Shown one piece after another: positions 1 through 64,000 of a stretch of DNA of 64,000 nucleotides. The position numbers and the translations under genes were made by a program. Numbering within the stretch: the first letter of the stretch is position 1; each line of letters begins with the position of its first letter. Location of the stretch: assembly GCF_014138265.1 (NCBI RefSeq), contig NZ_JACGXL010000002.1:372001-436000 (forward strand), read 5' to 3'. Under the pieces are notes generated by a model, which worked only from the letters and a program-made list of their open reading frames with translations, was not told the origin of the DNA and did not search any database. This DNA is from Dokdonella fugitiva. GTDB lineage: Bacteria; Pseudomonadota; Gammaproteobacteria; Xanthomonadales; Rhodanobacteraceae.

Positions 1-192
1 GCGAGCCAGGTGCCGAACCTGCTAGCCAGCGACGCGGCCCTCGTGGACGTCGCGGAACTCGAGCTGAAAGCGGGGCACGCCGACACCGCGAGGAATGCAC
101 TCGCCGAGTTCAAATCCGCTTGGAACTCCGCCGAGGGCGACCTCCCGCTGTCGCGGAAGGCCGCACGCCTCGAAGCGTCACTTGTTCAATAG
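1..192 (+). CDS. C-terminal end of a TPR protein, probable peptide-modification-system cyclase (5' truncated)
   Basis: The reading frame is open from the first base and ends at 192, so only the last 63 residues are present. They are helical and Ala/Leu-rich (for example AELELKAGHADTARNAL), as in tetratricopeptide repeats. No catalytic region is visible. The next two genes are an NHLP-related RiPP precursor and a SagB-like peptide maturation dehydrogenase. In Xanthomonad genomes these two families normally sit with an adenylate/guanylate-cyclase-like protein that carries C-terminal TPRs. I therefore infer that this is that cyclase. The identity rests on context and would need the upstream sequence. 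Its stop codon overlaps the convergent precursor gene by 15 bases. Confidence 0.6.
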   Translation, partial: ASQVPNLLASDAALVDVAELELKAGHADTARNALAEFKSAWNSAEGDLPLSRKAARLEASLVQ

Positions 193-432
193 GAACCAAC
201 CCATGCCGACGGCGCCATCTACCTTGGCGCGGATGGCGGTGCGCTGCGACTGCAGCGCTTCCTTCGAGGGAAGACTGCGCACCGCCGGCACCGCGGCCGG
301 ATCCACCTGCACGCCGTGTTCGGCGAGCGCTGCCGCCGGATCGCCGAGGAATTTCTCGCGGAACTGATCGTCCGTGCCGAGGCGATCGAGCAACTGGTCG
401 AGCTGCTCGGACGATGCGATGCCCTTGCCCAT
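178..432 (-). CDS. NHLP-related RiPP precursor peptide
   Basis: An 84-residue peptide with a leader of the Nif11/NHLP type: an acidic amphipathic helix (QLDQLLDRLGTDDQFREKF) followed by a DPAAAL-x4-G motif. The C-terminal segment ends GMGWFLLNK. It belongs to the Xanthomonadaceae 'putative modified peptide' class, which accompanies the SagB-like dehydrogenase encoded divergently at 521. A strong ribosome binding site (GGGGAAGGGG) lies directly before the ATG, which fixes the start. The peptide has no cysteine. Thiazole or lanthionine chemistry is therefore excluded, and only Ser/Thr or other side chains can be modified. The mature product and cleavage site are not known. The class is recognised with good confidence; the product is unknown. 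Confidence 0.8.
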   Translation of the reverse strand: MGKGIASSEQLDQLLDRLGTDDQFREKFLGDPAAALAEHGVQVDPAAVPAVRSLPSKEALQSQRTAIRAKVDGAVGMGWFLLNK

Positions 433-520
433 GGTCCCCTTCCCCTTTCGTGTGTGACGGAATCTGAAGCCCGGCTAAGCTTAGGGCGTCGCGCCGGACA
501 ACTCCAGCGCCTGCACCCGG

Positions 521-1723
521 ATGTCCACGATGGAGAGCGATTCGCGCCTGCGCCGCTGCAGTGTCCTGTTCGTCGAACCGCGCGAGACGCTCGACCTCGA
601 TCTTGCCGGACTGCTGGGCGGCCGTGACGTGGTGGCCTCGCATTGCCGCTGGGTCGCGCTGGCACCTCATCTCGACACCGAGGTCGACATCGACGACGAA
701 GAGCTGGCCGTGCTCGGCCGGGTGGGAGAAACGCCGTGGCGTCGATATGAAGACCTCGCATCGACCGCCTCGCGCGCCGTCCTTGCGCGCCTGCTCGACT
801 GCGGCCTGCTGATCAGCGATGCGCCCGCGCGCGAAGGCATGCGGCGACGCGACGAGATCGTGCGCGGAACGCATTGGCGCTCCCTATCGGCAGTCGCGCA
901 CATGTTCAGCCGTTGGCGCGGCACCGACGTCGCGGACGATGCACGCATCACGCGTGACCGCACCCTCGTCGATCTCGTCGACGAGTACGGGCTGCCGCCG
1001 CCGCACCGCGTCCAATGCGGCGAAGCGCGCATCGACCTGCCGGATTGCGAGACGACGGCGCTCGATGGCCTGCTGCGTTCGCGTACGACCTGTCGCAATT
1101 TCGATCCTAGCAGCGAGCTCGCGCCGGCGGATTTCGCCGCGGTGCTGAAGCGCGTCTTCGCGGCGCACGCCGTCAGCGAGCCGCTCGCCGGTGTGCAGGT
1201 CATCAAGCGCGCCAACCCTTCCGGCGGCGGGCTGCACCCGCTGGAGGCATACCTGCTGCTGCGTGGCGTGCAAGGGGTTGCCGCCGGCTTGTATCACTAC
1301 GATGTCGTCGGTCACGCGCTCGAACCGCTTGCCTTGCTCGACGCCGCCACCGCGACGGCACTCGCCGAACGCTTCGTCGCAGGCCAGAAGTACCTGTCCG
1401 GCGCGCACGCGCTGGTCGTGATCGCGGCACGCTTCCAGCGAACCTTCTGGAAATACCGCAACCACGCAAAGGCTTATCGCGTGCTTCTGCTCGAAGCAGG
1501 CCATGTCTCGCAGAACATCTATCTGGCCGCGACCGAGCTCGGGCTCGGCGCGTTCATCACAGCGGCGATCAACGAGGGCGACATCGAGCAGGCGTTCGGC
1601 CTCGATCCCCTCGAGCAGGGACCGATCGCGGTTTGTGGCTTGGGGATCCGCGCACGGCGCTGCGACGTGACCGAATTCGATCCGCTCGGCGTCGTGTGGG
1701 ACGAATCCGGGACGCGGCGCTGA
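521..1723 (+). CDS. SagB-like putative peptide maturation dehydrogenase
   Basis: A 400-residue protein. The first ~185 residues are a family-specific N-terminal region. The rest is an FMN-dependent nitroreductase fold of the SagB/ThcOx type: R-x2-C-R-N-F near residue 190, NPSGGGLHPLEAY near 230, and a later GHVSQNIYLAATELGLG segment. Family members oxidise modified peptide backbones using FMN. The gene is divergent from the precursor at 432, with an 88-base gap that must hold both promoters, so it probably acts on that peptide. The start could be the ATG at 521 or at 530; no strong ribosome binding site separates them. Family assignment is firm; the reaction on this precursor is inferred. Confidence 0.85.
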   Translation: MSTMESDSRLRRCSVLFVEPRETLDLDLAGLLGGRDVVASHCRWVALAPHLDTEVDIDDEELAVLGRVGETPWRRYEDLASTASRAVLARLLDCGLLISDAPAREGMRRRDEIVRGTHWRSLSAVAHMFSRWRGTDVADDARITRDRTLVDLVDEYGLPPPHRVQCGEARIDLPDCETTALDGLLRSRTTCRNFDPSSELAPADFAAVLKRVFAAHAVSEPLAGVQVIKRANPSGGGLHPLEAYLLLRGVQGVAAGLYHYDVVGHALEPLALLDAATATALAERFVAGQKYLSGAHALVVIAARFQRTFWKYRNHAKAYRVLLLEAGHVSQNIYLAATELGLGAFITAAINEGDIEQAFGLDPLEQGPIAVCGLGIRARRCDVTEFDPLGVVWDESGTRR

Positions 1724-1859
1724 CCGACGTGCCCGAAAGCCTGCGGGCGAGCCATCCCCAGCCACCCCCGATATCGGTGTCGACCGACACGGCCGGGACC
1801 GACGGCCAAGTTGCCCGACATGCCTAGGCAGATGCACGTGCTCGTTGCTAGGCTAGATG

Positions 1860-1874
1860 GCCCGATGTTCGGGC
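1860..1874 (+). other. Short hairpin in the leader of the 49-residue ORF
   Basis: GCCCGA and TCGGGC form a 6-bp stem with a 3-base loop. It sits about 15 bases before the ribosome binding site of the small ORF that starts at 1901. It could be a leader structure or an operator half. Its function is unknown. Confidence 0.4.
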
Positions 1875-1900
1875 ACCGCTCACCATAGAAGGGATCGAAG

Positions 1901-2050
1901 ATGACCAGCGAATCGCCGGAAAGCAAGGCCGTATTGACGTTCGAGGCGGCGAAGGGAAAGGCCCTGCCGGATCTTCCCGGTCAGGTGCAGCTCGCCTCCG
2001 AAACGGAAGAGCAGAAGTCCGTTATTTTCGTATTCGCCGCCGCCAAGTGA
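1901..2050 (+). CDS. Small 49-residue peptide, candidate RiPP precursor
   Basis: An ORF of 49 codons preceded by a good ribosome binding site (GAAGGGATCGAAG, then ATG). The N-terminal half is polar and charged (starting MTSESPESKAVLTFEAAKGK). The C-terminal half ends in a short hydrophobic tail, SVIFVFAAAK. It has no cysteine and no signal peptide. A perfect 9-bp hairpin follows 30 bases after the stop (2081-2102). Two translationally coupled cupin/HEAT-like genes come next. Size, charge split and position between a RiPP dehydrogenase and possible modifying enzymes suggest a second precursor peptide. I do not recognise the family. It could also be an orphan regulatory peptide. Confidence 0.55.
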   Translation: MTSESPESKAVLTFEAAKGKALPDLPGQVQLASETEEQKSVIFVFAAAK

Positions 2051-2080
2051 ATCTCGGCGATCGCAGCTCGTAGCATCCCG

Positions 2081-2102
2081 CCGGCCCACGCGAGTGGGCC
2101 GG
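2081..2102 (+). terminator. Perfect 9-bp stem-loop after the 49-residue ORF
   Basis: CCGGCCCAC and GTGGGCCGG pair perfectly around a GCGA (GNRA-type) tetraloop. No T-run follows, so this may be a partial terminator or RNA-stabilising hairpin. Such an element would give high expression of the peptide relative to the two genes downstream, as is common for precursor-enzyme operons. Confidence 0.6.
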
Positions 2103-2140
2103 TGGTCACATTGCGGGAACCGAAAGTTGCTTGTCGAAGC

Positions 2141-3049
2141 ATGAAATCCCCTACAGCAGGACAGGCTGCGATCTTCTGCAGGGCCGCATCTTCGTCTTCG
2201 GACACCCTCCCGGAGGACGCGAGCTGCATCCAATCGGTAGCCGTTTCCGGCGCCGATTTGTTGCGGCAAGACAGCGCCGACACGCGCCGGCACTTCGAAC
2301 ACGCATTGGATCGGTTGCAGCGGTCGGCGACGTTGGATCGCCTCGTTTCCGGCGAGGTATCCAGGCTCGCACACGACGGCGCGTACATCCCCGAACGCGT
2401 CGTTCCGGGGCGCTTGTCGCTCTACGAGAACGCGGACTGTCGCCTTGACCTCGTGACCACGCGCACGAGCGCCGAGCAACCGTCGACGTTCCTGTATTCG
2501 AACACCACGAGTCTCGTGCACGTTTCACTCGACGATTCGGCGCGCGTCTCGATCTCGGCCTACCAGGCGCCTCGGGTCGAGCGCAACGACACGTTCGTCG
2601 CCGGAGCGAAGCTCGAGTTGATCGAGCAGCGGAACCTCGACCGCTATCACGCTATCCGCGCGTCGGCGGACGGGCTTACGGCGCACGACCTGTGCAGCGA
2701 CCGACCTTCGGTCCTGCTCCGTCTCGCGCTGAAACGGGAGCTTCCTTTCGTTTGGGGATTCGATCGCGAAGTACTGGCTGCGAAGTTCTACTACCCGAGC
2801 GACGTGGGAGCTTCGAGGAGGGCGCTCGCCATCGATTTCCTGCTCGCCACATCCCACCCGCGGCTCGCCGAGTTGTGCTCGCTGTTGCGAGCCAGCCAAT
2901 GGCATTTCCTGCGCTGGCGCGCGATCCAGGTCATGGCGAGGGAGGGTTTCGCCACCGTCGACGAGTTGATGCATGCGGCGTGCGACGACAATCATCCCGA
3001 GATCCGCTCCGCGGCCCGCGATACGCTCGATCAGATGGCGCAGGCGTAG
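2141..3049 (+). CDS. Uncharacterised protein, degenerate cupin-like with C-terminal HEAT-like helices
   Basis: A 302-residue protein of unknown function. The middle (~95-190) is beta-rich and aligns loosely by eye with the cupin-like part of the next gene, but lacks its H-N-H pair. The last ~75 residues are helical, with HEAT-like spacing (for example SQWHFLRWRAIQVMAREGF, then a segment ending RSAARDTLDQM). The ATG at 2141 is used; a GTG at 2102 in the same frame would overlap the hairpin. The stop is 4 bases before the next ATG, so the two genes are very probably co-translated. I infer a non-catalytic partner of the downstream protein. Confidence 0.65.
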   Translation: MKSPTAGQAAIFCRAASSSSDTLPEDASCIQSVAVSGADLLRQDSADTRRHFEHALDRLQRSATLDRLVSGEVSRLAHDGAYIPERVVPGRLSLYENADCRLDLVTTRTSAEQPSTFLYSNTTSLVHVSLDDSARVSISAYQAPRVERNDTFVAGAKLELIEQRNLDRYHAIRASADGLTAHDLCSDRPSVLLRLALKRELPFVWGFDREVLAAKFYYPSDVGASRRALAIDFLLATSHPRLAELCSLLRASQWHFLRWRAIQVMAREGFATVDELMHAACDDNHPEIRSAARDTLDQMAQA

Positions 3050-3053
3050 GCCG

Positions 3054-3863
3054 ATGCCCGTCAAGATGCCTTCGGTCGCGTGCCGACCAGTTTCTCTGGC
3101 CGAGTACGTCGAACACATCGAGGCGGAAGTCGACTTCCGGGATCGTGACTCGATCATCGCGTCGGCGCCCATGCTGCAACGGCTTGCAGCGAACAAGAAC
3201 TTCTTTGGCGATTGGCTGATCGACCAGCTGTCCGCCGACGCGAGCGAGTTCCAGCGCGGCAACGACTACAACTACCAGTCGATCGTCCTGCGCGTCACCG
3301 ACGACTATTTGCTGAGGGTCAATTTCTGGGTTCCCGAAGCGCACATTGCGAAGCATGGAGCACGTGAAACGGTGGCGTTCGGTTACAACGCGTACCACAA
3401 CCACAATTTTAATTTGTTGACAGTCGGATACAGCGGTTCGGGTTACGCGACCGACATCTACCGCATGCGTGAGCCGTTCCGCGCGCACGAGATCGGCGAC
3501 GAACCGGACCTCGAAGCATTGGGACGATGGCACCTCGGCTGCGGCGAAGTGATGTTCTACGATGCATTCAGGGATGTGCACTCGCAGATCGCACCAGCTG
3601 AGCTGTCCGTGTCGATCAACCTCATGACTCATTCGGCGCGCGACACCTGGCCGCAATACATGTTCGACGCGCAAACGATGGCGATAACCGGTATCGTCGG
3701 ATCGCCCCTGGATGCGCGCATACATCTGCTGACAGTTGCCAAGCGCCTGGTTCCCGGACTCGCGAATGAAGCCCTGCAGGACCTCGCAAGGAACGATCCG
3801 TCTCCGAGGCTGCGAAAACTTGCTGCTGACGCATTGGATGATCGCTTCACCGATTGGCGCTAG
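3054..3863 (+). CDS. Cupin-like putative metal-binding protein with C-terminal HEAT-like segment
   Basis: A 269-residue protein. A central beta-rich region carries YHNHNFNLLTVGYSGSGY (His at about 115 and 117) and, about 60 residues later, a GEVMFYDAFRDVHSQI segment (His about 176). This order resembles the two metal-binding motifs of cupins and cysteine-dioxygenase-like enzymes. The C-terminus is helical, with a HEAT-like end (EALQDLARNDPSPRLRKLA). It starts 4 bases after the stop of the preceding gene. No exact family is recognised. An iron-dependent oxygenase acting on a peptide is one possibility suggested by the 49-residue ORF upstream; this is inference only. Confidence 0.65.
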   Translation: MPVKMPSVACRPVSLAEYVEHIEAEVDFRDRDSIIASAPMLQRLAANKNFFGDWLIDQLSADASEFQRGNDYNYQSIVLRVTDDYLLRVNFWVPEAHIAKHGARETVAFGYNAYHNHNFNLLTVGYSGSGYATDIYRMREPFRAHEIGDEPDLEALGRWHLGCGEVMFYDAFRDVHSQIAPAELSVSINLMTHSARDTWPQYMFDAQTMAITGIVGSPLDARIHLLTVAKRLVPGLANEALQDLARNDPSPRLRKLAADALDDRFTDWR

Positions 3864-3905
3864 ACGCGTCCCGTGGGCGATCGCGGTCCATGAAATCGCA
3901 AGGCT

Positions 3906-3931
3906 GCGCACACCGCGTTTGGTTGTTCGAA
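3906..3931 (+). repeat. 26-base imperfect repeat, copy A
   Basis: This 26-base segment differs at only three positions from 4668-4693. The shared core reads ACACCGCGT. The two copies lie in direct orientation on either side of the VOC gene. The origin is unknown; it may be a remnant of a mobile or duplicated intergenic element. Confidence 0.5.
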
Positions 3932-3992
3932 CCGACCGGCATTTCGCTCGGACGCACGGCGGCGCTGTCCCGTGTCTGACGCGAGGAATACT

Positions 3993-4433
3993 CTACGCGC
4001 GCTGCTCGGCAAGCCCAATAATGATGCTTTCGGGACCACGGATGTAACAGAGCCGAGACATGTCCCTGTAGTGCACGATTTCGCCGACGAGTTGGGCGCC
4101 ATGGGTCTGCAAGCGTGCGAGGACTTCATCGACATCGTCAACGACGAACATGACGCGCCGTATGCCGAGCGTGTTTACCGAAGCGTTCTTCGGCTCTGCA
4201 TTGACCGCCGCCGGCGCACGGAATTTGAGCAGCTCGATCCGACCGTGACCGTCCGGGGTCTGCATCATCGCGATCTCACACTGAACACCCTCGAGCCCAA
4301 CGACAATATCCACCCAGCGTCCCTCGAGGGGCATCTCACCTTGCAACTCCATACCGAGCTCTACAAAAAACGCTTTAGCAGCCTCAAGGTCGTCAACCAC
4401 GAGGAGAACGTTGTCCATCCGTTGAAGCGCCAT
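3993..4433 (-). CDS. VOC family (glyoxalase/dioxygenase-type) protein
   Basis: A 146-residue single-domain protein with the paired beta-alpha-beta-beta-beta pattern of the vicinal oxygen chelate superfamily. It starts with MDNVLLVVDDLEAAKAFF and the second module begins IRRVMFVVDDVDEVLARL. The end, LCYIRGPESIIIGLAEQ, holds the usual C-terminal Glu strand. Family members bind a metal and act on small molecules (glyoxalases, bleomycin or fosfomycin resistance proteins, dioxygenases). The substrate cannot be deduced. The gene stands alone, flanked by two copies of a 26-base repeat. Confidence 0.8.
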   Translation of the reverse strand: MALQRMDNVLLVVDDLEAAKAFFVELGMELQGEMPLEGRWVDIVVGLEGVQCEIAMMQTPDGHGRIELLKFRAPAAVNAEPKNASVNTLGIRRVMFVVDDVDEVLARLQTHGAQLVGEIVHYRDMSRLCYIRGPESIIIGLAEQRA

Positions 4434-4667
4434 CGTTCCTCCGCCACCGTCGAAGAAATCGATATTTAAAGGCGCAATTCAGACTCGGGTCAATGGAGAA
4501 AGGGCGCCCGCGCGACCAACGTTCGACCATGAATGAATTCGACGCAGTCTGGGTTCTTTCCCGCATGCGGCGCGCCCATGAGCCGCGACGAGATTGGTTG
4601 ATCATGAGGCTCCTTCTGATCGGGCGAGTCGCACGAAGCTATCGCGATCCGTAGGTTGCGCGGGGTT

Positions 4668-4693
4668 GCGTACACCGCGTCTGGTTCTTCGAA
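4668..4693 (+). repeat. 26-base imperfect repeat, copy B
   Basis: Matches 3906-3931 at 23 of 26 positions, same orientation. It lies in the 289-base gap (4434-4722) between the VOC gene and the molybdenum hydroxylase operon. I see no gene in that gap. Confidence 0.5.
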
Positions 4694-4722
4694 GTCTCTC
4701 TCTGGAAACCGACGTAGCGGAC

Positions 4723-6933
4723 TCAAGCGCCCCGAAACGGCAACGAGCGCAATCGTTTTCCCGTTAATGCGAACAGCGCATTGCCGACCGCGGGCGCGAT
4801 CGGCGGCGTGCCCGGTTCGCCGCAGCCACCCATCTTGTCCGTGCTCGGCACGATGTGCACTTCGACCTTCGGCATCTCCGGCAGGCGCAGCGCGACGTAG
4901 TCGTTGAAGTTGTTCTGCTCGACGCGCCCGTTCTTCAGCGTGAGTTCGCCGTGCAGCGCCGCGGACAGGCCGTAGGCGATGCCCGACTGCATCTGCGCCT
5001 CGACCGTGAGTGGGTTCACCACCGGCCCGCAGTCGATCGCGCAGACGACGCGATGCACGCGCACCTTGCCGTCCTCGACCGATACTTCGGCGACTTGCGC
5101 GACGTAGCTGTCGAACGACTGGTGCACGGCGAGACCCGCCGCGTGGCCCTTCGGCAGCGGCTTGCCCCAACCGAACTTCTCCGCGGCGAGATCGAGCGCG
5201 CGTCGTTCGCGCGCGCCCTTCGGCAGCAGCGCGCGGCGGTACTCGAGCGGATCCTGCTTCGCCGCGTGCGCGAGTTCGTCGACGAAACTTTCGACGACGA
5301 ATGCCGTGTGCGAGTGGCCGACCGAACGCCACCAGAGCACGGTGACTGGACTCTTGGGCGAATGCAGCTCGACGCGATGCGCGGGAATCGCCGCGAGATA
5401 CGGCGAGTCGGCCGCACCTTCCACCGAGGTGGCATCGACGCCGTCCTTGACCATCATCGGCTCGAACGGAGTGCCGGCGAGGATCGACTGGCCGACGATC
5501 GTGTGTGCCCACGCGGCGGGCTTGCCGTCCGCGTCGAGCGACGCGCGCAGGCGTGACAGCCACATCGGGCGGTAGTAGCCGCCGTGGATGTCGTCCTCGC
5601 GCGTCCACACGACCTTCACCGTGCGCTTCGCCGCTTTGGCGACGAGGGCGGCCTCGACGATGAAGTCGGACGTGGGACTCGCGCGCCGGCCGAAGCCACC
5701 GCCGAGGAACGTCGTGTGGATGCGCACCTGCTCGGGCTTGATGCCGAGGGCTTTGCCGACGTTCATCTGGTCGACGGTCTGGAACTGGGTGCCGGTCCAG
5801 ATCTCGCAGCCTTCGCCATCGATCGAGACCGTGCAGTTGAGCGGCTCCATCGGCGCATGCGCGAGGAACGGCACTTCATACTCCGCTTCGATCGCCGACG
5901 GCGCGCCCTTCAGCGCTGCCTCGACGTCGCCCGCCGCCTTCGCGGTCGCGCCCGGCGTCGCGGCGAGCTTGCGGTACTCATCACGCAGGTTCGCCGTCGA
6001 GACCTGCGCGAACGCGCCTTCGTCCCACTCGAGCACGAGTGCGTCGCGCCCCTGCTTGGCCGCCCAGAAGTGCTTGCCGAGCACGGCGACGCCGCTCGGC
6101 ACCTCGACCACGTCGAGCACGCCGGCGATCGCCTTCGCCTTCGTCGCGTCGACCTTCTTCAACGTCGCACCGAATACCGGCGCGCGCGCGACGAGCGCGA
6201 CCGCCATGTCCGGCCGCTTCACGTCGAGTCCGAACTCGGCCGTGCCGGTCGTCTTCGCCCTGCTGTCGAGGCGACGCGTCGGCTTGCCGATCAAGGTCCA
6301 GTCCTTCGGTTCCTTCAGCTTCACGCTCGCGGGCATCGGCAGTTTCGCCGCGGCGTCGGCGACCTCGCCGTAGCGCACGCGCCGCTCGCCGTGCACGACG
6401 TGGCCGTTGTCGACCCGGCATTCGGCGGCCTTCACGCCGAGCTTCGCCGCGGCGGCGGCGACGAGCAGCTCGCGCGCCATCGCGCCGGCGGTGCGCAGCT
6501 GGTCGAACGATTCCCACGTGCTCGTCGATCCGCCGGTCATCTGCATGCCGAACGCGGTGTGCGCGTATTCGGGCGCGGCCGGCGCATGCTCGACGCGCAC
6601 CCGGTTCCAGTCGCAACCGAGTTCCTCGGCGACGACCATCGGCAGCGACGTCCACACGCCCTGGCCCATCTCCGAATGCTTGAGCAGGATCGTCACGCTG
6701 TCGTCGGGCGCGATGCGGATGAACGCGTTCGGCGACACTGGCGGCTTCGCCGCGGGCGCCGGCTCCGCCGCGACCGCGCGTCGCGCCGCGACCGGTACGA
6801 TGAACGCGACGACCAGACCCGCGGCCGCGGACTTCACGAACGCGCGACGGCTGAGTCCTGTCGCGAGCGGCACCGGTGTCGCCGGCTCGGCGGGTGCGAG
6901 CGGAATCGGAAGCTGCATGCCATCACGCCACAT
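4723..6933 (-). CDS. Molybdopterin-binding subunit of a xanthine-oxidase-family hydroxylase (IorB-like)
   Basis: A 736-residue protein of the aldehyde/xanthine dehydrogenase molybdenum subunit family, closest in layout to isoquinoline 1-oxidoreductase beta. It opens with a Tat signal ([13 protein letters not shown], then a hydrophobic stretch), so the enzyme acts in the periplasm. [21 protein letters not shown] and [11 protein letters not shown] are typical cofactor-binding segments. The C-terminal [19 protein letters not shown] contains the expected catalytic Glu. The ATG at 6933 has an AGGAGG site 6-8 bases upstream and overlaps the end of the 2Fe-2S subunit gene by 11 bases. The substrate is unknown. 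No cytochrome c partner lies next to it. Confidence 0.88.
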
Positions 6934-7396
6934 GGCCGCCCTCCTTCGATGCGAGTTCGGCTGCGCGGTGCACCGCGCCACGGATACGCTGGTAGGTGCC
7001 GCAGCGGCAGAGGTTGCCCGCCATCGCGGCGTCGATGTCGGCATCGCTCGGCGAGGGCTTCTGCGCGATCAGCGCGGCGGCGCTCATGATCTGCCCCGAC
7101 TGGCAGTAGCCGCACTGCACGACGTCGAGTTCCTGCCAGGCTCGCTGCACCGGATGCGAGCCGTCGCTGGACAGGCCTTCGATCGTCGTGACCGACTTGC
7201 CCGCGGCGGCGACCGCAGGCATCACGCACGAACGGATCGCCTGGCCGTCGAGATGGACGGTGCACGCCCCGCACTGCGCGAGGCCGCAGCCGAACTTCGT
7301 GCCGGTCATCCCGAGGATGTCGCGCAATACCCAGAGCAACGGCATGTCGGCCGGCGCATCAACCTCGTGCGGCTGGCCATTGACGACAAGCTTCAT
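6923..7396 (-). CDS. (2Fe-2S)-binding subunit of a molybdenum hydroxylase (IorA-like)
   Basis: A 157-residue electron-transfer subunit. The N-terminal plant-type ferredoxin domain has the cluster cysteines in [16 protein letters not shown] and a following SC. The C-terminal helical domain holds the second cluster in [12 protein letters not shown] and [15 protein letters not shown]. This is the complete two-cluster set. There is no signal peptide; family members are exported by hitch-hiking on the Tat-targeted large subunit encoded directly downstream, with which it overlaps. It passes electrons from the Mo centre to an external acceptor not encoded here. Confidence 0.92.
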
Positions 7397-7574
7397 CGGC
7401 GTCTCCGGTGCGTGCGGGGATGCTCAGGCTACTCCCGCGCGGAGATGCCCGCCAGCCGCTTGCAGGATCGGACAAGAACCGCGCACGAACAGGCAAGACC
7501 GCGCCCGCACGGCCACAAATCGACGAAGCACGCAGGCCGGACGACCGCAGGTCGGCCGGCGGGACCCGTGATCG

Positions 7575-8168
7575 TCAGGACGGCTCCCGCGCGAGATCGC
7601 CCGGCGTGTCGAGATCGCGCGCGAGCGCCGGCGCGGCGATCGCGATGACATCGTCCGCGCGCTCGCGCAGCAGCGCCCGCGCGCCGGTGTCGCCGCGCAA
7701 CTGCAGGATGCCGGCGAACCACGCGCGCGGCAGCAGCGCCGGCACGCCGAGCACGCCGGCGTAGGCGCTCGCGCTCGCTCGCGCGGGCGTCGCTCGCCAG
7801 GCGTCGCGCAATGCTCGCAGGTGCGCGCCATCGAGCGCAGGCTGGTCGGTCAGCGCGACGAGCGCGCCGTCGCAATCGGCCGGCAGCGCGGCGACGCCGG
7901 CGCGCAGCGAGGCAGCGAGGCCCTCGGCGTGGTCGCGCGCGACGATCCGCTGGAGCGGCAAGTCGGCGATGCAAGCGCCCACCGCGGCCGCGTCGTGGCC
8001 GAGAACGACGACGAGCGTATGCGGAGACGTTTCGAGCAGTGCGCGCGCCGCGCGCCGCAACAGCGGCTCGCCGTCGATCTCGATCAGCTGCTTGGCGCGA
8101 CCGAGCCGCGTCGACGCGCCCGCGGCGAGCAGCACGGCGCCGTGCGCGAGCTCATGCGTGCGCTGCAC
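7575..8168 (-). CDS. MobA-like nucleotidyltransferase (molybdenum cofactor maturation)
   Basis: About 197 residues. The N-terminal AVLLAAGASTRLGRAKQLIEI is the nucleotide-binding signature of MobA/MocA-type NTP transferases, followed by ALTDQPALDG, a metal-binding DQP motif. Such proteins attach CMP or GMP to molybdopterin for xanthine-oxidase-family enzymes. The reading frame has no usable ATG near the motif. A GTG at 8168, 17 bases inside the end of the XdhC gene, is the most reasonable start. Its neighbours on both sides are molybdenum hydroxylase genes, which fits the role. A 178-base gap separates it from the 2Fe-2S subunit. Confidence 0.82.
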   Translation of the reverse strand: MQRTHELAHGAVLLAAGASTRLGRAKQLIEIDGEPLLRRAARALLETSPHTLVVVLGHDAAAVGACIADLPLQRIVARDHAEGLAASLRAGVAALPADCDGALVALTDQPALDGAHLRALRDAWRATPARASASAYAGVLGVPALLPRAWFAGILQLRGDTGARALLRERADDVIAIAAPALARDLDTPGDLAREPS

Positions 8169-9192
8169 GCGCGAATTCCTGCTGCAGCTGCGCGACGATC
8201 GCGAGCGCGATCGCCTCGGCGCCTTCGCCGCCGAGCCGCAGGCCGATCGGCGCATGCAGGCGCGCCCGCAGCGCGTCGCGCGCGTCGCCGATCTCCGCCA
8301 GCAGTTCGTCGCGCCGCGCGGCGGGACCGAGCAGGCCGACGTACGGCACCGCGCTCGCGGCGAGCGCGCGCAGGCAGCGCGCGTCGAGATCGAGGTTGTG
8401 GTTCATCACGAGCGCGGCGTCGAAGCGTGTCGCCGCAACGACGTCGGCGAGCCGGTCGGGACCGTCGCGATGCTCGTCGTCGATGCCGCTGCCCGTGGCG
8501 AAGCGCAGCCAGCGCTCGCGATGTTCGGCGAGTTCGACGCGCCAGCCGAGCAGGCGCGTGAGCGCGAGCAGCGGTCGCGTCTCCGGACCCGCACCGAGCA
8601 GCAGCACGCGCGGCGCCGGTGCCACGCGCACGTGGCCGGTCGTCGCGAACGCGATGTCGTCGTCGACGGCTCCGCCGCGTTCGTCGAAGCGATAACGTTC
8701 GTCGCCGGCGCATGCTTCGCCGCTGCCGAGGCGCTCGCCGTCGGTGACGAAGTCGAGCACGAGTTCGACGTCCCGCGCGTCGGCCGCGCGCAGCGCGCGG
8801 CGCAGCGGCGCGTTGCTCGCCGGCAGCGGCAGCAGCAATACGTCGATCGAGCCGCCGCAACCGGTGCCCGATCCGAACACGCGATCCTCGTCGCCGCTCG
8901 TGTCGAAGCGCGCCGACTGCGCGCTGCCGTTGGCGAGCACGTCGCGCGCGCGCGCCTCGAGCTCGGCTTCGAGGCAACCGCCCGACAACGCGCCGACGCG
9001 GACGCCGGCCGCATCGAGCAGCACCAGTGCACCCGGCTTGCGATAGGTCGAACCGCTGCTGCCGACGACCACGCAGAGAACGCCGTCGCGCCGCGCGGCG
9101 GCGAGTGACTCGACGCCGGCGACGAGCGCGCGCAAGCCGCCGAGCGGCGGCGGCGGAAGCGACGGTTCGACGACGATCGGCATGCGAGTCAT
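8152..9192 (-). CDS. XdhC/CoxI family molybdenum-cofactor insertion protein
   Basis: A 346-residue protein. The N-terminal XdhC domain has VVGSSGSTYRKPGALVLL and GALSGGCLEAELEARA. The C-terminal Rossmann-like domain has RVLLLGAGPETRPLLAL and later NHNLDLDARCLRAL. XdhC proteins bind, sulfurate and hand over the Mo cofactor to xanthine-oxidase-family enzymes. It is the first gene of the minus-strand operon (XdhC, MobA-like, 2Fe-2S subunit, Mo subunit). The start may be 9192 or the in-frame ATG 9 bases later. Confidence 0.9.
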   Translation of the reverse strand: MTRMPIVVEPSLPPPPLGGLRALVAGVESLAAARRDGVLCVVVGSSGSTYRKPGALVLLDAAGVRVGALSGGCLEAELEARARDVLANGSAQSARFDTSGDEDRVFGSGTGCGGSIDVLLLPLPASNAPLRRALRAADARDVELVLDFVTDGERLGSGEACAGDERYRFDERGGAVDDDIAFATTGHVRVAPAPRVLLLGAGPETRPLLALTRLLGWRVELAEHRERWLRFATGSGIDDEHRDGPDRLADVVAATRFDAALVMNHNLDLDARCLRALAASAVPYVGLLGPAARRDELLAEIGDARDALRARLHAPIGLRLGGEGAEAIALAIVAQLQQEFARAAHA

Positions 9193-9261
9193 ATTCCCGG
9201 GAAACGCTCATCATAACGACGCGCATCGGGCGGCGGCGCAGACCGCGTCACAGGCTGCCGC

Positions 9262-11040
9262 TCAGCGCGCCACGAAACGACTCGGCAACAGGCGCGCGAG
9301 CCACGGTCGTCGCACGAGCACGTTGCCGAGCCGCTCGAGCTTGAGGCCGACCTTGCGCACGCCGTCGTCGTCGAGCTCGCGCGCGATCAGGCTCACCGGG
9401 CCGAGCCGCACGCGGTCGCCGATTTCGATCGTGTGTTCGTAGCGGCGCGTGAAGTGCTCGGCGAGCGTGAGCGGCGCGTCCTTCGCGCGGATCGGCAAAG
9501 CGTAGAACTCGGCGACGTCGGCGAGGCGCACGTCGGCGTCGAAGCTGAACTCGCCGAACATCTCGCGCTCCGCCTCGCGCGCTTCTTCCGGCGGCGCGAA
9601 CAGCCAGTCGAGGCGGTAGACGCGGCCGGGTGGCGCGAGCAGGTAGGCATAGTCGCCACCGGCGAGCGGGCCGCTCGCGTCGGGCATGAGGATCGCGCCG
9701 CCGCGCACGATCATCGCGAGCTGCGCCCAGCCGGGCAATGGCGCACCGGTGAGGATCGCCGCACCCGGTGCGACCGCGTAGCCGACCATCTCGCGTTCGA
9801 GCGAACCGGGCAGGTCGAGCTCGACGCGCCGCACCGCGCGATCGCGGTGCGGCAGCGCGACGTCGAGCAGGCGCGCGGCGAGGCCGAGCGTCCAGCCCTG
9901 CACGAGCAGCGACGCGAGCACGACGATGAACGCGACGTTGAAGATCAGCTGCGCGTTCGGCAGCCGCATGAGCATCGGTATCGAGGCGAGGAAGATGCCG
10001 ACCGCCCCGCGCAGGCCGACCCACGCGACGAAGCCGATCTCGCGCTTGCCGTAACGGAAAGGTGCGAGGCAGAGCGTGACCGCGAGCGGACGGCCGACCA
10101 GCATGAGGAACGCGGCGAGGCCGAGTGCTGGCAGCAGCGCCGGACCGAGAGTATGCGGCGTCGCGAGCAGCCCGAGCACGAGGAACATCACGATTTGGCA
10201 CAGCCACGTGCCCGCATCGAGCACCGACAGCAGGTTGGCGAAACCGGGCACGTTGCGGTTGCCGACGACGACGCCGGCGAAGTAGACCGCGAGGAACGCG
10301 CTGCCGTGCAGCCAGCCGGTGACGCCGAACACGAACAGTGCGGCGGCGACGAGGAACAACGCGGCGAGGCCACCCGTCAGCGGCAACCGGCGCATCGCGG
10401 CGGCGATCGCGAATCCGCCGAACGCACCGCCGAGCGCGCCGACGCCGAACTGCAGCGCGAGTTCGAGCGCGATGTCGCCTGCGGTGACGCCGGTCGGCGC
10501 GGCGAGGAACTCGGCGAGCAAGGTCGTCAGCAACACCGCGACCGGATCGTTCGCGCTCGATTCGATCTCGAGCGTCGCGCCGACGCGCGAGCGCAGTTGC
10601 AGGCCACCCGCGCGCAGCAGGAAGAACACCGCGGCCGCGTCGGTCGAGGCGACGACCGAACCGAGCAGCAGCGCCTGCACCGGGCCGAGGCCGAGCAGCG
10701 CGCGCGCGGCGAGGCTCGTGAGCGCGGCGGTCACGACCACGCCGACCGTCGCCAGCAACAGGGTCGGCGCGGAAACACCGCGGAAGCTTTCGCGTCGCGT
10801 GCGCAGCCCGCCGTCGAACAGGATCACCGCGAGCGCGAGCGAACCGATGCGATAGGTCGTGCCGACGTCGTCGAAATGGATGCCACCAGGACCATCGACG
10901 CCGGCGAGCATGCCGACGACGAGGAACACGAGCAGCAACGGGGCGCCGAAGCGACGCGCGACGAGGCTCGAGCCGATGCCGACGAGGACCAGCGCGGAGG
11001 CGGCGGCGAGCAACCAGTAGATGTCGTGGATCGCATTCAT
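9262..11040 (-). CDS. nhaP2: Potassium/proton antiporter, CPA1 family (NhaP2/CvrA type)
   Basis: A 592-residue membrane protein. About a dozen hydrophobic helices form a Na+/H+-exchanger fold. The conserved EIESSANDPVAVLL contains the ion-binding ND pair, and VAWVGLRGAVGIFLA is the second hallmark. After residue ~400 comes a cytosolic TrkA-C-like region (REMVGYAVAPGAAILTG) and a CorC/HlyC-type C-terminal domain. This layout and length match E. coli CvrA/NhaP2. It exports K+ in exchange for protons at the inner membrane. The ATG at 11040 is chosen over an upstream in-frame TTG. Confidence 0.88.
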   Translation of the reverse strand: MNAIHDIYWLLAAASALVLVGIGSSLVARRFGAPLLLVFLVVGMLAGVDGPGGIHFDDVGTTYRIGSLALAVILFDGGLRTRRESFRGVSAPTLLLATVGVVVTAALTSLAARALLGLGPVQALLLGSVVASTDAAAVFFLLRAGGLQLRSRVGATLEIESSANDPVAVLLTTLLAEFLAAPTGVTAGDIALELALQFGVGALGGAFGGFAIAAAMRRLPLTGGLAALFLVAAALFVFGVTGWLHGSAFLAVYFAGVVVGNRNVPGFANLLSVLDAGTWLCQIVMFLVLGLLATPHTLGPALLPALGLAAFLMLVGRPLAVTLCLAPFRYGKREIGFVAWVGLRGAVGIFLASIPMLMRLPNAQLIFNVAFIVVLASLLVQGWTLGLAARLLDVALPHRDRAVRRVELDLPGSLEREMVGYAVAPGAAILTGAPLPGWAQLAMIVRGGAILMPDASGPLAGGDYAYLLAPPGRVYRLDWLFAPPEEAREAEREMFGEFSFDADVRLADVAEFYALPIRAKDAPLTLAEHFTRRYEHTIEIGDRVRLGPVSLIARELDDDGVRKVGLKLERLGNVLVRRPWLARLLPSRFVAR

Positions 11041-11106
11041 TCGTCGGTGCTCCGGCAAGGATCATAGCCGGTTGTCGAACGCGCCGACGCGCGCCGCGGC
11101 CGGCGC

Positions 11107-12606
11107 TCAGGCGCCGAAGCGGCGGTACTGGATCGCCTCGGCGAGGTGCACGGCGTCGATGCGCTCGCTGGCGGCGAGGTCGGCGAGCGTACGTGCGACG
11201 CGCAGCACGCGGTGGTAGGCACGCGCCGACAGGCCGAGCCGCTCGACCGCACGATCGAGCAACGCGTGCAGGCTCGCATCGAGCGCGCAGTCGCGCTCGA
11301 CTTCGCGGTTGCCGAGCCACGCGTTCGGCTTGCCCGCGCGCTGCAGCTGGCGCACGCGCGCACTCGCGACGCGCGCACGCACGGTCGCGCTGTGCTCGCC
11401 GGCGGCGCCGTCGCGCAACTCGGCATGCGCGACGCGCGGCATCTCGAGCTTGAGGTCGATGCGATCGAGCAATGGACCCGACAGGCGCGCGCGGTAGCGT
11501 GCGATCATGTCCGGCGTGCAGCGGCAGCGACCGGACGCGTCGCCTGCATATCCGCACGGGCACGGGTTCATCGCCGCGACGAGCTGGAAGCGCGCGGGAA
11601 ACTCCGCCTGGCGCGCCGCACGCGAGATCGCGATGCGGCCGGATTCGAGCGGCTCGCGCAGCACTTCGAGCACGTGGCGATCGAACTCGACGATCTCGTC
11701 GAGGAACAACACGCCGTGGTGCGCGAGCGAGATCTCGCCGGGGCGCGGCACGGTGCCGCCGCCGACGAGCGCGGCGGCCGACGCGGTGTGGTGCGGCGCG
11801 CGGAACGCGCGCCGCTTCCAGTTCGCGACGTCGGTGTCGTGGCCGGCGACCGAGCGCACCGCGGCGAGCTCCAATGCCTCGTGCTCGTCGAGTGGCGGCA
11901 GGATGCCGGGCAGTCGGCTCGCGAGCATCGTCTTGCCGGTGCCGGGCGGCCCGACCAGCAACAGGTTGTGCGCGCCCGCGGCGGCGACCTCGAGCGCGCG
12001 CCGCGCGTGCGGCTGGCCGCGCACGTCGGACAGGCACGGCGACGCGATCGCGACGGTGTCGGTCATGTCGTCGACTTCCGCGTGCGGCAGGTCGATGCGG
12101 CCGGCGAGGTGCGCGCACACTTCGAGCAGCGAGCCGGCGACGCGCACGTCGGCATCTTCGACGAGCGCGGCCTCGCGCGCGTTCTCGCGCGGCACGATCA
12201 CGCGCCGTCCGCGTCGCGTCGCCTGCAATACCGCGGGCAGGACGCCGCGCACCGCGCGCAGTTCGCCCGACAGCGCGAGCTCGCCGATGAACTCGCAGCC
12301 ATCGAGCGCGTCGCGCGGCACGCTGCCGTTGGCGGCGAGCACGCCGAGCGCGATCGGCAGGTCGAAGCGGCCGCCCTCCTTGGGCAAGTCCGCCGGCGCG
12401 AGATTGACGGTGACCTTGCGCTGCGGGTACTCGAGCTGCGCGTTGAGGATCGCCGCGCGCACGCGATCGCGCGCTTCCTTCACGGTCGTTTCCGGCAAGC
12501 CGACGATCGACGTGCCCGGCAGGCCGCCCGAAAGGTGCACTTCGCAGGAGACGAGCGGCGCGACAATGCCGACTTGCGCGCGGCTGTAGACGACCGCGAG
12601 GCTCAT
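11107..12606 (-). CDS. comM: YifB/ComM family Mg-chelatase-like AAA+ ATPase
   Basis: A 499-residue protein. The N-terminal ChlI-like domain starts MSLAVVYSRAQVG and has LSGGLPGTSIVGLPETTVKE. The AAA+ core contains the Walker A motif GPPGTGKT, the Walker B-like GVLFLDEIVEF and the cysteine segment NPCPCGYAGDASGRCRC. ComM is a hexameric helicase that promotes branch migration during natural transformation. The start at MSLAVV matches the family; a longer in-frame extension to 12714 is not supported. The gene stands alone on the minus strand, between the antiporter and ubiK. Confidence 0.92.
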   Translation of the reverse strand: MSLAVVYSRAQVGIVAPLVSCEVHLSGGLPGTSIVGLPETTVKEARDRVRAAILNAQLEYPQRKVTVNLAPADLPKEGGRFDLPIALGVLAANGSVPRDALDGCEFIGELALSGELRAVRGVLPAVLQATRRGRRVIVPRENAREAALVEDADVRVAGSLLEVCAHLAGRIDLPHAEVDDMTDTVAIASPCLSDVRGQPHARRALEVAAAGAHNLLLVGPPGTGKTMLASRLPGILPPLDEHEALELAAVRSVAGHDTDVANWKRRAFRAPHHTASAAALVGGGTVPRPGEISLAHHGVLFLDEIVEFDRHVLEVLREPLESGRIAISRAARQAEFPARFQLVAAMNPCPCGYAGDASGRCRCTPDMIARYRARLSGPLLDRIDLKLEMPRVAHAELRDGAAGEHSATVRARVASARVRQLQRAGKPNAWLGNREVERDCALDASLHALLDRAVERLGLSARAYHRVLRVARTLADLAASERIDAVHLAEAIQYRRFGA

Positions 12607-12817
12607 CGGCGTGCCGGCGGCGCGGCGGAAAAAGAGCCCGCCGTCCGCGCCATGGGGTGAACTGCGGCGGACAGCGGGCATCCCGGGAAATCCGTTCGGC
12701 GGCATTCCATGCAAGCGGCCTCCCTGCCGCGGACGCGTTCGCCCGTCGCCGCCGCAGCGGCGCGTCCCTTCGATGAGCGGGCGGATGAAGGCGACGGCGG
12801 TGCCGCCGCGACGTGCG

Positions 12818-13084
12818 TCAGTGCTTCGGCGCGGGGTTCGCCGCGAGGCTGCGTTCGAGCGCGAGCACCTGCTGCTCGAGCTCCTCGATCTTCTCGCGCG
12901 TGCGCAGCAGCACGCAGCGTTGCACGTCGAATTCCTCGCGCGTGACGAGATCGAGGTCGCGCAGGCCGGCTTGCAGCGCGCTGCGGAAGTTCGCCGTGAG
13001 GTCGGCGCGCGCTTCGTGCAGACCCGGTGGCACGAGCGCCGCGAGGCGCTGTGCGAGCGTGTCGATGGCTTGGACGTGGATCAT
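12818..13084 (-). CDS. ubiK: Ubiquinone biosynthesis accessory factor UbiK (YqiC/BMFP family)
   Basis: An 88-residue helical protein. The N-terminal half, with RADLTANFRSALQAGLRDLDL, and the middle VTREEFDVQRCVLLRTREK are the family signature. The C-terminal EKIEELEQQVLALERSL is a coiled coil. UbiK trimerises through this coiled coil and supports the UbiJ-UbiK lipid-binding complex in aerobic ubiquinone synthesis. It reads away from the PII gene; the gap between them is 307 bases. A ubiA gene lies at 36067 but is not linked. Confidence 0.9.
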   Translation of the reverse strand: MIHVQAIDTLAQRLAALVPPGLHEARADLTANFRSALQAGLRDLDLVTREEFDVQRCVLLRTREKIEELEQQVLALERSLAANPAPKH

Positions 13085-13730
<646 letters not shown>

Positions 13731-13770
13731 CGCGCTGCGCGCGCGTCATGCCGGGACGGCGGCGCGATCC

Positions 13771-16700
13771 TCATCCGGCATCCGCGCCGACACCTTCGAT
13801 GTCCGCCTCGACGTAGGCGATGCCGCCCACGCTGCCGGCGTCCGCGCGGGCGCCGACGACGCGGTCCCGACCGGCGCATTTCGCGCGATAGAGCGCTGCG
13901 TCCGCGAACGTGATGACCTGGTCGACGCTGCCGTGGCGCGGCGCGCGCGCGTCGAACGGAAACGCGGCCCAGCCGATCGAGCACGTCACCTGCAGCGGCG
14001 TCGCGCCGACGATGAACGGTGTCGACGCGATCGCGTCGCGCAGGCGCAGCGCCGAAGCACACGCGCGCTCGCGCTCGGTGTCGCGCAGCACGACGAGGAA
14101 CTCCTCGCCGCCCCAGCGCAGCGCGACGTCGCCGCTGCGCAGCAGCGCGCGCACGCGCCGCGCGAACTCGACCAGCACCGCGTCGCCCGCGGCGTGGCCG
14201 TGCGCGTCGTTGATGCGCTTGAAGTGGTCGACGTCGGCGAGCACGAAGATGAGGTCGGCCGCGCACTCGCCGCGCACGGCGCGGCGGATCGCGCGCTCGC
14301 ACTCGGGCGGCAGCTCGAGGCCGAAGTAGCGACGGTTCCACAGGCCGGTGAGCGGATCGGTCAGCGACGCGTGCGCGAGCTGCCGGTTCGCCTCGGCGAG
14401 CGCGCGCGTGCGTTCGCCGACTTCGTGCTCGAGCGCGCGGGCGCGCGCGGCGAATGCGCGGGCGCGCACCCGTCCCGCGAACAGCCCGAGCAGGATCATC
14501 GCCGCGGCGTAGAGCAGGAACGCCCACGGCCGGCGCCACCACGGCGCGTGCACGCGGAACGCGTGCGAAACCGTTCCGCTCTCGACGCCGTCGGCGGCGC
14601 GCGCCCACGCACGAAATTCGTAGCGGCCGGGCGGCAGGCGGCTGTAGCTGCGGTGAGCGCTGTCGTTCCACTCGCCCGGCTGCGGCTCGAGCCCGACCAG
14701 CTGCGTGCGATACCGCGTGCGGTAGTCGCGCTGGTAGGACAGCAGTCCGAGCTCGAACGCGACGTTGCTGGAGGCTTCGTCGAGGTCCGCGCTGTCACCG
14801 AGATCGCCGCCGCCGCGTTCCTCCTTCGCGGCGAGGATACGCAGCGGCCGCGGCGCCGCCGGCGGCCGCTCCGATGCCGGGTCGTACATCGCCGCGCCTT
14901 CGATCGTGCCGCCCCACAGGCGGCCCTGCGCGTCGAGCAGCGAAGCACGCGTGAACTCGAGGTCGGGCAAGCCGTCGGCGAGATCGAATCGTTCGATGCC
15001 GGCGTCGTCGGGACCACGGTAGCCGGCCGGTAGGCGCAGCACGCCGTTCGCGCCGAACAGGTACATGCGCTCGCGCGCATCGAACTGCAGCTGGTAGATC
15101 GAGGCTGCGTTCGGCGACGTCGGCAGTGCGATCCGCGTGCACGCGAGATCGCGATCGAGGTCGACGCGCAGCACGCCGTCGAACGTCGCGACCCAGAGCC
15201 CATGCGCATGACCCGGGGCGCCGCGCTCGCGCAGGTCGAACACCGCGGTGTCGCCGAGCCCGCTGCAGGCGAGCCGGCGCCAGGCGCCGTCGCGCGCGAA
15301 ATACAGGCCGTGTTCGGATCCCGCCCAGAGCGTCGCCGCACCGCTCGCGTCGCGCGTGTCGCGCAGCACGCGCACGAAGAAGTCCGCGGGCTCTTCGGGC
15401 ACGGCTTCGCGCTCGAGGCGGTCGCCGCGCACGCGCGCGATGCCATGTCGCGTGCCGAGCCACAGCGTGTCGCCGCCGTCGCCATGCTGCAGGTGGAGGC
15501 CGACGACGGTGTCGTCCGGCAGCGCCGAGTTCGCGCTCGTGTACGCACGCACGCCGTCGCTGGCGACGCGCAGCAGGCCTTCGCGTGTTGCGACCCAGAG
15601 GTGGTCGCCGTCGCGCACGACGTCGAACACTTCGCTGCGCGCGTATTTGGCCGGCAGCCACGACCGCCATTCGTCGCCGTCGCGACGCACGCTGCCGCCG
15701 CTCGTGCCGATCCAGACCGCTTCCTCGCCGTCGAGGAAGCGCGTTTCGCCGAGCGCGAGCACGACGCGATGCGGCAGGCCGTCGCGTTCGACGAACGCGG
15801 ACCACGTCTGCGGTTCGCCGCGCAGCACGCCGCTGTGGCCGGAGCCGAGCCAGAGCACGGGCGAAGGCTGGTCGGCGTCGGTGACGAGCGCGGTGTTGAT
15901 CGCGTTCTCGGGCAGGCCGTTCGCGGTCGTCGTGCGCCGCCAGTGGCCGTCGTCGTCGAACTCGGCGAGGCCGCCGGTCGACAAGGTCGCGACGAGGCGC
16001 TCGCCGCCGCTCGCGCGCGGCATGCGCACGAAACGACTCGCACCGCCGGCGAACCCCGAAGCGCCGGCGTACACGAGGAGGGTCGCGTCGGCGAGTCGCG
16101 CGACACCGCGCGCGGTCGCGATCCACAGGTCATGGCCGTTCGCGCCGCCCCATTCGGCGAGCGCGGCGACCGCATCGTCGGGCAGTCCGTCCGCGTGCGT
16201 GAGTCGCCAGGCCGATCGGTGCGACGAGCCACGCGCGTCGTCGATGCGCACGACCCCCGCATCGCCCGTGCCGACGTACAGGGAGGCGACCGTCGCGCCG
16301 CGTGCGGGCAGCAGGCTGCGCACGTGCAGGCCGCGAGCAGCGTCGAGCGCACGACAACCGTCGGCATCGCAGCGGTCGATACCGTCGTCGGTACCGACCC
16401 AGACGACGTCCGCGTCGGTCTGCAGGCAGGTGACGCCGCCGCTCGCTGCCGTCGCCAGCGCGCGCCGCTCGAGCCGGCCGTCGCGCCAGGCGTACAGGCC
16501 GGCCGTATCCGTGCCGATCCAGAGCGTGCCGTCCGCCGCGGCGGCGAGCGCGGTCACGTACGGCTGCCGCGTCGACGCCCCGGGCGGAAGCGGCACGCCA
16601 ACCCAGCGCCGGCCGTCGTAGCGCGCCAGGCCTTCCTCGGTGCCCGCGTAGACGAACCCGTCGCGATCCTGCGCGAGCGCGGTGACCCAGTTGCGCGGCA

Positions 16701-16896
16701 CGCCTTCGCGGCTCGCGTAGCGCCGGTAGCTCTGCCAGCGCAGTGACGCGTCGTGGGTCGGCGCGGGCCCGTCGACGACCGCCGGCGGCGCGGCGCCGGC
16801 CGCTGCGCAGAACACGAGCGCGAGCACCGCGGCGCCGATGCGGCGCGCGTGCGCGAGCCCGCGAGAGCGGCGCAAACGGCGGGCGATTGGCAACAT
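13771..16896 (-). CDS. Periplasmic propeller / Y_Y_Y sensor with cytoplasmic diguanylate cyclase
   Basis: A 1041-residue protein. It starts with a signal-like hydrophobic segment. Then come many ~45-residue repeats of the two-component-regulator propeller type (for example WIGTDTAGLYAWRDGRL, LWLGTRHGIARVRGDRL), a Y_Y_Y domain (SYSRLPPGRYEFRAWARAADG), one membrane helix and a GGDEF domain. The active site is GGEEF near 929-933, and an RSGD inhibitory site stands five residues before it. It should make cyclic di-GMP, with product inhibition, in response to a periplasmic ligand. The same architecture occurs at 39761. No histidine kinase domain is present. The ribosome binding site is weak. Confidence 0.88.
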   Translation of the reverse strand: MLPIARRLRRSRGLAHARRIGAAVLALVFCAAAGAAPPAVVDGPAPTHDASLRWQSYRRYASREGVPRNWVTALAQDRDGFVYAGTEEGLARYDGRRWVGVPLPPGASTRQPYVTALAAAADGTLWIGTDTAGLYAWRDGRLERRALATAASGGVTCLQTDADVVWVGTDDGIDRCDADGCRALDAARGLHVRSLLPARGATVASLYVGTGDAGVVRIDDARGSSHRSAWRLTHADGLPDDAVAALAEWGGANGHDLWIATARGVARLADATLLVYAGASGFAGGASRFVRMPRASGGERLVATLSTGGLAEFDDDGHWRRTTTANGLPENAINTALVTDADQPSPVLWLGSGHSGVLRGEPQTWSAFVERDGLPHRVVLALGETRFLDGEEAVWIGTSGGSVRRDGDEWRSWLPAKYARSEVFDVVRDGDHLWVATREGLLRVASDGVRAYTSANSALPDDTVVGLHLQHGDGGDTLWLGTRHGIARVRGDRLEREAVPEEPADFFVRVLRDTRDASGAATLWAGSEHGLYFARDGAWRRLACSGLGDTAVFDLRERGAPGHAHGLWVATFDGVLRVDLDRDLACTRIALPTSPNAASIYQLQFDARERMYLFGANGVLRLPAGYRGPDDAGIERFDLADGLPDLEFTRASLLDAQGRLWGGTIEGAAMYDPASERPPAAPRPLRILAAKEERGGGDLGDSADLDEASSNVAFELGLLSYQRDYRTRYRTQLVGLEPQPGEWNDSAHRSYSRLPPGRYEFRAWARAADGVESGTVSHAFRVHAPWWRRPWAFLLYAAAMILLGLFAGRVRARAFAARARALEHEVGERTRALAEANRQLAHASLTDPLTGLWNRRYFGLELPPECERAIRRAVRGECAADLIFVLADVDHFKRINDAHGHAAGDAVLVEFARRVRALLRSGDVALRWGGEEFLVVLRDTERERACASALRLRDAIASTPFIVGATPLQVTCSIGWAAFPFDARAPRHGSVDQVITFADAALYRAKCAGRDRVVGARADAGSVGGIAYVEADIEGVGADAG

Positions 16897-16957
16897 GGGA
16901 CAAAGGATCGCGCGTCTCCGCTCCGAATGGCCGTCGCCGCGCCCGGCTGCGTCGGCC

Positions 16958-17515
16958 TCAGCGCAGCAGGATCCAGGCCCCGAGCGCGGCGAACAGCAGC
17001 GCCGCGCCGATGCGCGCGGCGCGCAACGGCAGTTTCGCCGCGAACCGCGCGCCGAGCCAGACGACCGGAACGTTTGCAAGCAGCATGCCGAGCGTGCTGC
17101 CGGCGACGACCTGCCACAGCGGCGAATACTGCGCGGCGAGCACGACCGTCGCGACCTGGGTCTTGTCGCCCATCTCGGCGAGGAAGAACGCGACGAGCGT
17201 CGCGATGAACACGCCATGGCCGGCACCGCGCTCGGCCTCGTCTTCGTCGGCCGCGTCCGGCTTGAGCGTCCATAGCGCGACCGCGAAGAAGCTCGCCGCG
17301 ACGATCCACTTGAGCGCCTGCGGCGACAGCCAGTGCGCGACGAGCGCGCCGACCGAACCGGCGAGCGCGTGATTGACGAGCGTCGCGAGCAGGATGCCGA
17401 GACAGATCGGCCACGGCCGGCGGTACTTCGCGGCGAGGATCAGCGACAGCAGCTGGGTCTTGTCGCCGATTTCGGCGATCGCTACCGCGGCGGTCGAAAC
17501 GAGCAGGGTTTGCAT
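16958..17515 (-). CDS. mneA: UPF0016/GDT1 family manganese exporter
   Basis: A 185-residue protein with six predicted membrane helices in two homologous halves. Each half carries the hallmark acidic motif: EIGDKTQ near residue 15 and EMGDKTQ near 110. Family members (TMEM165/Gdt1, bacterial MneA) move Mn2+ or Ca2+; in Vibrio and Xanthomonas they export excess Mn2+. A yybP-ykoY Mn2+ riboswitch directly upstream supports manganese as the substrate. The start (MQTLLVSTAAVAIAE) follows the riboswitch expression platform. Confidence 0.92.
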   Translation of the reverse strand: MQTLLVSTAAVAIAEIGDKTQLLSLILAAKYRRPWPICLGILLATLVNHALAGSVGALVAHWLSPQALKWIVAASFFAVALWTLKPDAADEDEAERGAGHGVFIATLVAFFLAEMGDKTQVATVVLAAQYSPLWQVVAGSTLGMLLANVPVVWLGARFAAKLPLRAARIGAALLFAALGAWILLR

Positions 17516-17588
17516 GGGGAACTCCGGGGCCGGGAAGCGGACGCGATGGATCGCGCACGCAGTCCCGGCCGGGTGCTGCCTGCACGAA
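17516..17588 (-). promoter_or_regulatory. Expression platform of the manganese riboswitch
   Basis: On the minus strand, GGCCGGGA and UCCCGGCC can pair across about 28 bases, forming a long hairpin that ends just before GGAG and the exporter ATG. This is suited to translational control. No U-run is present, so transcription termination is less likely. Confidence 0.55.
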
Positions 17589-17694
17589 CCAAAGGTCTTG
17601 CCGAAGGTCCCGGTGGAACCCCGCGCGCGCCATGGCCTGCCGGCCAAGTGTGTTGACGCTCGCCACGCACCTGCGCGCGGCTACTCCCCGATGG
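17589..17694 (-). ncRNA. yybP-ykoY (Mn2+) riboswitch aptamer
   Basis: Read on the minus strand. The aptamer starts with GGGGAGUAG (17689-17681) and ends with GCAAGACCUUU; both are the conserved metal-binding loop sequences of the yybP-ykoY class. Directly after the first motif, CCGCGCGC pairs perfectly with a downstream GCGCGCGG to form P2. A short GGUUC/GGACC hairpin forms P3, and weak outer pairing (CCAUCGG with CCUUUGG) closes P1. The class binds Mn2+ and switches on exporters. The gene downstream is a UPF0016 Mn exporter, as expected. Confidence 0.9.
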
Positions 17695-17749
17695 AGCGCG
17701 CGCAGTGTAGCGGCGTGGGCGCGGGGCGGCCAGCCCGCGCGCGCCGCCG

Positions 17750-20700
17750 TCAGTCGAAGCCGTCGGCGAAGATCGCGTCGCCGTTGCCGACGCGCATCGT
17801 CACCGGCACGACGACGGTCGCTGCCGGCGCCGCTGCGGACGCGAGGCAGATCGAGCCGCCGTGGACGCCGTCGGCCGTGCCGCCGGCGTCGAACATCGCC
17901 TGCAGAGGCAGCATCGCGTCGGCTTCGATGTGGCCGGCCGCGGGCGCGAGCGCGAGCCAGCCGACCGGCGCCGCGGTCGCACCGCACGGGTCGCTCGCGA
18001 GCGTGTCGAGTTCGAGGATCAGGTGGACCCAGTCGAAACCGACTTCGGGATACGCGAGCGGTTCGTCGATGCCGCAGTCGTGCGCGGCCCAGTACGCGGG
18101 GGCGCTCTCGCCGTCGCTGTTGCCGCCCGGGTAGAACGTGTTGCCGCCGGCCATGCCCGACGGAACGTGGATCTCGGCGACGAGCACGCTGTCGCCGGCG
18201 ACGTGCAGCGGCGCGTCGAACGCGATGCTGATGCGCTGCAGGCTCGTGTCGGCGACGTCGATGGTCTTCTCGGCGAGCAACTCGAGGTTGGCGAACGTGA
18301 ACTCGCCGTGCAGCGCGTGCACGCGCACGGTGACCGGCTGCGATCCCGTCGTCGACATCGCCGAGTCGACCGCGAACGTCACGCCACGCACGACCATTTC
18401 CGTGGCCGGCACGCCGCGCGTGGCGAGGTCGAAGCGGCGCAGGTAGCGGTTGTCGAGCGAGTAGCCGGTCGGCGGATTGATGCAGGCGAAACTCGCGTTC
18501 TGCGTCGGCGCCGGGCTCGTCGTCTGCACGAGCGGCACCGGCGAAAGCACCGCGGGATCACCGCCCACGCGCGCGCTCCAGTCGGTCGCGGCCGCGCCGG
18601 TGTTGAGCAGGTCGAGCGCGAGCGACGTCGTCTGCCCGGCGGCTACCTCGCCGAGCGGCGCCGCGGGATCGGTGCCGAGGCAGGCCTGCAGCGCACGCAG
18701 GTCGATGTCGGCCGGCGTTTCGCCGCCGGCGGCGACACTGAAATCCTGCGTGACCGGGCGATGGCCGACCGCGTCGACGGTGAGCGCGAACGGACCGTGG
18801 GTGGCGTCGACCCAGTAGCGGTACGCGCCGTCGGCGCCGCTCGTCGTCGTCGAACTCTCGCCGGTGGCGGCGTGGATCGTGATCGTCGCGCCGGCGAGCG
18901 CCAGGGGATGCGCGTCGCAGGCGCCGAGGCTGCGCACCACGCCGACCAGCGCGCCGTAGCTCGCCGGTGCGGTCACCGTCATGGTCGCTTCGACGTCGCC
19001 GAACGGCCAAGCGTACGGTGTGTCCTCGGCGATGCGGATCGGCACGCGGTAGGTGCCCGGCTGCGCGACGTCGCGCGCGTCGAACGCGACGTCGAGCGTG
19101 CGGCTCGCGCCGGCGGCGAGCGTGCCGTGGTCGGGCGCGACGTCGAGCAGCGTGCTCGCGTTGATCGATTCCAACAGGTGCACCTGGTCGACGACGACCG
19201 AGCCCCACGGCGGCGTGCCCGTGTAGTGGAAGCGCACGCGCACGTCCGGCGCGCCGGTGAATGCACTGAGATCGAGTTCGATCAGCGCACCCGGACCGCT
19301 GCCGTTGTTCTCGTGCGTCTCGCTGTCCACGGTCGTCCACGTCGTGCCGCCGTCGGCGGAGGCGTCGACGTCGAGGCGCGGCGCGTTGTCGGCGCCTTCG
19401 AACAGCGACAGGAAGAAGCCGACCGACGCGGTATGGCTGGTCGACAGATCGAGCGGCGGCGACACCAGTGCCGTGTCCGACGCGTCGCCGCCCCAGCACG
19501 GGTAGAGGTCGACCATCGCCGCGCGGCCGTCGCCGCCCGCGGTGTTCGCCGCGTGCGCCGGATCGAGCGCGCTCCATGCGCAGCCCGCACCGACGTTGAC
19601 CACGCTCCAGCCGTCGGGCGGGAACGTCGCGCCTTCGAAGTGTTCCTCGATCGCGACGCCCTCGAGGCCGAACTGCAGCGGCGCCGTGCCGCTGTTGTCG
19701 AGCGTGAGCGACGTGTGCGCGGTCGCGCCGAGTTCGACGCTCGCCGCGGGTGCCGCCGGATACAGGCGCAGCCGGCCGGCGGGCAGGGCGAGGTCCGCGC
19801 GCACGGTCGCGCCGGTGGCCACGTTTGCGGCTTGCGCCGCATCGCCGTAGCCCGCGGGCTGGCGTCCGCGCGTCGCCGTCACGAGCGGCGCGCCGCTCGG
19901 CGCGTACGCCGCATAGAAACCTTCGCCGACGCCGGGATCGGCGCTGCGCGCGGTCGTGACCGCGATGCCGCCGGCGACGCGCACTTCGGCGCCGTCGAGA
20001 CCGATGCCGGTGTTCGCGTCGCGGACGTGGCCGACGACGAGGCCGCCGCTCGCGGGCGCCGTGCACGCGCCGCGCACGCTCACGTCGTCGATCGCCCACG
20101 GTCCGCCGACGCGCGGATCACCGTCGCTGCTGCCGTCGTCGGCGTGGAAGCGCAGGCGCGCGCCATTCGCCGCCGCGGCCGACAGCGCGACCGTCTCGTC
20201 GGTCCAGCCGCCGAGTTCGTACGCCGATCTCGGCGCACCGAGCGCATTCCACGTCGCGCCGCCATCGGTGCTCGCCTCGATGCGCGCGCGGCCGCCGGTG
20301 TCGACGTAGTAGCTGCGATAGCGCAGCACCGGGTTCGCGATCGCGAGGTTCAGCGCCGGCAACTGCAGGTAGTCGCTGCGACCGTCGTTGTCGAGGCCTT
20401 CGCCGGCACCGAGTTCGTCGCTCGCCGCGGCGATGCGCCCGTGCGCGGGAATCGGGAAGATCGAACCGCCGACGTCGGCGGCGTCGCCGAACAGCCAGCC
20501 GAGTCCCGCACTCGAACGGCTCCAGCCCGGCGGGGGCGCGCTGCCGTTACCCTCGAAATTCTCGCCGAGCAGGCTCGTCGCATACGCGTAGCCGGGTGCG
20601 TCGCATGCGACCGGATCGGCCGCGAGCGCGAAGTCCTGCTCCGCGCCGCTGGCGATCGACGCGAGCTCGCGCGACGTCGTGCGGTAGCCCGTGATGTCGC

Positions 20701-22786
20701 TCGTGACGTCGAAGCGGTAGGGACGTCCGTCCGGCAGGCGCACCGAGTAGCGGCCGCTGAGCGGATCGGTCCACACCGGGCCGTCGGGATAGCCGGAGAT
20801 CTCGATCTTCGCGTGCAGCGGCCAGCCGGTCGCCGCATCGACGGCGCGACCGCCGACCTTGATCATCGGCGCCGGCGCGAGCGCGACGTCGTGGCGCGTC
20901 GTCGCGTCCGCCTGCACGCGCACGCCGGCCTCGCTCGAAGGCAGGTAGCCGTACGCGGTCACGCGCACGGTGTAGCCGCTGCCCGCGTCGACCGGCAGGC
21001 GGCGCACGTAGCCGCCGTCGCTGCCGCTGGTCGCCTGGTACACGCGCACGTTCTCGTCGACGAACATTTCGATCGTCGCGCCGGCGATCGGCGCGCCCGC
21101 CGCGCTACCGACCTGGCCGCGGACGAAGCCCTGCGGTCCGCACGCGTGCGCGGCCGCTTCGACCGCGCGCGGCGCGTCGATCTCGCCCCAGCCGGTCGCG
21201 TAGTTCGGCAGGTTGCCGACACCCGGCGGCGGCGAGCCGCCGCTGGCGTAGTCGATCGGTCGCGCGGTCTGCATGACGATGCCGCCGAGCGTGGCATAGT
21301 CGCCGCGCAGGCATTCGCCCGCTTCGAGCATGAGCGCGACGAGCCCGCTGATGTGCGGCGCCGACATCGACGTACCGGTCATCGTCGCGTAGCCGTCGCT
21401 GCCGTCGATCGCCGAGAGGATGTCGACGCCGGGCGCGACGACCTGCGGCTTCATCGTCGGATAGCCGCGCGGGTCCGGATACGTCGGCAAGCCCTCGCTC
21501 GCCTCGAGCGCGGGCCCCCACAGCGAATGCGGTGCGTACGCACCGTCGTGATTGCCGGTCGAGCCGACCGCGAACGCGCTGCCGAGCGATGCGGGGCTCG
21601 TCACCGTCGACAGGCCGGGCGGCTCGGGCAGGCCGCAGTTGCCCGCATTGCCCGCGGCGAACACCGGGAACAGGCCGGCGGCGACCCACGCCTCGACGAT
21701 GTCGCGGTAGAAGTCGTCGGCGCTGCCGTCGCAGAGCGCGTAGCTGCCCCAGGAATTGTTGACGACCTGCGGGCGCAAGTCCGGGTTCGGCGCGCTGCCG
21801 TCGGTCTTCGTCGGCGCGAGCATGAACTCGCCGCACGCGGGCAACGCGAACTCGGCGCCCTTGATCGGCAGGCCGAGGCAGGCGATCCAGCGCGCGCCGG
21901 GTGCGACGCCCGTGCGATGGCGCAGGATCGGGTCGGCCGCGCCGTCGTCGCCGAGGACCGTACCGGTCACGTGCGTGCCGTGCCCTTCGCCCTGCGAGCC
22001 GTCGGGTTCGGTCGTCAGCAGCAGCGGTGCGTACCAGTTGTAGTCGTGCACGAAGCCGCCCGCGCCGAGATTGCCGCGGTACTGCCGCACGATCGCTTCG
22101 TGGCGGTAGAACACGCCGTCGTCGATGATGCCGACGGTGACGCCGTCGCCGGTGGTGCCGTCGTTCCAGACGTGGTCGGCACCGATCCAGGTGATGTTGT
22201 CGGTCGCGCCGCCGGCATCGACGGGCCGCGCCGCCGCGCGCACGGGCGGGTGCTCGGGCGCGACGAGTTCAGCCTTCGGCAGTTCGCGGATGCGCGCGAC
22301 GCCGGGCGCCTGCGCGACGCGTTGCAGGGTGGCGACGTCGCCCTGCTCGACGAGGATCGTGTTCTTGATCCAGTAGGCATGGAACGCGACGCCGCGCTCG
22401 CGCAACAGGCGCCGCACGCCGGCCTGGCTGCGCTCGGCGGTCTCGCGCAGGCGTTCGTGCACGTAGCGGCCGCGCGCGATCCAGTCGAGCGTACGCGCGG
22501 CGGAGAGGTCGGCGCGCTCGCGGAATTCGATCGCGAAGCCGCCGCGCTCGCCCGCGGCGAGGCGGCGCTGCAGCGCGGGTGCGATCTCGACCGCGGTCGT
22601 CGCCTGGCCACCCGCTGTGCCGGCGCTGCCGCGGACCTGTGCCGCGGGCGTGCGGACCTCGCCCGTCGACGCGAGCAGGCCGTTGCAGAAGACCAGCAGG
22701 GCGACGCCGAGCAGCGGCGACCAGAACCGGCCCGGCGCAAGCGGGCGGTGTCCGCGCGGCGTGCGCGCGTGTGCGACATCGTGCAT
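17750..22786 (-). CDS. Large secreted S8 subtilisin-like protease with multiple Ig/CNA-B-like domains
   Basis: A 1678-residue exported protein. After a signal-type helix (residues ~20-40) comes an inhibitory propeptide region, then the S8 domain. The catalytic set is intact: Asp ~222 in GIIDDGV, His ~269 in GHGTHV, Asn ~381 in AAGNAGN and Ser ~474 in GTSMSAPH. From ~560 on there are several carboxypeptidase-regulatory/CNA-B-like modules (GATIEMFVDE, GAEVRVAGG, GATITIHAATG), each with a beta-sandwich pattern, and adhesion-type domains between them. It ends GDAIFADGFD, a tail shared with the proteins at 46296 and 52654. A winged-helix/TPR regulator lies 169 bases upstream on the same strand. 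Confidence 0.9.
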   Translation of the reverse strand: MHDVAHARTPRGHRPLAPGRFWSPLLGVALLVFCNGLLASTGEVRTPAAQVRGSAGTAGGQATTAVEIAPALQRRLAAGERGGFAIEFRERADLSAARTLDWIARGRYVHERLRETAERSQAGVRRLLRERGVAFHAYWIKNTILVEQGDVATLQRVAQAPGVARIRELPKAELVAPEHPPVRAAARPVDAGGATDNITWIGADHVWNDGTTGDGVTVGIIDDGVFYRHEAIVRQYRGNLGAGGFVHDYNWYAPLLLTTEPDGSQGEGHGTHVTGTVLGDDGAADPILRHRTGVAPGARWIACLGLPIKGAEFALPACGEFMLAPTKTDGSAPNPDLRPQVVNNSWGSYALCDGSADDFYRDIVEAWVAAGLFPVFAAGNAGNCGLPEPPGLSTVTSPASLGSAFAVGSTGNHDGAYAPHSLWGPALEASEGLPTYPDPRGYPTMKPQVVAPGVDILSAIDGSDGYATMTGTSMSAPHISGLVALMLEAGECLRGDYATLGGIVMQTARPIDYASGGSPPPGVGNLPNYATGWGEIDAPRAVEAAAHACGPQGFVRGQVGSAAGAPIAGATIEMFVDENVRVYQATSGSDGGYVRRLPVDAGSGYTVRVTAYGYLPSSEAGVRVQADATTRHDVALAPAPMIKVGGRAVDAATGWPLHAKIEISGYPDGPVWTDPLSGRYSVRLPDGRPYRFDVTSDITGYRTTSRELASIASGAEQDFALAADPVACDAPGYAYATSLLGENFEGNGSAPPPGWSRSSAGLGWLFGDAADVGGSIFPIPAHGRIAAASDELGAGEGLDNDGRSDYLQLPALNLAIANPVLRYRSYYVDTGGRARIEASTDGGATWNALGAPRSAYELGGWTDETVALSAAAANGARLRFHADDGSSDGDPRVGGPWAIDDVSVRGACTAPASGGLVVGHVRDANTGIGLDGAEVRVAGGIAVTTARSADPGVGEGFYAAYAPSGAPLVTATRGRQPAGYGDAAQAANVATGATVRADLALPAGRLRLYPAAPAASVELGATAHTSLTLDNSGTAPLQFGLEGVAIEEHFEGATFPPDGWSVVNVGAGCAWSALDPAHAANTAGGDGRAAMVDLYPCWGGDASDTALVSPPLDLSTSHTASVGFFLSLFEGADNAPRLDVDASADGGTTWTTVDSETHENNGSGPGALIELDLSAFTGAPDVRVRFHYTGTPPWGSVVVDQVHLLESINASTLLDVAPDHGTLAAGASRTLDVAFDARDVAQPGTYRVPIRIAEDTPYAWPFGDVEATMTVTAPASYGALVGVVRSLGACDAHPLALAGATITIHAATGESSTTTSGADGAYRYWVDATHGPFALTVDAVGHRPVTQDFSVAAGGETPADIDLRALQACLGTDPAAPLGEVAAGQTTSLALDLLNTGAAATDWSARVGGDPAVLSPVPLVQTTSPAPTQNASFACINPPTGYSLDNRYLRRFDLATRGVPATEMVVRGVTFAVDSAMSTTGSQPVTVRVHALHGEFTFANLELLAEKTIDVADTSLQRISIAFDAPLHVAGDSVLVAEIHVPSGMAGGNTFYPGGNSDGESAPAYWAAHDCGIDEPLAYPEVGFDWVHLILELDTLASDPCGATAAPVGWLALAPAAGHIEADAMLPLQAMFDAGGTADGVHGGSICLASAAAPAATVVVPVTMRVGNGDAIFADGFD

Positions 22787-22955
22787 GGGAATCTCTCGTC
22801 GTTCTTCGGCGGCGGGCCCTGCGCGACGACGGCGGTTCGCCGTCGATCGTCGCGACGACCACGTCGCCGCAGGCTAGGCCAGCCCGCCCGCCGCGTGCAT
22901 TCGCGAATCCTTTGCGCGCCCTGTGCTGTCGCTGAATCGCAGCAACGACAATGCG

Positions 22956-25346
22956 TTAGCGCGCGGCGCCGCGCACCGGCTCGCGCGTGAGTTCGAGTGG
23001 GACGACGCGTTCGCCGGCGAGTCGGCGCGCGCGTTCGAGCGCGTTGTGCCACGGCTCGACCTGGGCGAGCGCGTGGTAGAGGCGCACCTGCAGCAACGCG
23101 GCGTCGTAGTCCTGTGCCGCCCAGCCCGCGATGCGCGCGGCGACGGGACCGGCGCGCGCGAGCTCGCCGCGCGCGAGCAATGCCTGCGTGTAGGCGATGC
23201 ACACGCGCAGCAGATCCTCGGGCACGCGCTGGCGTTCGGCCTGCGCGAGCGCGGCGGCGAAGTCGGCGTCGGCCTGCGCGGCCGCGTCGCTCGCCGCCGC
23301 GTGCTCGGCGCGAGCGAGCACGGCGTAGAGCGCGGCGACCGGCGCGCCGTCGCGTTCGGCCCAGCGCGCGAGCGCGGCGACGTCGCCCTGCGCGGTCGCC
23401 GCATCGCCACGCGCGATGCGCGCGCGCACGAGGGTAAGCCAGGCGCCCGCCTGTTCGCGCGGCGTCTCCGCCTGCCAGTCCGCCTTCAGCACTTCGCCGG
23501 CTTCGTTCGACGCGCGCGCCGCGTCGCCGTCGGCGAGCGCTTGGCGCGCGGCGATGATGCGCGCCGAGCCGAGCAGCGGCGCGTCGCCGGCGCGGATGGC
23601 GTCCTCGAGCACGCCGCGCAGCAGCGTGCGCGCTTCCTCGAGCCGGCCGTTCGCGGCGAGCACGTCGACGCGCGCGAGCGTCGCGTAGCGCTTCCATTGC
23701 GGATTCGGTTCGCGCTCGACCAGTTCGCGCAGGCGCGGCTCGCCCGCGAGCGCGGCGGCATCGTCGAGCAGGTAGAGCTTCGCGTAGGCGGCCGCCACGC
23801 GAGCGAACAGCTCGCTGGTGAGGTCGTGGAAATTGGCGAGCTGGCCGGCACCGCGCTCGAGCAGCGGCAGCGCCTCGGCGTAGCGGTCGCGGCGCGCTTC
23901 GAGGATGCCGAGGTTGGCGTCGATGCGCGCGAGGCCGAGGCGATCGCCGACGCTCTCGAGCACGACGCGCGCCTGCGCGAAGTCGGCGACCGCGTCGTCG
24001 AAGCGGAACAGCGCGCTGCGCGCGATCGCACGGCCGGTCAGCGCGCGGCCGAGCTCGGGCGACGGCGCGGCGTCGCCGAGCAGCGCGACGACGCTGCCGG
24101 CGATGCGCTCGACCGCGGCGTAGTCGTCGCGGCGCAGTGCGACGTTGCCGAGGCCGTTGAGCACGCGCGCGTGGAACAGCGGATCGTCGCCGGCCGATCC
24201 GGAATCGAGCAGCGCCTCGAACGTCGCCTGCGCGGCGTCGAGGCGGCCGCTGCGGAAATCGATGCCGGCTCGGCGGAAGCGCACGTCGGGACGCGCGCCC
24301 TGTTCGGCGTCGAGCGTGTCGAGCAGCGCGCGCGCGGTGTCCGGCTGGTCGGCGAGCATCGCCGCCTCGGCCTGCTGCAGCACGCCGTCGAGCGCCCGCT
24401 CGCGCGGTGAGCGGAGGTCGTCGTCGCGCGGCGGCGCGAGGCCGAGCTGCGCGGCGGTGCGATCGGCGGCGATGCGTGCGGCTTCGAGCAGTTCGCGCGC
24501 TTCGCCTTCGGCGAACAGCGCCGGCGAGCGTCCGCGCAGGCTCTGCACGCTCACGCGCCAGTAGCCGGCCGAGAGGGCAGCGCGCGCGCGCAGCACGATC
24601 GCCGCGGTCGACGCCTCGGTGATGTGCTGCAGTTGCGCGGCATCGGGCGCGTCGCCGCCGAGGTCGCGTGCGAGCGGGATCACGTTGTCGCTCGGCACCA
24701 TCGCCTGGCCCGCGCTGCGCAGCCGGTCGGCGATGAGGTCCATCGCGCCGAGCCGCGCCCAGCCGTACTTCGCGTCGGCGTCGACCGCGACCGGCAGCAG
24801 CAACGCGAGGTTCGCGTGCGCCAGCGGCGGCGGTACCGGCGTGCGTGACCACCACCAAGCGGCCGCGCCGACCGCGAGCAGCGCGACGACGATCGCGCCG
24901 ATCGCGTGGCGCGCGCGCCGGCTCGATGGAGTGGCCGCAGGCGTTGCATCGCGCGCCGTCGCTTCGGCCGCTTTCACGCTTCCGACCTCGCTCGCCGGCA
25001 GCACCGCCGGCGTGCCGGACGCTCGATCGGCGTCGATCGTTTCCACCGGCGCGACCCAGGCGTAGCCGAAGCGCGGCACGGTGCGGATCATGCGCCGCGC
25101 TTCGTCGGTGTCGCCGAGCGTGCGCCGCGCGCGCAGCATGACTTGGTCGAGCAAGTTGTCGCTGACCTCGCTGCGTCCCCACACCGCGGCCATGAGTTCG
25201 TCGCGGCCGACCGCACGCGCGCGGTGCTCGATCAGGTAGGCGATGCAGTCGAACGCCTTCGGCGGCAGCGCGAGCAGCTCGTCGCCGCGACGGAGTTCGC
25301 GTCGCGCGGGGTCGAGCCGGAAATCCTCGAAGCGGAACTGGTGCAA
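22956..25346 (-). CDS. CadC-type winged-helix regulator with membrane helix and TPR repeats (copy 1)
   Basis: About 796 residues. The N-terminal OmpR/PhoB-type DNA-binding domain (LPPKAFDCIAYLIEHRARAV, then RTVPRFGYAWV) is followed by a linker, one membrane helix (AIGAIVVALLAVGAAAWWW) and a periplasmic part. There an RLGAMDLIADRLRSAG segment precedes many TPR-like helices. The end contains RRLAGER. Paralogues are at 42780 and 53869. No ATG precedes the DNA-binding domain; the TTG at 25346 with a GGGAAG site gives a start matching its paralogues, but GTGs further upstream are possible. It may control the subtilase gene downstream. Confidence 0.82.
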   Translation of the reverse strand: MHQFRFEDFRLDPARRELRRGDELLALPPKAFDCIAYLIEHRARAVGRDELMAAVWGRSEVSDNLLDQVMLRARRTLGDTDEARRMIRTVPRFGYAWVAPVETIDADRASGTPAVLPASEVGSVKAAEATARDATPAATPSSRRARHAIGAIVVALLAVGAAAWWWSRTPVPPPLAHANLALLLPVAVDADAKYGWARLGAMDLIADRLRSAGQAMVPSDNVIPLARDLGGDAPDAAQLQHITEASTAAIVLRARAALSAGYWRVSVQSLRGRSPALFAEGEARELLEAARIAADRTAAQLGLAPPRDDDLRSPRERALDGVLQQAEAAMLADQPDTARALLDTLDAEQGARPDVRFRRAGIDFRSGRLDAAQATFEALLDSGSAGDDPLFHARVLNGLGNVALRRDDYAAVERIAGSVVALLGDAAPSPELGRALTGRAIARSALFRFDDAVADFAQARVVLESVGDRLGLARIDANLGILEARRDRYAEALPLLERGAGQLANFHDLTSELFARVAAAYAKLYLLDDAAALAGEPRLRELVEREPNPQWKRYATLARVDVLAANGRLEEARTLLRGVLEDAIRAGDAPLLGSARIIAARQALADGDAARASNEAGEVLKADWQAETPREQAGAWLTLVRARIARGDAATAQGDVAALARWAERDGAPVAALYAVLARAEHAAASDAAAQADADFAAALAQAERQRVPEDLLRVCIAYTQALLARGELARAGPVAARIAGWAAQDYDAALLQVRLYHALAQVEPWHNALERARRLAGERVVPLELTREPVRGAAR

Positions 25347-25477
25347 GCGTGGGGCTTCCCGGCGGACGTGCGCGACGCGGGCCTGTCGCACCCGCGTCCC
25401 AACGCTGGATGGTAGCCGCGAAGGGCTGCTTCGGCGCACTCGTGAGGACCTGACGGCGAGGATGCAGAATCAACACG

Positions 25478-25505
25478 TTGACAAGCAAATGCGAATCATT
25501 ATCAT
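25478..25505 (+). promoter_or_regulatory. hemP promoter with overlapping Fur box
   Basis: A -35 TTGACA (25478-25483) and a -10 TATCAT (25500-25505) are separated by 16 bases. A Fur-type operator at 25485-25503 covers the spacer and -10, matching the 19-base consensus GATAATGATAATCATTATC at 15 positions. Iron-bound Fur would block the promoter, so the downstream heme gene should be induced by iron starvation. Confidence 0.85.
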
Positions 25506-25528
25506 CTAGGTGTCCGTACACTGGAGCG

Positions 25529-25741
25529 ATGGCCATGTTCGATTCGACCGCTACCCCGCCGCTGTCCGCGAACCCGTCTGCTGGCGTCGCGCTGCGACGG
25601 CCGATGACCCCGCCGCCGCGCGCCGCGCGCGTGAGCAGCGGCAAGCTGCTCGACGGCGGGCGCGAGCTCGTCATCGAGCACGCGGGCCAGGAATACCACC
25701 TGCGCCTCACGCGCAACGACAAGCTGATCCTCACCAAGTAG
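25529..25741 (+). CDS. hemP: Hemin uptake protein HemP
   Basis: A 70-residue protein. The variable Pro/Ala-rich start is followed by the HemP signature: SGKLLDGGRELVIEHAGQEY and then LRLTRNDKLILTK at the very end. HemP is a small, Fur-controlled protein that in several proteobacteria promotes expression or function of the outer-membrane heme receptor. The ATG at 25529 has a GGAG site 7 bases upstream. The Fur box and promoter sit directly before it. No TonB-dependent receptor lies within this window. Confidence 0.9.
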   Translation: MAMFDSTATPPLSANPSAGVALRRPMTPPPRAARVSSGKLLDGGRELVIEHAGQEYHLRLTRNDKLILTK

Positions 25742-25996
25742 GCACCGCGCGTCCGATCGCGCATCGCGTGGCGATCGACGCGAGACGGGCCGCTGTGCGC
25801 GACCCGGCAGACTCCAACGTCGCCAGCCTGCACCGGTACGCCACGCCGGTTCTCCGCCAGCCGCCGTCACGACCACTGGACCCTGGAACCGCGTGCTGCA
25901 CCGCGGCGCATGCCGGCCCCGCGCCCGATGTCGCGGCGAATCGCGTGCGCCCGGTGTCTCGCCCGCGTCGATTCCGACCTTCGAGGAGGTTCCCCG
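25742..25996 (+). other. Gap between hemP and the next gene
   Basis: A 255-base GC-rich stretch. I see no convincing ORF, promoter or terminator, apart from the ribosome binding site (GAGGAGGT) at its end for the gene at 25997. Confidence 0.4.
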
Positions 25997-26635
25997 ATGC
26001 CCCTGCACGACGACGGCAACGACGGCGGGTTCCCGCCGCATTTCGACCCATCACCGCACTCGCCGCCGCAGGCACCGGCGCCGCGCGGCCTCGATCTCGC
26101 GCGCCTCGCCGACCTCCTGCCGAAACTCGGCACCGTGCTCTGGCTCGAGCGGCGCGCACCCGCGGCGGCCGTCGGTGGTGCGCCGCCGCGCGGCCTCGTC
26201 CTGCTCGATCATCCGGCGCTCGCGGTGCTCGCGCGCTGCAGCGACGTCACCGTGCGCGAGGCCGTCACGCCGAACGGTCCGCGCGAATGGCTCGCGTTCG
26301 CGGCCGCGGACGGCGAGGCGCGCGCGAAACTGTTCCTGTTGCCCGACAGCGACTACCTCGCCTGGGACGAGATGGCGGCACAGTGCCGCAGCGTGCCTGC
26401 CGGCGATGCGCCGACGCGCCGGAGCGCGCACGGAGCATTCCTGCGCCACGCGTTCGCGCGCCTCGCGGGCGGGTGGCGCGCACGCCTGCTCGCGTTCGAA
26501 CAGCGCCGCCGGCCGTGGTTGCACACGCTCGATGCGCATGCGCCGCTGCGCATCTCGCTGCTCGGACTCGAGCTCGCGCGCGCGATCGCACGCGACGAAG
26601 GCGCCGAACTCGTCTCGCCGCTGTACGCGGCCTGA
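25997..26635 (+). CDS. Conserved hypothetical protein linked to hemP, weakly HemS-like
   Basis: A 212-residue soluble protein without signal peptide. The start at 25997 has an excellent GAGGAGGT site. One segment, WLAFAAADGEARAKLFLLPDSD, split here as WLAFAAADGEARA and KLFLLPDSDYLAWDEM, resembles the repeated 'FFD-x-x-G-x-A-x-H-K-x-x-L-x-x-x-S-D' pattern of the HemS/HmuS heme-handling family, but the usual His is replaced. The gene follows hemP on the same strand, so a role in cytoplasmic heme handling is plausible. I cannot assign a family with confidence. Confidence 0.6.
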   Translation: MPLHDDGNDGGFPPHFDPSPHSPPQAPAPRGLDLARLADLLPKLGTVLWLERRAPAAAVGGAPPRGLVLLDHPALAVLARCSDVTVREAVTPNGPREWLAFAAADGEARAKLFLLPDSDYLAWDEMAAQCRSVPAGDAPTRRSAHGAFLRHAFARLAGGWRARLLAFEQRRRPWLHTLDAHAPLRISLLGLELARAIARDEGAELVSPLYAA

Positions 26636-26653
26636 TCCGGTCGACGCGCCGGC

Positions 26654-27658
26654 TCAGGCGCCGCGGTCGCAATGCAGCGCGCGCGTCGCGCGGCGGTCGC
26701 CCGCGGCGCGGCGCCCGACCAGGATGCCGAGCGCGATGATGCCGGCGACGACGAGCGCGGCACCGAGCGCGGCCCAGCCGTGCGGCACCGCCTCGCCGAG
26801 CCAGAGTACGCCGAGCCCGCTCGAGAACAGCAGCTCGGCGGCCTGCATCGCTTCGACCGCACCGAGCGCGGCGGGATCATCCTGCACCATCGCGGTTGCG
26901 CGGAAGAACAGGATCGTCGCGATTGTGCCGGTGAGCAGCGCGACGCCGGCGGCGAGCAGCACCTGCATCGGCGCCGGCGCGCCGGCGGCGTGGCCCGCGT
27001 AGGCGGCGACGAGCCACCAGAACGGCTGGCTCGCGAGCGTCATGCCGAACACGCGCTGGGTCGCGTCGAGCTGCTCGCCGGTGCGTTCCAGGTGCAGCAG
27101 GATCGCGCGATTGCCGAGCGGATAGAGGAACGCAGACAGCGCGACCGAAGCGAGCGCGAGCCAGGCGTCGCGATCGAGCCGACCGTGGAAATGCGCGCCT
27201 TGCATGAGCGCGACGCCGAGCACGATCACGCCGCCGAACGCGAGCGCGGCGAGCGGCAGGCGCGCGCGTTCGTCGCGATACAGCAGCGGCGCGAGCAGCA
27301 TGCCGGCGATCACGGTGAGCTGGAACGTACCCGCGACGAGCCACGCGGGCGCGAACGCCGCGGCCCAGGTCAGGCACACGCAGAACAGGCCGAAGCCGAC
27401 GCCGCTCCACGCGAGCCAGGCGAACGGGTGCGCGCGCAGCGCCGACCACACCGCGCCGAAGCCGCCTCGCCAGGCGAGCACGAGCGCGAGCATCGGCAAG
27501 GTGAGCAGGTAGCGCAGCGCCGCCGACCAGGCCCAATGGCCGCCTGCGGTCGCCATCGCGCGGTTGAGCACGTAGGTCGCGGTGAAGAACAGCGCTGCCG
27601 CGAGGCCGAGTGCGACTGCGGCGAGCGCCCGCGTTCGGTAGGGACGCAATGAAGGCAT
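26654..27658 (-). CDS. Multidrug-resistance efflux / EamA-like (DMT superfamily) transporter
   Basis: A 334-residue inner-membrane protein with about ten hydrophobic helices in two five-helix halves. It begins with a basic segment and AAVALGLAAALFFTATYVLNRAMA. The loop ILFFRATAMVQDDPAALGAVEAMQAAELLF and the last helices are typical of the multidrug-resistance efflux branch of the DMT superfamily. The substrate is unknown. It is convergent with the hemP-linked gene (18-base gap) and stands alone. Confidence 0.8.
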   Translation of the reverse strand: MPSLRPYRTRALAAVALGLAAALFFTATYVLNRAMATAGGHWAWSAALRYLLTLPMLALVLAWRGGFGAVWSALRAHPFAWLAWSGVGFGLFCVCLTWAAAFAPAWLVAGTFQLTVIAGMLLAPLLYRDERARLPLAALAFGGVIVLGVALMQGAHFHGRLDRDAWLALASVALSAFLYPLGNRAILLHLERTGEQLDATQRVFGMTLASQPFWWLVAAYAGHAAGAPAPMQVLLAAGVALLTGTIATILFFRATAMVQDDPAALGAVEAMQAAELLFSSGLGVLWLGEAVPHGWAALGAALVVAGIIALGILVGRRAAGDRRATRALHCDRGA

Positions 27659-27751
27659 GGTTCGGGTCGTGCAGGGTCCGAACGCGGCAGTCTATCCGGC
27701 CCCGACCGTGCCTGCCGCCGCGCCGTTGGACCGCACCGTCGTGCGCACGGC

Positions 27752-28684
27752 TCAGCGGCGCCGGCTGCCGCGCAGGCGTTCGATCGGAAAGCTCGCGACG
27801 TCGCCGCCGCGCTCGCGGCGCGGCTGGCCGGGCGCGGGGGCGCGCGCGATCGCGTAGACGACCTCATACGTCGCGGGCAGGACGCCGTCGGTGCGGAAAC
27901 GCTCGTACGCGGTGTCGACGCGCGCGAGATGCGCCTTGCCGGTGAGGCTGCGCTGGCGCCGCGCGTCGGCGTTGGTCGCGCCGATCGCGCGCAGTTCGTG
28001 CATGAGGCTGCGCACGTCGGCGTAGGTGAGCGTGAAGTCTTCACGCTCGAGCACCGGATCGCGGAAGCCGCTCGCGAGGAGGCCGTCGCCGATGTCGTGC
28101 ATGTCGATGAAGCGGCTCACGTGCGGGCCGCGATCGACTTCGGCGAACGCCGCGCGCAGTTCCTTCAGCGTGTCCGGTCCGAACGTCGAAAACAGCAGCA
28201 GGCCCTCCGGGCGCAGCACGCGGCGGAACTCGGCGAGCGCAAGGCCGGGATCGTCGCACCACTGCAGGCACAGGCTCGAATGCACGAGGTCGACGCTCGC
28301 GTCGGCGAGCGGCAGCGCCTGCGCGTCGGCGCAGACGGGGAGGAAAGCGGGGCCAGGTTCATGTTCCGTCGAGGTCGAGGGCAGCGCTTCGCCCACGGAA
28401 AACGAACCCGACTCCGTTCTCCCCAACGCTTCGCGCAGCATCGGCAGCGCGAGGTCGAGCGCAATCACCTGCGCGTGCGGATAGCGCGCGCGCAACGCGA
28501 CACAGCCATCGCCGGGGCCGCAGCCGACGTCGACGATGCGTCCCGGTGCGAAATCCGCGATCCCGTCGAGATGCTCGCGCAGGCGCGCGGCGACCTCCGA
28601 CTGCAGCGGCGAATGCGCGGCGTAGCTCGCCGCGGCACGACCGAACGCGCGGCGGATGTGACCGCGATCGAGGCCCGCGCTCAT
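27752..28684 (-). CDS. bioC: Malonyl-ACP O-methyltransferase BioC
   Basis: A 310-residue class I SAM methyltransferase. Motif I is IVDVGCGPGDGCVALRARYP, motif II is VDLVHSSLCLQWCDDP, and RRVLRPEGLLLFSTFGPDTL is a BioC hallmark. BioC methylates the free carboxyl of malonyl-ACP so that fatty acid synthase can build the pimeloyl chain of biotin. It is the last gene of bioB-bioF-orf-bioH-bioC, and its ATG overlaps the bioH stop by 4 bases. The last ~40 residues are basic (ending RLRGSRRR), longer than usual. Confidence 0.93.
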   Translation of the reverse strand: MSAGLDRGHIRRAFGRAAASYAAHSPLQSEVAARLREHLDGIADFAPGRIVDVGCGPGDGCVALRARYPHAQVIALDLALPMLREALGRTESGSFSVGEALPSTSTEHEPGPAFLPVCADAQALPLADASVDLVHSSLCLQWCDDPGLALAEFRRVLRPEGLLLFSTFGPDTLKELRAAFAEVDRGPHVSRFIDMHDIGDGLLASGFRDPVLEREDFTLTYADVRSLMHELRAIGATNADARRQRSLTGKAHLARVDTAYERFRTDGVLPATYEVVYAIARAPAPGQPRRERGGDVASFPIERLRGSRRR

Positions 28685-29442
28685 GCGGGCAGCTCCGCCG
28701 AGAACACGACGAGCGCGTCGGCGATCGCGGCTGCGAACTCGAGGAACGGCGCATGGCCGCTGTTGAACTCCAGATGGCGCGCGTGCGGCGCGTGGGCGGC
28801 CGCCCATTGCAGCGCGGCCGGCGGCACGAGGCGGTCGCGCCGTCCGCCGATCCACAGGCTCGGCATCGCGAGCCCGGCGAGCGCGTCGCGCAGGTCGCTC
28901 GCGTCGAGCGCGGCAAGGCCGTCGCAGAGCGCTTCGACGCTCGGCTCGCCGCGGGCGAACACGAGCTGCTTGAGTTCGCGCAACTGCGCCTGCGCGTGCG
29001 GCGAACCGAGCGTCTCGAGCGCGAGGAAACGTTCGATCGCGTGGCGGTAGCGCGCGCGCAGCTCGCTCGCGAACTCGCCGAACACGGTCGCGGCGACGCC
29101 GTTGGGCCAGTCCGGTGCGGCGACGAAGCGCGGGCTCGAGGCGAGCATGGCGAGCCCGCGCACCTGCGCCGGCGCGTCGAGCGCCGCGCGCAGCGCGACG
29201 AGGCCGCCGAGCGACCAGCCGACCCACAGCGCGCGCGGCGTAGCCGCCGCGATGCGCCGCGCGCTGTCGGCGACGTCGAAATGCGCCTCGTCGCGCGCGA
29301 AGCCGTGGCCGGGCAGGTCGACGAGGTGCACGCGGAAGTGCGGCACCAGCGCGGCGAGCAGTGGAGCGAAGATGCCGCCGTGCATCGCCCAGCCATGCAC
29401 GAGCACGAGGTCGGGACCTTGGCCGTGGATTTCGATATGCAT
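28681..29442 (-). CDS. bioH: Pimeloyl-ACP methyl ester carboxylesterase BioH
   Basis: A 253-residue alpha/beta hydrolase. The oxyanion region is LVLVHGWAMHGG, the nucleophile elbow is GWSLGG (Ser ~77), the acid lies in GGRRDRLVP and the His in NSGHAPFLE. BioH releases pimeloyl-ACP from its methyl ester and so stops chain extension begun by BioC. The gene overlaps bioC by 4 bases and follows the 129-residue ORF by 11 bases. Length and context match the family. Confidence 0.93.
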   Translation of the reverse strand: MHIEIHGQGPDLVLVHGWAMHGGIFAPLLAALVPHFRVHLVDLPGHGFARDEAHFDVADSARRIAAATPRALWVGWSLGGLVALRAALDAPAQVRGLAMLASSPRFVAAPDWPNGVAATVFGEFASELRARYRHAIERFLALETLGSPHAQAQLRELKQLVFARGEPSVEALCDGLAALDASDLRDALAGLAMPSLWIGGRRDRLVPPAALQWAAAHAPHARHLEFNSGHAPFLEFAAAIADALVVFSAELPA

Positions 29443-29453
29443 CGCGGATCGGG

Positions 29454-29843
29454 TCAGCAGGATGAGGTCGGGGGTAGTGCGGTCGCGCGGGCGCGCGCGA
29501 CGCGCGGGCCGAGCAGTCGCCACAGGAATTCCGCGTGGCGACGCGTGCAGCGCCCGCGTGCGCGCAACCAGCGCGGCCTGCGCTGTTGCGCGAGGATCGC
29601 TTCGGCGAGCCACTGCATGTCGAACGCGTCCCACACGCCCGCGGTCGCACAGAGGTTCGCGCACACCGCCGGGTGCACTTCGTCGAGCAGGATCGCGCGC
29701 AGCTCGTGCGCGCTGTAGCGCGTTGGTGCGAGCGCGGCCGCCGCGGCACGCACGTGCGGACGGACCGGCGCGTCGAGATAGAGGTCCGACAGCGCGCGCC
29801 AGACCGGTTCGCGTCCGGCGCGGTCGTCGCACGCCGGCATCAT
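29454..29843 (-). CDS. Conserved hypothetical protein within the biotin operon
   Basis: A 129-residue helical, soluble protein. It begins MMPACDDRAGREPVWRALSD and contains LRAILLDEVHPAVCANL and WDAFDMQWLAEAIL. I do not recognise a functional family. Its ATG overlaps the bioF stop by 4 bases and bioH follows 11 bases later, so it is co-translated with the biotin enzymes. Whether it takes part in biotin synthesis is unknown. It has three Cys residues and a basic C-terminal part. Confidence 0.75.
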   Translation of the reverse strand: MMPACDDRAGREPVWRALSDLYLDAPVRPHVRAAAAALAPTRYSAHELRAILLDEVHPAVCANLCATAGVWDAFDMQWLAEAILAQQRRPRWLRARGRCTRRHAEFLWRLLGPRVARARATALPPTSSC

Positions 29844-31006
29844 CGCGACGCACCCGCGAGTGCATCGAGCAGGCGCTCGACGTCGCTCTCGGCGTGCCGC
29901 ACCGACAATGCGACGCGCAGGCGTGCATGGCCCTTCGGCACCGTCGGCGGACGGATCGCGGGCACGAAGAAGCCGGCATCGCCGAGCCGCTGCGACAGCG
30001 CGAGCGCGGCGGCGCTGTCGCCGACCACGACCGGCTGGATCGGCGTGCGCGAATCGAGCACGCCGATCCCGCGCGCGGCCGCGCCGGCGCGGAAATGCGC
30101 GACGAGGCGCTGCAGGCGATCGCGGCGCCAGCCTTCGTGGCGCGCGACGTCGATCGCCACGCGTGTCGCCGCGGCGAGCGCAGGCGGCAGCGCGGTCGTG
30201 TAGACGAACGTGCGCGCCGACTGCACGAGGCCGTCGACGAGCGCCGCGCTGCCGGCGACGAACGCACCGGCGACGCCGAGCGCCTTGCCGAGCGTGCCCA
30301 TCAACACCGGCACGTCGTCCTGCGTGAGTCCCGCTTCGGCGACGCTGCCGGCACCGTCGGCACCGAGCACGCCGAGGCCGTGCGCGTCGTCGACCATGAG
30401 CGTCGCGCGTTCGGCGTGAGCGAGCCGGGCGAGTTCGCGCAGCGGCGCGACGTCGCCGTCCATGCTGAACACGCCGTCGGTCGCGAGCAACGCAGCGGCA
30501 TCGGGCTTCGCACGGAGCTGGCGCGCCGCGCTCGCGACGTCGCCGTGCACGTAGCGCTTGAGCGCACAGCCGGCGAGCTGCGCCGCGTCGAGCAGGCTCG
30601 CGTGGTCGAGCTTGTCCTCGACGCAGAGGTCGTCGGCGCCGAGCAGCGCGGTGACGACGCCGAGGTTGGCCATGTAGCCGGTCGAGAACAGCAGCGCGCG
30701 CTCGCGCCCGGTCCAGCGCGCGAGCGCGTCCTCGAGGTCCGCATGCTCGCTGCGATGGCCGCCGAGCAGGTGCGCGGCACCTGCGCCGACGCCCCAGCGC
30801 GCCGCCGCACGCGCGAGCGCCTCGCGCAGCGCCGGATGCTGGGCGAGGCCGAGATAGTCGTTGCTCGCGAAGTCGAGCAGGCGCCGGCCGTCGACGACGA
30901 TCGTCGCGCCGTCGACCAGCTCGACGTTGCGCAAGCGGCGCAGCAGCGACGCGCGCGCGCGCTCCGCCTGCACATCGGCCAGGCGGGCGAGCAGGTCGGG
31001 GCGCAT
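29840..31006 (-). CDS. bioF: 8-amino-7-oxononanoate synthase BioF
   Basis: A 388-residue PLP enzyme of the alpha-oxoamine synthase family. DFASNDYLGLA near the start, the GGHRSEH motif, VDDAHGLGVLG and the lysine segment MGTLGKALG are all present. It condenses pimeloyl-ACP with alanine to give 8-amino-7-oxononanoate. The ATG at 31006 lies 28 bases after bioB. The length is normal. Confidence 0.95.
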   Translation of the reverse strand: MRPDLLARLADVQAERARASLLRRLRNVELVDGATIVVDGRRLLDFASNDYLGLAQHPALREALARAAARWGVGAGAAHLLGGHRSEHADLEDALARWTGRERALLFSTGYMANLGVVTALLGADDLCVEDKLDHASLLDAAQLAGCALKRYVHGDVASAARQLRAKPDAAALLATDGVFSMDGDVAPLRELARLAHAERATLMVDDAHGLGVLGADGAGSVAEAGLTQDDVPVLMGTLGKALGVAGAFVAGSAALVDGLVQSARTFVYTTALPPALAAATRVAIDVARHEGWRRDRLQRLVAHFRAGAAARGIGVLDSRTPIQPVVVGDSAAALALSQRLGDAGFFVPAIRPPTVPKGHARLRVALSVRHAESDVERLLDALAGASR

Positions 31007-31034
31007 CGGCTTCGCCGGCGAAGGCACGCGCGGA

Positions 31035-32048
31035 TCAGGCGGCGGCTTCGGCCGCGCAGCGCTCGACGATGTCCGCATGCACCGTGTTCGATTCGACGTC
31101 GACCTCGAGCGCATGGATGCCGAGGCGCGCGAACAGCGCCTGGTCGTGCTCGACGTCGGGGTTGCCGGTGGTGAGCAGCTTCTCGCCGTAGAAGATCGAA
31201 TTGGCGCCGGCGAGGAAACACAGCGCCTGCAGCTCGTCACTCATCTCGGCGCGGCCGGCGGACAGGCGCACCATCGACTTCGGCATCGCGATGCGCGCAG
31301 CCGCGATCGTGCGCACGAACTCGAACGGATCGAGCGCCCTGGTGCCCGCGAGCGGCGTGCCCGCGACCTGCACGAGGCGGTTGATCGGCACCGAATCCGG
31401 ATGCGCGGGCAGGGTCGCCAGCGCGTGCAGCAGGCCCGCGCGCTGTTCGCGCGATTCGCCCATGCCGACGATGCCGCCGCAGCAGATCTTGAGGCCCGCG
31501 TCGCGCACATGGCCGAGCGTGTCGAGGCGATCCTGATATTCGCGCGTGTGGATGATCTCGGTGTAGAACTCCGGCGCGCTGTCGAGATTGTGGTTGTAGT
31601 AGTCGAGACCTGCGTGCTTGAGCGCATGCGCCTGCGGTTCGCTGAGCATGCCGAGCGTCGCGCACGTCTCCATGCCGAGCGCCTTGACCGCACCGATCAT
31701 CGCGGCGACCTTCGGGATGTCGCGGTCCTTCGGCGAACGCCAGGCTGCGCCCATGCAGAAGCGCGTCGCACCGGCCGCCTTCGCCGCCTGCGCCTTCGCG
31801 AGCACGGCGTCGAGGTCCATGAGCTTCTCGGCCTCGACGCCGGTCGCGTAGCGCGCGGCTTGCGGGCAGTAGGCGCAGTCCTCGGGGCAGCCGCCGGTCT
31901 TGATCGACAGCAGGGTCGACACCTGCACGGCGTTCGGGTCGTGGTGCTCGCGGTGCACGCCTTGCGCGCGCGCGACGAGGTCGGCGAACGGCAGCTCGAG
32001 CAGGGCGAGGATTTCGGCGCGGGTCCAGTCGTGGCGCAGGGCGGTCAT
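31035..32048 (-). CDS. bioB: Biotin synthase BioB
   Basis: A 337-residue radical-SAM enzyme. The cluster-binding [10 protein letters not shown] follows [21 protein letters not shown] and the later [12 protein letters not shown] are BioB hallmarks. It inserts sulfur into dethiobiotin, the last step of biotin synthesis. It is the first gene of the minus-strand operon bioB-bioF-orf-bioH-bioC. bioA and bioD are absent from this window. A BirA-like operator lies about 100 bases upstream. Confidence 0.96.
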
Positions 32049-32146
32049 GCGGAATCCGGGAAGTCGTACGGAAAGGGCGGTTCGGGCGCGCTCGCGGTGC
32101 CGGCGTGCGCGGTGCAGGCTCGGCAGTCTCGGCATCGCGCGGGAGG

Positions 32147-32180
32147 CTGTCAACCTGATGGAGGCCGGCATGGTTGACGG
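32147..32180 (-). promoter_or_regulatory. Predicted BirA operator / bioB promoter between bioB and comF
   Basis: CTGTCAACC, 16 bases, then GGTTGACGG. The E. coli bio operator has the same form and the same 16-base spacing (TTGTAAACC-N16-GGTTTACAA). On the minus strand one half-site contains TTGACA, a consensus -35 box for bioB, with GAGACT 17 bases further as a possible -10. BirA bound to biotinyl-AMP would block this promoter. The other half overlaps the start codon of comF (32170). Confidence 0.75.
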
Positions 32181-32871
32181 CTGGATCGATCGTGGCTTGC
32201 GCGTGCTGCTGCCGCCGCGCTGCCTGCTCTGCGGTGCCCGCGGCGCCGGCACGAGCGACCTGTGCGCCGGTTGTGCGGCTGATCTCGCGCCGAACGCCCC
32301 GTGCTGCCCAAGCTGCGCGTTGCCGCTCGCGACACCGGCGCCCGCGTGCGGCGCCTGCCTTGCGCGCGCGCCGCCGTTCGCCCGCGCCTGGGTACCGCTG
32401 CGCTATGCCCATCCGCTCGACCTGCTCGAGGCACGCTTCAAGTTCCACGCCGACCTCGCCGCGGGGCGCGTGCTCGCCGGCCAGCTGGTCGAATGCGCCG
32501 CGCGCGCCGCGCCCGACCTGCCGGCGATGATCGTGCCGGTGCCGCTGCACGTCGCGCGCCTGCGCGAGCGCGGCTACAACCAGGCGCTCGAGCTCGCGCG
32601 TCCGCTCGCGCGCGTGCTCGGCGTTCCGCTGTGCCACGACGCGCTGCGACGCGCTCGCGCGACCCCCGCGCAGACCGGCCTCGACGCGAAGATGCGCCGG
32701 CGCAACCTGCGCGGCGCATTCGCCGTCGCGCCGGGCTTCGAATGGCCCGACCACGTCGCGTTGTTCGACGACGTCATGACGACCGGCGCGACCCTGCGCG
32801 AAGCCGCCCGCACCCTGCGTCGCGCAGGCGTCACACGTGTCGACGCGTGGGCATTAGCGAGGTCGCCATAG
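32170..32871 (+). CDS. comF: ComF family phosphoribosyltransferase-like protein
   Basis: A 233-residue protein. Four cysteine pairs in the first ~65 residues (CLLCG, CAGC, CCPSC, CGAC) form zinc-ribbon modules. The PRTase part has [17 protein letters not shown] and the PRPP-binding loop [14 protein letters not shown]. ComF/GntX proteins act in DNA uptake, and are often encoded next to bio genes in gammaproteobacteria. The ATG at 32170 has GGAGG five bases upstream; an in-frame ATG at 32158 is possible. Confidence 0.9.
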
Positions 32872-32914
32872 CGGTGAGATGGGGGCCAATGCCAATTCAA
32901 CCGCCTTGTCGCTT

Positions 32915-32937
32915 GACACTTGCTGAAAAACAGTGTC
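32915..32937 (+). promoter_or_regulatory. Inverted repeat upstream of the MerR-like gene
   Basis: GACACT and AGTGTC form 6-bp arms around an 11-base A-rich centre, 20 bases before the ATG at 32957. A TTGACA overlaps the left arm and TAGACT lies at 32944-32949. The layout fits an operator for autoregulation by the MerR-like protein encoded next. Promoter spacing is not standard. Confidence 0.45.
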
Positions 32938-32956
32938 CAGCACTAGACTCTGAACT

Positions 32957-33403
32957 ATGGCAAAGGCACCAGAAGGATTTGAGACTCGGGAGGCCGCGGC
33001 TATTTCTGGGCTGCGCGTAACGGTTGTCGATTATTTGGCACGAACGCAGGTCGTCATTCCCTCAATAAAAGCCACTCCAGGAAGAGGGCGTCCACGTCTA
33101 TATTCTTTTGGGGACCTTGTCGCACTTCGTGCAGTGAAGTCACTCCTTGCAGCGAAAGTCGAGGTCGCTAATGTGAAGCGCTGCATGGCAACGCTGCAGC
33201 GAAAGTACGGCAAGAACTTGACGACCTGTCCGGCAGACTATTTATTCACAGATGGCCAATCTGTTTTTCTCTCGGATGGCGATAGGTCGGTCGCCGACGT
33301 GACCAAGGGCGGCCAGCAAGTATTCCTATTCATGTGCGATCTACGGCAAATCCACGCGTTGACCGCCCGCGCCGCCATCAAGCGGCGGGCTGTCAGTGCG
33401 TAA
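32957..33403 (+). CDS. MerR-like helix-turn-helix regulator (island gene 1)
   Basis: A 148-residue protein. The N-terminal half has a MerR-type DNA-binding arrangement: FETREAAAISGLRVTVVDYL, a GRGRPRLYSFGDLVALR wing and a following helix. The C-terminal half, with DYLFTDGQSVFLSDGDRSV, looks like a small beta-rich ligand or interaction domain. It begins the stretch of lower GC content that runs to about 36.0 kb. The three-gene operon starting 114 bases downstream is the likely target. The ligand is unknown. Confidence 0.7.
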   Translation: MAKAPEGFETREAAAISGLRVTVVDYLARTQVVIPSIKATPGRGRPRLYSFGDLVALRAVKSLLAAKVEVANVKRCMATLQRKYGKNLTTCPADYLFTDGQSVFLSDGDRSVADVTKGGQQVFLFMCDLRQIHALTARAAIKRRAVSA

Positions 33404-33517
33404 GAAAAAGCAGCAACGCTGGGCCGCTAGAGTTAGACTAATCGACCGACGAGCCGGCCCAATTGGCGTTCTGTTTCGGGTATATCAAGACTTCCCTACC
33501 TACTGTGGGAGTGACTC

Positions 33518-34003
33518 ATGAGCGACCCAAGCCTTCACACGCGAACCGCTCAAGCAATTAACTTTGGGTTGCTCGCTGCTCGGTCATCCGACGCAATCGC
33601 TAGAGCTGGCTCGCAGGCTCTTTCGTTGGAAGATCAAGCAATCTTGGGCAAGGCGGCAGACTTTTTGCATCAGGCGGCACAAGGCGCCGAATTCATCGCG
33701 AGCGGCACACAATCTGGAGGAAGTGCGTTCGCAAGCACGGAAGCGCTTGGCTACGCGCTCCGACCAGTCGAGTCACTTGATGCAGTGCTCAGAGGTCGAC
33801 AAGCACCGCTCGTGTTCAGTGAGCTGGAGACTGCCGTGCGCGAAATTGCGGCGGGACATAGCGCTTCGGTTGACGTGAATACATTAAACGCGGTCAGACT
33901 TTTTTTTGATCGTCTCTATACGTCATTGCTTGGCATGATTGAGCACAACCGCCTGCGGCCTTCTCGCCATGACCTAAAAGTTGGCCTTGGGTACCACGCC
34001 TAG
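33518..34003 (+). CDS. Uncharacterised helical protein (island gene 2)
   Basis: A 161-residue soluble protein, mainly helical, not recognised. It has no Cys, no signal peptide and no obvious motif. The start has a GGAG site. Its 3' end overlaps the HExxH gene by 23 bases, so the two are co-translated. A/T content is visibly higher than in the flanking genes. It could be a partner or regulator of the putative protease. Confidence 0.65.
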   Translation: MSDPSLHTRTAQAINFGLLAARSSDAIARAGSQALSLEDQAILGKAADFLHQAAQGAEFIASGTQSGGSAFASTEALGYALRPVESLDAVLRGRQAPLVFSELETAVREIAAGHSASVDVNTLNAVRLFFDRLYTSLLGMIEHNRLRPSRHDLKVGLGYHA

Positions 34004-35363
34004 TCAACCGTTTCAGACCGTTCACTATCGCCGTCTTCAGGCGGCCGGCCTTTGCTCGGCCCTTAAGCAGCGTTTTGCTGAGCTAAGGTCGCGCGATTTC
34101 CCGGATGAAGGCGCTGCTCAAGCTCTCGAACTGCTTGAGGAATTGCTCTCTACACTTAGAAGCGAAATCGCCAGCATTTCCGATGAGCGTACGCTCGTCA
34201 TGGTTACGCTGGTCGTGTTCGAGCTTGGCAAGACCCTCGAATATTTCGACAACGCGGGAACAGATCAAACTCCCCGTGGACTCGTGTGTCTACTGCGGTC
34301 TCTCTACGAGCGATTAGGGAGAAACTCTGCGTTGCTTGCCTGGCCGCAAGCTGACTACAACTTCACAATCCGAAATTACGTCGAAACGTTGAAGCGACTC
34401 TTTGCGAATATGGGGCCGAACGCAAAGATGGACGGCATACTTGCAAAGTACAAAGGCCCAGCAGACTTCGTCTCGTTCCCACGAATCGAAAGAGATAACG
34501 TGCTAATGCACGCTATTTTCGGTCATGAGCTTGGGCATCCCATTGCTACAGATTTCCTGACGCAGGAGTCCGCGAAGCCAGAGTATGCGACGAAAGAGCT
34601 TGAGATTCGTAACGAGGTGAGCGCCGCTTTGGGCGCTGCGAATTCTCTCGCGGAGCTGCATACAGCGATGCAAACGGTATTCGCGCTGAGATTTCGTGCG
34701 CTTGAAGAGCTGATCTCCGACACCGTGGGTATCTATCTGTTCGGTCCCAGTGCCCTTTTCGCTGGCTACGAGATAAATCTGTGGGCACTGGATGTTGTGC
34801 CTTCTGCAGGCAACGACTGCTATCCCCCGGGCCGAATGCGAATTCGCGTATGTCTGGAGGCCGCGCGTTCTCTGAAGCATCTCGCCGTGCTCGCAAACCA
34901 CTCGGATTCGCCATCTTTCCGCGCAGCGGCATCGCTCACGGATCAGCTGGCTGCTCTAGCTGCCGAGGATAGTGACAAGAAGGCGATTGAGACAAATGCC
35001 CTCGCGAAAATCGCCTATAAATGGGTGGATGCTTCGTTGTCAGACGCCCAAGCATTTGCGAAACAAGCAGTGGGAAGTGCTGTATACGAAGACGCGATAT
35101 TCGAGGCCGAAGTGCCCGACCTTGTTGGACGCCTGAAAAACGGCCTCCCACCAAACGAGCTTGGAAATTCTCTGAACCCGCGGCGAGTTGATGAGCGATC
35201 GGCGATCCTCGCTGCATGGCTCGCCGTATTGGAGGAATCACAGTCGCCTACAGCGACGACCGGGAGTACCGATGATGTCGCTAGGCTCAACGAAAAAACT
35301 CTCAGGGCTCTTGAATATATAGTGCTGGAACGCGAGTATCGCGAATGGGGCAAGACCCGATGA
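33981..35363 (+). CDS. Putative zinc metallopeptidase with HExxH motif (island gene 3)
   Basis: A 460-residue protein. Residues ~182-186 read HELGH, inside HAIFGHELGHPIATDF. About 57 residues later LEELISDTVG gives a Glu followed by Asp, an arrangement like the third zinc ligand of M48-type peptidases. There is no signal peptide or clear membrane helix. The rest is helical and unrecognised. A TTG at 33981 appears to be the start, because the upstream ATG meets a stop at once. The gene overlaps both neighbours. Peptidase activity is inferred only from the motif. Confidence 0.65.
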   Translation: MALGTTPSQPFQTVHYRRLQAAGLCSALKQRFAELRSRDFPDEGAAQALELLEELLSTLRSEIASISDERTLVMVTLVVFELGKTLEYFDNAGTDQTPRGLVCLLRSLYERLGRNSALLAWPQADYNFTIRNYVETLKRLFANMGPNAKMDGILAKYKGPADFVSFPRIERDNVLMHAIFGHELGHPIATDFLTQESAKPEYATKELEIRNEVSAALGAANSLAELHTAMQTVFALRFRALEELISDTVGIYLFGPSALFAGYEINLWALDVVPSAGNDCYPPGRMRIRVCLEAARSLKHLAVLANHSDSPSFRAAASLTDQLAALAAEDSDKKAIETNALAKIAYKWVDASLSDAQAFAKQAVGSAVYEDAIFEAEVPDLVGRLKNGLPPNELGNSLNPRRVDERSAILAAWLAVLEESQSPTATTGSTDDVARLNEKTLRALEYIVLEREYREWGKTR

Positions 35364-35962
35364 GCGTGCTGGGTAAAACGAGGCTGATATCGGCGATCGA
35401 GCAAACCGATCCAAAGGCGCGGCTTGTCGTAACCCCTCTCCTGAACCGAACTCAGATTGGGGAGGCGTCCATTGATATCCGCTTGGGTAACGACTTTGTT
35501 GTGACGAGGCGCGGAAATCTCGCATCTATTGATCCAGCGAGCTCCGATCCGCGTTCTATACGGTACAACTCTCGTCATTACTCCAATTTCGGGGCGAAAT
35601 TTTTTCTTCACCCAAACGAACTCGTGCTCGGCAGCACTCTCGAGTACATCAAACTACCGCAGAATCTGGCCGGGTGGGTGACATCGCGCTCGCGCTGGGG
35701 CAGAGTGGGTCTCGTCATTGCCACAGCGACGGCAATTCAACCGGGTTTTGCAGGCACCATCACATTGGAGCTTGTCAATCTCGGCGAAGTCCCGCTGGTT
35801 CTGTATCCCGGCCTACTCGTAGCGCAAATTATTCTTTCGGACTGCGAGGGCGCCGCCGCCTATGGCGGAACATTCGCGCAGCAGGTCGACCCGGGGCACG
35901 GCAATATTTCTGCTGACGCCGAAATGAAATTTTGGACGGGGGAGGGTCTCCGCCAGCCGTAG
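35360..35962 (+). CDS. dCTP deaminase/dUTPase-fold protein (island gene 4)
   Basis: A 200-residue protein of the trimeric Dcd/Dut fold. EASIDIRLGNDF, GWVTSRSRWGRVGL and QPGFAGTITLELVNLG align with E. coli Dcd. The catalytic Glu (137 here, 138 in E. coli), Ser111 and Arg115 are kept. The E. coli AHRIDPG motif reads ATAIQPG, so the substrate may differ; a dUTPase-like or binding role is possible. The ATG overlaps the previous stop by 4 bases. In the context of a small low-GC island, a nucleotide-depleting antiviral role is conceivable but unproven. Confidence 0.78.
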   Translation: MSVLGKTRLISAIEQTDPKARLVVTPLLNRTQIGEASIDIRLGNDFVVTRRGNLASIDPASSDPRSIRYNSRHYSNFGAKFFLHPNELVLGSTLEYIKLPQNLAGWVTSRSRWGRVGLVIATATAIQPGFAGTITLELVNLGEVPLVLYPGLLVAQIILSDCEGAAAYGGTFAQQVDPGHGNISADAEMKFWTGEGLRQP

Positions 35963-36066
35963 TGCCAGAGCCTTTCCGCAAGCAGGAGAGGAAAAAACTA
36001 GCGCAGCGGCGCGGAAAACCAGAGCCGTCCATCGCGGGGTAGCACCCACATCGCGACGAGCGCGAC

Positions 36067-37371
36067 CTACCGAATCGCCATCGCGAACAACAAGCCGAGC
36101 CAGATCAGCAGCCCGACGAGGTTGTTGTTGTGGAACGCGGCGAAGCACGCGTCGCGCGCACGCGCGCGGATCAGCCATTGCTGCCAGCCGAACAGGCCGG
36201 TGGCTCCGGCGAGGCCGAGGAAGTACGGCCAGTGCAGGTGCACGCGCGTGCCGGCGAGCAGCATCGCGAACAGGAACGTCGCCATGAGCACGCCGATGAT
36301 CACGCGATCGGCGTCGCCGAACAGGATCGCGGTCGACTTCGCGCCGACGCGGATGTCCTCGTCGCGGTCGACCATCGCGTATTCGGTGTCGTAGACGACC
36401 GAGAACAGCACGTTGGCGAGGAACAGCAGCCAGCACAGCTGCGGCAGCGAGTTGGTCACCGCGGCGAACGCCATCGGGATCGACCAGCCGAACGCGGCGC
36501 CGAGCACGACCTGGGCGAGGTGCGTCACGCGCTTGGTGAACGGATAGACCGCGGCGAGCGCGGCGCCGACGAAGGCAAGCTTGATCGTCAGCGCGTTGGT
36601 GAACAGCACGAGCACGAACGCGAACGCGAGCAGGCCGCCGAACAGCAGCAGGGCCTCCTTCTTCGTCACGCGTCCGGCCGCCATCGGTCGGCCGCGCGTG
36701 CGCTCGACGTGCGCATCGAGCCAGCCGTGGTCGGCATAGTCGTTGATCACGCACCCGGCGCTGCGCATGACGAACACGCCGAGCGTGAAGATCACGAGCA
36801 CGCCGGGCGGCGGGAAATCGTTGGCCGCGAACCACAGTGCCCACCAGGTCGGCCACAGCAGCAGCAGCGCGCCGACCGGGCGGTCGAGGCGCATGAGCAC
36901 GAGGTACTCGCGCACGCGCGCGCGGTGCGCATCCGGCACGTAGCCGAGCACCCAGTCGATGATGCGCGCGCTGCGCGTGGACGTGTCGGCCGGGCGCGCG
37001 GGCGCGGGCGCGCGCCGTGGCGGCTCCGTCTTGCGTGCGAACGAAGGCACCATCGCGGGTGCATCGTCCGGCGCCTCCATCGCCGTGATCCCCGCGGGCG
37101 CAGGCGGCGACGCGTGGGTGATCGGCGGCGCGTTCGGCAACGCGCCCGCGGGCACCGCGCCGCCGCCCGTCGTGGCGTCGCCCGGCGCGCCGGAAGCGGG
37201 TGCCTTGCGCGTGCGCGGCGCGCGCTTCGGCGCGACGCCGTCGGCATCGTCACCAGCGGCAGCTGCCGCACTGCGCCGCGCGCGCGGCGTCGCCGCAGCC
37301 GGCCTGTCGTCGGCGACATCGCCTTCGCTCGGTTTGCGCCGGCGCGGCTTGGGGCGCTCGCTGTCTTCCAT
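36067..37371 (-). CDS. ubiA: 4-hydroxybenzoate polyprenyltransferase UbiA with long N-terminal extension
   Basis: A 434-residue protein. The UbiA core starts near residue 155 ([16 protein letters not shown]). It has both aspartate motifs, [19 protein letters not shown] before RGRPMAAG, and [14 protein letters not shown], and about eight membrane helices. It attaches the polyprenyl tail to 4-hydroxybenzoate in ubiquinone synthesis. The first ~140 residues are Pro/Ala/Arg-rich and probably disordered. E. coli UbiA has 290 residues, so this extension is unusual; an in-frame ATG near residue 97 could be the real start. It borders the low-GC island. Confidence 0.88.
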
Positions 37372-37461
37372 CCGGCGAGTTTAGCCCGCAATGACGACGG
37401 TGGAACCTCGGCTATGCTCATGCACATGCCGCGGCGCACCGCGACCCGACCGGAGTTGCCG

Positions 37462-39099
37462 ATGGAACAGTGGCTGCCTTCGCGCTATCTCGCCTTCATC
37501 GCCAGCGTGCTCGTCTGCGCGCTCGCGTTCGCCGGCTGGCATCTCGGCCTCGGCGTGCGCCTGGTCGCGCTCGCGAGCGCCGCGCTCGTCGTCGTCGGCG
37601 TCGCCGACCTCGCGCAGAAGCGCTCGACCCTGCGGCGCAACTATCCGCTGATCTGCCACGTGCGCTTCTTCTTCGAGTACGTGCGGCCGATGCTGCGCCA
37701 GTACGTGGTCGAGTCCGACAACGAGGAAGTGCCGTTCTCGCACGTGCAGCGCGCGGTGGTGAAACAGCGCGCGAAGAATGCGCTCGACGTGCGCCCGTTC
37801 GGCAGCGAGCTGGACATGTACGCCGAGCGCTACGAATGGGTCAACCATTCCATCCGCCCGAGCCGCATCGACAGCCACGACTTCCGCGTCGACGTCGGCG
37901 CGCAGTGCGCGAAACCGTATTCGGCGAGCGTGTTCAACATCTCGGCGATGAGCTTCGGCGCGATCTCGCCGAACGCGATCCGTGCGCTCAACGAAGGCGC
38001 GCGCCGCGGCCGCTTCTACCACGACACCGGCGAGGGCTCGCTGTCGGCGTACCACCGCGAGAACGGCGGCGACATCGTCTGGGAGCTCGGCTCAGGCTAT
38101 TTCGGCGCGTGCGAACGCGCGGGCGTGCTCAGCGAGGCGCGCTTCGCCGAGAAGGCCGTGCTCGACCAGGTGAAGATGATCGAGATCAAGCTGTCGCAGG
38201 GCGCCAAGCCCGGCCACGGCGGCGTGCTGCCGGCGCCGAAGGTGAGCGCCGAGATCGCCGCGACGCGCGGCGTCGCGATGGGCGAGGACTGCATTTCGCC
38301 GGCGCGCCACTCGGCGTTCGACACGCCGGAAGGGCTGCTGCGTTTCGTCGCGCGCCTGCGCGAACTGTCGGGCGGCAAACCGACCGGCTTCAAGCTCGCG
38401 ATCGGCCATCCATGGGAGTGGTTCGGCATCGCCAAGGCGATGACGACCACCGGCATCCTGCCCGACTTCATCGTCGTCGACGGCGGCGAGGGCGGTACCG
38501 GCGCCGCGCCGCTCGAGTTCACCGACCACGTCGGCGCGCCGCTGCGCGAAGCACTCATGCTGGTGCACAACACGCTGGTCGGCCTGGACCTGCGCGATCG
38601 CGTGCGCATCGGTGCGAGCGGCAAGGTGATCACCGCGGTCGACCTCGCGCGCACGCTGAGCATCGGCGCCGACTGGTGCAACGCCGCGCGCGGCTTCATG
38701 TTCGCGCTCGGTTGCATCCAGTCGCAGAGCTGCCACACCGATCGTTGCCCGACCGGCGTCGCGACGCAGGATCCGCGTCGCTGGAACAAGCTCGATGTGC
38801 CGGACAAGGCCGCGCGCGTGGCGAACTTCCACGAGAACACGCTGCACGCGCTGAAGGAGCTGCTGCAGGCGGCCGGCCTCGAGCATCCGTCCGAACTCGG
38901 CCCGGAACACATTATCCGCCGCGTGTCCGGCAACGAGGTGCGCTCGCTCGCCTCGCTGTATCGCTTCCTCGAACCCGGTGAGCTGCTCGCCGGCGTGCCG
39001 GAGCACGCGGTGTTCCAGCGCTTCTGGCTCGCCGCGCGGCCCGATTCGTTCGCGCCGCCGGAAGAACTCAGCGCACGTCGCCGCAGCAAGTCGCGCTGA
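37462..39099 (+). CDS. FMN-binding glutamate synthase family protein
   Basis: A 545-residue protein. It begins with two membrane-type helices (residues ~8-50). The main part is the FMN-binding TIM barrel of the GltB central domain (SASVFNISAMSFGAISPNAI, GAKPGHGGVLPAPKV, DGGEGGTGAAP). The cysteine cluster CIQSQSCHTDRCPTG is typical of the 3Fe-4S site. It lacks the glutaminase domain of true glutamate synthase. The physiological reaction of this stand-alone family is not established. The ATG at 37462 follows CGGAG; an ATG at 37414 in the same frame is the alternative. Confidence 0.85.
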   Translation: MEQWLPSRYLAFIASVLVCALAFAGWHLGLGVRLVALASAALVVVGVADLAQKRSTLRRNYPLICHVRFFFEYVRPMLRQYVVESDNEEVPFSHVQRAVVKQRAKNALDVRPFGSELDMYAERYEWVNHSIRPSRIDSHDFRVDVGAQCAKPYSASVFNISAMSFGAISPNAIRALNEGARRGRFYHDTGEGSLSAYHRENGGDIVWELGSGYFGACERAGVLSEARFAEKAVLDQVKMIEIKLSQGAKPGHGGVLPAPKVSAEIAATRGVAMGEDCISPARHSAFDTPEGLLRFVARLRELSGGKPTGFKLAIGHPWEWFGIAKAMTTTGILPDFIVVDGGEGGTGAAPLEFTDHVGAPLREALMLVHNTLVGLDLRDRVRIGASGKVITAVDLARTLSIGADWCNAARGFMFALGCIQSQSCHTDRCPTGVATQDPRRWNKLDVPDKAARVANFHENTLHALKELLQAAGLEHPSELGPEHIIRRVSGNEVRSLASLYRFLEPGELLAGVPEHAVFQRFWLAARPDSFAPPEELSARRRSKSR

Positions 39100-39110
39100 T
39101 CGCGCGCGAT

Positions 39111-39136
39111 CCCGGGAAGCCATGCGGCTTCCCGGG
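39111..39136. terminator. Strong bidirectional stem-loop
   Basis: CCCGGGAAGCC pairs perfectly with GGCTTCCCGGG (11 bp) around an ATGC loop. It lies between two converging genes, 12 bases after one stop and 14 bases before the other. It lacks a T-run on either side but is well placed as a shared terminator. Confidence 0.75.
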
Positions 39137-39149
39137 CCGTTCGAACGCG

Positions 39150-39557
39150 TCACTCGCGGTTGGTGCGCGCCTGGCAGCGCGACAGGTCGCGGTTGTCGAT
39201 GCGCCAGATGCGGTCGGCGCCGCACAGCGAGACGTCGCGCACGATGCACTCGTTGTCGTCGTCGTCGACCATCTTCACGTCGTACTTGTCGCAGCGGATG
39301 CCGGTCAGCGTGAACGTGTCGTCCGGATGCACCGAATGGTGGCCGAGCTGGTTCGGCCCCCAATGATCGCTGCCGACCGGCGCGAAATACAGTTCCTGCA
39401 GCGACCAGCGCGACTGGTTCCTCAATTCGATCTGCGAATCCGAAGGCCGGTCGTCGCCCTTCATCTTCGTCTCGAGATCCTGCTGCGCGAACGCCGGCGC
39501 GGCAGCGAGCGCCGCGACGAGGGCGAGATACGAAGCGCGATGGATGAACGTGTGCAT
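39150..39557 (-). CDS. Small secreted protein, unknown function
   Basis: A 135-residue protein with a clear Sec signal peptide (MHTFIHRASYLALVAALAAA, cut after AFA). The mature part contains a beta-rich domain with SRWSLQELYFAPVGSDHWG and YDVKMVDDDDNECIV, and three Cys. Similar small periplasmic proteins with an LYxSPxxxxxWG-type motif are common in proteobacteria, but their role is unknown. The ATG at 39557 has a perfect GAGGAGG site. Confidence 0.75.
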   Translation of the reverse strand: MHTFIHRASYLALVAALAAAPAFAQQDLETKMKGDDRPSDSQIELRNQSRWSLQELYFAPVGSDHWGPNQLGHHSVHPDDTFTLTGIRCDKYDVKMVDDDDNECIVRDVSLCGADRIWRIDNRDLSRCQARTNRE

Positions 39558-39760
39558 GGTGCCTCCTCGGGACAATGTCGCTCGGATACGACGTCCGGAT
39601 TCGAGCACCGCCGTTCGCTGCACCGCAAGAAACGCGCGCTGAATGTTCAGTCGCGGGATAGGCGGGCGCGGTTCAGCTGCGCGCGCGTCGCACCGAGCCA
39701 TCCACGCGGAGCGGTCGATGTCGCCGTACACTCGCAGCGTCGGGACGTCCAGGGGCCGGC

Positions 39761-42739
39761 ATGGCGGGCATGCGCATCGGGGTGGCGATCGTCGGTGTCG
39801 TGTTCGCGGCGCTCGCGGCGAGCGCGTCGGCACAGCCGGACGGCGCGCTCGAGTGGCGCGCGTTCCGCAGCTTCACGAGCGCCGACGGCCTGCCGCAGAA
39901 CAGCGTGCTCGCGCTGCTGCAGGACGCCGACGGCTACGTCTACGCGGGCACCAACCACGGCCTCGCGCGCTACGACGGACGCTCGTGGCAGGCGGTCGAG
40001 CTGCCGACCGGCGAGCGCGCGTACGCGGTCGGCGCGCTCGCGCAGGCGCGCGACGGCGCGTTGTGGATCGGCACCGACGCGGTCGGTGCGTGGCGTGTCG
40101 TCGGCGGCGTCGCGAGCGCGGTGCCGCTGCCGGGCGCGGAAGAAATCAACGCATTCTGGGAGGCGCCCGACGGTCGCCTGTGGGTCGCCGCTTCGGGTGG
40201 CCTGTTCCGTTGCCGCGCCGATCATTGCGAACGCATCGACGCGCTTGCCGACGCCGGCGCGCGCGGCCTCTACGGCGAGGCGGTCGACGGCGTGTGGCGG
40301 CTGTGGGTCGGCACGAACCTCGAGGGCGTGATCCAGATCGAAGGCATCGACGAAGCGACGCCGCACCGCACCGGCATCGCGTTCGACCGTGCGCACGGCC
40401 TGCCGAACAACGTCGGCCTGTCGATCCTGCGCCACGCGGGCGACTTGTGGATCGGCAGCGGCCGCGGGCTCGCGCGCTGGGATGGCCACCGGCTCGAATC
40501 GTGGACCGCGACGCGAGGCCTGCCGAACGCGATGGTGTTCGCGATGCAGTCCGACGTCGACGAGCAGGGCCGTCCCGTGCTCTACGTCGGCCTGCGCCCG
40601 GGCGGCCTGCTCGAGATCCGCGCCGACGGTGTCTGGCGCCTCGTCGACAGCCAGCACGGCCTGCCGTCGAACGCGGTCGCGAGCCTCATGCGCGAACGCC
40701 ACCGCGGCGCGTTGTGGATCGGCACGATGAGCGCAGGCGTCGCGCGCGTCGAGCGGCATCGCTGGGCGCTGTTCGACGAGCGCATGGGATTGCCCGACCG
40801 CATCGTGCTCGGCGTCGGCTGGTCGGCGCCGTCGCGCATGCTGTGGGTCGGTACGGCGAGCGGCGCGGCGCGCTGGAGCGACGGCCGTTTCGTGCCGCTG
40901 CTGCCACCCGCGCGCAACACCGAGCTCGTCTACGACCTCGTCGACGCGCCCGACGGCAGCCGCTGGATCGCCCACCGCGCCGGCCTGCAACGCTGGCGCG
41001 GCGATGCGCTCGAACTCGATTTCACGGTCGACAACTCCGCGCTGCCCGCGGTGTCGGCCGACCGGCTCGCGCTGCGTCGCCTCGCCGGCGGCGACTTCGA
41101 ACTATACGCGGCGAGCGGCCACGGTCTCGCGCGCTGGCGCGCCGATGACGGTCTGCGTCGCATCGAGAACGTGCCCGGCCTCGTGCCCGGCGGCGCGGTG
41201 CCGAACCTCGTCGCCGCACCCGAACCCGGGGGCTCGGGCGAGGACCGGCTCTGGGCCGCGACCGACACCGGCCTCACGCGCCTCGACCGCGACGGCTGGC
41301 ACGTCGTCAGCGCGCCGTGCCTGGACGGACTCGCACCGTTCGCGCTCGACGTCGAGGACGGCGGCGCGCGCACGTGGATCGCCTCGCGCAACGGCCTGCG
41401 CCGGCTCGACGCGGACGGACGCTGCGTCGCCTATCCCGCTGCGCGCGCGCTCGGCGCGCTCACGCGCGTGCGCGTCGTCGGCGACGAGGTCTACGTGTTC
41501 GGCGCGCGCGGCGTCATGAGCCTGCGCCGCGACGGCGACGGCGACCAGGCCGGTCGCGTCTACGGTCCCGAAGCGGGGCTCGCCAGCCCAGAGATCGGCG
41601 CGGTCGCGGTCGACGATCGCGGCCGCGTGTTCGGCGCGACCGCGGCGGGACTCGCCGCGCTGCGCCCGCAGGCCGACGCGCCCGCGCCGCCCGCGCCGCT
41701 GCGCCTGCTCGATGCGCGCCACGGCAGCGCGCTGCGCCCGCTCGCGGTCGGGGCGCAATTGTCGCCGGACGACAGCAGCGTGCGTTTCGACTACGGCCTG
41801 TTCGCGTTCGACCGCGAGTACGCGACGCGCTATCGCGTGCGCCTGTCCGGCCTCGACGACGCGTTCGGCCCATGGAGCGCCGAGACGGGCGTCACCTATC
41901 CGCGCCTGCCGCCGGGTCGCTATCGCCTGCAGGTCGAGGCGCGCGACGCCGACGGCGTCGACGCGGCGCCGATCGACTTCGCGTTCGGCGTCGACGCGCA
42001 CTGGTGGCAGCGCGCGTGGGCGCTCGCGGCGGCGGCGCTGCTGCTGCTCGCGATCGGCCTCGGCATCGGCCGCTGGCGCCTGCGCGCGGCGAGCCGGCGC
42101 GCACAAGCGCTCGAAGCCGAAGTCGCATTGCGCACCGGCGAACTGGCCGCGGCGAACGCGCGCCTCGAGCAGGCCGCCGTCACCGATCCGCTGACCGGGC
42201 TGAAGAATCGCCGCTACTTCGCCCTCGCCGGCCATGCGGAAGCCGAACGCGCGCGCCGCGCGTCACCCGCGCGTGCGCTGCTCGTCGTGCTGCTCGACGT
42301 CGATCACTTCAAGCGCATCAACGACGATTGCGGCCACGATGCCGGCGACGCGGTGCTGGTCGAGATCGCGCGCCGACTGTTGCGCGTCGCGCGTGCGGGG
42401 GACATCGTGCTGCGCTGGGGCGGCGAGGAATTCCTGCTGCTGCTGCGCGACGTCGAGCGCGACGCGGCCGACGCACTGCTCGTGCGCCTGCTCGCCGAGC
42501 TGTCGTCGGCGCCGGTACAGGCCGGCACGCATCGCCTCGTCGTCACCGCGTCGATCGGCGCGATCGCGTTCCCGCCGGCGGAACCGCCTGCGCTCGACCT
42601 CGAACACGCGATCGCGCGCGCGGACGCGGCGCTCTACCGCGCCAAGCGCGAGGGCCGTGATCGCGCGATGCGCGTCGACGCGCGCCACGGCGAGGGCACG
42701 CCGCCGTGCGTGTGCGCGACGCGCGCGGCGCGCGCCTGA
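39761..42739 (+). CDS. Periplasmic propeller / Y_Y_Y sensor with diguanylate cyclase (second copy)
   Basis: A 992-residue protein with the same layout as the gene at 13771. A signal peptide is followed by propeller repeats (VYAGTNHGLARYDGRSW and many more), a Y_Y_Y domain (YPRLPPGRYRLQVEARDADG), a membrane helix (AWALAAAALLLLAIGLGIG), a short coiled coil and a GGDEF domain. GGEEF lies near 887-891, with the inhibitory RAGD five residues before. It should synthesise cyclic di-GMP on a periplasmic cue. The regulator at 42780 starts 40 bases downstream, so the two are probably co-transcribed. Confidence 0.88.
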   Translation: MAGMRIGVAIVGVVFAALAASASAQPDGALEWRAFRSFTSADGLPQNSVLALLQDADGYVYAGTNHGLARYDGRSWQAVELPTGERAYAVGALAQARDGALWIGTDAVGAWRVVGGVASAVPLPGAEEINAFWEAPDGRLWVAASGGLFRCRADHCERIDALADAGARGLYGEAVDGVWRLWVGTNLEGVIQIEGIDEATPHRTGIAFDRAHGLPNNVGLSILRHAGDLWIGSGRGLARWDGHRLESWTATRGLPNAMVFAMQSDVDEQGRPVLYVGLRPGGLLEIRADGVWRLVDSQHGLPSNAVASLMRERHRGALWIGTMSAGVARVERHRWALFDERMGLPDRIVLGVGWSAPSRMLWVGTASGAARWSDGRFVPLLPPARNTELVYDLVDAPDGSRWIAHRAGLQRWRGDALELDFTVDNSALPAVSADRLALRRLAGGDFELYAASGHGLARWRADDGLRRIENVPGLVPGGAVPNLVAAPEPGGSGEDRLWAATDTGLTRLDRDGWHVVSAPCLDGLAPFALDVEDGGARTWIASRNGLRRLDADGRCVAYPAARALGALTRVRVVGDEVYVFGARGVMSLRRDGDGDQAGRVYGPEAGLASPEIGAVAVDDRGRVFGATAAGLAALRPQADAPAPPAPLRLLDARHGSALRPLAVGAQLSPDDSSVRFDYGLFAFDREYATRYRVRLSGLDDAFGPWSAETGVTYPRLPPGRYRLQVEARDADGVDAAPIDFAFGVDAHWWQRAWALAAAALLLLAIGLGIGRWRLRAASRRAQALEAEVALRTGELAAANARLEQAAVTDPLTGLKNRRYFALAGHAEAERARRASPARALLVVLLDVDHFKRINDDCGHDAGDAVLVEIARRLLRVARAGDIVLRWGGEEFLLLLRDVERDAADALLVRLLAELSSAPVQAGTHRLVVTASIGAIAFPPAEPPALDLEHAIARADAALYRAKREGRDRAMRVDARHGEGTPPCVCATRAARA

Positions 42740-42779
42740 ATTCCTGCGACGGCGCGCGACGCCGCGCTACTCTAGGCGC

Positions 42780-45098
42780 ATGACCTCCCACGAGTACCGG
42801 TTCGGCGACTATCGCCTCGCTCCGGCGGCGCGCGAGCTGTGGTACGGCGAACAGCTCGTCGCACTGCCGCCGAAGTCGCTCGACTGCCTGATCTGGCTGG
42901 TCGAGCACCGCGAGCGTGCGGTCGGCCGCGACGAGCTCATCAGCGCGGTCTGGGGTCGCGTCGACGTCAGCGACGACGTGCTCGCGCAGACCCTGCTGCG
43001 CGCACGCCGCGCGGTCGGCGACACCGGCAACGAGCAGCGCGCGATCCGCACCGTGCCGCGCTTCGGCTACCGCTGGGTGCTCGCGGTCGAGGAGGTCGGC
43101 GCATCCGTCGCGCCGGCCGCGGAGGCGACGGTCGCGTCCGCGGTCGTGCCGCCAGCCGCGGCGCCCGAGCGCGCGCGCGTCGGCGCGCGCGTGCTCGTGG
43201 CCGTAGCGGTCGTCGTGTTCGCCGCGGTCGTGTTCGCGTTCGCCTGGAGCCGACGCGGCGCATCGGACGCGGCGCCGTCGGCCGTGGCGAACGTCGCGCG
43301 CGGCGAACGCGTCGTCATGGTACTGCCGGTCGACGTGCGCGGCGGTGACCGCGGTGCGGCGTGGGTGCGCCTCGGGGCGATGGACTTCCTCGCCGCGAAC
43401 CTGCGCGGCGCGGGCCTCAAGGTATTGCCGAGCGAACAGACGCTGTTGCTCGCCAGCGGCAACTTCGATCCCGCCGATGCGGGCACGCTGCATCGCCTCG
43501 AGCTGTCGACCGGCGCGCGCTACATCGTCGCGCCGCAGGCGACCTGGGCCGATGACGCGTGGGCGGTCGTGCTCGACGTCTACCACGACGGCGGCGTGCT
43601 CAGTTACGAGGCGCGCGCGGACAACCCGCTCGACGCCTCGAGCCTCGCCCTCGCGCGCTTCGCCGCCGCGCTCGGCGTCACCGCCACGCCGGCGGCGCGC
43701 AGCGGCGCGGCGACCGAACTCGTGCAGCGCATGGACGCGGCGCTGCTCGCGGGCGACCTCGAGGAAGCGCATCGCCTCGCCGACACGACGCCGGCGAACC
43801 TTGCCGGCGATCCGGCGGTGCGCGTGCGCACGGGCCAGATCGCGTTCCGTGCCGGCCGCCTCGACGAGGCGACCGCGTTGCTGCAGCCGCTCGCCGACGA
43901 TGCTGCAGTGGCCGCCGACCCGCGTGCGCAGGCGCAGATGGGGCTCGGTGCCGTCGCCGTGCGGCGCGGCGACTTCGACGCTGCCGAACGCGCCTACTCG
44001 GCGGCGATCACGATGCTCGCGAACGTCGCGGCCAACGCGGACCTGCTCGGCAGCGCCTACAGCGGCCGCGGCGTCGCGCACGGCGCGCGCGGCCACGCCG
44101 ACGCCGCGCTCGCCGATTTCGCGCGCGCGCGCGTCGAGTTCGAGCGCGCCGGCGACCGCACCGGCGCGGCGACGGTGGAGGTCAACGCCGCGCTCGTCGA
44201 AGGCGGCCGCGGCCGCTACGACCAGGCCGATGCCGCGTTCGATCGCGCGATCGCGACGTTCAATCGCTTCGACGTGCGCGACAACCTCGCCGCCGCGCTG
44301 CTCGGCAAGGCGAACGCGCAACTCGCACTGCTCGACGACGCCGGCGCGCTGGCGAGCAGCGAGCGCGCGGTTAACCTCGCCGCGCAACTCGAGAATCCGC
44401 TGCTCAAGCGCCGCGTCGCCGCGGTGCGCGCGAGCGCGCTGATCACCGCCGGCGCGCTGGCGGCGGCCGAGCGCGTGCTCGACGAGAACGGCGGAGCCGC
44501 TGCGGGCGACCGCGAGTTCGAACAGTTGCGCGCGACGCTCGCATTCGAACGCGGCGACGGCGCGCAGGCGAGCGCTCGCGTCGCCAGCTTGCTCGATCGC
44601 GGCCGCGGCGACGCCGACCTCACCCTCTCCAACCTCGTGCTCGTCGCCGCCGAGGCGCTGCGCCGCGGTGGCGACACGGCGACGCTCGAGCGCGTGCTGC
44701 ACGCATTGCAGACCGACGCGGACGCGAGCGGCGATCGCGATCGCGCGTTCGCGCTCGAACTCGGCGCCGCCGCGCTCGCCGTCGCGCACGGTTCGGTCGA
44801 CGCGGCCACGCACTTCGACGCCGCGCTCGTCGCGGCCGACCGGCGCGGCTCGCCCGAGGCGGTCGCGCGCGTCGCGGTCGCCGCGCTCGCCTGGCGCCTG
44901 CAGCAGGCCGACCGTGCCGGGCTCGACGCCGCGGCGACGCTCGTCGGGCGCCTCGTCGCCTGGGACGAGCGCGACTATCGCTGCGCACGCGCGGCCGCCG
45001 CCTACTACCGCGCGATCGGCGACGGCGCCGCGGCGACCGCCGCGGAGGCCGCGCAACGACGCCTCGCCGGCGAACGCGATCCGCGCCTGCCGCTCTAG
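42780..45098 (+). CDS. CadC-type winged-helix regulator with membrane helix and TPR repeats (copy 2)
   Basis: A 772-residue protein. The DNA-binding domain starts right at the N-terminus (YRFGDYRLAPAARELWYG, later RTVPRFGYRWV). A membrane helix follows (VLVAVAVVVFAAVVFAFAW), then a conserved WVRLGAMDFLAANLRGAG segment and TPR-like repeats. The end contains QRRLAGER. The arrangement is as in the copies at 22956 and 53869. It lies directly after a GGDEF sensor and before two secreted proteins, so it may regulate the latter. The signal it reads in the periplasm is unknown. Confidence 0.85.
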   Translation: MTSHEYRFGDYRLAPAARELWYGEQLVALPPKSLDCLIWLVEHRERAVGRDELISAVWGRVDVSDDVLAQTLLRARRAVGDTGNEQRAIRTVPRFGYRWVLAVEEVGASVAPAAEATVASAVVPPAAAPERARVGARVLVAVAVVVFAAVVFAFAWSRRGASDAAPSAVANVARGERVVMVLPVDVRGGDRGAAWVRLGAMDFLAANLRGAGLKVLPSEQTLLLASGNFDPADAGTLHRLELSTGARYIVAPQATWADDAWAVVLDVYHDGGVLSYEARADNPLDASSLALARFAAALGVTATPAARSGAATELVQRMDAALLAGDLEEAHRLADTTPANLAGDPAVRVRTGQIAFRAGRLDEATALLQPLADDAAVAADPRAQAQMGLGAVAVRRGDFDAAERAYSAAITMLANVAANADLLGSAYSGRGVAHGARGHADAALADFARARVEFERAGDRTGAATVEVNAALVEGGRGRYDQADAAFDRAIATFNRFDVRDNLAAALLGKANAQLALLDDAGALASSERAVNLAAQLENPLLKRRVAAVRASALITAGALAAAERVLDENGGAAAGDREFEQLRATLAFERGDGAQASARVASLLDRGRGDADLTLSNLVLVAAEALRRGGDTATLERVLHALQTDADASGDRDRAFALELGAAALAVAHGSVDAATHFDAALVAADRRGSPEAVARVAVAALAWRLQQADRAGLDAAATLVGRLVAWDERDYRCARAAAAYYRAIGDGAAATAAEAAQRRLAGERDPRLPL

Positions 45099-45235
45099 CC
45101 CGCCGGCCTCGTAAGCGTGCAAGCGTTTGAAGCAGGGCCGATTTCAGCCGCCTGTCAGGCGCCTTTGAGGCGACCGTCAGCGCATCGCCAGCCGCCGCTC
45201 AAGCGCCCACGCCGGCACGGGCGGATGCTGGCCGC

Positions 45236-46267
45236 ATGTTCCGAATCCTGCCGTCGCTGCTCTACCTGCTCGCCGCCTCCAGCGCGGCCGCCGGCGAGTT
45301 CCATGCGCTCGCCTTGCCGGGCAGCCAGCTCGCCGCGCTGTCGGCGGACGGCCGCGCCGCCGCGGGCGGCGTGATCGGTGGTGCCAGCGGCGGCTTCCGC
45401 TGGCGCGAAGGCGAGGCACCGGTGCTGCTCGACCGCGCCGTCTCCGTACGTGCGATCTCCGCGTCCGGTCGCTACGTCGCCGGCTCCTCGCTCGACGCGC
45501 AGCAGCGCGAAGTCGCGACCTGGTGGGATGCCGACGGCCGCATGCATGCGCTCGACGGCCTGCCGGGCGCCGAAGCCGCCGCGGGTGTGCTCAGCGTGGC
45601 CTGGGGCATCGACGACGAACCGCAACTGGTCGGTATCGGCGCGAGCGCTGCGGGCACCGTCGCCGTGCGCTGGAGCGCGGCGTCGGGATGGCAGGTGCTC
45701 GACGCCGCGCCGAGCGCGGCGATCGGCATCAGCGACGACGGTCGCCGCGTGTACGGCTGGAGCGGCCAGGCCGCGACGCGCCACGGCGTGCTGTGGACCG
45801 ACGCGCGCGTGTGCTGCACGACGGCGGCGGCGCGCCTGCACGACGACGAACTCGTCGGCGCGAACCGCGCGGCGACGATCCTGCTCGGCACCAGCGGCAA
45901 CGACGTGCACGGCCACGCCACGTACCGCTGGACGCCGCCGGCGAGCGTCGTCGCGCGCCTGGCGCCGGCGACGCGCTTCAGCGCGAGCAGCGACGACGGC
46001 AGCGTGCTGGCGGGTGTCGCCGGCAGCGGTGCGCAGCGCGTCGCGATGATCCGCACCCGCGACGGCGGGATCGCGCGCTTGCGCGACGTACTCGCCGCGC
46101 GCGCGATCGACGTGCCGCCCGGCTGGACCTTGCTCGCCGCTACCGCGGTGAGCGCCGACGGCGGCCGCATCGGCGGCTTTGGCCTCGTCGACGGACGCTT
46201 CGATTCCTTCATCGTCGACCTCGGTGTCATCGCGACGCCCGGGTCACTTCCACCGACGGCGCGCTAG
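45236..46267 (+). CDS. Secreted HAF/DUF3466-like repeat protein
   Basis: A 343-residue protein with a signal peptide (RILPSLLYLLAASSAAAG). The mature part is made of short repeats with the pattern A-[IL]-S-x-[DS]-G-[RS]-x-V-x-G (for example VRAISASGRYVAGSS, AIGISDDGRRVYGWS), as in extracellular HAF repeat proteins that fold as beta-propellers. It lacks the I-F-x-D-G-F-D tail. It lies 137 bases after the winged-helix regulator and 28 bases before the next secreted gene, with which it is probably co-transcribed. Its function is unknown. Confidence 0.75.
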   Translation: MFRILPSLLYLLAASSAAAGEFHALALPGSQLAALSADGRAAAGGVIGGASGGFRWREGEAPVLLDRAVSVRAISASGRYVAGSSLDAQQREVATWWDADGRMHALDGLPGAEAAAGVLSVAWGIDDEPQLVGIGASAAGTVAVRWSAASGWQVLDAAPSAAIGISDDGRRVYGWSGQAATRHGVLWTDARVCCTTAAARLHDDELVGANRAATILLGTSGNDVHGHATYRWTPPASVVARLAPATRFSASSDDGSVLAGVAGSGAQRVAMIRTRDGGIARLRDVLAARAIDVPPGWTLLAATAVSADGGRIGGFGLVDGRFDSFIVDLGVIATPGSLPPTAR

Positions 46268-46295
46268 CGCCACCATGCCACCTGGAGACATCGCC

Positions 46296-48044
46296 ATGAA
46301 GTGCAGGTTCCTTCTTCCGCTCCGCGTCGCGTCGCTGGCGCTCGCGGCTTCGTTCGCGACCGCGGCGCACGCGCAGTGGTCGTCCGACGCGGCGAACAAC
46401 CTCGTCGTCGGCGACGCCACGGGCGGCACGACGCAGCCGAAGATCGTCGCCGCGCCGGACGGCGGCTTCTACGTGAGCTGGTTCGGCAACGGCGCCGACG
46501 GCTACGACATCCGCCTGCAGCGCCTCGACGCGGGCGGCCACGAGCTGTGGGCGCACGACGGCGTGCTCGTCGCCGACCGCGGCTACAGCTTCACCTACGA
46601 CTATGGCCTCGCCGTCGATACCGCCGGCAACGCCTACGTGTCGTTCAACTGCTGCACGAACAACTCGACCGACGAACACATCGTCGTGAGCAAGGTGCTC
46701 GCCGACGGTTCGCTCGCGTGGGGCGCGGCCGGCCTCACCGTGTCGGCGCCGGCGTCGACCGAAGCGGTCTACAACGCCTACGTCACCGGAACGAGCGACG
46801 GCGACGTCGTCGTCGCCTGGTCGGCCGACGGCGGCGTGCGTGCGCAGAAGCTCGATCCCGCAGGCACGGCGCTGTGGGCCGCGAACGGCGTGCTGCTGAA
46901 CCAGCCGAGCGGGTTCAAGCTGCTCGGTGGCGTGCAGCCCGGCCTCGGCGGCGACGCGATCGCGTCGTGGTCGAACCAGTCCGGCTCGACGCGCATCCTG
47001 CGCGCGCAGAAGCTCGCTTCCGCCGACGGTGCTGCGCTGTGGGGCAGCGGCACCGCGGTGCGCGTGTTCGGCGCGGGCAACCTGCAGGCGGGTTACTACC
47101 CGCCGTTCATCGCCGACGGCGCCGGCGGCGGCGTGTTCTGGGACTACGACGCGATCGGCCTCGTGCAGAACGCGCGCGTGCAGCACCTCGACGCGAGCGG
47201 CAACCTGCTGCTAGGCGCCAACGGCGTGCTCGCGACGACCGACACGGCGAACTCGCACCTCGGCACCGTCGCGAGCTGGGATGCCGCGAGCGGCAGCATC
47301 TACGTGGTGTGGAACGACTACCTCAATTCCGGCGGCAGCGACTACGACGGCGTCTCGGCGCAGCGCATCGACAGCAGCGGCGCACGCATGTGGGGCGACA
47401 CCGGCAAGGTGCTCGTGCCGCTCACCGATTCGACCGACGGCACCCACGTGATCTCGCAGCTGACCGCGCTGCCGACGCCCGACGGCGTGCTCGCGGGCTG
47501 GGTCACCGGTGCGATCCCGGCCGCGGACCAGCCGCTCACGGTCGCGCGCCTCGACGCCGCCGGCGACTACGTCTGGGCCGCGCAGACGACCGCAGTGAAG
47601 ACGCAGCGCTACACCGGGCGCATGACCGGCACGATCGGCAGCGACGGTTTCGCGGTGTACGCCTGGCAGGACGGCGGCAACGGCGACGACGCGACGATCC
47701 GCGCGCAGAACCTCAACCTCGACGGCACGCTCGGCACGCCGGTGGCGACCTACACGATCGGCGGCAGCGTCAGCGGCCTCGTAGGCAGCGGCCTCGTGCT
47801 GCAGCTCGACGGCGCGAACGACCTCCCGGTCAGCGCCGATGGCGGCTTCACCTTCGCAGCGCCGCTCGCCGATGGCAGCGCGTACACGGTCAGCGTGCTT
47901 GCCCAGCCGGGCAATCCGGCGCAGACGTGCAGCATCGCCAATGGCAGCGGCACGCTCGCGGGCGCGAACGTAACGAACGTCGAGGTGAACTGCGTCACCG
48001 ACGCGAACGACGTGATCTTCGCCGACGGCTTCGACGGGACGTGA
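46296..48044 (+). CDS. Secreted beta-propeller-like protein with I-F-x-D-G-F-D tail
   Basis: A 582-residue protein with a signal peptide (FLLPLRVASLALAASFATAA). The mature part has repeats of the form V-x-x-L-D-x-x-G-x-x-x-W (RLQRLDAGGHELWAHDG, AQRIDSSGARMWGDTG), typical of extracellular propeller proteins. A C-terminal module (GSVSGLVGSGLVLQLDG, then LPVSADGGFTF) precedes the end, NDVIFADGFDGT. The tail matches those of the subtilase and of the HAF protein at 52654. A TGGAGA ribosome binding site supports the ATG. The function is unknown. Confidence 0.78.
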   Translation: MKCRFLLPLRVASLALAASFATAAHAQWSSDAANNLVVGDATGGTTQPKIVAAPDGGFYVSWFGNGADGYDIRLQRLDAGGHELWAHDGVLVADRGYSFTYDYGLAVDTAGNAYVSFNCCTNNSTDEHIVVSKVLADGSLAWGAAGLTVSAPASTEAVYNAYVTGTSDGDVVVAWSADGGVRAQKLDPAGTALWAANGVLLNQPSGFKLLGGVQPGLGGDAIASWSNQSGSTRILRAQKLASADGAALWGSGTAVRVFGAGNLQAGYYPPFIADGAGGGVFWDYDAIGLVQNARVQHLDASGNLLLGANGVLATTDTANSHLGTVASWDAASGSIYVVWNDYLNSGGSDYDGVSAQRIDSSGARMWGDTGKVLVPLTDSTDGTHVISQLTALPTPDGVLAGWVTGAIPAADQPLTVARLDAAGDYVWAAQTTAVKTQRYTGRMTGTIGSDGFAVYAWQDGGNGDDATIRAQNLNLDGTLGTPVATYTIGGSVSGLVGSGLVLQLDGANDLPVSADGGFTFAAPLADGSAYTVSVLAQPGNPAQTCSIANGSGTLAGANVTNVEVNCVTDANDVIFADGFDGT

Positions 48045-48059
48045 GCCTTCGCTGATGCG

Positions 48060-48089
48060 CAGGCAGGGGGCGTGCACCGCCCCTGCCTG
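48060..48089 (+). terminator. Stem-loop after the secreted propeller gene
   Basis: AGGCAGGGG and CCCCTGCCT form a 9-bp stem around a 10-base loop, 16 bases after the stop at 48044. There is no T-run. It probably ends the 45236-48044 transcript. The rest of the 268-base gap to 48313 shows no gene. Confidence 0.65.
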
Positions 48090-48312
48090 GAAGCGCTCGT
48101 TCCCTGCCGTCGACGTCGCCGCCCGTCTTCGCGCAGGCGGGTTCCGACGCGGCGCCGCGCGCCCGTCGCCGCCATCGTCGTCCTCCCTCGGCGATGGCGG
48201 ATCTTCCCGCCGCGGCATCGGCGCCTTCGCACGCGCTTCGCCGTGCTGCACTGCGCCGATTGCCCGATCGCGTTGCGGCTATGATCGACGCTTCCGCCCA
48301 GGGGAATGCCGC

Positions 48313-49749
48313 ATGAGCCTGCTCGCGCAACTGACGCGTCACAAGCCGATCGAACAACTGCAGGCCGAACTCGGCTCGCGCCGCGACTTCCGCCGCGTGC
48401 TCGGCGTCTGGCAGCTCACCGCGATCGGCCTCGGCGGCATCATCGGCGTCGGCATCTTCGTGCTCGCGGGGCAGCAGGCCGCGGTGAATGCGGGCCCGGC
48501 GGTCGCGCTGTCGTTCATCATCGCGGGCATCGCGAGCGCGGCGGCTGCGCTCTGCTACGCCGAGTTCGCCGGCCTGATCCCGGTCACCGGCAGCGCCTAC
48601 ACCTACAGCTACGCGACGCTCGGCGAACTCGTCGCCTGGCTGATCGGCTGGGACCTGCTCCTCGAGTACGCGCTCATCGTCGCCGCCGTCGCGAGCGGCT
48701 GGTCCGGCTACGTGCTCAACCTGTTCGACGCGTTCGGCGTGCACCTGCCCGAGGCGTTGCGGGGCGCGCCGCATTCGGGCGACGGGCGCGTGTTCAACCT
48801 CATCGCCGCGCTCGTCGCGATGGCGGTCGCGGTGCTGCTGACGATGCGCACGGAATGGGGCGCGCGCGCGAACACGCTGATCGTCGCGATCAAGGTGGTC
48901 GCGGTCGTGATCGTGATCGGTGTCGGCATGTTCCACGTCGACCCCGCCAACTGGCACCCGTTCGTGCCCGAACGCGTCGTCGGCGCCGACGGCGTCGGCC
49001 ACTACGGCTGGCAGGGCGTCGTCACCGCGGCCGCGGTCGTCTTCTTCGCGGTGTTCGGCTACGACACGCTGACCACCGCTGCGGAGGAGGCGAAGGATCC
49101 GCAGCGCGACCTGCCGCGCGCGATCCTGCTCTCGCTCGGCGTGTCGATGGCGCTGTACATCACGATCACGCTCGTGCTGACCGGCATGGTGTCGTACACG
49201 CAGCTCGGCAACGACGCGCCGGTCGCGCACGCGTTCCAGGCGCTCGGGATGAAGTGGATCGGCGCGGCGATCTCGGCGACCGCAGTCGCGAGCATCCTCA
49301 GCGTGATCTTCGCGTTCATGCTCGCCGCGGCGCGCATCTGGTTCGCGCTGTCGCGCGACGGCCTGTTGCCGGGCTGGTTCGCCAAGGTGCATCCGAGCTA
49401 CGGCACGCCGCACCGGCCGACGCTCGCGCTCGGCCTTTTCACCGCGATCGTCGCCGGCCTGTTCCCGCTCGGCGAGGTCGCCAAGCTCGTCAACATCGGC
49501 GTGCTGTCCGCGTTCATCGTGATCTGCAGCGCGGTGCTCATCCTGCGTCGGCGCAAGCCGGACCTGCCGCGCGCGTTCCGCACGCCGTGGGTGCCGGTGG
49601 TGCCCGTGGTCGGCATCGTGTTCTCGCTGTGGCTGCTGTCCGAACTCGCGGCGATCACCTGGGCCGTGTTCGTCGGCTGGGTCGCGCTCGGCCTGGTCAT
49701 CTACTTCGCCTACGGCATCCGCCACAGCCGCCTCGCACCGCCGCGCTGA
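48313..49749 (+). CDS. APC family amino acid permease (cationic amino acid transporter-like)
   Basis: A 478-residue inner-membrane protein with 12-13 hydrophobic helices. It begins RRVLGVWQLTAIGLGGIIGVGIF, the first-helix substrate-binding motif of the APC superfamily; FFAVFGYDTLTTAAEEAKDPQRD is the equivalent conserved segment of helix six and the following loop. The layout resembles the CAT/YfnA branch, which takes up amino acids with protons. The substrate is not certain. The gene follows a terminator-like hairpin. Confidence 0.88.
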   Translation: MSLLAQLTRHKPIEQLQAELGSRRDFRRVLGVWQLTAIGLGGIIGVGIFVLAGQQAAVNAGPAVALSFIIAGIASAAAALCYAEFAGLIPVTGSAYTYSYATLGELVAWLIGWDLLLEYALIVAAVASGWSGYVLNLFDAFGVHLPEALRGAPHSGDGRVFNLIAALVAMAVAVLLTMRTEWGARANTLIVAIKVVAVVIVIGVGMFHVDPANWHPFVPERVVGADGVGHYGWQGVVTAAAVVFFAVFGYDTLTTAAEEAKDPQRDLPRAILLSLGVSMALYITITLVLTGMVSYTQLGNDAPVAHAFQALGMKWIGAAISATAVASILSVIFAFMLAAARIWFALSRDGLLPGWFAKVHPSYGTPHRPTLALGLFTAIVAGLFPLGEVAKLVNIGVLSAFIVICSAVLILRRRKPDLPRAFRTPWVPVVPVVGIVFSLWLLSELAAITWAVFVGWVALGLVIYFAYGIRHSRLAPPR

Positions 49750-49768
49750 CGCGCGGTACACTCGTATA

Positions 49769-49792
49769 CGCGCCGGCAACCTCGCCGGCGCG
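49769..49792 (+). terminator. Stem-loop between permease and SGNH hydrolase genes
   Basis: CGCGCCGGC pairs perfectly with GCCGGCGCG (9 bp) around AACCTC. It ends where the GGGAG ribosome binding site of the next gene begins. It could end the permease transcript or restrain translation of the next gene. No T-run follows. Confidence 0.55.
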
Positions 49793-49802
49793 GGAGCGCG
49801 CC

Positions 49803-50771
49803 ATGCCCGGTCCGATCCGCGAGTACCCGCTCGACCGTTGCGACCTGTTCCTCGCGCGCTGCAAGAGTCGCAGCAAGGCGATCAAGGTGTTCGCGACCGG
49901 CGATTCGTGGCTCGCCGCGCCGGGCGGCTGGTGGCGCGGTTCGTCGGTGGTCAACCTGCTCAACGACGACGACTGGGTGCGCTCGATCGATCCCGCGCAT
50001 CCGGGGTTCAACGTGCTGTCGATCGCCAAGGTCGGCTTCGAGATGAAGCAGATGCCCGGCGACCACGATCTCGTCGCGCTCGACTACGTGCGCAGCGAGT
50101 TCGCGCGGCAGCAGCGGCCGTTCGCGTTCGACGCGTTCATGGTCAGCGGCGGCGGCAACGACTTCATCCCGAAGATCCAGACCTACGTCGGCGGTGGCGA
50201 CGGCGACGCGCGCATCGACGACGCCGCGCTCGACGCGATCTTCGAGCAGGTGGCGAACCGCTGGAGCGCACTGCTCGCGCGCCTCGTGCCCGGCGGCGCG
50301 CCGGTGCTCACGAACGGCTACGGCCCGATCATCCCGACGCTCGAGCCGGGCTCGACCTGGCTGCCGCTGCTCGGCATCGGTCCGTGGGTCGGGCCGTGGC
50401 TGCTGCAGCATTGCGGGCTCGACGCGGTGCACGCGCGCGCGATCGTCGACGAGGTCATGAACCGCTTCAACGCGCGCGTGTCCGCGCTGCCCGGTGTCGC
50501 CTATTTCGACCTGCGCCCGGTCGTCGCGGCGATGCCGGCGTCGTTCTGGCACGACGAGATCCATTTCACCGCGGCAGGCTGGGAACGCGTCGCGCAGCGC
50601 TGGATGGAGGAACTCGATGCGCGCGTCGGGCGCACGCCGCAGGTCGGCGCGGCGAGCCTGCGTGGCCTGCGCATGCCGGCGCTCGCGGGCGCGGGCGCGG
50701 CGAAGAAGGCGGCCGCGTCGCGCAAGGCCGCGGCGAAGCCCGCGCGTGGTCGCGGCCGTCGGCCGCGCTGA
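49803..50771 (+). CDS. SGNH/GDSL hydrolase-like protein with basic C-terminal tail
   Basis: A 322-residue protein. Block I is ATGDSWLAAP (Ser ~35), block III GGGNDF and block V WHDEIHFT with the Asp-His pair, so the hydrolase triad appears intact. There is no signal peptide, so it should stay in the cytoplasm. The last ~25 residues are Ala/Lys/Arg-rich (AAKKAAASRKAAAKPARGRG), resembling nucleic-acid-binding or granule-binding tails. The substrate is unknown. Acyl-ester hydrolysis is the family activity. Confidence 0.75.
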   Translation: MPGPIREYPLDRCDLFLARCKSRSKAIKVFATGDSWLAAPGGWWRGSSVVNLLNDDDWVRSIDPAHPGFNVLSIAKVGFEMKQMPGDHDLVALDYVRSEFARQQRPFAFDAFMVSGGGNDFIPKIQTYVGGGDGDARIDDAALDAIFEQVANRWSALLARLVPGGAPVLTNGYGPIIPTLEPGSTWLPLLGIGPWVGPWLLQHCGLDAVHARAIVDEVMNRFNARVSALPGVAYFDLRPVVAAMPASFWHDEIHFTAAGWERVAQRWMEELDARVGRTPQVGAASLRGLRMPALAGAGAAKKAAASRKAAAKPARGRGRRPR

Positions 50772-50842
50772 GTCGTCGCGATGGCGCCCGCAACGCGGAT
50801 GTGCTGCACTGGTGCACCATCCCGTCGGCCGGAGTCGCCTCG

Positions 50843-52564
50843 ATGTCGTCGTCGTTCCTTTCCCTGCGCCTGATCGCCGCTGGCGTCGCGATCTGCCTCG
50901 GCAGTGCCGCGTGCGCGCCCGCGACGCCGCGCGCGAGTGTCGCCGGCACCGCGATCGACGTGCCCGTGATCCACCATCCCGACGGCGAGACGCCCGACTG
51001 GTGGTTCCGCGCGGGCGCTGCCGCCGCGCACGCGAACCTGCCGCAGCGCGCGCACGCGAAGAACGTGATCGTGTTCCTCGGCGACGGCATGAGCATCCCG
51101 ACGATCACCGCCGCGCGCATCCTCGACGGCCAGCGCAAGGGCGGCTCGGGCGAGGAGAATCGGCTGTCGTTCGAGCGCTTCCCGGCGAGCGCGCTGAGCA
51201 AGACCTACGAGACCGACCACCAGACGCCCGACTCGGCCGGCACGATGACCGCGATCATGAGCGGCGTGAAGACGCGCTTCGGCGTGATCGGCGTCGACCA
51301 GCGCGCGACGCGCGGCGACTGCGCCTCCGGCAAGGGCACCGAAGTCGTCAGCGCGCTGGAACTCGCCGCCGCGGCCGGGCTCGCGACCGGCGTCGTCACG
51401 ACCACGCGCATCACGCACGCGACGCCCGCGGCGACCTACGGCCACCTGCCCGAGCGCAACTGGGAAGTCGATGCCGAGATGTCGGACAAGGATCGTGCCG
51501 CCGGCTGCACCGACTTCGCGCAGCAGCTCGTCGACTTCCGCATCGGCGACGGCATCACGGTCGCATTCGGCGGCGGCCGCACCGAATTCATGCCGGCGAG
51601 CCAGCAGGATCCGGAGTACGCGGGCTTCCCGGGCAAGCGCCTCGACGGCCGCGACCTCGTCGCCGACTGGAAGAAGCAGCCGGGCGCCGCCTACGTCTGG
51701 AACACGCAGCAGCTCGATGCACTCGACCTCGCGAACACCCGTCGCGTGCTCGGCCTGTTCGACGTCGAGCACCTCAAGTACGAAAACGAGCGCGCACGCG
51801 ATCCGGCCGGCGAGCCGAGCCTGTCGGAGATGACGCGCGCCGCGCTGACGGTGTTGCAGAGGCGTCCGAATGGGTACTTCCTCATGGTCGAGGGCGGGCG
51901 CATCGACCACGGCAGCCACGCCGGCAACGCGTTCCGCGCGCTCAACGAGACGATCGAGTTCGCGCACGCGGTCGCGGTCGCGAACGAGATGACGTCGGCC
52001 GACGACACGCTCATCCTCGTCACCGCCGACCACAGCCACACGCTCACGTTCGTCGGCTATCCCGCGCGCGGCAATCCGATCCTCGGCAAGGTGCGCGGTT
52101 CGAGCGGCGAAGGCACGCCGACGAAGGACTACGCGCGCGACGCGACCGGCCTGCCGTACACGACGCTGCAGTACGCGAACGGCCCGGGCTACCCGGGCGC
52201 GAGCGAGCGCCAAGCCGAAGGCCCGAAGCGTTACCCGCACGACCCGACCGGCTACCAGCGCACGGAACACGGGCGGCCCAACCTCGAGCACGTCGACACC
52301 GAGGCCGAGGACTACGAGCAGGAAGCGATGGTCCCGCTCGGTGCGGAGACGCACGGCGGCGACGACGTCGCCGTGTACGCGCGCGGCCCCGGCTCGGCCG
52401 CGGTGCACGGTTCGATGGAGGAGAACGCGCTGTTCCACGTGATCGCGCAGAACGCGGACGCGATCCGCGCCGAGCTGTGCAGGCTCGGCAGCTGCGATGC
52501 GAACGGCGTGCCGGTGAAGCGGCCGACGCGCGAGCAGTTGCTCGCGGCCACCAAGGCGCCCTAG
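50843..52564 (+). CDS. Alkaline phosphatase (PhoA-type superfamily), probable lipoprotein
   Basis: A 573-residue protein. The signal peptide ends in a possible lipobox (SAAC, Cys ~24). FLGDGMSIPTITAAR holds the first metal-binding Asp, TPDSAGTMTAIMSG the phosphorylated Ser (~131), and VEGGRIDHGSHAGNA and TADHSHT further metal ligands. It hydrolyses phosphate monoesters in the periplasm. No Pho box was found in the short upstream gap. The gene stands 71 bases after the SGNH gene. Confidence 0.88.
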   Translation: MSSSFLSLRLIAAGVAICLGSAACAPATPRASVAGTAIDVPVIHHPDGETPDWWFRAGAAAAHANLPQRAHAKNVIVFLGDGMSIPTITAARILDGQRKGGSGEENRLSFERFPASALSKTYETDHQTPDSAGTMTAIMSGVKTRFGVIGVDQRATRGDCASGKGTEVVSALELAAAAGLATGVVTTTRITHATPAATYGHLPERNWEVDAEMSDKDRAAGCTDFAQQLVDFRIGDGITVAFGGGRTEFMPASQQDPEYAGFPGKRLDGRDLVADWKKQPGAAYVWNTQQLDALDLANTRRVLGLFDVEHLKYENERARDPAGEPSLSEMTRAALTVLQRRPNGYFLMVEGGRIDHGSHAGNAFRALNETIEFAHAVAVANEMTSADDTLILVTADHSHTLTFVGYPARGNPILGKVRGSSGEGTPTKDYARDATGLPYTTLQYANGPGYPGASERQAEGPKRYPHDPTGYQRTEHGRPNLEHVDTEAEDYEQEAMVPLGAETHGGDDVAVYARGPGSAAVHGSMEENALFHVIAQNADAIRAELCRLGSCDANGVPVKRPTREQLLAATKAP

Positions 52565-52653
52565 GCGTTTTTCCCGCGCGGCATGCGACGCATGTGCCGG
52601 CCGCGCCGTGCGCGTCCGGCCTGCGTGCAGAGCGCGGCGACACCGCGATCGCT

Positions 52654-53748
52654 TCAGCCGTCGAAGCCGTCGTCGAAGATCGCGTCGGCGTCGATCGGCG
52701 TCGCGATGAAGCTGCCGACGTCGAAGTCGCCGACGCGGCCGAGGCCGACGACGACGCCATGGTCATTGATCGCGGCGGCCTTGAGCAGGTACGGGAAGCC
52801 CGCGTCGCCGTCGCATTGCTCGAGCAGGTCGTAGGCGACGCCACCGGCGTAGACGAACGCCTTGAAGGTCAGGGTCGCGAAATCCTGCGCGCGCCCGACG
52901 ATCGTGCCGTCCGCGTTGATGCCGTAGGCGGCGCCGTTCGGCAGGCCGAGCAGCGCGCCGGGGATCGCCGTCGCCACGCCGCCCTGGAACACCACCGGCA
53001 CCGCATGGCCGTCGCCCGCGACGTCCATCTCGCCGACCGCGGTGCCGGCTTCGTCGATGCCGTGCGCCATGCTCGCGACGTCGTCGACGCCCGCCGCGAT
53101 CGCGTCGATGCCCGCGGTGCCGAACGTGCCGGTGGTCGCATGCGAAACCGCGAAGATCGGATTCCAGCCGCCGACGATCGTGCCGGCGTCGTTGATCGCG
53201 GACCAGTACGCCTGCGTGTCCGGCCCGTGCGCCGGCACGCCGTCGTCGACGAGGCCGCCGCCGGCGCTCCAGCTGAACGCGCGGAACGCGCCCTCCTGCG
53301 AGGCGAGGCCGACGACGACACCGTTGTTGTTGATGTCGGCCGGGTTGAGCTTGTACGCCTGGTCGTCGCCGATCACGACGTAGTCGCCGGGATGCGCCGC
53401 GTCCCACAGCAGCGCGGTCGTCTGCGCGCCGTCTTCGGTGATCGTCGAGGCATAGCCGACGATCTGGCCGAGATCGTTGATCGCGGCCGCGGTCGCCTCG
53501 TCGCGGCCGGCTGGACGCGGCAACGTGATCGCCTGCTGTCCGTCGAACAGGAACGCCTGGTTGGCGAAGTTCGCGTCGATGTAGTAGCCGACCGCCTGGC
53601 CCGCGTCGTTGACGTCGGCGACGTAGACACCGTTCGAATCCGGGATCGTGATCGCGGCGAGGTGGTAGTGCGGCGCGGGTGCGCCCGCGATCGCGGCGGC
53701 GGCGGGCAGGACTGCGAGGAGCAGGGACGGGAAACGGCGCAGGTGCAT
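52654..53748 (-). CDS. Secreted HAF-type repeat protein with I-F-x-D-G-F-D tail
   Basis: A 364-residue protein. A signal peptide (RRFPSLLLAVLPAAAAIAG) is followed by about eight HAF repeats with A-I-N-D-x-G-x-[IV]-V-G cores (AAAINDLGQIVGYAS, SAINDAGTIVGGWN, AAAINDHGVVVGLG). The fold is probably a beta-propeller. It ends DADAIFDDGFDG, the tail shared with the proteins at 17750 and 46296. A winged-helix/TPR regulator gene ends 120 bases upstream on the same strand. The function is unknown. Confidence 0.8.
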   Translation of the reverse strand: MHLRRFPSLLLAVLPAAAAIAGAPAPHYHLAAITIPDSNGVYVADVNDAGQAVGYYIDANFANQAFLFDGQQAITLPRPAGRDEATAAAINDLGQIVGYASTITEDGAQTTALLWDAAHPGDYVVIGDDQAYKLNPADINNNGVVVGLASQEGAFRAFSWSAGGGLVDDGVPAHGPDTQAYWSAINDAGTIVGGWNPIFAVSHATTGTFGTAGIDAIAAGVDDVASMAHGIDEAGTAVGEMDVAGDGHAVPVVFQGGVATAIPGALLGLPNGAAYGINADGTIVGRAQDFATLTFKAFVYAGGVAYDLLEQCDGDAGFPYLLKAAAINDHGVVVGLGRVGDFDVGSFIATPIDADAIFDDGFDG

Positions 53749-53868
53749 GGAGGCCTCGAGCTAGGTGTCGCCGCGCGGGTCGCGGACCGCACGAGCCTGC
53801 CGCGGCGCGCGCAGGCGCGCGTTCGGATCGGATGCGAATCGCGTTCGGATCGTGTTCCGGCCGCGGAT

Positions 53869-56178
53869 TCAGCCGGGCGGCACGCCGAGCACGCGCGGGA
53901 TCGCGCGCTCGCCGGCGAGCCGGCGAGTGGCGTCGAGGGCGGCCTGCCACGCTTCGCGCCGCCCCTGCGCGCGGGCGAGCGCGAGCTGCACGAGCGCCGC
54001 GTCGTAGTCGTGATCGGCCCACAGCGCCACCTGGTTCGCGATCACGGCCGCCTCGGCGACGCGCCCGCGCGCGAGGAGGTGGTCGACGTAGTCCTGCGCG
54101 ACACGCAGGATCGTCAGCGGCACGCCCTGCGCCTGGGCGAGCGCGAACGCCGCGGCGAACGCGTGCGCGGCCTCGTCGTCGCGCCGTTCCGCCCAGGCGC
54201 GGTTGGCGGCCGCGAGCAGGCGGATCGGCGTGCGCGCGTTGGCCGGCCGGTCCCCGCCTGGGTCGGCTGCACCCGGACTCGCGCGCGCATGGCCCGTCGC
54301 GCGCTCGATGCGCGCGCGCAGCAGTTCGACGTCGGCGCGGATGAGGTCGCTGTCGGCCGAGGCGAGGGCGCCGGCGGGCACGGGTGCGAGTTCGGCGAGC
54401 GCGCCGTCGCCGTCGCCGCGGCGCCAGGCGAGCTCGGCGCGCAGCAGGCGGATGCGCTCGTTCTCGGCGGCGTCGGCCGGCCGGCCGTCGTTGGCGGGGT
54501 CGTCGAGCAGCGCGCCGGCTTCGTTGTGGCGGCCCTGCTGCAGCAGCTGTTCGGTGCGATACAGGCGCATCGAAAGGCGCGAATAGCGGCTCGGCACGCG
54601 CGCGCGCTGCGCCCACGACGCGTCCATCGCTTCCCACGCGCGCGCGTCGTCGAGCTGCGCGCGCCGCGCTTCGAACAACAGCTGCAGTTCGCCGATGCGT
54701 TCCTGCACGAGGCCGAGCGCTTCGAAGCGTGCGATCGCCGCGGTGAGATAGGGCTCGGCCTGCGCCGGATGGGCGCGCAGCAGTTCCATCGCGCCGATGT
54801 TGCCGTCGACGCGCGCGACACCGCCTTCGTCACCGGCGCGCTGGAACGCGTCGCGCGCGATGCCGTAGTCGAGCAGCGCCGCGGGATAGTCCTCGAGCGA
54901 CGTGCGGCTGACCGCGCGCCCGTTGTGCAGGCGACCGCGCAGTTGCGGCTCGGGTGCGTCGCCGAGCAGGTCGATGCCTTCGCCGAACCAGTGCCCGGCG
55001 TCGGCGTACTCGCCCGAACGCACAGCAATCAGGCCGCGTGCAGCCAGCAGTTGTGCGCGGAACACGCGATCCGTCGTCGTCGCGGGGAGCAGTTCCTCGA
55101 GCGTGCGCCTTGCCTCGTCGAGGCGACCGGCGCGGATGTCGACTTCGGCCAGCTGCTGGCGCAGGCGCGGCGTGTCGTGCGCGAGCCGTGCGTCGCCGAG
55201 CAGGATCGAGCGCGCCGTGTCGGGTTCGTTCGCGAGCAGCGCGGCCTGCGCACGTTGCAGCGTTTCGCCGACCGAGTCGGCGTCCGCGGCGTCCGCCGGC
55301 ATGCGGCCGAGCGCCGCGGCGAGGCGGTCGGCCGCTCCGCGCACGGCCGCGATCGCGCCGGCATCGTCGCATGCCACGGAAAGCGGCGGCGCGTCGCCCT
55401 CGCGCGTCGCGCGCACGCGCGCGAACCAGCGGCCGTCGCGCTGCCGGACCTCGCCTTCGACGAGCGTCGCCGTGGGCGCGATGCGACGCAGCGAGGCCGC
55501 CGCATCGCCGTCGCCTTCGCCGAGCGCGCGCAACTGGCCGACGGTCAGTTCGCTCGGCTGCACGACCAGGCCGCTGCGCCGCAGCCGATCGGCGACGAGG
55601 TCCATGCCGCCGAGGCGCAGCCAGCGGTCGTCGCCATCGCCGGTGGCGAGCGGGAGTACGACGACGCGCGCGATCGATGCATCGCCGCGCGCCTGTTCGC
55701 CGGAGCGATGCCACAGCCACGCGGCGGTTGCCGCGAGCAGGATCGCGAACATCAGCGCGAGCCCGACCCGTCGTGCCCGCCGCGGTTCGCGCACCGGCGG
55801 GGGCGGCGCGACCGCCGCGTCGCGGTCGCGCGGCGGCGCCGGCGCGGGGGGTGCCGAGGCGACCTCGACCGCCGCGGTCGGCGCGACCCACTGGTAGCCG
55901 AATCCCGCCACCGTGCGGATCGCCCATTGCGTCTGGCCGTCGTCGTCGAGGGCGCGCCGGCATTGCACGACGAGCTGGCCGAGTTGCACGTCCGTCGCGG
56001 CGCCGTGGCGCCAGAGCGCGCGGATGAGCTCGTCGCGATCGACCGCGCGCTCGCGTCGTTCGACCAGCATGAGCAGGCAGGTGAACGCACGCGAAGGCAG
56101 TGCGATGCGCGTGCCGTCCTTGCGCAGTTCGCGCGTCGACGCATCGAGCGTGAACGCGCCGAAGTGATACGCGGTCAT
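53869..56178 (-). CDS. CadC-type winged-helix regulator with membrane helix and TPR repeats (copy 3)
   Basis: A 769-residue protein. The N-terminal DNA-binding domain (YHFGAFTLDASTRELRKDG, later RTVAGFGYQWV) is followed by a Pro-rich linker, a membrane helix (VGLALMFAILLAATAAWLW), the conserved WLRLGGMDLVADRLRRSG segment and TPR-like repeats. RRLAGER occurs near the end. Its ATG overlaps the stop of the methyltransferase gene by 4 bases, so these two are co-translated. The HAF protein with the shared tail follows downstream. It may respond to a periplasmic cue. Confidence 0.85.
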   Translation of the reverse strand: MTAYHFGAFTLDASTRELRKDGTRIALPSRAFTCLLMLVERRERAVDRDELIRALWRHGAATDVQLGQLVVQCRRALDDDGQTQWAIRTVAGFGYQWVAPTAAVEVASAPPAPAPPRDRDAAVAPPPPVREPRRARRVGLALMFAILLAATAAWLWHRSGEQARGDASIARVVVLPLATGDGDDRWLRLGGMDLVADRLRRSGLVVQPSELTVGQLRALGEGDGDAAASLRRIAPTATLVEGEVRQRDGRWFARVRATREGDAPPLSVACDDAGAIAAVRGAADRLAAALGRMPADAADADSVGETLQRAQAALLANEPDTARSILLGDARLAHDTPRLRQQLAEVDIRAGRLDEARRTLEELLPATTTDRVFRAQLLAARGLIAVRSGEYADAGHWFGEGIDLLGDAPEPQLRGRLHNGRAVSRTSLEDYPAALLDYGIARDAFQRAGDEGGVARVDGNIGAMELLRAHPAQAEPYLTAAIARFEALGLVQERIGELQLLFEARRAQLDDARAWEAMDASWAQRARVPSRYSRLSMRLYRTEQLLQQGRHNEAGALLDDPANDGRPADAAENERIRLLRAELAWRRGDGDGALAELAPVPAGALASADSDLIRADVELLRARIERATGHARASPGAADPGGDRPANARTPIRLLAAANRAWAERRDDEAAHAFAAAFALAQAQGVPLTILRVAQDYVDHLLARGRVAEAAVIANQVALWADHDYDAALVQLALARAQGRREAWQAALDATRRLAGERAIPRVLGVPPG

Positions 56179-56783
56179 GCGCGCGCCGGCATGCACTCGA
56201 GCGCGGCGACCGAACGCATCAGCCGAGGCGACAGGTACGCGTGCGAGCCGCACGCGATGAGTCCGGCAGCCGCGAACCGCGTGCGGTACCAGGTGGGCGA
56301 ACGGGCGATGAAGCCGCGCGTGTCGCCGCCCGGGTCGTCGCGCGCGGTGAACACCTCGATGAAGGCGAGCCCTTCGAGCAGGTCGGCGAAGCCCGACAGT
56401 CCGCGCGCGACCTCGCGCGCGGGCACGTAGTGCAGCATGTCGCTGCAGACGACGAGATCGAAGCGTTCGTCGAAACGCAGCTCGGCGAGCTGGCCGAACG
56501 TGGCGAGGCCGACGTTGCGCGAGCGGCCGTAGCGCGCGACCGCGTACTCGCTCGAGTCGAGGCCGCGGTAGGCGAGTTTCGGCCGCAGCCGCAGCAGCGG
56601 CGCGCGCCACGCGGCTTCGCCGCAGCCGACGTCGAGCACGTTGCGCAGCGGCCGCGCGAGGTAGTACTCGGCGAGGTGCACGACCATCGCGACCTTGCGC
56701 GCGAGCTCGGCGCGCGAGCCGACGCGGTGCATGCTGCTGCGGTACCACTTGTCGAAGTAGGCGCGGTCGTACGTTTTGTTCAT
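56175..56783 (-). CDS. Class I SAM-dependent methyltransferase
   Basis: A 202-residue protein. LRNVLDVGCGEAAWRAPLLR is motif I, RFDLVVCSDMLHYVPAREV the post-I/II region. It begins MNKTYDRAYFDKWYRS, a start seen in several small methyltransferases of unknown substrate. It overlaps the winged-helix regulator at 53869 by 4 bases. The pairing of a methyltransferase with a membrane regulator is unusual, and the substrate cannot be predicted. The ribosome binding site is weak. Confidence 0.8.
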   Translation of the reverse strand: MNKTYDRAYFDKWYRSSMHRVGSRAELARKVAMVVHLAEYYLARPLRNVLDVGCGEAAWRAPLLRLRPKLAYRGLDSSEYAVARYGRSRNVGLATFGQLAELRFDERFDLVVCSDMLHYVPAREVARGLSGFADLLEGLAFIEVFTARDDPGGDTRGFIARSPTWYRTRFAAAGLIACGSHAYLSPRLMRSVAALECMPARA

Positions 56784-56881
56784 CGTGGGTGGCGCCGCGG
56801 GCAGGGAAGCGCCCATGGTAAGCGACGCGCGCGCGCCGGCCGAGCGGAGGTGGATAATCGAGCGGGACGCCGGGAGGGGCG

Positions 56882-58378
56882 ATGGGCAAGCAACGGGCGG
56901 GGAAGCGCACGGCCACGGTCGCACCGGCGTCGCCAGCGGATCCACCGGCGAGCGGCTGGCGCGCGTTCGTACTCGGCAACGCGGTCGGCCTCGCGGTCAG
57001 TCCGCTGATCCGCTTGATCGCCGCGTTCCCGCTCGGCTTCGCGATCGTGCTGCTCAGCACCGGTTGGCTGGTCGGGCCCGCGCGCCTCGTCGACGCCTGG
57101 CAGTACCGCAGCTACACCGCCGCGGCGCAGGGCCGCATCGTCGACAGCTGGCTCGCGATCGATTTCGACGCCGCCGCACAGGGCGATCGCGGCAACTGGG
57201 CCGGGCCTGCGCGTGCGACGCACTGCGCGGTGGTCGCCTACGACGGCGAATGGGGCGATCCGCTGCGACGCGCCTACTGTGGCAACCGCCTGAACGTGCA
57301 CGGCGAGGAGACCTTGCCGATGCTCGTCGACGACGTGACGATGGCACCCGGCGTGCCGTTCGCGATGCCGCGCGACGCGCACGGGTTCAGCGTGCCGACA
57401 ATCCGCATCGGCGACACCGAGAGCGCCTGGCTGAAGGCGCATCCGCCGTTCAGCGGCTTCGACGCACGCGCGTCGCACACCGCGTGGGACGCCTTGCGCC
57501 GGCGCCTCGACCGTCCGCTCGATGCCGCGCTCGCGGGCTGGGGCACGTCGCCGCCGGCGTTCCCGCTCGCACTCGATCCACGCGATCCCGGCGCCGCGAT
57601 GCCGGCCGCGTTCGTCGCCGCGAAGCGCAGTCCCGGCAATGCGGGCGCGTGGCTCGCGGGCGCGCTGCTGCTCGCGGCCGGCATCTGGCTCTGGCTACGC
57701 GGCATGAACGTGCTGATTGGCGGCCTGCCGCACGCGGCGATGCTGTTCGCGGCGATCGGGCCGTTGCTGCTGCTGCCGTGGTGGGGCGAGCGCATGCCGC
57801 GCGCGCTCGCGCACGTGCAACCGCAGATCGCCGAAATCATCGGCGACATGCTCGCCGACATCGACGTCACCGGACGCCTCGTCGCCTCGTCGCCGGCCGC
57901 GGCGCAACTCGCGCACGGCGGCGAACGCCTCGTCTGGCGCGTCGGCGAAGGCGCCTACGCCGACACGCTCGGCCCCGTCGACTGGGGATCGCCGCCGGCG
58001 CTCCCCGCCGACGCGACGAAGGCGCTCGCGGCGCTCGTCGCGCGCGTCTCCGCACACGTCGCCGCCCTCGCACCGGAGCAACGCGAGGCGCTCTTCGCTC
58101 GGCTGCGCGACGACAAGGACGCCGGCCGCTATGGCGGCGGCCTGCTGTTCGTCCCGGCCGCGGCCGACCTCGCCTGGGACGACGCGCACGGCGCGGACGA
58201 GCGGCGCGCCGCGGCGCGTTTCCTCGACGCCTGGGTCACCTCGCCGGTCGAGACGCCGTCGCCGACCGATGCCGGCTTCGCCGCGCGCGTCGAACTGTTC
58301 CGCCGCCTCGCCGAGGTGCCCGACGCGGCGATCGCGAACCGCGCGCGGGCGATCGCCGACGACGCGCAGCCGCACTGA
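56882..58378 (+). CDS. Uncharacterised membrane protein
   Basis: A 498-residue protein, not recognised. A basic N-terminus is followed by one hydrophobic segment near residues 40-65 and two or three more near 255-305 (AWLAGALLLAAGIWLWLRG, LPHAAMLFAAIGPLLLLPWW). The region between, with four Cys, probably lies outside the membrane. The C-terminal ~190 residues are soluble. It is divergent from the methyltransferase and convergent with the gene at 58383, with a 4-base gap. A GGGAGGGGCG stretch precedes the ATG. Confidence 0.7.
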   Translation: MGKQRAGKRTATVAPASPADPPASGWRAFVLGNAVGLAVSPLIRLIAAFPLGFAIVLLSTGWLVGPARLVDAWQYRSYTAAAQGRIVDSWLAIDFDAAAQGDRGNWAGPARATHCAVVAYDGEWGDPLRRAYCGNRLNVHGEETLPMLVDDVTMAPGVPFAMPRDAHGFSVPTIRIGDTESAWLKAHPPFSGFDARASHTAWDALRRRLDRPLDAALAGWGTSPPAFPLALDPRDPGAAMPAAFVAAKRSPGNAGAWLAGALLLAAGIWLWLRGMNVLIGGLPHAAMLFAAIGPLLLLPWWGERMPRALAHVQPQIAEIIGDMLADIDVTGRLVASSPAAAQLAHGGERLVWRVGEGAYADTLGPVDWGSPPALPADATKALAALVARVSAHVAALAPEQREALFARLRDDKDAGRYGGGLLFVPAAADLAWDDAHGADERRAAARFLDAWVTSPVETPSPTDAGFAARVELFRRLAEVPDAAIANRARAIADDAQPH

Positions 58379-58382
58379 ACCG

Positions 58383-59042
58383 TCAATCGCGCTCGAACGC
58401 GGCGAGCTCGTCGAGCGCCGCCTGCGCGCGGCGGATGCTGCCACCCGCCGCGGAGTCGTCGAGCTTGCGCCCGAACGCGGCGCGTTCGGGCCGGTTCGCC
58501 CAGCGGTGGAACCACCACGTCCCGAGCAGGCCGATCGCGCCGATGGCGAGCTGGATCGCGACGACCCAGGGCGCGTCCGCGAGCATGCGGCCGTCGCCGA
58601 GCACGATCAGCAACGGCACGTAGATGAACCACCACGGCAGGCCGACGATCATGCCGCCGATCACGTAGGCACGGCGCAGCGCGAGCAGCTGGCGCTGGAT
58701 CGCGAGCACGGGCGCGGCGTAGTCGATCGCGGCGATGCGTGCCTCGACGACCGCGCCGACGATGACGAGGCCGAGGCAGTACGCGTGCAGCACGAGGCCG
58801 CACGCGAGCAATGCGGGTTCGTGCAGATGGCGGACCCAGTACGGCGCGAACACGAGCATGCCGGCCGCGCCGATGAGGATCTGCAGCGCCTGGCCCCAGG
58901 CGAGCGGGCGCAGGCCGCGCCGCGCGTTGTCGGTGCGGCTGTTCTTGAGCAACTGGAAGCCGAGCGCGTTCTGCTGCTGCAGGCGGCGGTCGAGGGTCTG
59001 CCAGGCGTGCTTGAGGTCGTCGAGTTCCATGGTCGTTTCCAT
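58383..59042 (-). CDS. Membrane protein partner of an ECF-like sigma factor
   Basis: A 219-residue protein. The N-terminal ~55 residues are soluble and helical (MELDDLKHAWQTLDRRLQQQ). Four hydrophobic segments follow, and a short soluble end. Its ATG comes one base after the sigma factor stop, so it is translationally coupled. That position, the soluble N-terminus and membrane anchoring suggest an anti-sigma role; no zinc-binding HxxxCxxC is visible, so this is inference. An ATG four codons later (59030) is also possible. Confidence 0.7.
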   Translation of the reverse strand: METTMELDDLKHAWQTLDRRLQQQNALGFQLLKNSRTDNARRGLRPLAWGQALQILIGAAGMLVFAPYWVRHLHEPALLACGLVLHAYCLGLVIVGAVVEARIAAIDYAAPVLAIQRQLLALRRAYVIGGMIVGLPWWFIYVPLLIVLGDGRMLADAPWVVAIQLAIGAIGLLGTWWFHRWANRPERAAFGRKLDDSAAGGSIRRAQAALDELAAFERD

Positions 59043-59043
59043 C

Positions 59044-59541
59044 TCATTCACCGAGTTCGTTGCGGATGCGCGTCTTCAGGCGGCCGATCTTGGTCGCCAC
59101 GTTGGTTTCGCTGAGGCCGAGGATCTCGCCGATCTCGCGCTGGCTGCGCTCGTCGAGGTAGAGCAGCATGAGCGCGCGATTGAGCGGATCGAGGCGCTCG
59201 ATGCAGGCGTACAGCGCGCGGATGCCGTCGTCGGACTCGCGCGCGGCGTCGGCGTCGTGGCTCGGCTCGACGCCGGCCTCGTCGAGCGGCAGGTGCTGGC
59301 GATCGCCGGCCGAGCGCGCGTGCGAGATCGCGACGTTGAGCGCGACGCGGTACATCCAGGTCGAGAACGGCCGGCCGCGGTCCCACGCCGGCAACGCCTT
59401 CCACAGCTGCGCCGCGATCTCCTGCGCGAGGTCGCGCCGGTCCTCCGTGTCGCGGCAATACGCGTGCGCGATCTTCAGCACGATGCCGCGATGGCGCTCG
59501 AGCAACTGCTCGAACTGCTCGCGCTGCGCCGCCGTCGTCAT
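59044..59541 (-). CDS. RNA polymerase sigma factor, ECF-like
   Basis: A 165-residue sigma-70 family protein. Region 2 contains DLAQEIAAQLWKALPAWDRG and STWMYRVALNVAISHAR. Region 4 contains LDERSQREIGEILGLSETNV and the recognition helix VATKIGRLKTRIRNEL. The absence of other regions fits an ECF factor. The ATG at 59541 with AGGGG upstream is chosen over an earlier frame extension. The coupled gene at 58383 may hold it at the membrane. The target promoters are unknown. Confidence 0.88.
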   Translation of the reverse strand: MTTAAQREQFEQLLERHRGIVLKIAHAYCRDTEDRRDLAQEIAAQLWKALPAWDRGRPFSTWMYRVALNVAISHARSAGDRQHLPLDEAGVEPSHDADAARESDDGIRALYACIERLDPLNRALMLLYLDERSQREIGEILGLSETNVATKIGRLKTRIRNELGE

Positions 59542-59706
59542 GGTCGCCCCTGCAAAGTCCACCCCGGCCTCCGATCCTGCCTCATGCACGGGTGATACGC
59601 GTGGGGGCGGCGGATATCACACGCTGCCGAGGGACGGTCCGGCCCGCGCGGGGCCCGGGTGGCGTAGTCGACTAGACTGCGCACCATCGGACGACAGGAG
59701 CCAGGA

Positions 59707-60438
59707 ATGAAGCAACAGGCCCGACGCGCGCTCGTCACCGGCGGCAGCGGCGACATCGGCGGCGCGATCGCGCGCGCGCTCGCCGCGGAGGGCTGCGACG
59801 TGCTCGTGCATGCGCATGCCGGACTCGAGCGCGCGCAGGCAGTGGCCGGGGCGATCGTTGCGGCCGGTGGCCGTGCCCGCGCGCTCGCGTTCGACCTCAC
59901 CGACGGCGAGGCGGCGCGGGGCGTGCTCGAAGCCGAGCTCGCGCACGGGCCGATCCCGATCGTCGTGCACAACGCCGGCATCCACGACGACGCGCCGCTC
60001 GCGGGCATGCGCGAGGAGCAGTGGCGGCGCGTCATCGACGTGTCCCTGCACGGTTTCTTCCACGTCGTGCAGCCGCTGCTGCTGCCGATGGCGCGCACGC
60101 GCTGGGGGCGCATCGTCTCGCTGTCGTCGGTCGCCGCGGTGCTCGGCAATCGCGGCCAGGCCAACTACGCCGCAGCGAAGGCCGCGCTGCACGGCGCGAC
60201 GCGGTCGCTCGCGCGCGAGATGGCTTCGCGCGGGATCACCGCGAACGTGGTGGCGCCGGGCGTCATCGCCGGGCGCATGGTCGGCGACGCGTTCGACGAG
60301 GCGCAGCTCAAGGCGATCGTGCCGGCCGGGCGTGCGGGGACGCCGGACGAGGTCGCCGCGCTCGTGCGCTTCCTCTGCTCCGACGCGGCCGGCTACGTCA
60401 ACGGCCAGGTCATCGGCGTCAACGGCGGCATGGGCTGA
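59707..60438 (+). CDS. fabG: 3-oxoacyl-ACP reductase family short-chain dehydrogenase
   Basis: A 243-residue SDR enzyme. The nucleotide-binding motif is VTGGSGDIGGAIA, VHNAGIH corresponds to the NNAG motif, and the catalytic Ser-Tyr-Lys lies in SLSSVAAVLGNRGQANYAAAK. It ends GQVIGVNGGMG, typical of FabG. FabG reduces 3-oxoacyl-ACP with NADPH. A ketoacyl-synthase chain-length factor occurs 3 kb downstream, so it may belong to a polyene pathway rather than housekeeping fatty acid synthesis. This is not proven. Confidence 0.82.
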   Translation: MKQQARRALVTGGSGDIGGAIARALAAEGCDVLVHAHAGLERAQAVAGAIVAAGGRARALAFDLTDGEAARGVLEAELAHGPIPIVVHNAGIHDDAPLAGMREEQWRRVIDVSLHGFFHVVQPLLLPMARTRWGRIVSLSSVAAVLGNRGQANYAAAKAALHGATRSLAREMASRGITANVVAPGVIAGRMVGDAFDEAQLKAIVPAGRAGTPDEVAALVRFLCSDAAGYVNGQVIGVNGGMG

Positions 60439-60595
60439 CGGTGGTTTCGTCGCCGCCGCTGCCGCGGTCCGCGCTGACGGGAGTGCCTGGAGCGCGAAAA
60501 TGTGACGGCGTTCGCCTTGTGCGTGCCGCATGCATCGCGGCACCTCGCGCCGGCGGCGCGCAGGATGCGGCCACACCCACCCGAGGAGTGCCCGC

Positions 60596-61414
60596 ATGAA
60601 CCTGCTCGCCCGTACGCTCGCCGCCGCCGTCGTCGCCGGCCTTTCGATGTCGACCGTCTTCGCCGCGAACCCGGCGCCGCGCGCGGTCGCCAACGACCTG
60701 CACTGGTCGGCCGACGTACCGCTGCCGAAGGCGTCCGCCTCGATGCGCGGCGCCGGCAGCGCGGCGCCGGCCGCATCGCCGGGCGCCGACGACGTCGGCG
60801 ACGCCGATTCGTTCGGCCGCAACCTGACCTGGCTCGGCCTCACCGACGGCTCGGTCGAACTCTCGCCGGACTGCAGCAGCGGTGCGGAGCACTGCCAGGT
60901 CCTCGCGCCCGCGCCGGCGGCGACCGCGTTCTCGTTCTACGACATCGGCCGCATCAAGCTGCCGAGGAACGCGACCAACTCGCTGCTCTGCTACTGGTTC
61001 TCGCCCGTGCTCATGATCGACTACGACAACCCGACCGCGTCGCCCGCGGTCGCGCGCCTGAGTTACGTGCCGACCGTGACGGTCGAGAATCCCGTGCTGG
61101 ATGATCCGTCGCTGATCGACCCGAACACCGGCCTGCCGTTCGGCGGCAGCCTGCTCACCGGCGTCACGTCGTCGGAACGCTTCGAGGTGCCGCTCGACCC
61201 GGGCCAGCATCTGTTCGAGCGCGAGCGCGACTCGGCCGTGTGCATCGCCGGCCTGCTCAGCAAGCAGTCGCTGATGCAGAATTACGGCCTCAGCGAGACG
61301 CTCGCGCGCCAGTTCTTCCGCAAGCCGACCACGCTGCGCCTGAACATCGAGGGCAGCGCGCAGTTCGTCGGCGACGCGTCGCTCTACTTCGGCCTGCGCA
61401 TCGTCGGCGACTGA
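60596..61414 (+). CDS. Secreted protein of unknown function
   Basis: A 272-residue protein with a signal peptide (NLLARTLAAAVVAGLSMSTV, cut after FAA). The mature part begins with a Pro/Ala-rich stretch and has four Cys. Conserved-looking segments are SFYDIGRIKLPRNATNSLLC and FRKPTTLRLNIEGSAQF. I do not recognise the family. The ribosome binding site GAGGAG supports the ATG. It is convergent with the antiporter gene, 25 bases away. Confidence 0.72.
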   Translation: MNLLARTLAAAVVAGLSMSTVFAANPAPRAVANDLHWSADVPLPKASASMRGAGSAAPAASPGADDVGDADSFGRNLTWLGLTDGSVELSPDCSSGAEHCQVLAPAPAATAFSFYDIGRIKLPRNATNSLLCYWFSPVLMIDYDNPTASPAVARLSYVPTVTVENPVLDDPSLIDPNTGLPFGGSLLTGVTSSERFEVPLDPGQHLFERERDSAVCIAGLLSKQSLMQNYGLSETLARQFFRKPTTLRLNIEGSAQFVGDASLYFGLRIVGD

Positions 61415-61439
61415 CCCGGCCCCGCGCCGCGGCGGCGTG

Positions 61440-62687
61440 TCATTCGCGCGTCGTCGCGGCGTGCGCGTGCGCACCGTCGCGGCCGCGGCGCAGGCACGCC
61501 TCGAGCATCGGCGTCGCCATCAGCGTCGTCACGATCGTCATCGCCATCAGCAGCGTGAACATGCCGGCGCCGATCACGCCGGCATCGAGGCCGACCTTGA
61601 GCACGATCAGCTCCATCAGGCCGCGCGCGTTCATCAGCGAGCCGACCGCGAGCGACGAACGCCAGTCCAGCCCGGCGATGCGTGCGCCGCCGCCGGCGCC
61701 GAGGATCTTGCCGAACACGGCCGCGGCGAGGATCAGCAGCAGCGCGGACACGCCGGACCCGGTGAACGCGTCGGCGGTCGTGCCGAGCCCGGCGAGCGCG
61801 AAGAACACCGGCATCAGCACGAGCACGGCGACGTGTTCGAGGCGCTCGACCAGCGTGTCGAGCAGGCGGTCGTCGCGCGGCAGGCACACGCCGGCGAGGA
61901 ACGCGCCGAACACCGCGTGCAGGCCGAGCCACTCGGTCGCCGCCGCCATCGCGCAGGTGCCGATCAGCAGCACGCCGAGCACCGTCCCGCCCGGGCGGCT
62001 GTCGCTGGCGTGGCGCGCGAGCAGGCGCGCGAGCAGCGGCCGCAGCAGGCCGAACGCGATCGCGCAGGCGAGGGCGAGTCCGCCGATCGTGCGCGCGAAC
62101 GCGGCGTTGCCGTGCGCGGAGATCGACGCGATCACGAACGCGAGCAGGATCCACACGAGCACGTCGGCGATCGCGGTCGCGGCGAGCGACAGCTGGCCGA
62201 CCCGCGAGCGCGTGAGATCGCGGTCCTTGAGGATGCGCGCCATCACCGGGAACGCGGTGATCGCGAGCGCCGCGGCCATGAACAGCGCGAACGGCCACGC
62301 GCCGACGCCCGCGGGCGCGAAGCCGTCGTACAGCGCCGGCGCGACCGCGAGGCCGAGCGCGCTCGGCAGCAGCACGCCGGGGATGCCGACCCACGCCGCG
62401 GCGACGAAGCGCGCACGTGCGCCGTCGGGTGCGCGCAGCTCGGCGCCGACGATGAACATGAACAGCACGAGGCCGAGCTGGCTCAGTCCCTGCAGCGCGG
62501 CGAGGCCGTCCTTCGGGAACAGCGCCGCGTGCCAGTCCGGCGCGAGCGCACCGAACACGATCGGGCCGAGCACGAAGCCGGCGATCATCTCGCCGATCAC
62601 GGCTGGCTGGCCGAGCCGGCGCAGCAGCAGCGCGAGCACGCGTGCGGTGGCGAGGATGACGCTGAGCTGCAGCAGCAGGTGCGGCAT
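61440..62687 (-). CDS. CPA2 family cation:proton antiporter
   Basis: A 415-residue inner-membrane protein with about 12 hydrophobic helices. GQPAVIGEMIAGFVLGPIVFG and the later LLMNARGLMEL-type segment (SLMNARGLMELIVLKVGL) are signatures of the KefB/GerN branch. No TrkA-N domain follows, so it is short. It exchanges Na+ or K+ for protons. It starts 11 bases after the GT2 gene, so it may be co-transcribed with it. Confidence 0.87.
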   Translation of the reverse strand: MPHLLLQLSVILATARVLALLLRRLGQPAVIGEMIAGFVLGPIVFGALAPDWHAALFPKDGLAALQGLSQLGLVLFMFIVGAELRAPDGARARFVAAAWVGIPGVLLPSALGLAVAPALYDGFAPAGVGAWPFALFMAAALAITAFPVMARILKDRDLTRSRVGQLSLAATAIADVLVWILLAFVIASISAHGNAAFARTIGGLALACAIAFGLLRPLLARLLARHASDSRPGGTVLGVLLIGTCAMAAATEWLGLHAVFGAFLAGVCLPRDDRLLDTLVERLEHVAVLVLMPVFFALAGLGTTADAFTGSGVSALLLILAAAVFGKILGAGGGARIAGLDWRSSLAVGSLMNARGLMELIVLKVGLDAGVIGAGMFTLLMAMTIVTTLMATPMLEACLRRGRDGAHAHAATTRE

Positions 62688-62698
62688 CGACGCTCCGG

Positions 62699-63463
62699 TC
62701 ACGCGCCCGCGGGCGGATCGTAGATCAACGGCGGGCGATCGTGCCCGCGGCGGTAGCTGTCGACGACGCGGCCGTAGTGGACGACGCGGCGGATCGTGTA
62801 CAAGGTGATGCGCGTGACGTCGCGCACCGGGCGGAAATGGCTGAGGCGGAACTCGCCCTGGTAGCGCGAGTCGATCGGCACCGAGACGACGCCGAGCTTC
62901 TTCTCGCGCGTCGCCGCGATCAGCAGCGCGGCCTCGAATACGAAGTCGTCGGCGGCGAGGTCGGCGAGTTCGAGCGCGGCAAGCGGGTAGTAGCGCTGGC
63001 CGCTCTGCGTGTCGGCGATCGGCAGTGCGCAGCCCCACGAGATGCCCCAGTCGGCGACCGCGTTGGCGCGGCGGCGCGCGGGCGGCTGGTTCTCGCGCGC
63101 GCGGATGCGCGCGCCGATCACGATGTGTTCGGGGTAGCGGCTCGCCGCGGCGAGCAGGCGCGGGATGTCCTCGGCCAGGTGCTGGCCGTCGCCGTCCATC
63201 GCGATCACTGCGTCGAAACCGAGTTCGAGCGCCTTGCGGAACGCGTCGCGCAAGCCCTGCCCCTTGCCGAGCGGCGTGGCGTGGCGGATCAGCGTGTGCG
63301 GCAGGTCGGCGATGCACTCGACCGTGCGGTCGGTCGAGCCGTCGTCGACGACGATCACGTTCGGGCAGATCGCGAGCACCGACTCGACCACGCCACGGAT
63401 CGCGCGCTCCTCGTTGAGCGCGGGGATCACGACGACGATGCGCGCGGGATCGGTCGCGCTCAT
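62699..63463 (-). CDS. Family 2 glycosyltransferase
   Basis: A 254-residue enzyme. RIVVVIPALNEERAIRGVVES, IVVDDGSTDRT and AVIAMDGDGQH are the GT-A nucleotide-sugar and metal-binding motifs. It resembles polyprenyl-phosphate sugar transferases and the GT2 proteins found in aryl-polyene/xanthomonadin clusters. Its ATG overlaps the stop of the ketoacyl-synthase gene by 4 bases, so these two belong to one operon. The donor and acceptor are unknown. Confidence 0.85.
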   Translation of the reverse strand: MSATDPARIVVVIPALNEERAIRGVVESVLAICPNVIVVDDGSTDRTVECIADLPHTLIRHATPLGKGQGLRDAFRKALELGFDAVIAMDGDGQHLAEDIPRLLAAASRYPEHIVIGARIRARENQPPARRRANAVADWGISWGCALPIADTQSGQRYYPLAALELADLAADDFVFEAALLIAATREKKLGVVSVPIDSRYQGEFRLSHFRPVRDVTRITLYTIRRVVHYGRVVDSYRRGHDRPPLIYDPPAGA

Positions 63464-64000
63464 GCGAGCACCTCGATCGCGAGCGCGGTACCGCGGCCGG
63501 CCGGCAGGCGCAGCCGCGCCGAATGGCCGTGCGCGAGCGCCCCGAACAGCGGCAGCAGTGCCACGCCGAACCACGCGCCGCGTGCCTCCGGCACGTCCGC
63601 ACCGTCGCCGTCGCCGTCGTGGCGCAGGCGCAGCGCGGCGACGGTGCGCGCGCCGCGTTCCGGGCTCAGCACGAAGGCGACGCCGTGGCTCGCCTCGGCG
63701 CGCATCGTCTCGGCGAGTGCGCCGCGCGCGCCGGCGTCGTAGGCGGCGAACAGCGTCGACGTGCCGTTCGCGTGCGCTTCGGCGGCGGCTTCGAACAGGC
63801 CCACGGCGAAGCTCGCGCCGGATGCCGACAGCGCGTTCGAGGCGGCGTGGCACTGCGTGGCGACGGTCCAGTAACCGGTCGCCGCGTTGAGCACGGAGTT
63901 GTGGAACTTGGTCGGCGAGAGTTCGAGCGGATTCGCGGCGAGCGTCATGCAGAGATGTTCGGTGATCGCGATGTCGCCATGCATCGAGGCGAACACGCAG
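63460..64000 (-). CDS. Beta-ketoacyl synthase chain-length factor (5' truncated by window end)
   Basis: The frame is open to the window edge, so only the C-terminal ~179 residues are seen. HGDIAITEHLCMTLAANPLEL and SPTKFHNSVLNAATGYWTVA, with LFAAYDAGARG later, match the 'ketoacyl-synthase N-2' chain-length-factor family of aryl polyene and xanthomonadin loci. Such proteins lack their own condensing Cys and pair with a true ketosynthase. It is the first visible gene of an operon with the GT2. The rest of the cluster should lie beyond 64000. Confidence 0.83.
   Translation of the reverse strand, partial: CVFASMHGDIAITEHLCMTLAANPLELSPTKFHNSVLNAATGYWTVATQCHAASNALSASGASFAVGLFEAAAEAHANGTSTLFAAYDAGARGALAETMRAEASHGVAFVLSPERGARTVAALRLRHDGDGDGADVPEARGAWFGVALLPLFGALAHGHSARLRLPAGRGTALAIEVLA

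Follow-up and report, generated by a model that had tools for sequence, protein, structure and literature searches.

The locus lies near the start of a 64,000-nucleotide stretch of Dokdonella fugitiva DNA (hereafter, the window) and comprises three consecutive genes on the plus strand. The first is a 49-codon open reading frame at 1901–2050, a candidate precursor gene with a marginal family match, which begins with ATG and lies just 3′ of a Shine-Dalgarno-like AGAAGGG (1887–1893, read from the sequence), in keeping with its earlier description as a well-started frame. Gene A follows at 2141–3049 and encodes 302 residues from the ATG at 2141, with an alternative in-frame GTG at 2102. Gene B (3054–3863) encodes a predicted three-histidine (3-His) metal enzyme of 269 residues, and its ATG at 3054 leaves exactly the 4-nt spacing from gene A that had been described. 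The interval separating the peptide gene from gene A contains a perfect 12-bp stem with a GCGA loop at 2078–2105 (plus strand), which no T-run follows.

A sequence-only reading of this DNA had placed the peptide gene between two hairpins and had noted that the peptide's size and the second hairpin would fit expression of precursor in excess of enzyme. The 3′ hairpin stands: a 106-nt stretch that holds it folds with a z score of −2.67, and 1 of 200 shuffles was equally stable. The 5′ hairpin is ordinary, by comparison (z −0.62; 50 of 200 shuffles equally stable). A terminator role was rejected, as positions 1700–4000 hold two terminator-like sites versus 2.1 expected, neither of them beside the peptide gene; a scan of the same interval found no promoter-like site. 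Fewer than 25 nt separate the peptide gene from gene A in 39 of the 50 loci compared, so the hairpin cannot be a feature of the family at large, and this part of the proposal is not supported.

The RiPP cassette reported next door is present as a putative peptide modification system, with a TIGR04509 precursor at 178–432, a TIGR04511 dehydrogenase at 521–1723 and a TIGR04510 cyclase further upstream. Like the trio, it combines a precursor with an oxidoreductase, and it adjoins the trio in this genome. A partnership between the two is not borne out: clusters of the dehydrogenase and cyclase occur in only two Dokdonella loci (L002 and L016) of the 86 clustered, and we therefore rejected the pair as part of the neighboring SagB/NHLP cassette. 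Neither A nor B matches any of the three TIGR models. Within L002 (8098–16723, upstream of and into window positions 1–1723), the cassette occurs twice in tandem with diverged precursors.

Gene B is sporadically distributed. Counting its own genome once in each survey, it was found in 7 of 100 related genomes, in 2 of 369 genomes of the class with a small profile, and in 15 of 398 genomes of the phylum with a larger one. A pattern scan of named genomes, in which the pattern fixes H115, H117 and nearby residues, supplied further relatives, of which the best 80 of 224 were kept (some genomes appear under two locus identifiers, for example, L010/L016, L011/L040 and L012/L033). These are mostly Sphingomonadales, alongside Xanthomonadales, Acidobacteria, Blastopirellula, Nannocystis, Mucilaginibacter, Flavobacterium, Alteromonas and one Streptomyces. 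One locus titled Bacillus sp. 2B10 (L078) carries a precursor nearly identical to those of Sphingomonas L064, L065 and L091, and on this sequence identity it is probably a mislabeled genome. A distant A–B-like pair on a plasmid of Vibrio sp. ED002 (L103) has a Tn3 transposase and a restriction-modification system in its vicinity, and an annotated 59-residue open reading frame lies 3′ of B. A single viral-collection contig from IMG/VR (L101) encodes a B relative with 30% identity.

The histidines proposed as a metal site in B occur at exactly positions 115, 117 and 176, encoded on the plus strand at 3396–3404 (H115-N116-H117, the putative metal pair) and 3579–3581 (H176, the putative third ligand). 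All three are present in 82 of 82 homologs, but the scan pattern prescribes two of them, H115 and H117, which are therefore invariant by construction among the 80 loci it selected. The fair test is given by loci found without the pattern, and there the three histidines are present in 23 of 23. Further invariant residues are R88, W92, D174, Q178, N189 and Q201. Compared with the Protein Data Bank, the predicted structure of B is a cupin barrel of the cysteine-dioxygenase fold, and the beta-barrel anticipated for it accordingly appears in the model as one of the 3-His thiol-dioxygenase type. B is likely an iron enzyme of the cysteine-dioxygenase fold with an H115/H117/H176 site, and the 3-His site suggests the use of iron and oxygen. 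No cupin or cysteine-dioxygenase family model matched any of the 63 members examined at E ≤ 0.1. Weak and scattered non-HEAT matches were obtained in some, for instance to DUF693 in three, to ThiI_fer in one and to gallate dioxygenase in one. The B of the window gave no NCBIfam match at E ≤ 1 and no Pfam match.

Gene A encodes a predicted cupin-like barrel with a HEAT tail and is a paralog of B that lacks the metal ligands. The HEAT-like character claimed for the pair holds in part: 26 of 63 B homologs match HEAT_2 at E ≤ 0.1, and the B of the window has a short HEAT-like tail, but the match at the C terminus of the window's A is weak (HEAT_2, E 0.0034) and falls short of the Pfam cut-off. This protein also has no NCBIfam match at E ≤ 1. 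Modeling used alignments of 63 B and 60 A sequences; the larger set of 82 B and 81 A sequences omits L010–L015, L097, A-like frames below 14 bits and one frame of each kind that has no usable start. An A-like gene lies 5′ of B in 78 of 80 loci, the exceptions being L085, with none at threshold, and L092, where B lies at the edge of its contig. As a rule, A and B overlap or are almost contiguous. In two Xanthomonas loci, A is split across two reading frames (L031) or reduced to a short frame (L060) and B is open in both; judged from these frames, A may be broken there.

Short peptide genes accompany the pair across the family. Clustering of neighboring genes yielded two groups of 41–62-residue peptides encoded 5′ of A, in 27 and 24 loci, that share a common front such as IDLASLPDLDTLTGLFGS followed by a hydrophobic end. 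A profile of these peptides scored at least 20 bits in 54 of 80 loci, between 10 and 20 bits in nine and below 10 bits in 17; two of the last group (L064 and L076) have a clear peptide missed by the open reading frame rules, and the others have candidates picked by eye or none. The six best profile matches outside the tested zones were themselves peptides adjoining pairs (L012 and L013). Among 13 loci unused in training, some of them close kin of training peptides, nine reached at least 20 bits, one reached 18.9, one 8.2, and two had nothing above 6 bits. These 13 are what remains of 16 phylum loci after removal of the window, of G095 (seen before) and of one locus identical to a training peptide; the window and G095 likewise gave nothing above 6 bits. 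In a control that made no use of the profile, a peptide was found 5′ of A in 38 of 77 cases versus 15 of 720 for other genes. Fourteen close pairs, hand-picked for closeness and sharing members, gave a pS of 0.403 and a pN of 0.092. The unused-locus test, the profile-free control and this coding constraint rule out a chance reading frame as the explanation of the whole family, and at the family level the peptide is conserved where the pair is.

An alignment of 81 precursors shows a common front element and diverging hydrophobic ends, the pattern of a conserved leader and a variable core. Because 30 of the 81 were picked by eye (the other 51 were clustered), composition counts lean toward the pattern sought. 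With that tendency, valine and isoleucine together account for 27% of the final 22 positions, cysteine is absent from 48 of the 81, and cysteine and tyrosine are both absent from 11. Two or three different peptides stand in tandem at L021, L032, L063 and L081, and a peptide lies 3′ of B in L013 and L031. An Alteromonas plasmid has two unannotated peptides (38 and 41 residues, starts chosen) between exporter-type genes and A. L063 and L081 have two consecutive A–B pairs with several different candidate precursors, and HlyD, ABC and FtsX genes lie 3′ of the second pair of L063. In Dyella (L012/L033), two near-identical precursor genes sit about 700 bp apart 5′ of A, with cores of Gly-Val/Ala repeats (VAVGVGVAVGLGVGIAV). 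The genome of Mucilaginibacter endophyticus has two separate cassettes (L024 and L044) whose candidate precursors differ.

The window's own peptide is a less certain member. Scored with the family profile it reaches 1.8 bits, a value attained by 73 of the 5000 shuffled sequences and by 19 of the 1156 background frames, and with a broader profile 0.6 bits, attained by 230 of 5000 and 83 of 1156; these fractions use the full totals, scores having been reported for 3894 shuffles and 879 frames with the first profile and for 4533 and 992 with the second, and the background includes at least one true peptide. Its family membership is thus marginal, the support being positional together with chance odds of 1.5 to 7% from the sequence. 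No NCBIfam match (E ≤ 1) or Pfam match was found, and a weak PHROG match was returned (phrog_3812, E 0.014). In the nearest relative, another D. fugitiva (G015, loci L010/L016), about 207 bp corresponding to window positions 1760–1966 (plus strand, ends approximate) are missing, which removes the upstream region, the ribosome site, the start and the first 22 codons of the peptide. That A and B are kept there, with a B 92% identical to that of the window, counts against the peptide as their precursor.

It may be, for this genome only, that the 49-codon frame is decayed or arose by chance and that the pair uses another substrate or is itself declining. Besides the marginal match and the truncation in the sister genome, searches for a second copy recovered none in the window's genome and, in the relative, nothing beyond the remnant and a single match with an E value of 0.85. 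We nevertheless regard this account as unlikely. The frame occupies the same position and strand as the family peptides, 5′ of A, and has a good ribosome site; it contains an LPDL..V element at residues 22–29 (LPDLPGQV) that fits the family LPxLxxxV in the family order, and it ends in the hydrophobic tail SVIFVFAAAK. Between the window and this relative, moreover, dN is 0.029 and dS 0.089 for A, and dN is 0.038 and dS 0.27 for B (dN/dS ≈0.33 and ≈0.14), which points to both genes being under constraint. The silent-site divergence of A is far below that of the adjoining B and of the SagB-type dehydrogenase (0.353), consistent with either recent recombination or extra constraint.

The co-conserved trio and the barrel model of B support the earlier proposal of a new peptide-modification system, the function of which we infer as follows. 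With a probability of roughly 0.7, the trio is a scattered RiPP-like cassette in which the short gene encodes the precursor, B oxidizes its core, and A assists B. The front of the precursor, with its LPxLxxxV-like element, would probably serve for recognition, and the C-terminal part would form a hydrophobic core rich in valine and isoleucine. B would act as a mononuclear non-heme iron enzyme, most likely on aliphatic or backbone positions rather than on cysteine. A, having lost the metal ligands, would pair with B and hold or present the precursor, and the HEAT tails may help binding. As 48 of 81 precursors lack cysteine, B cannot in general act on a thiol of the precursor, and we rejected cysteine oxidation as the general reaction; a small thiol could still serve as substrate. 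In some lineages, an ABC transporter whose genes adjoin the cassette may export the product. Pointing to this are an ABC ATPase cluster represented in 17 of the 86 clustered loci and HlyD, FtsX/MacB and ABC2 genes near some loci. The cluster has no member in 20 listed Erythrobacteraceae-type loci, and ABC_tran accounts for 11 of 73 neighbor genes, the neighbor families having been drawn from 73 hand-chosen genes. A stricter motif search found an ABC ATPase within about 2.8 kb of the pair in only five loci, so export genes are not general. Observed in the analysis are the co-conserved trio, the peptide coding constraint, the 3-His set, the predicted folds, the A–B paralogy and the exporter genes near some loci; the use of iron, a complex of A with B, recognition of the leader, the reaction itself and any bioactivity are what we infer.

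The peptide could instead be a membrane-active toxin or signal, with A and B as its neutralizer or receptor rather than modifying enzymes. Hydrophobic tails, the sporadic distribution described above, and LuxR-type, sigma-70 and OmpR-type regulator genes adjoining some loci would fit such a role. The invariant histidines, together with the invariant R, W, D, Q and N residues in a predicted dioxygenase fold, argue for catalysis, however, and PADLOC returned no match for five proteins, making this account improbable. We consider it quite improbable that the short frame serves as a leader peptide for regulation, its translation governing A and B via the hairpin or by coupling, and that A and B act on something other than the peptide. 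The stable stem in the window and a peptide-to-A gap often near 10 nt would allow this, but the peptide sequence shows both constraint and a pattern (pS 0.40 versus pN 0.09), and action in cis leaves unexplained the multiple peptides of L021, L032, L063, L081 and the Alteromonas plasmid, as well as those 3′ of B in L013 and L031. Anti-phage defense and phage origin were rejected, given the absence of PADLOC matches among the five proteins, a single IMG/VR relative and no PHROG family for A or B.

The RiPP-like cassette resembles several known systems, each with differences. JmjC enzymes depend on 2-oxoglutarate and have an HxD/E...H metal site, whereas the site of B is H115-x-H117...H176. Systems of the MbnB/MbnC and TglH/TglI types combine an iron oxygenase of the TIM-barrel MNIO fold, a partner protein and a short precursor; B has a predicted cupin fold instead, and its partner A is its own paralog. 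A RiPP recognition element (RRE) domain occurs in many RiPP classes, although not in all. From the 3-His cysteine, 3-mercaptopropionate and mercaptosuccinate dioxygenases, B differs by its HEAT-like tail, its metal-less partner, the lack of a cupin or cysteine-dioxygenase family match among the 63 members and the 48 of 81 candidate substrates without cysteine. According to PMC12257519, PbsQ, from the pbs RiPP cluster, is a cupin-like hydroxylase related to JmjC proteins; its gene was missed in annotation, and its partner enzymes are an MNIO, an arginase and a B12 radical-SAM enzyme. PbsQ shares the cupin fold predicted for B and is an oxygenase acting on a ribosomal precursor, as is proposed for B, but none of its partners is among the 25 neighbor families shown for A–B loci. 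Full-text searches of an open-access library revealed no such pair among the papers listed. Since those searches gave no such pair, and PbsQ is known but is of the JmjC type, we regard the trio as a candidate RiPP family that features a new type of enzyme, and it would be more only if the chemistry were shown.

More tentatively, the trio may represent a new class of RiPP: an iron enzyme of the cysteine-dioxygenase fold and its twin without metal would form a heterodimer that oxidizes aliphatic or backbone positions of a hydrophobic, thiol-free core. To our knowledge, oxidation of such positions has no known case in the 3-His fold. If true, the class would extend over several phyla and would have been easily missed because its precursor is so short. 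The two genes and their short substrate offer a testable candidate class of peptide-modifying enzymes; if active, they would bring the thiol-dioxygenase fold into peptide tailoring and give RiPP chemistry a pair of enzyme and pseudoenzyme.
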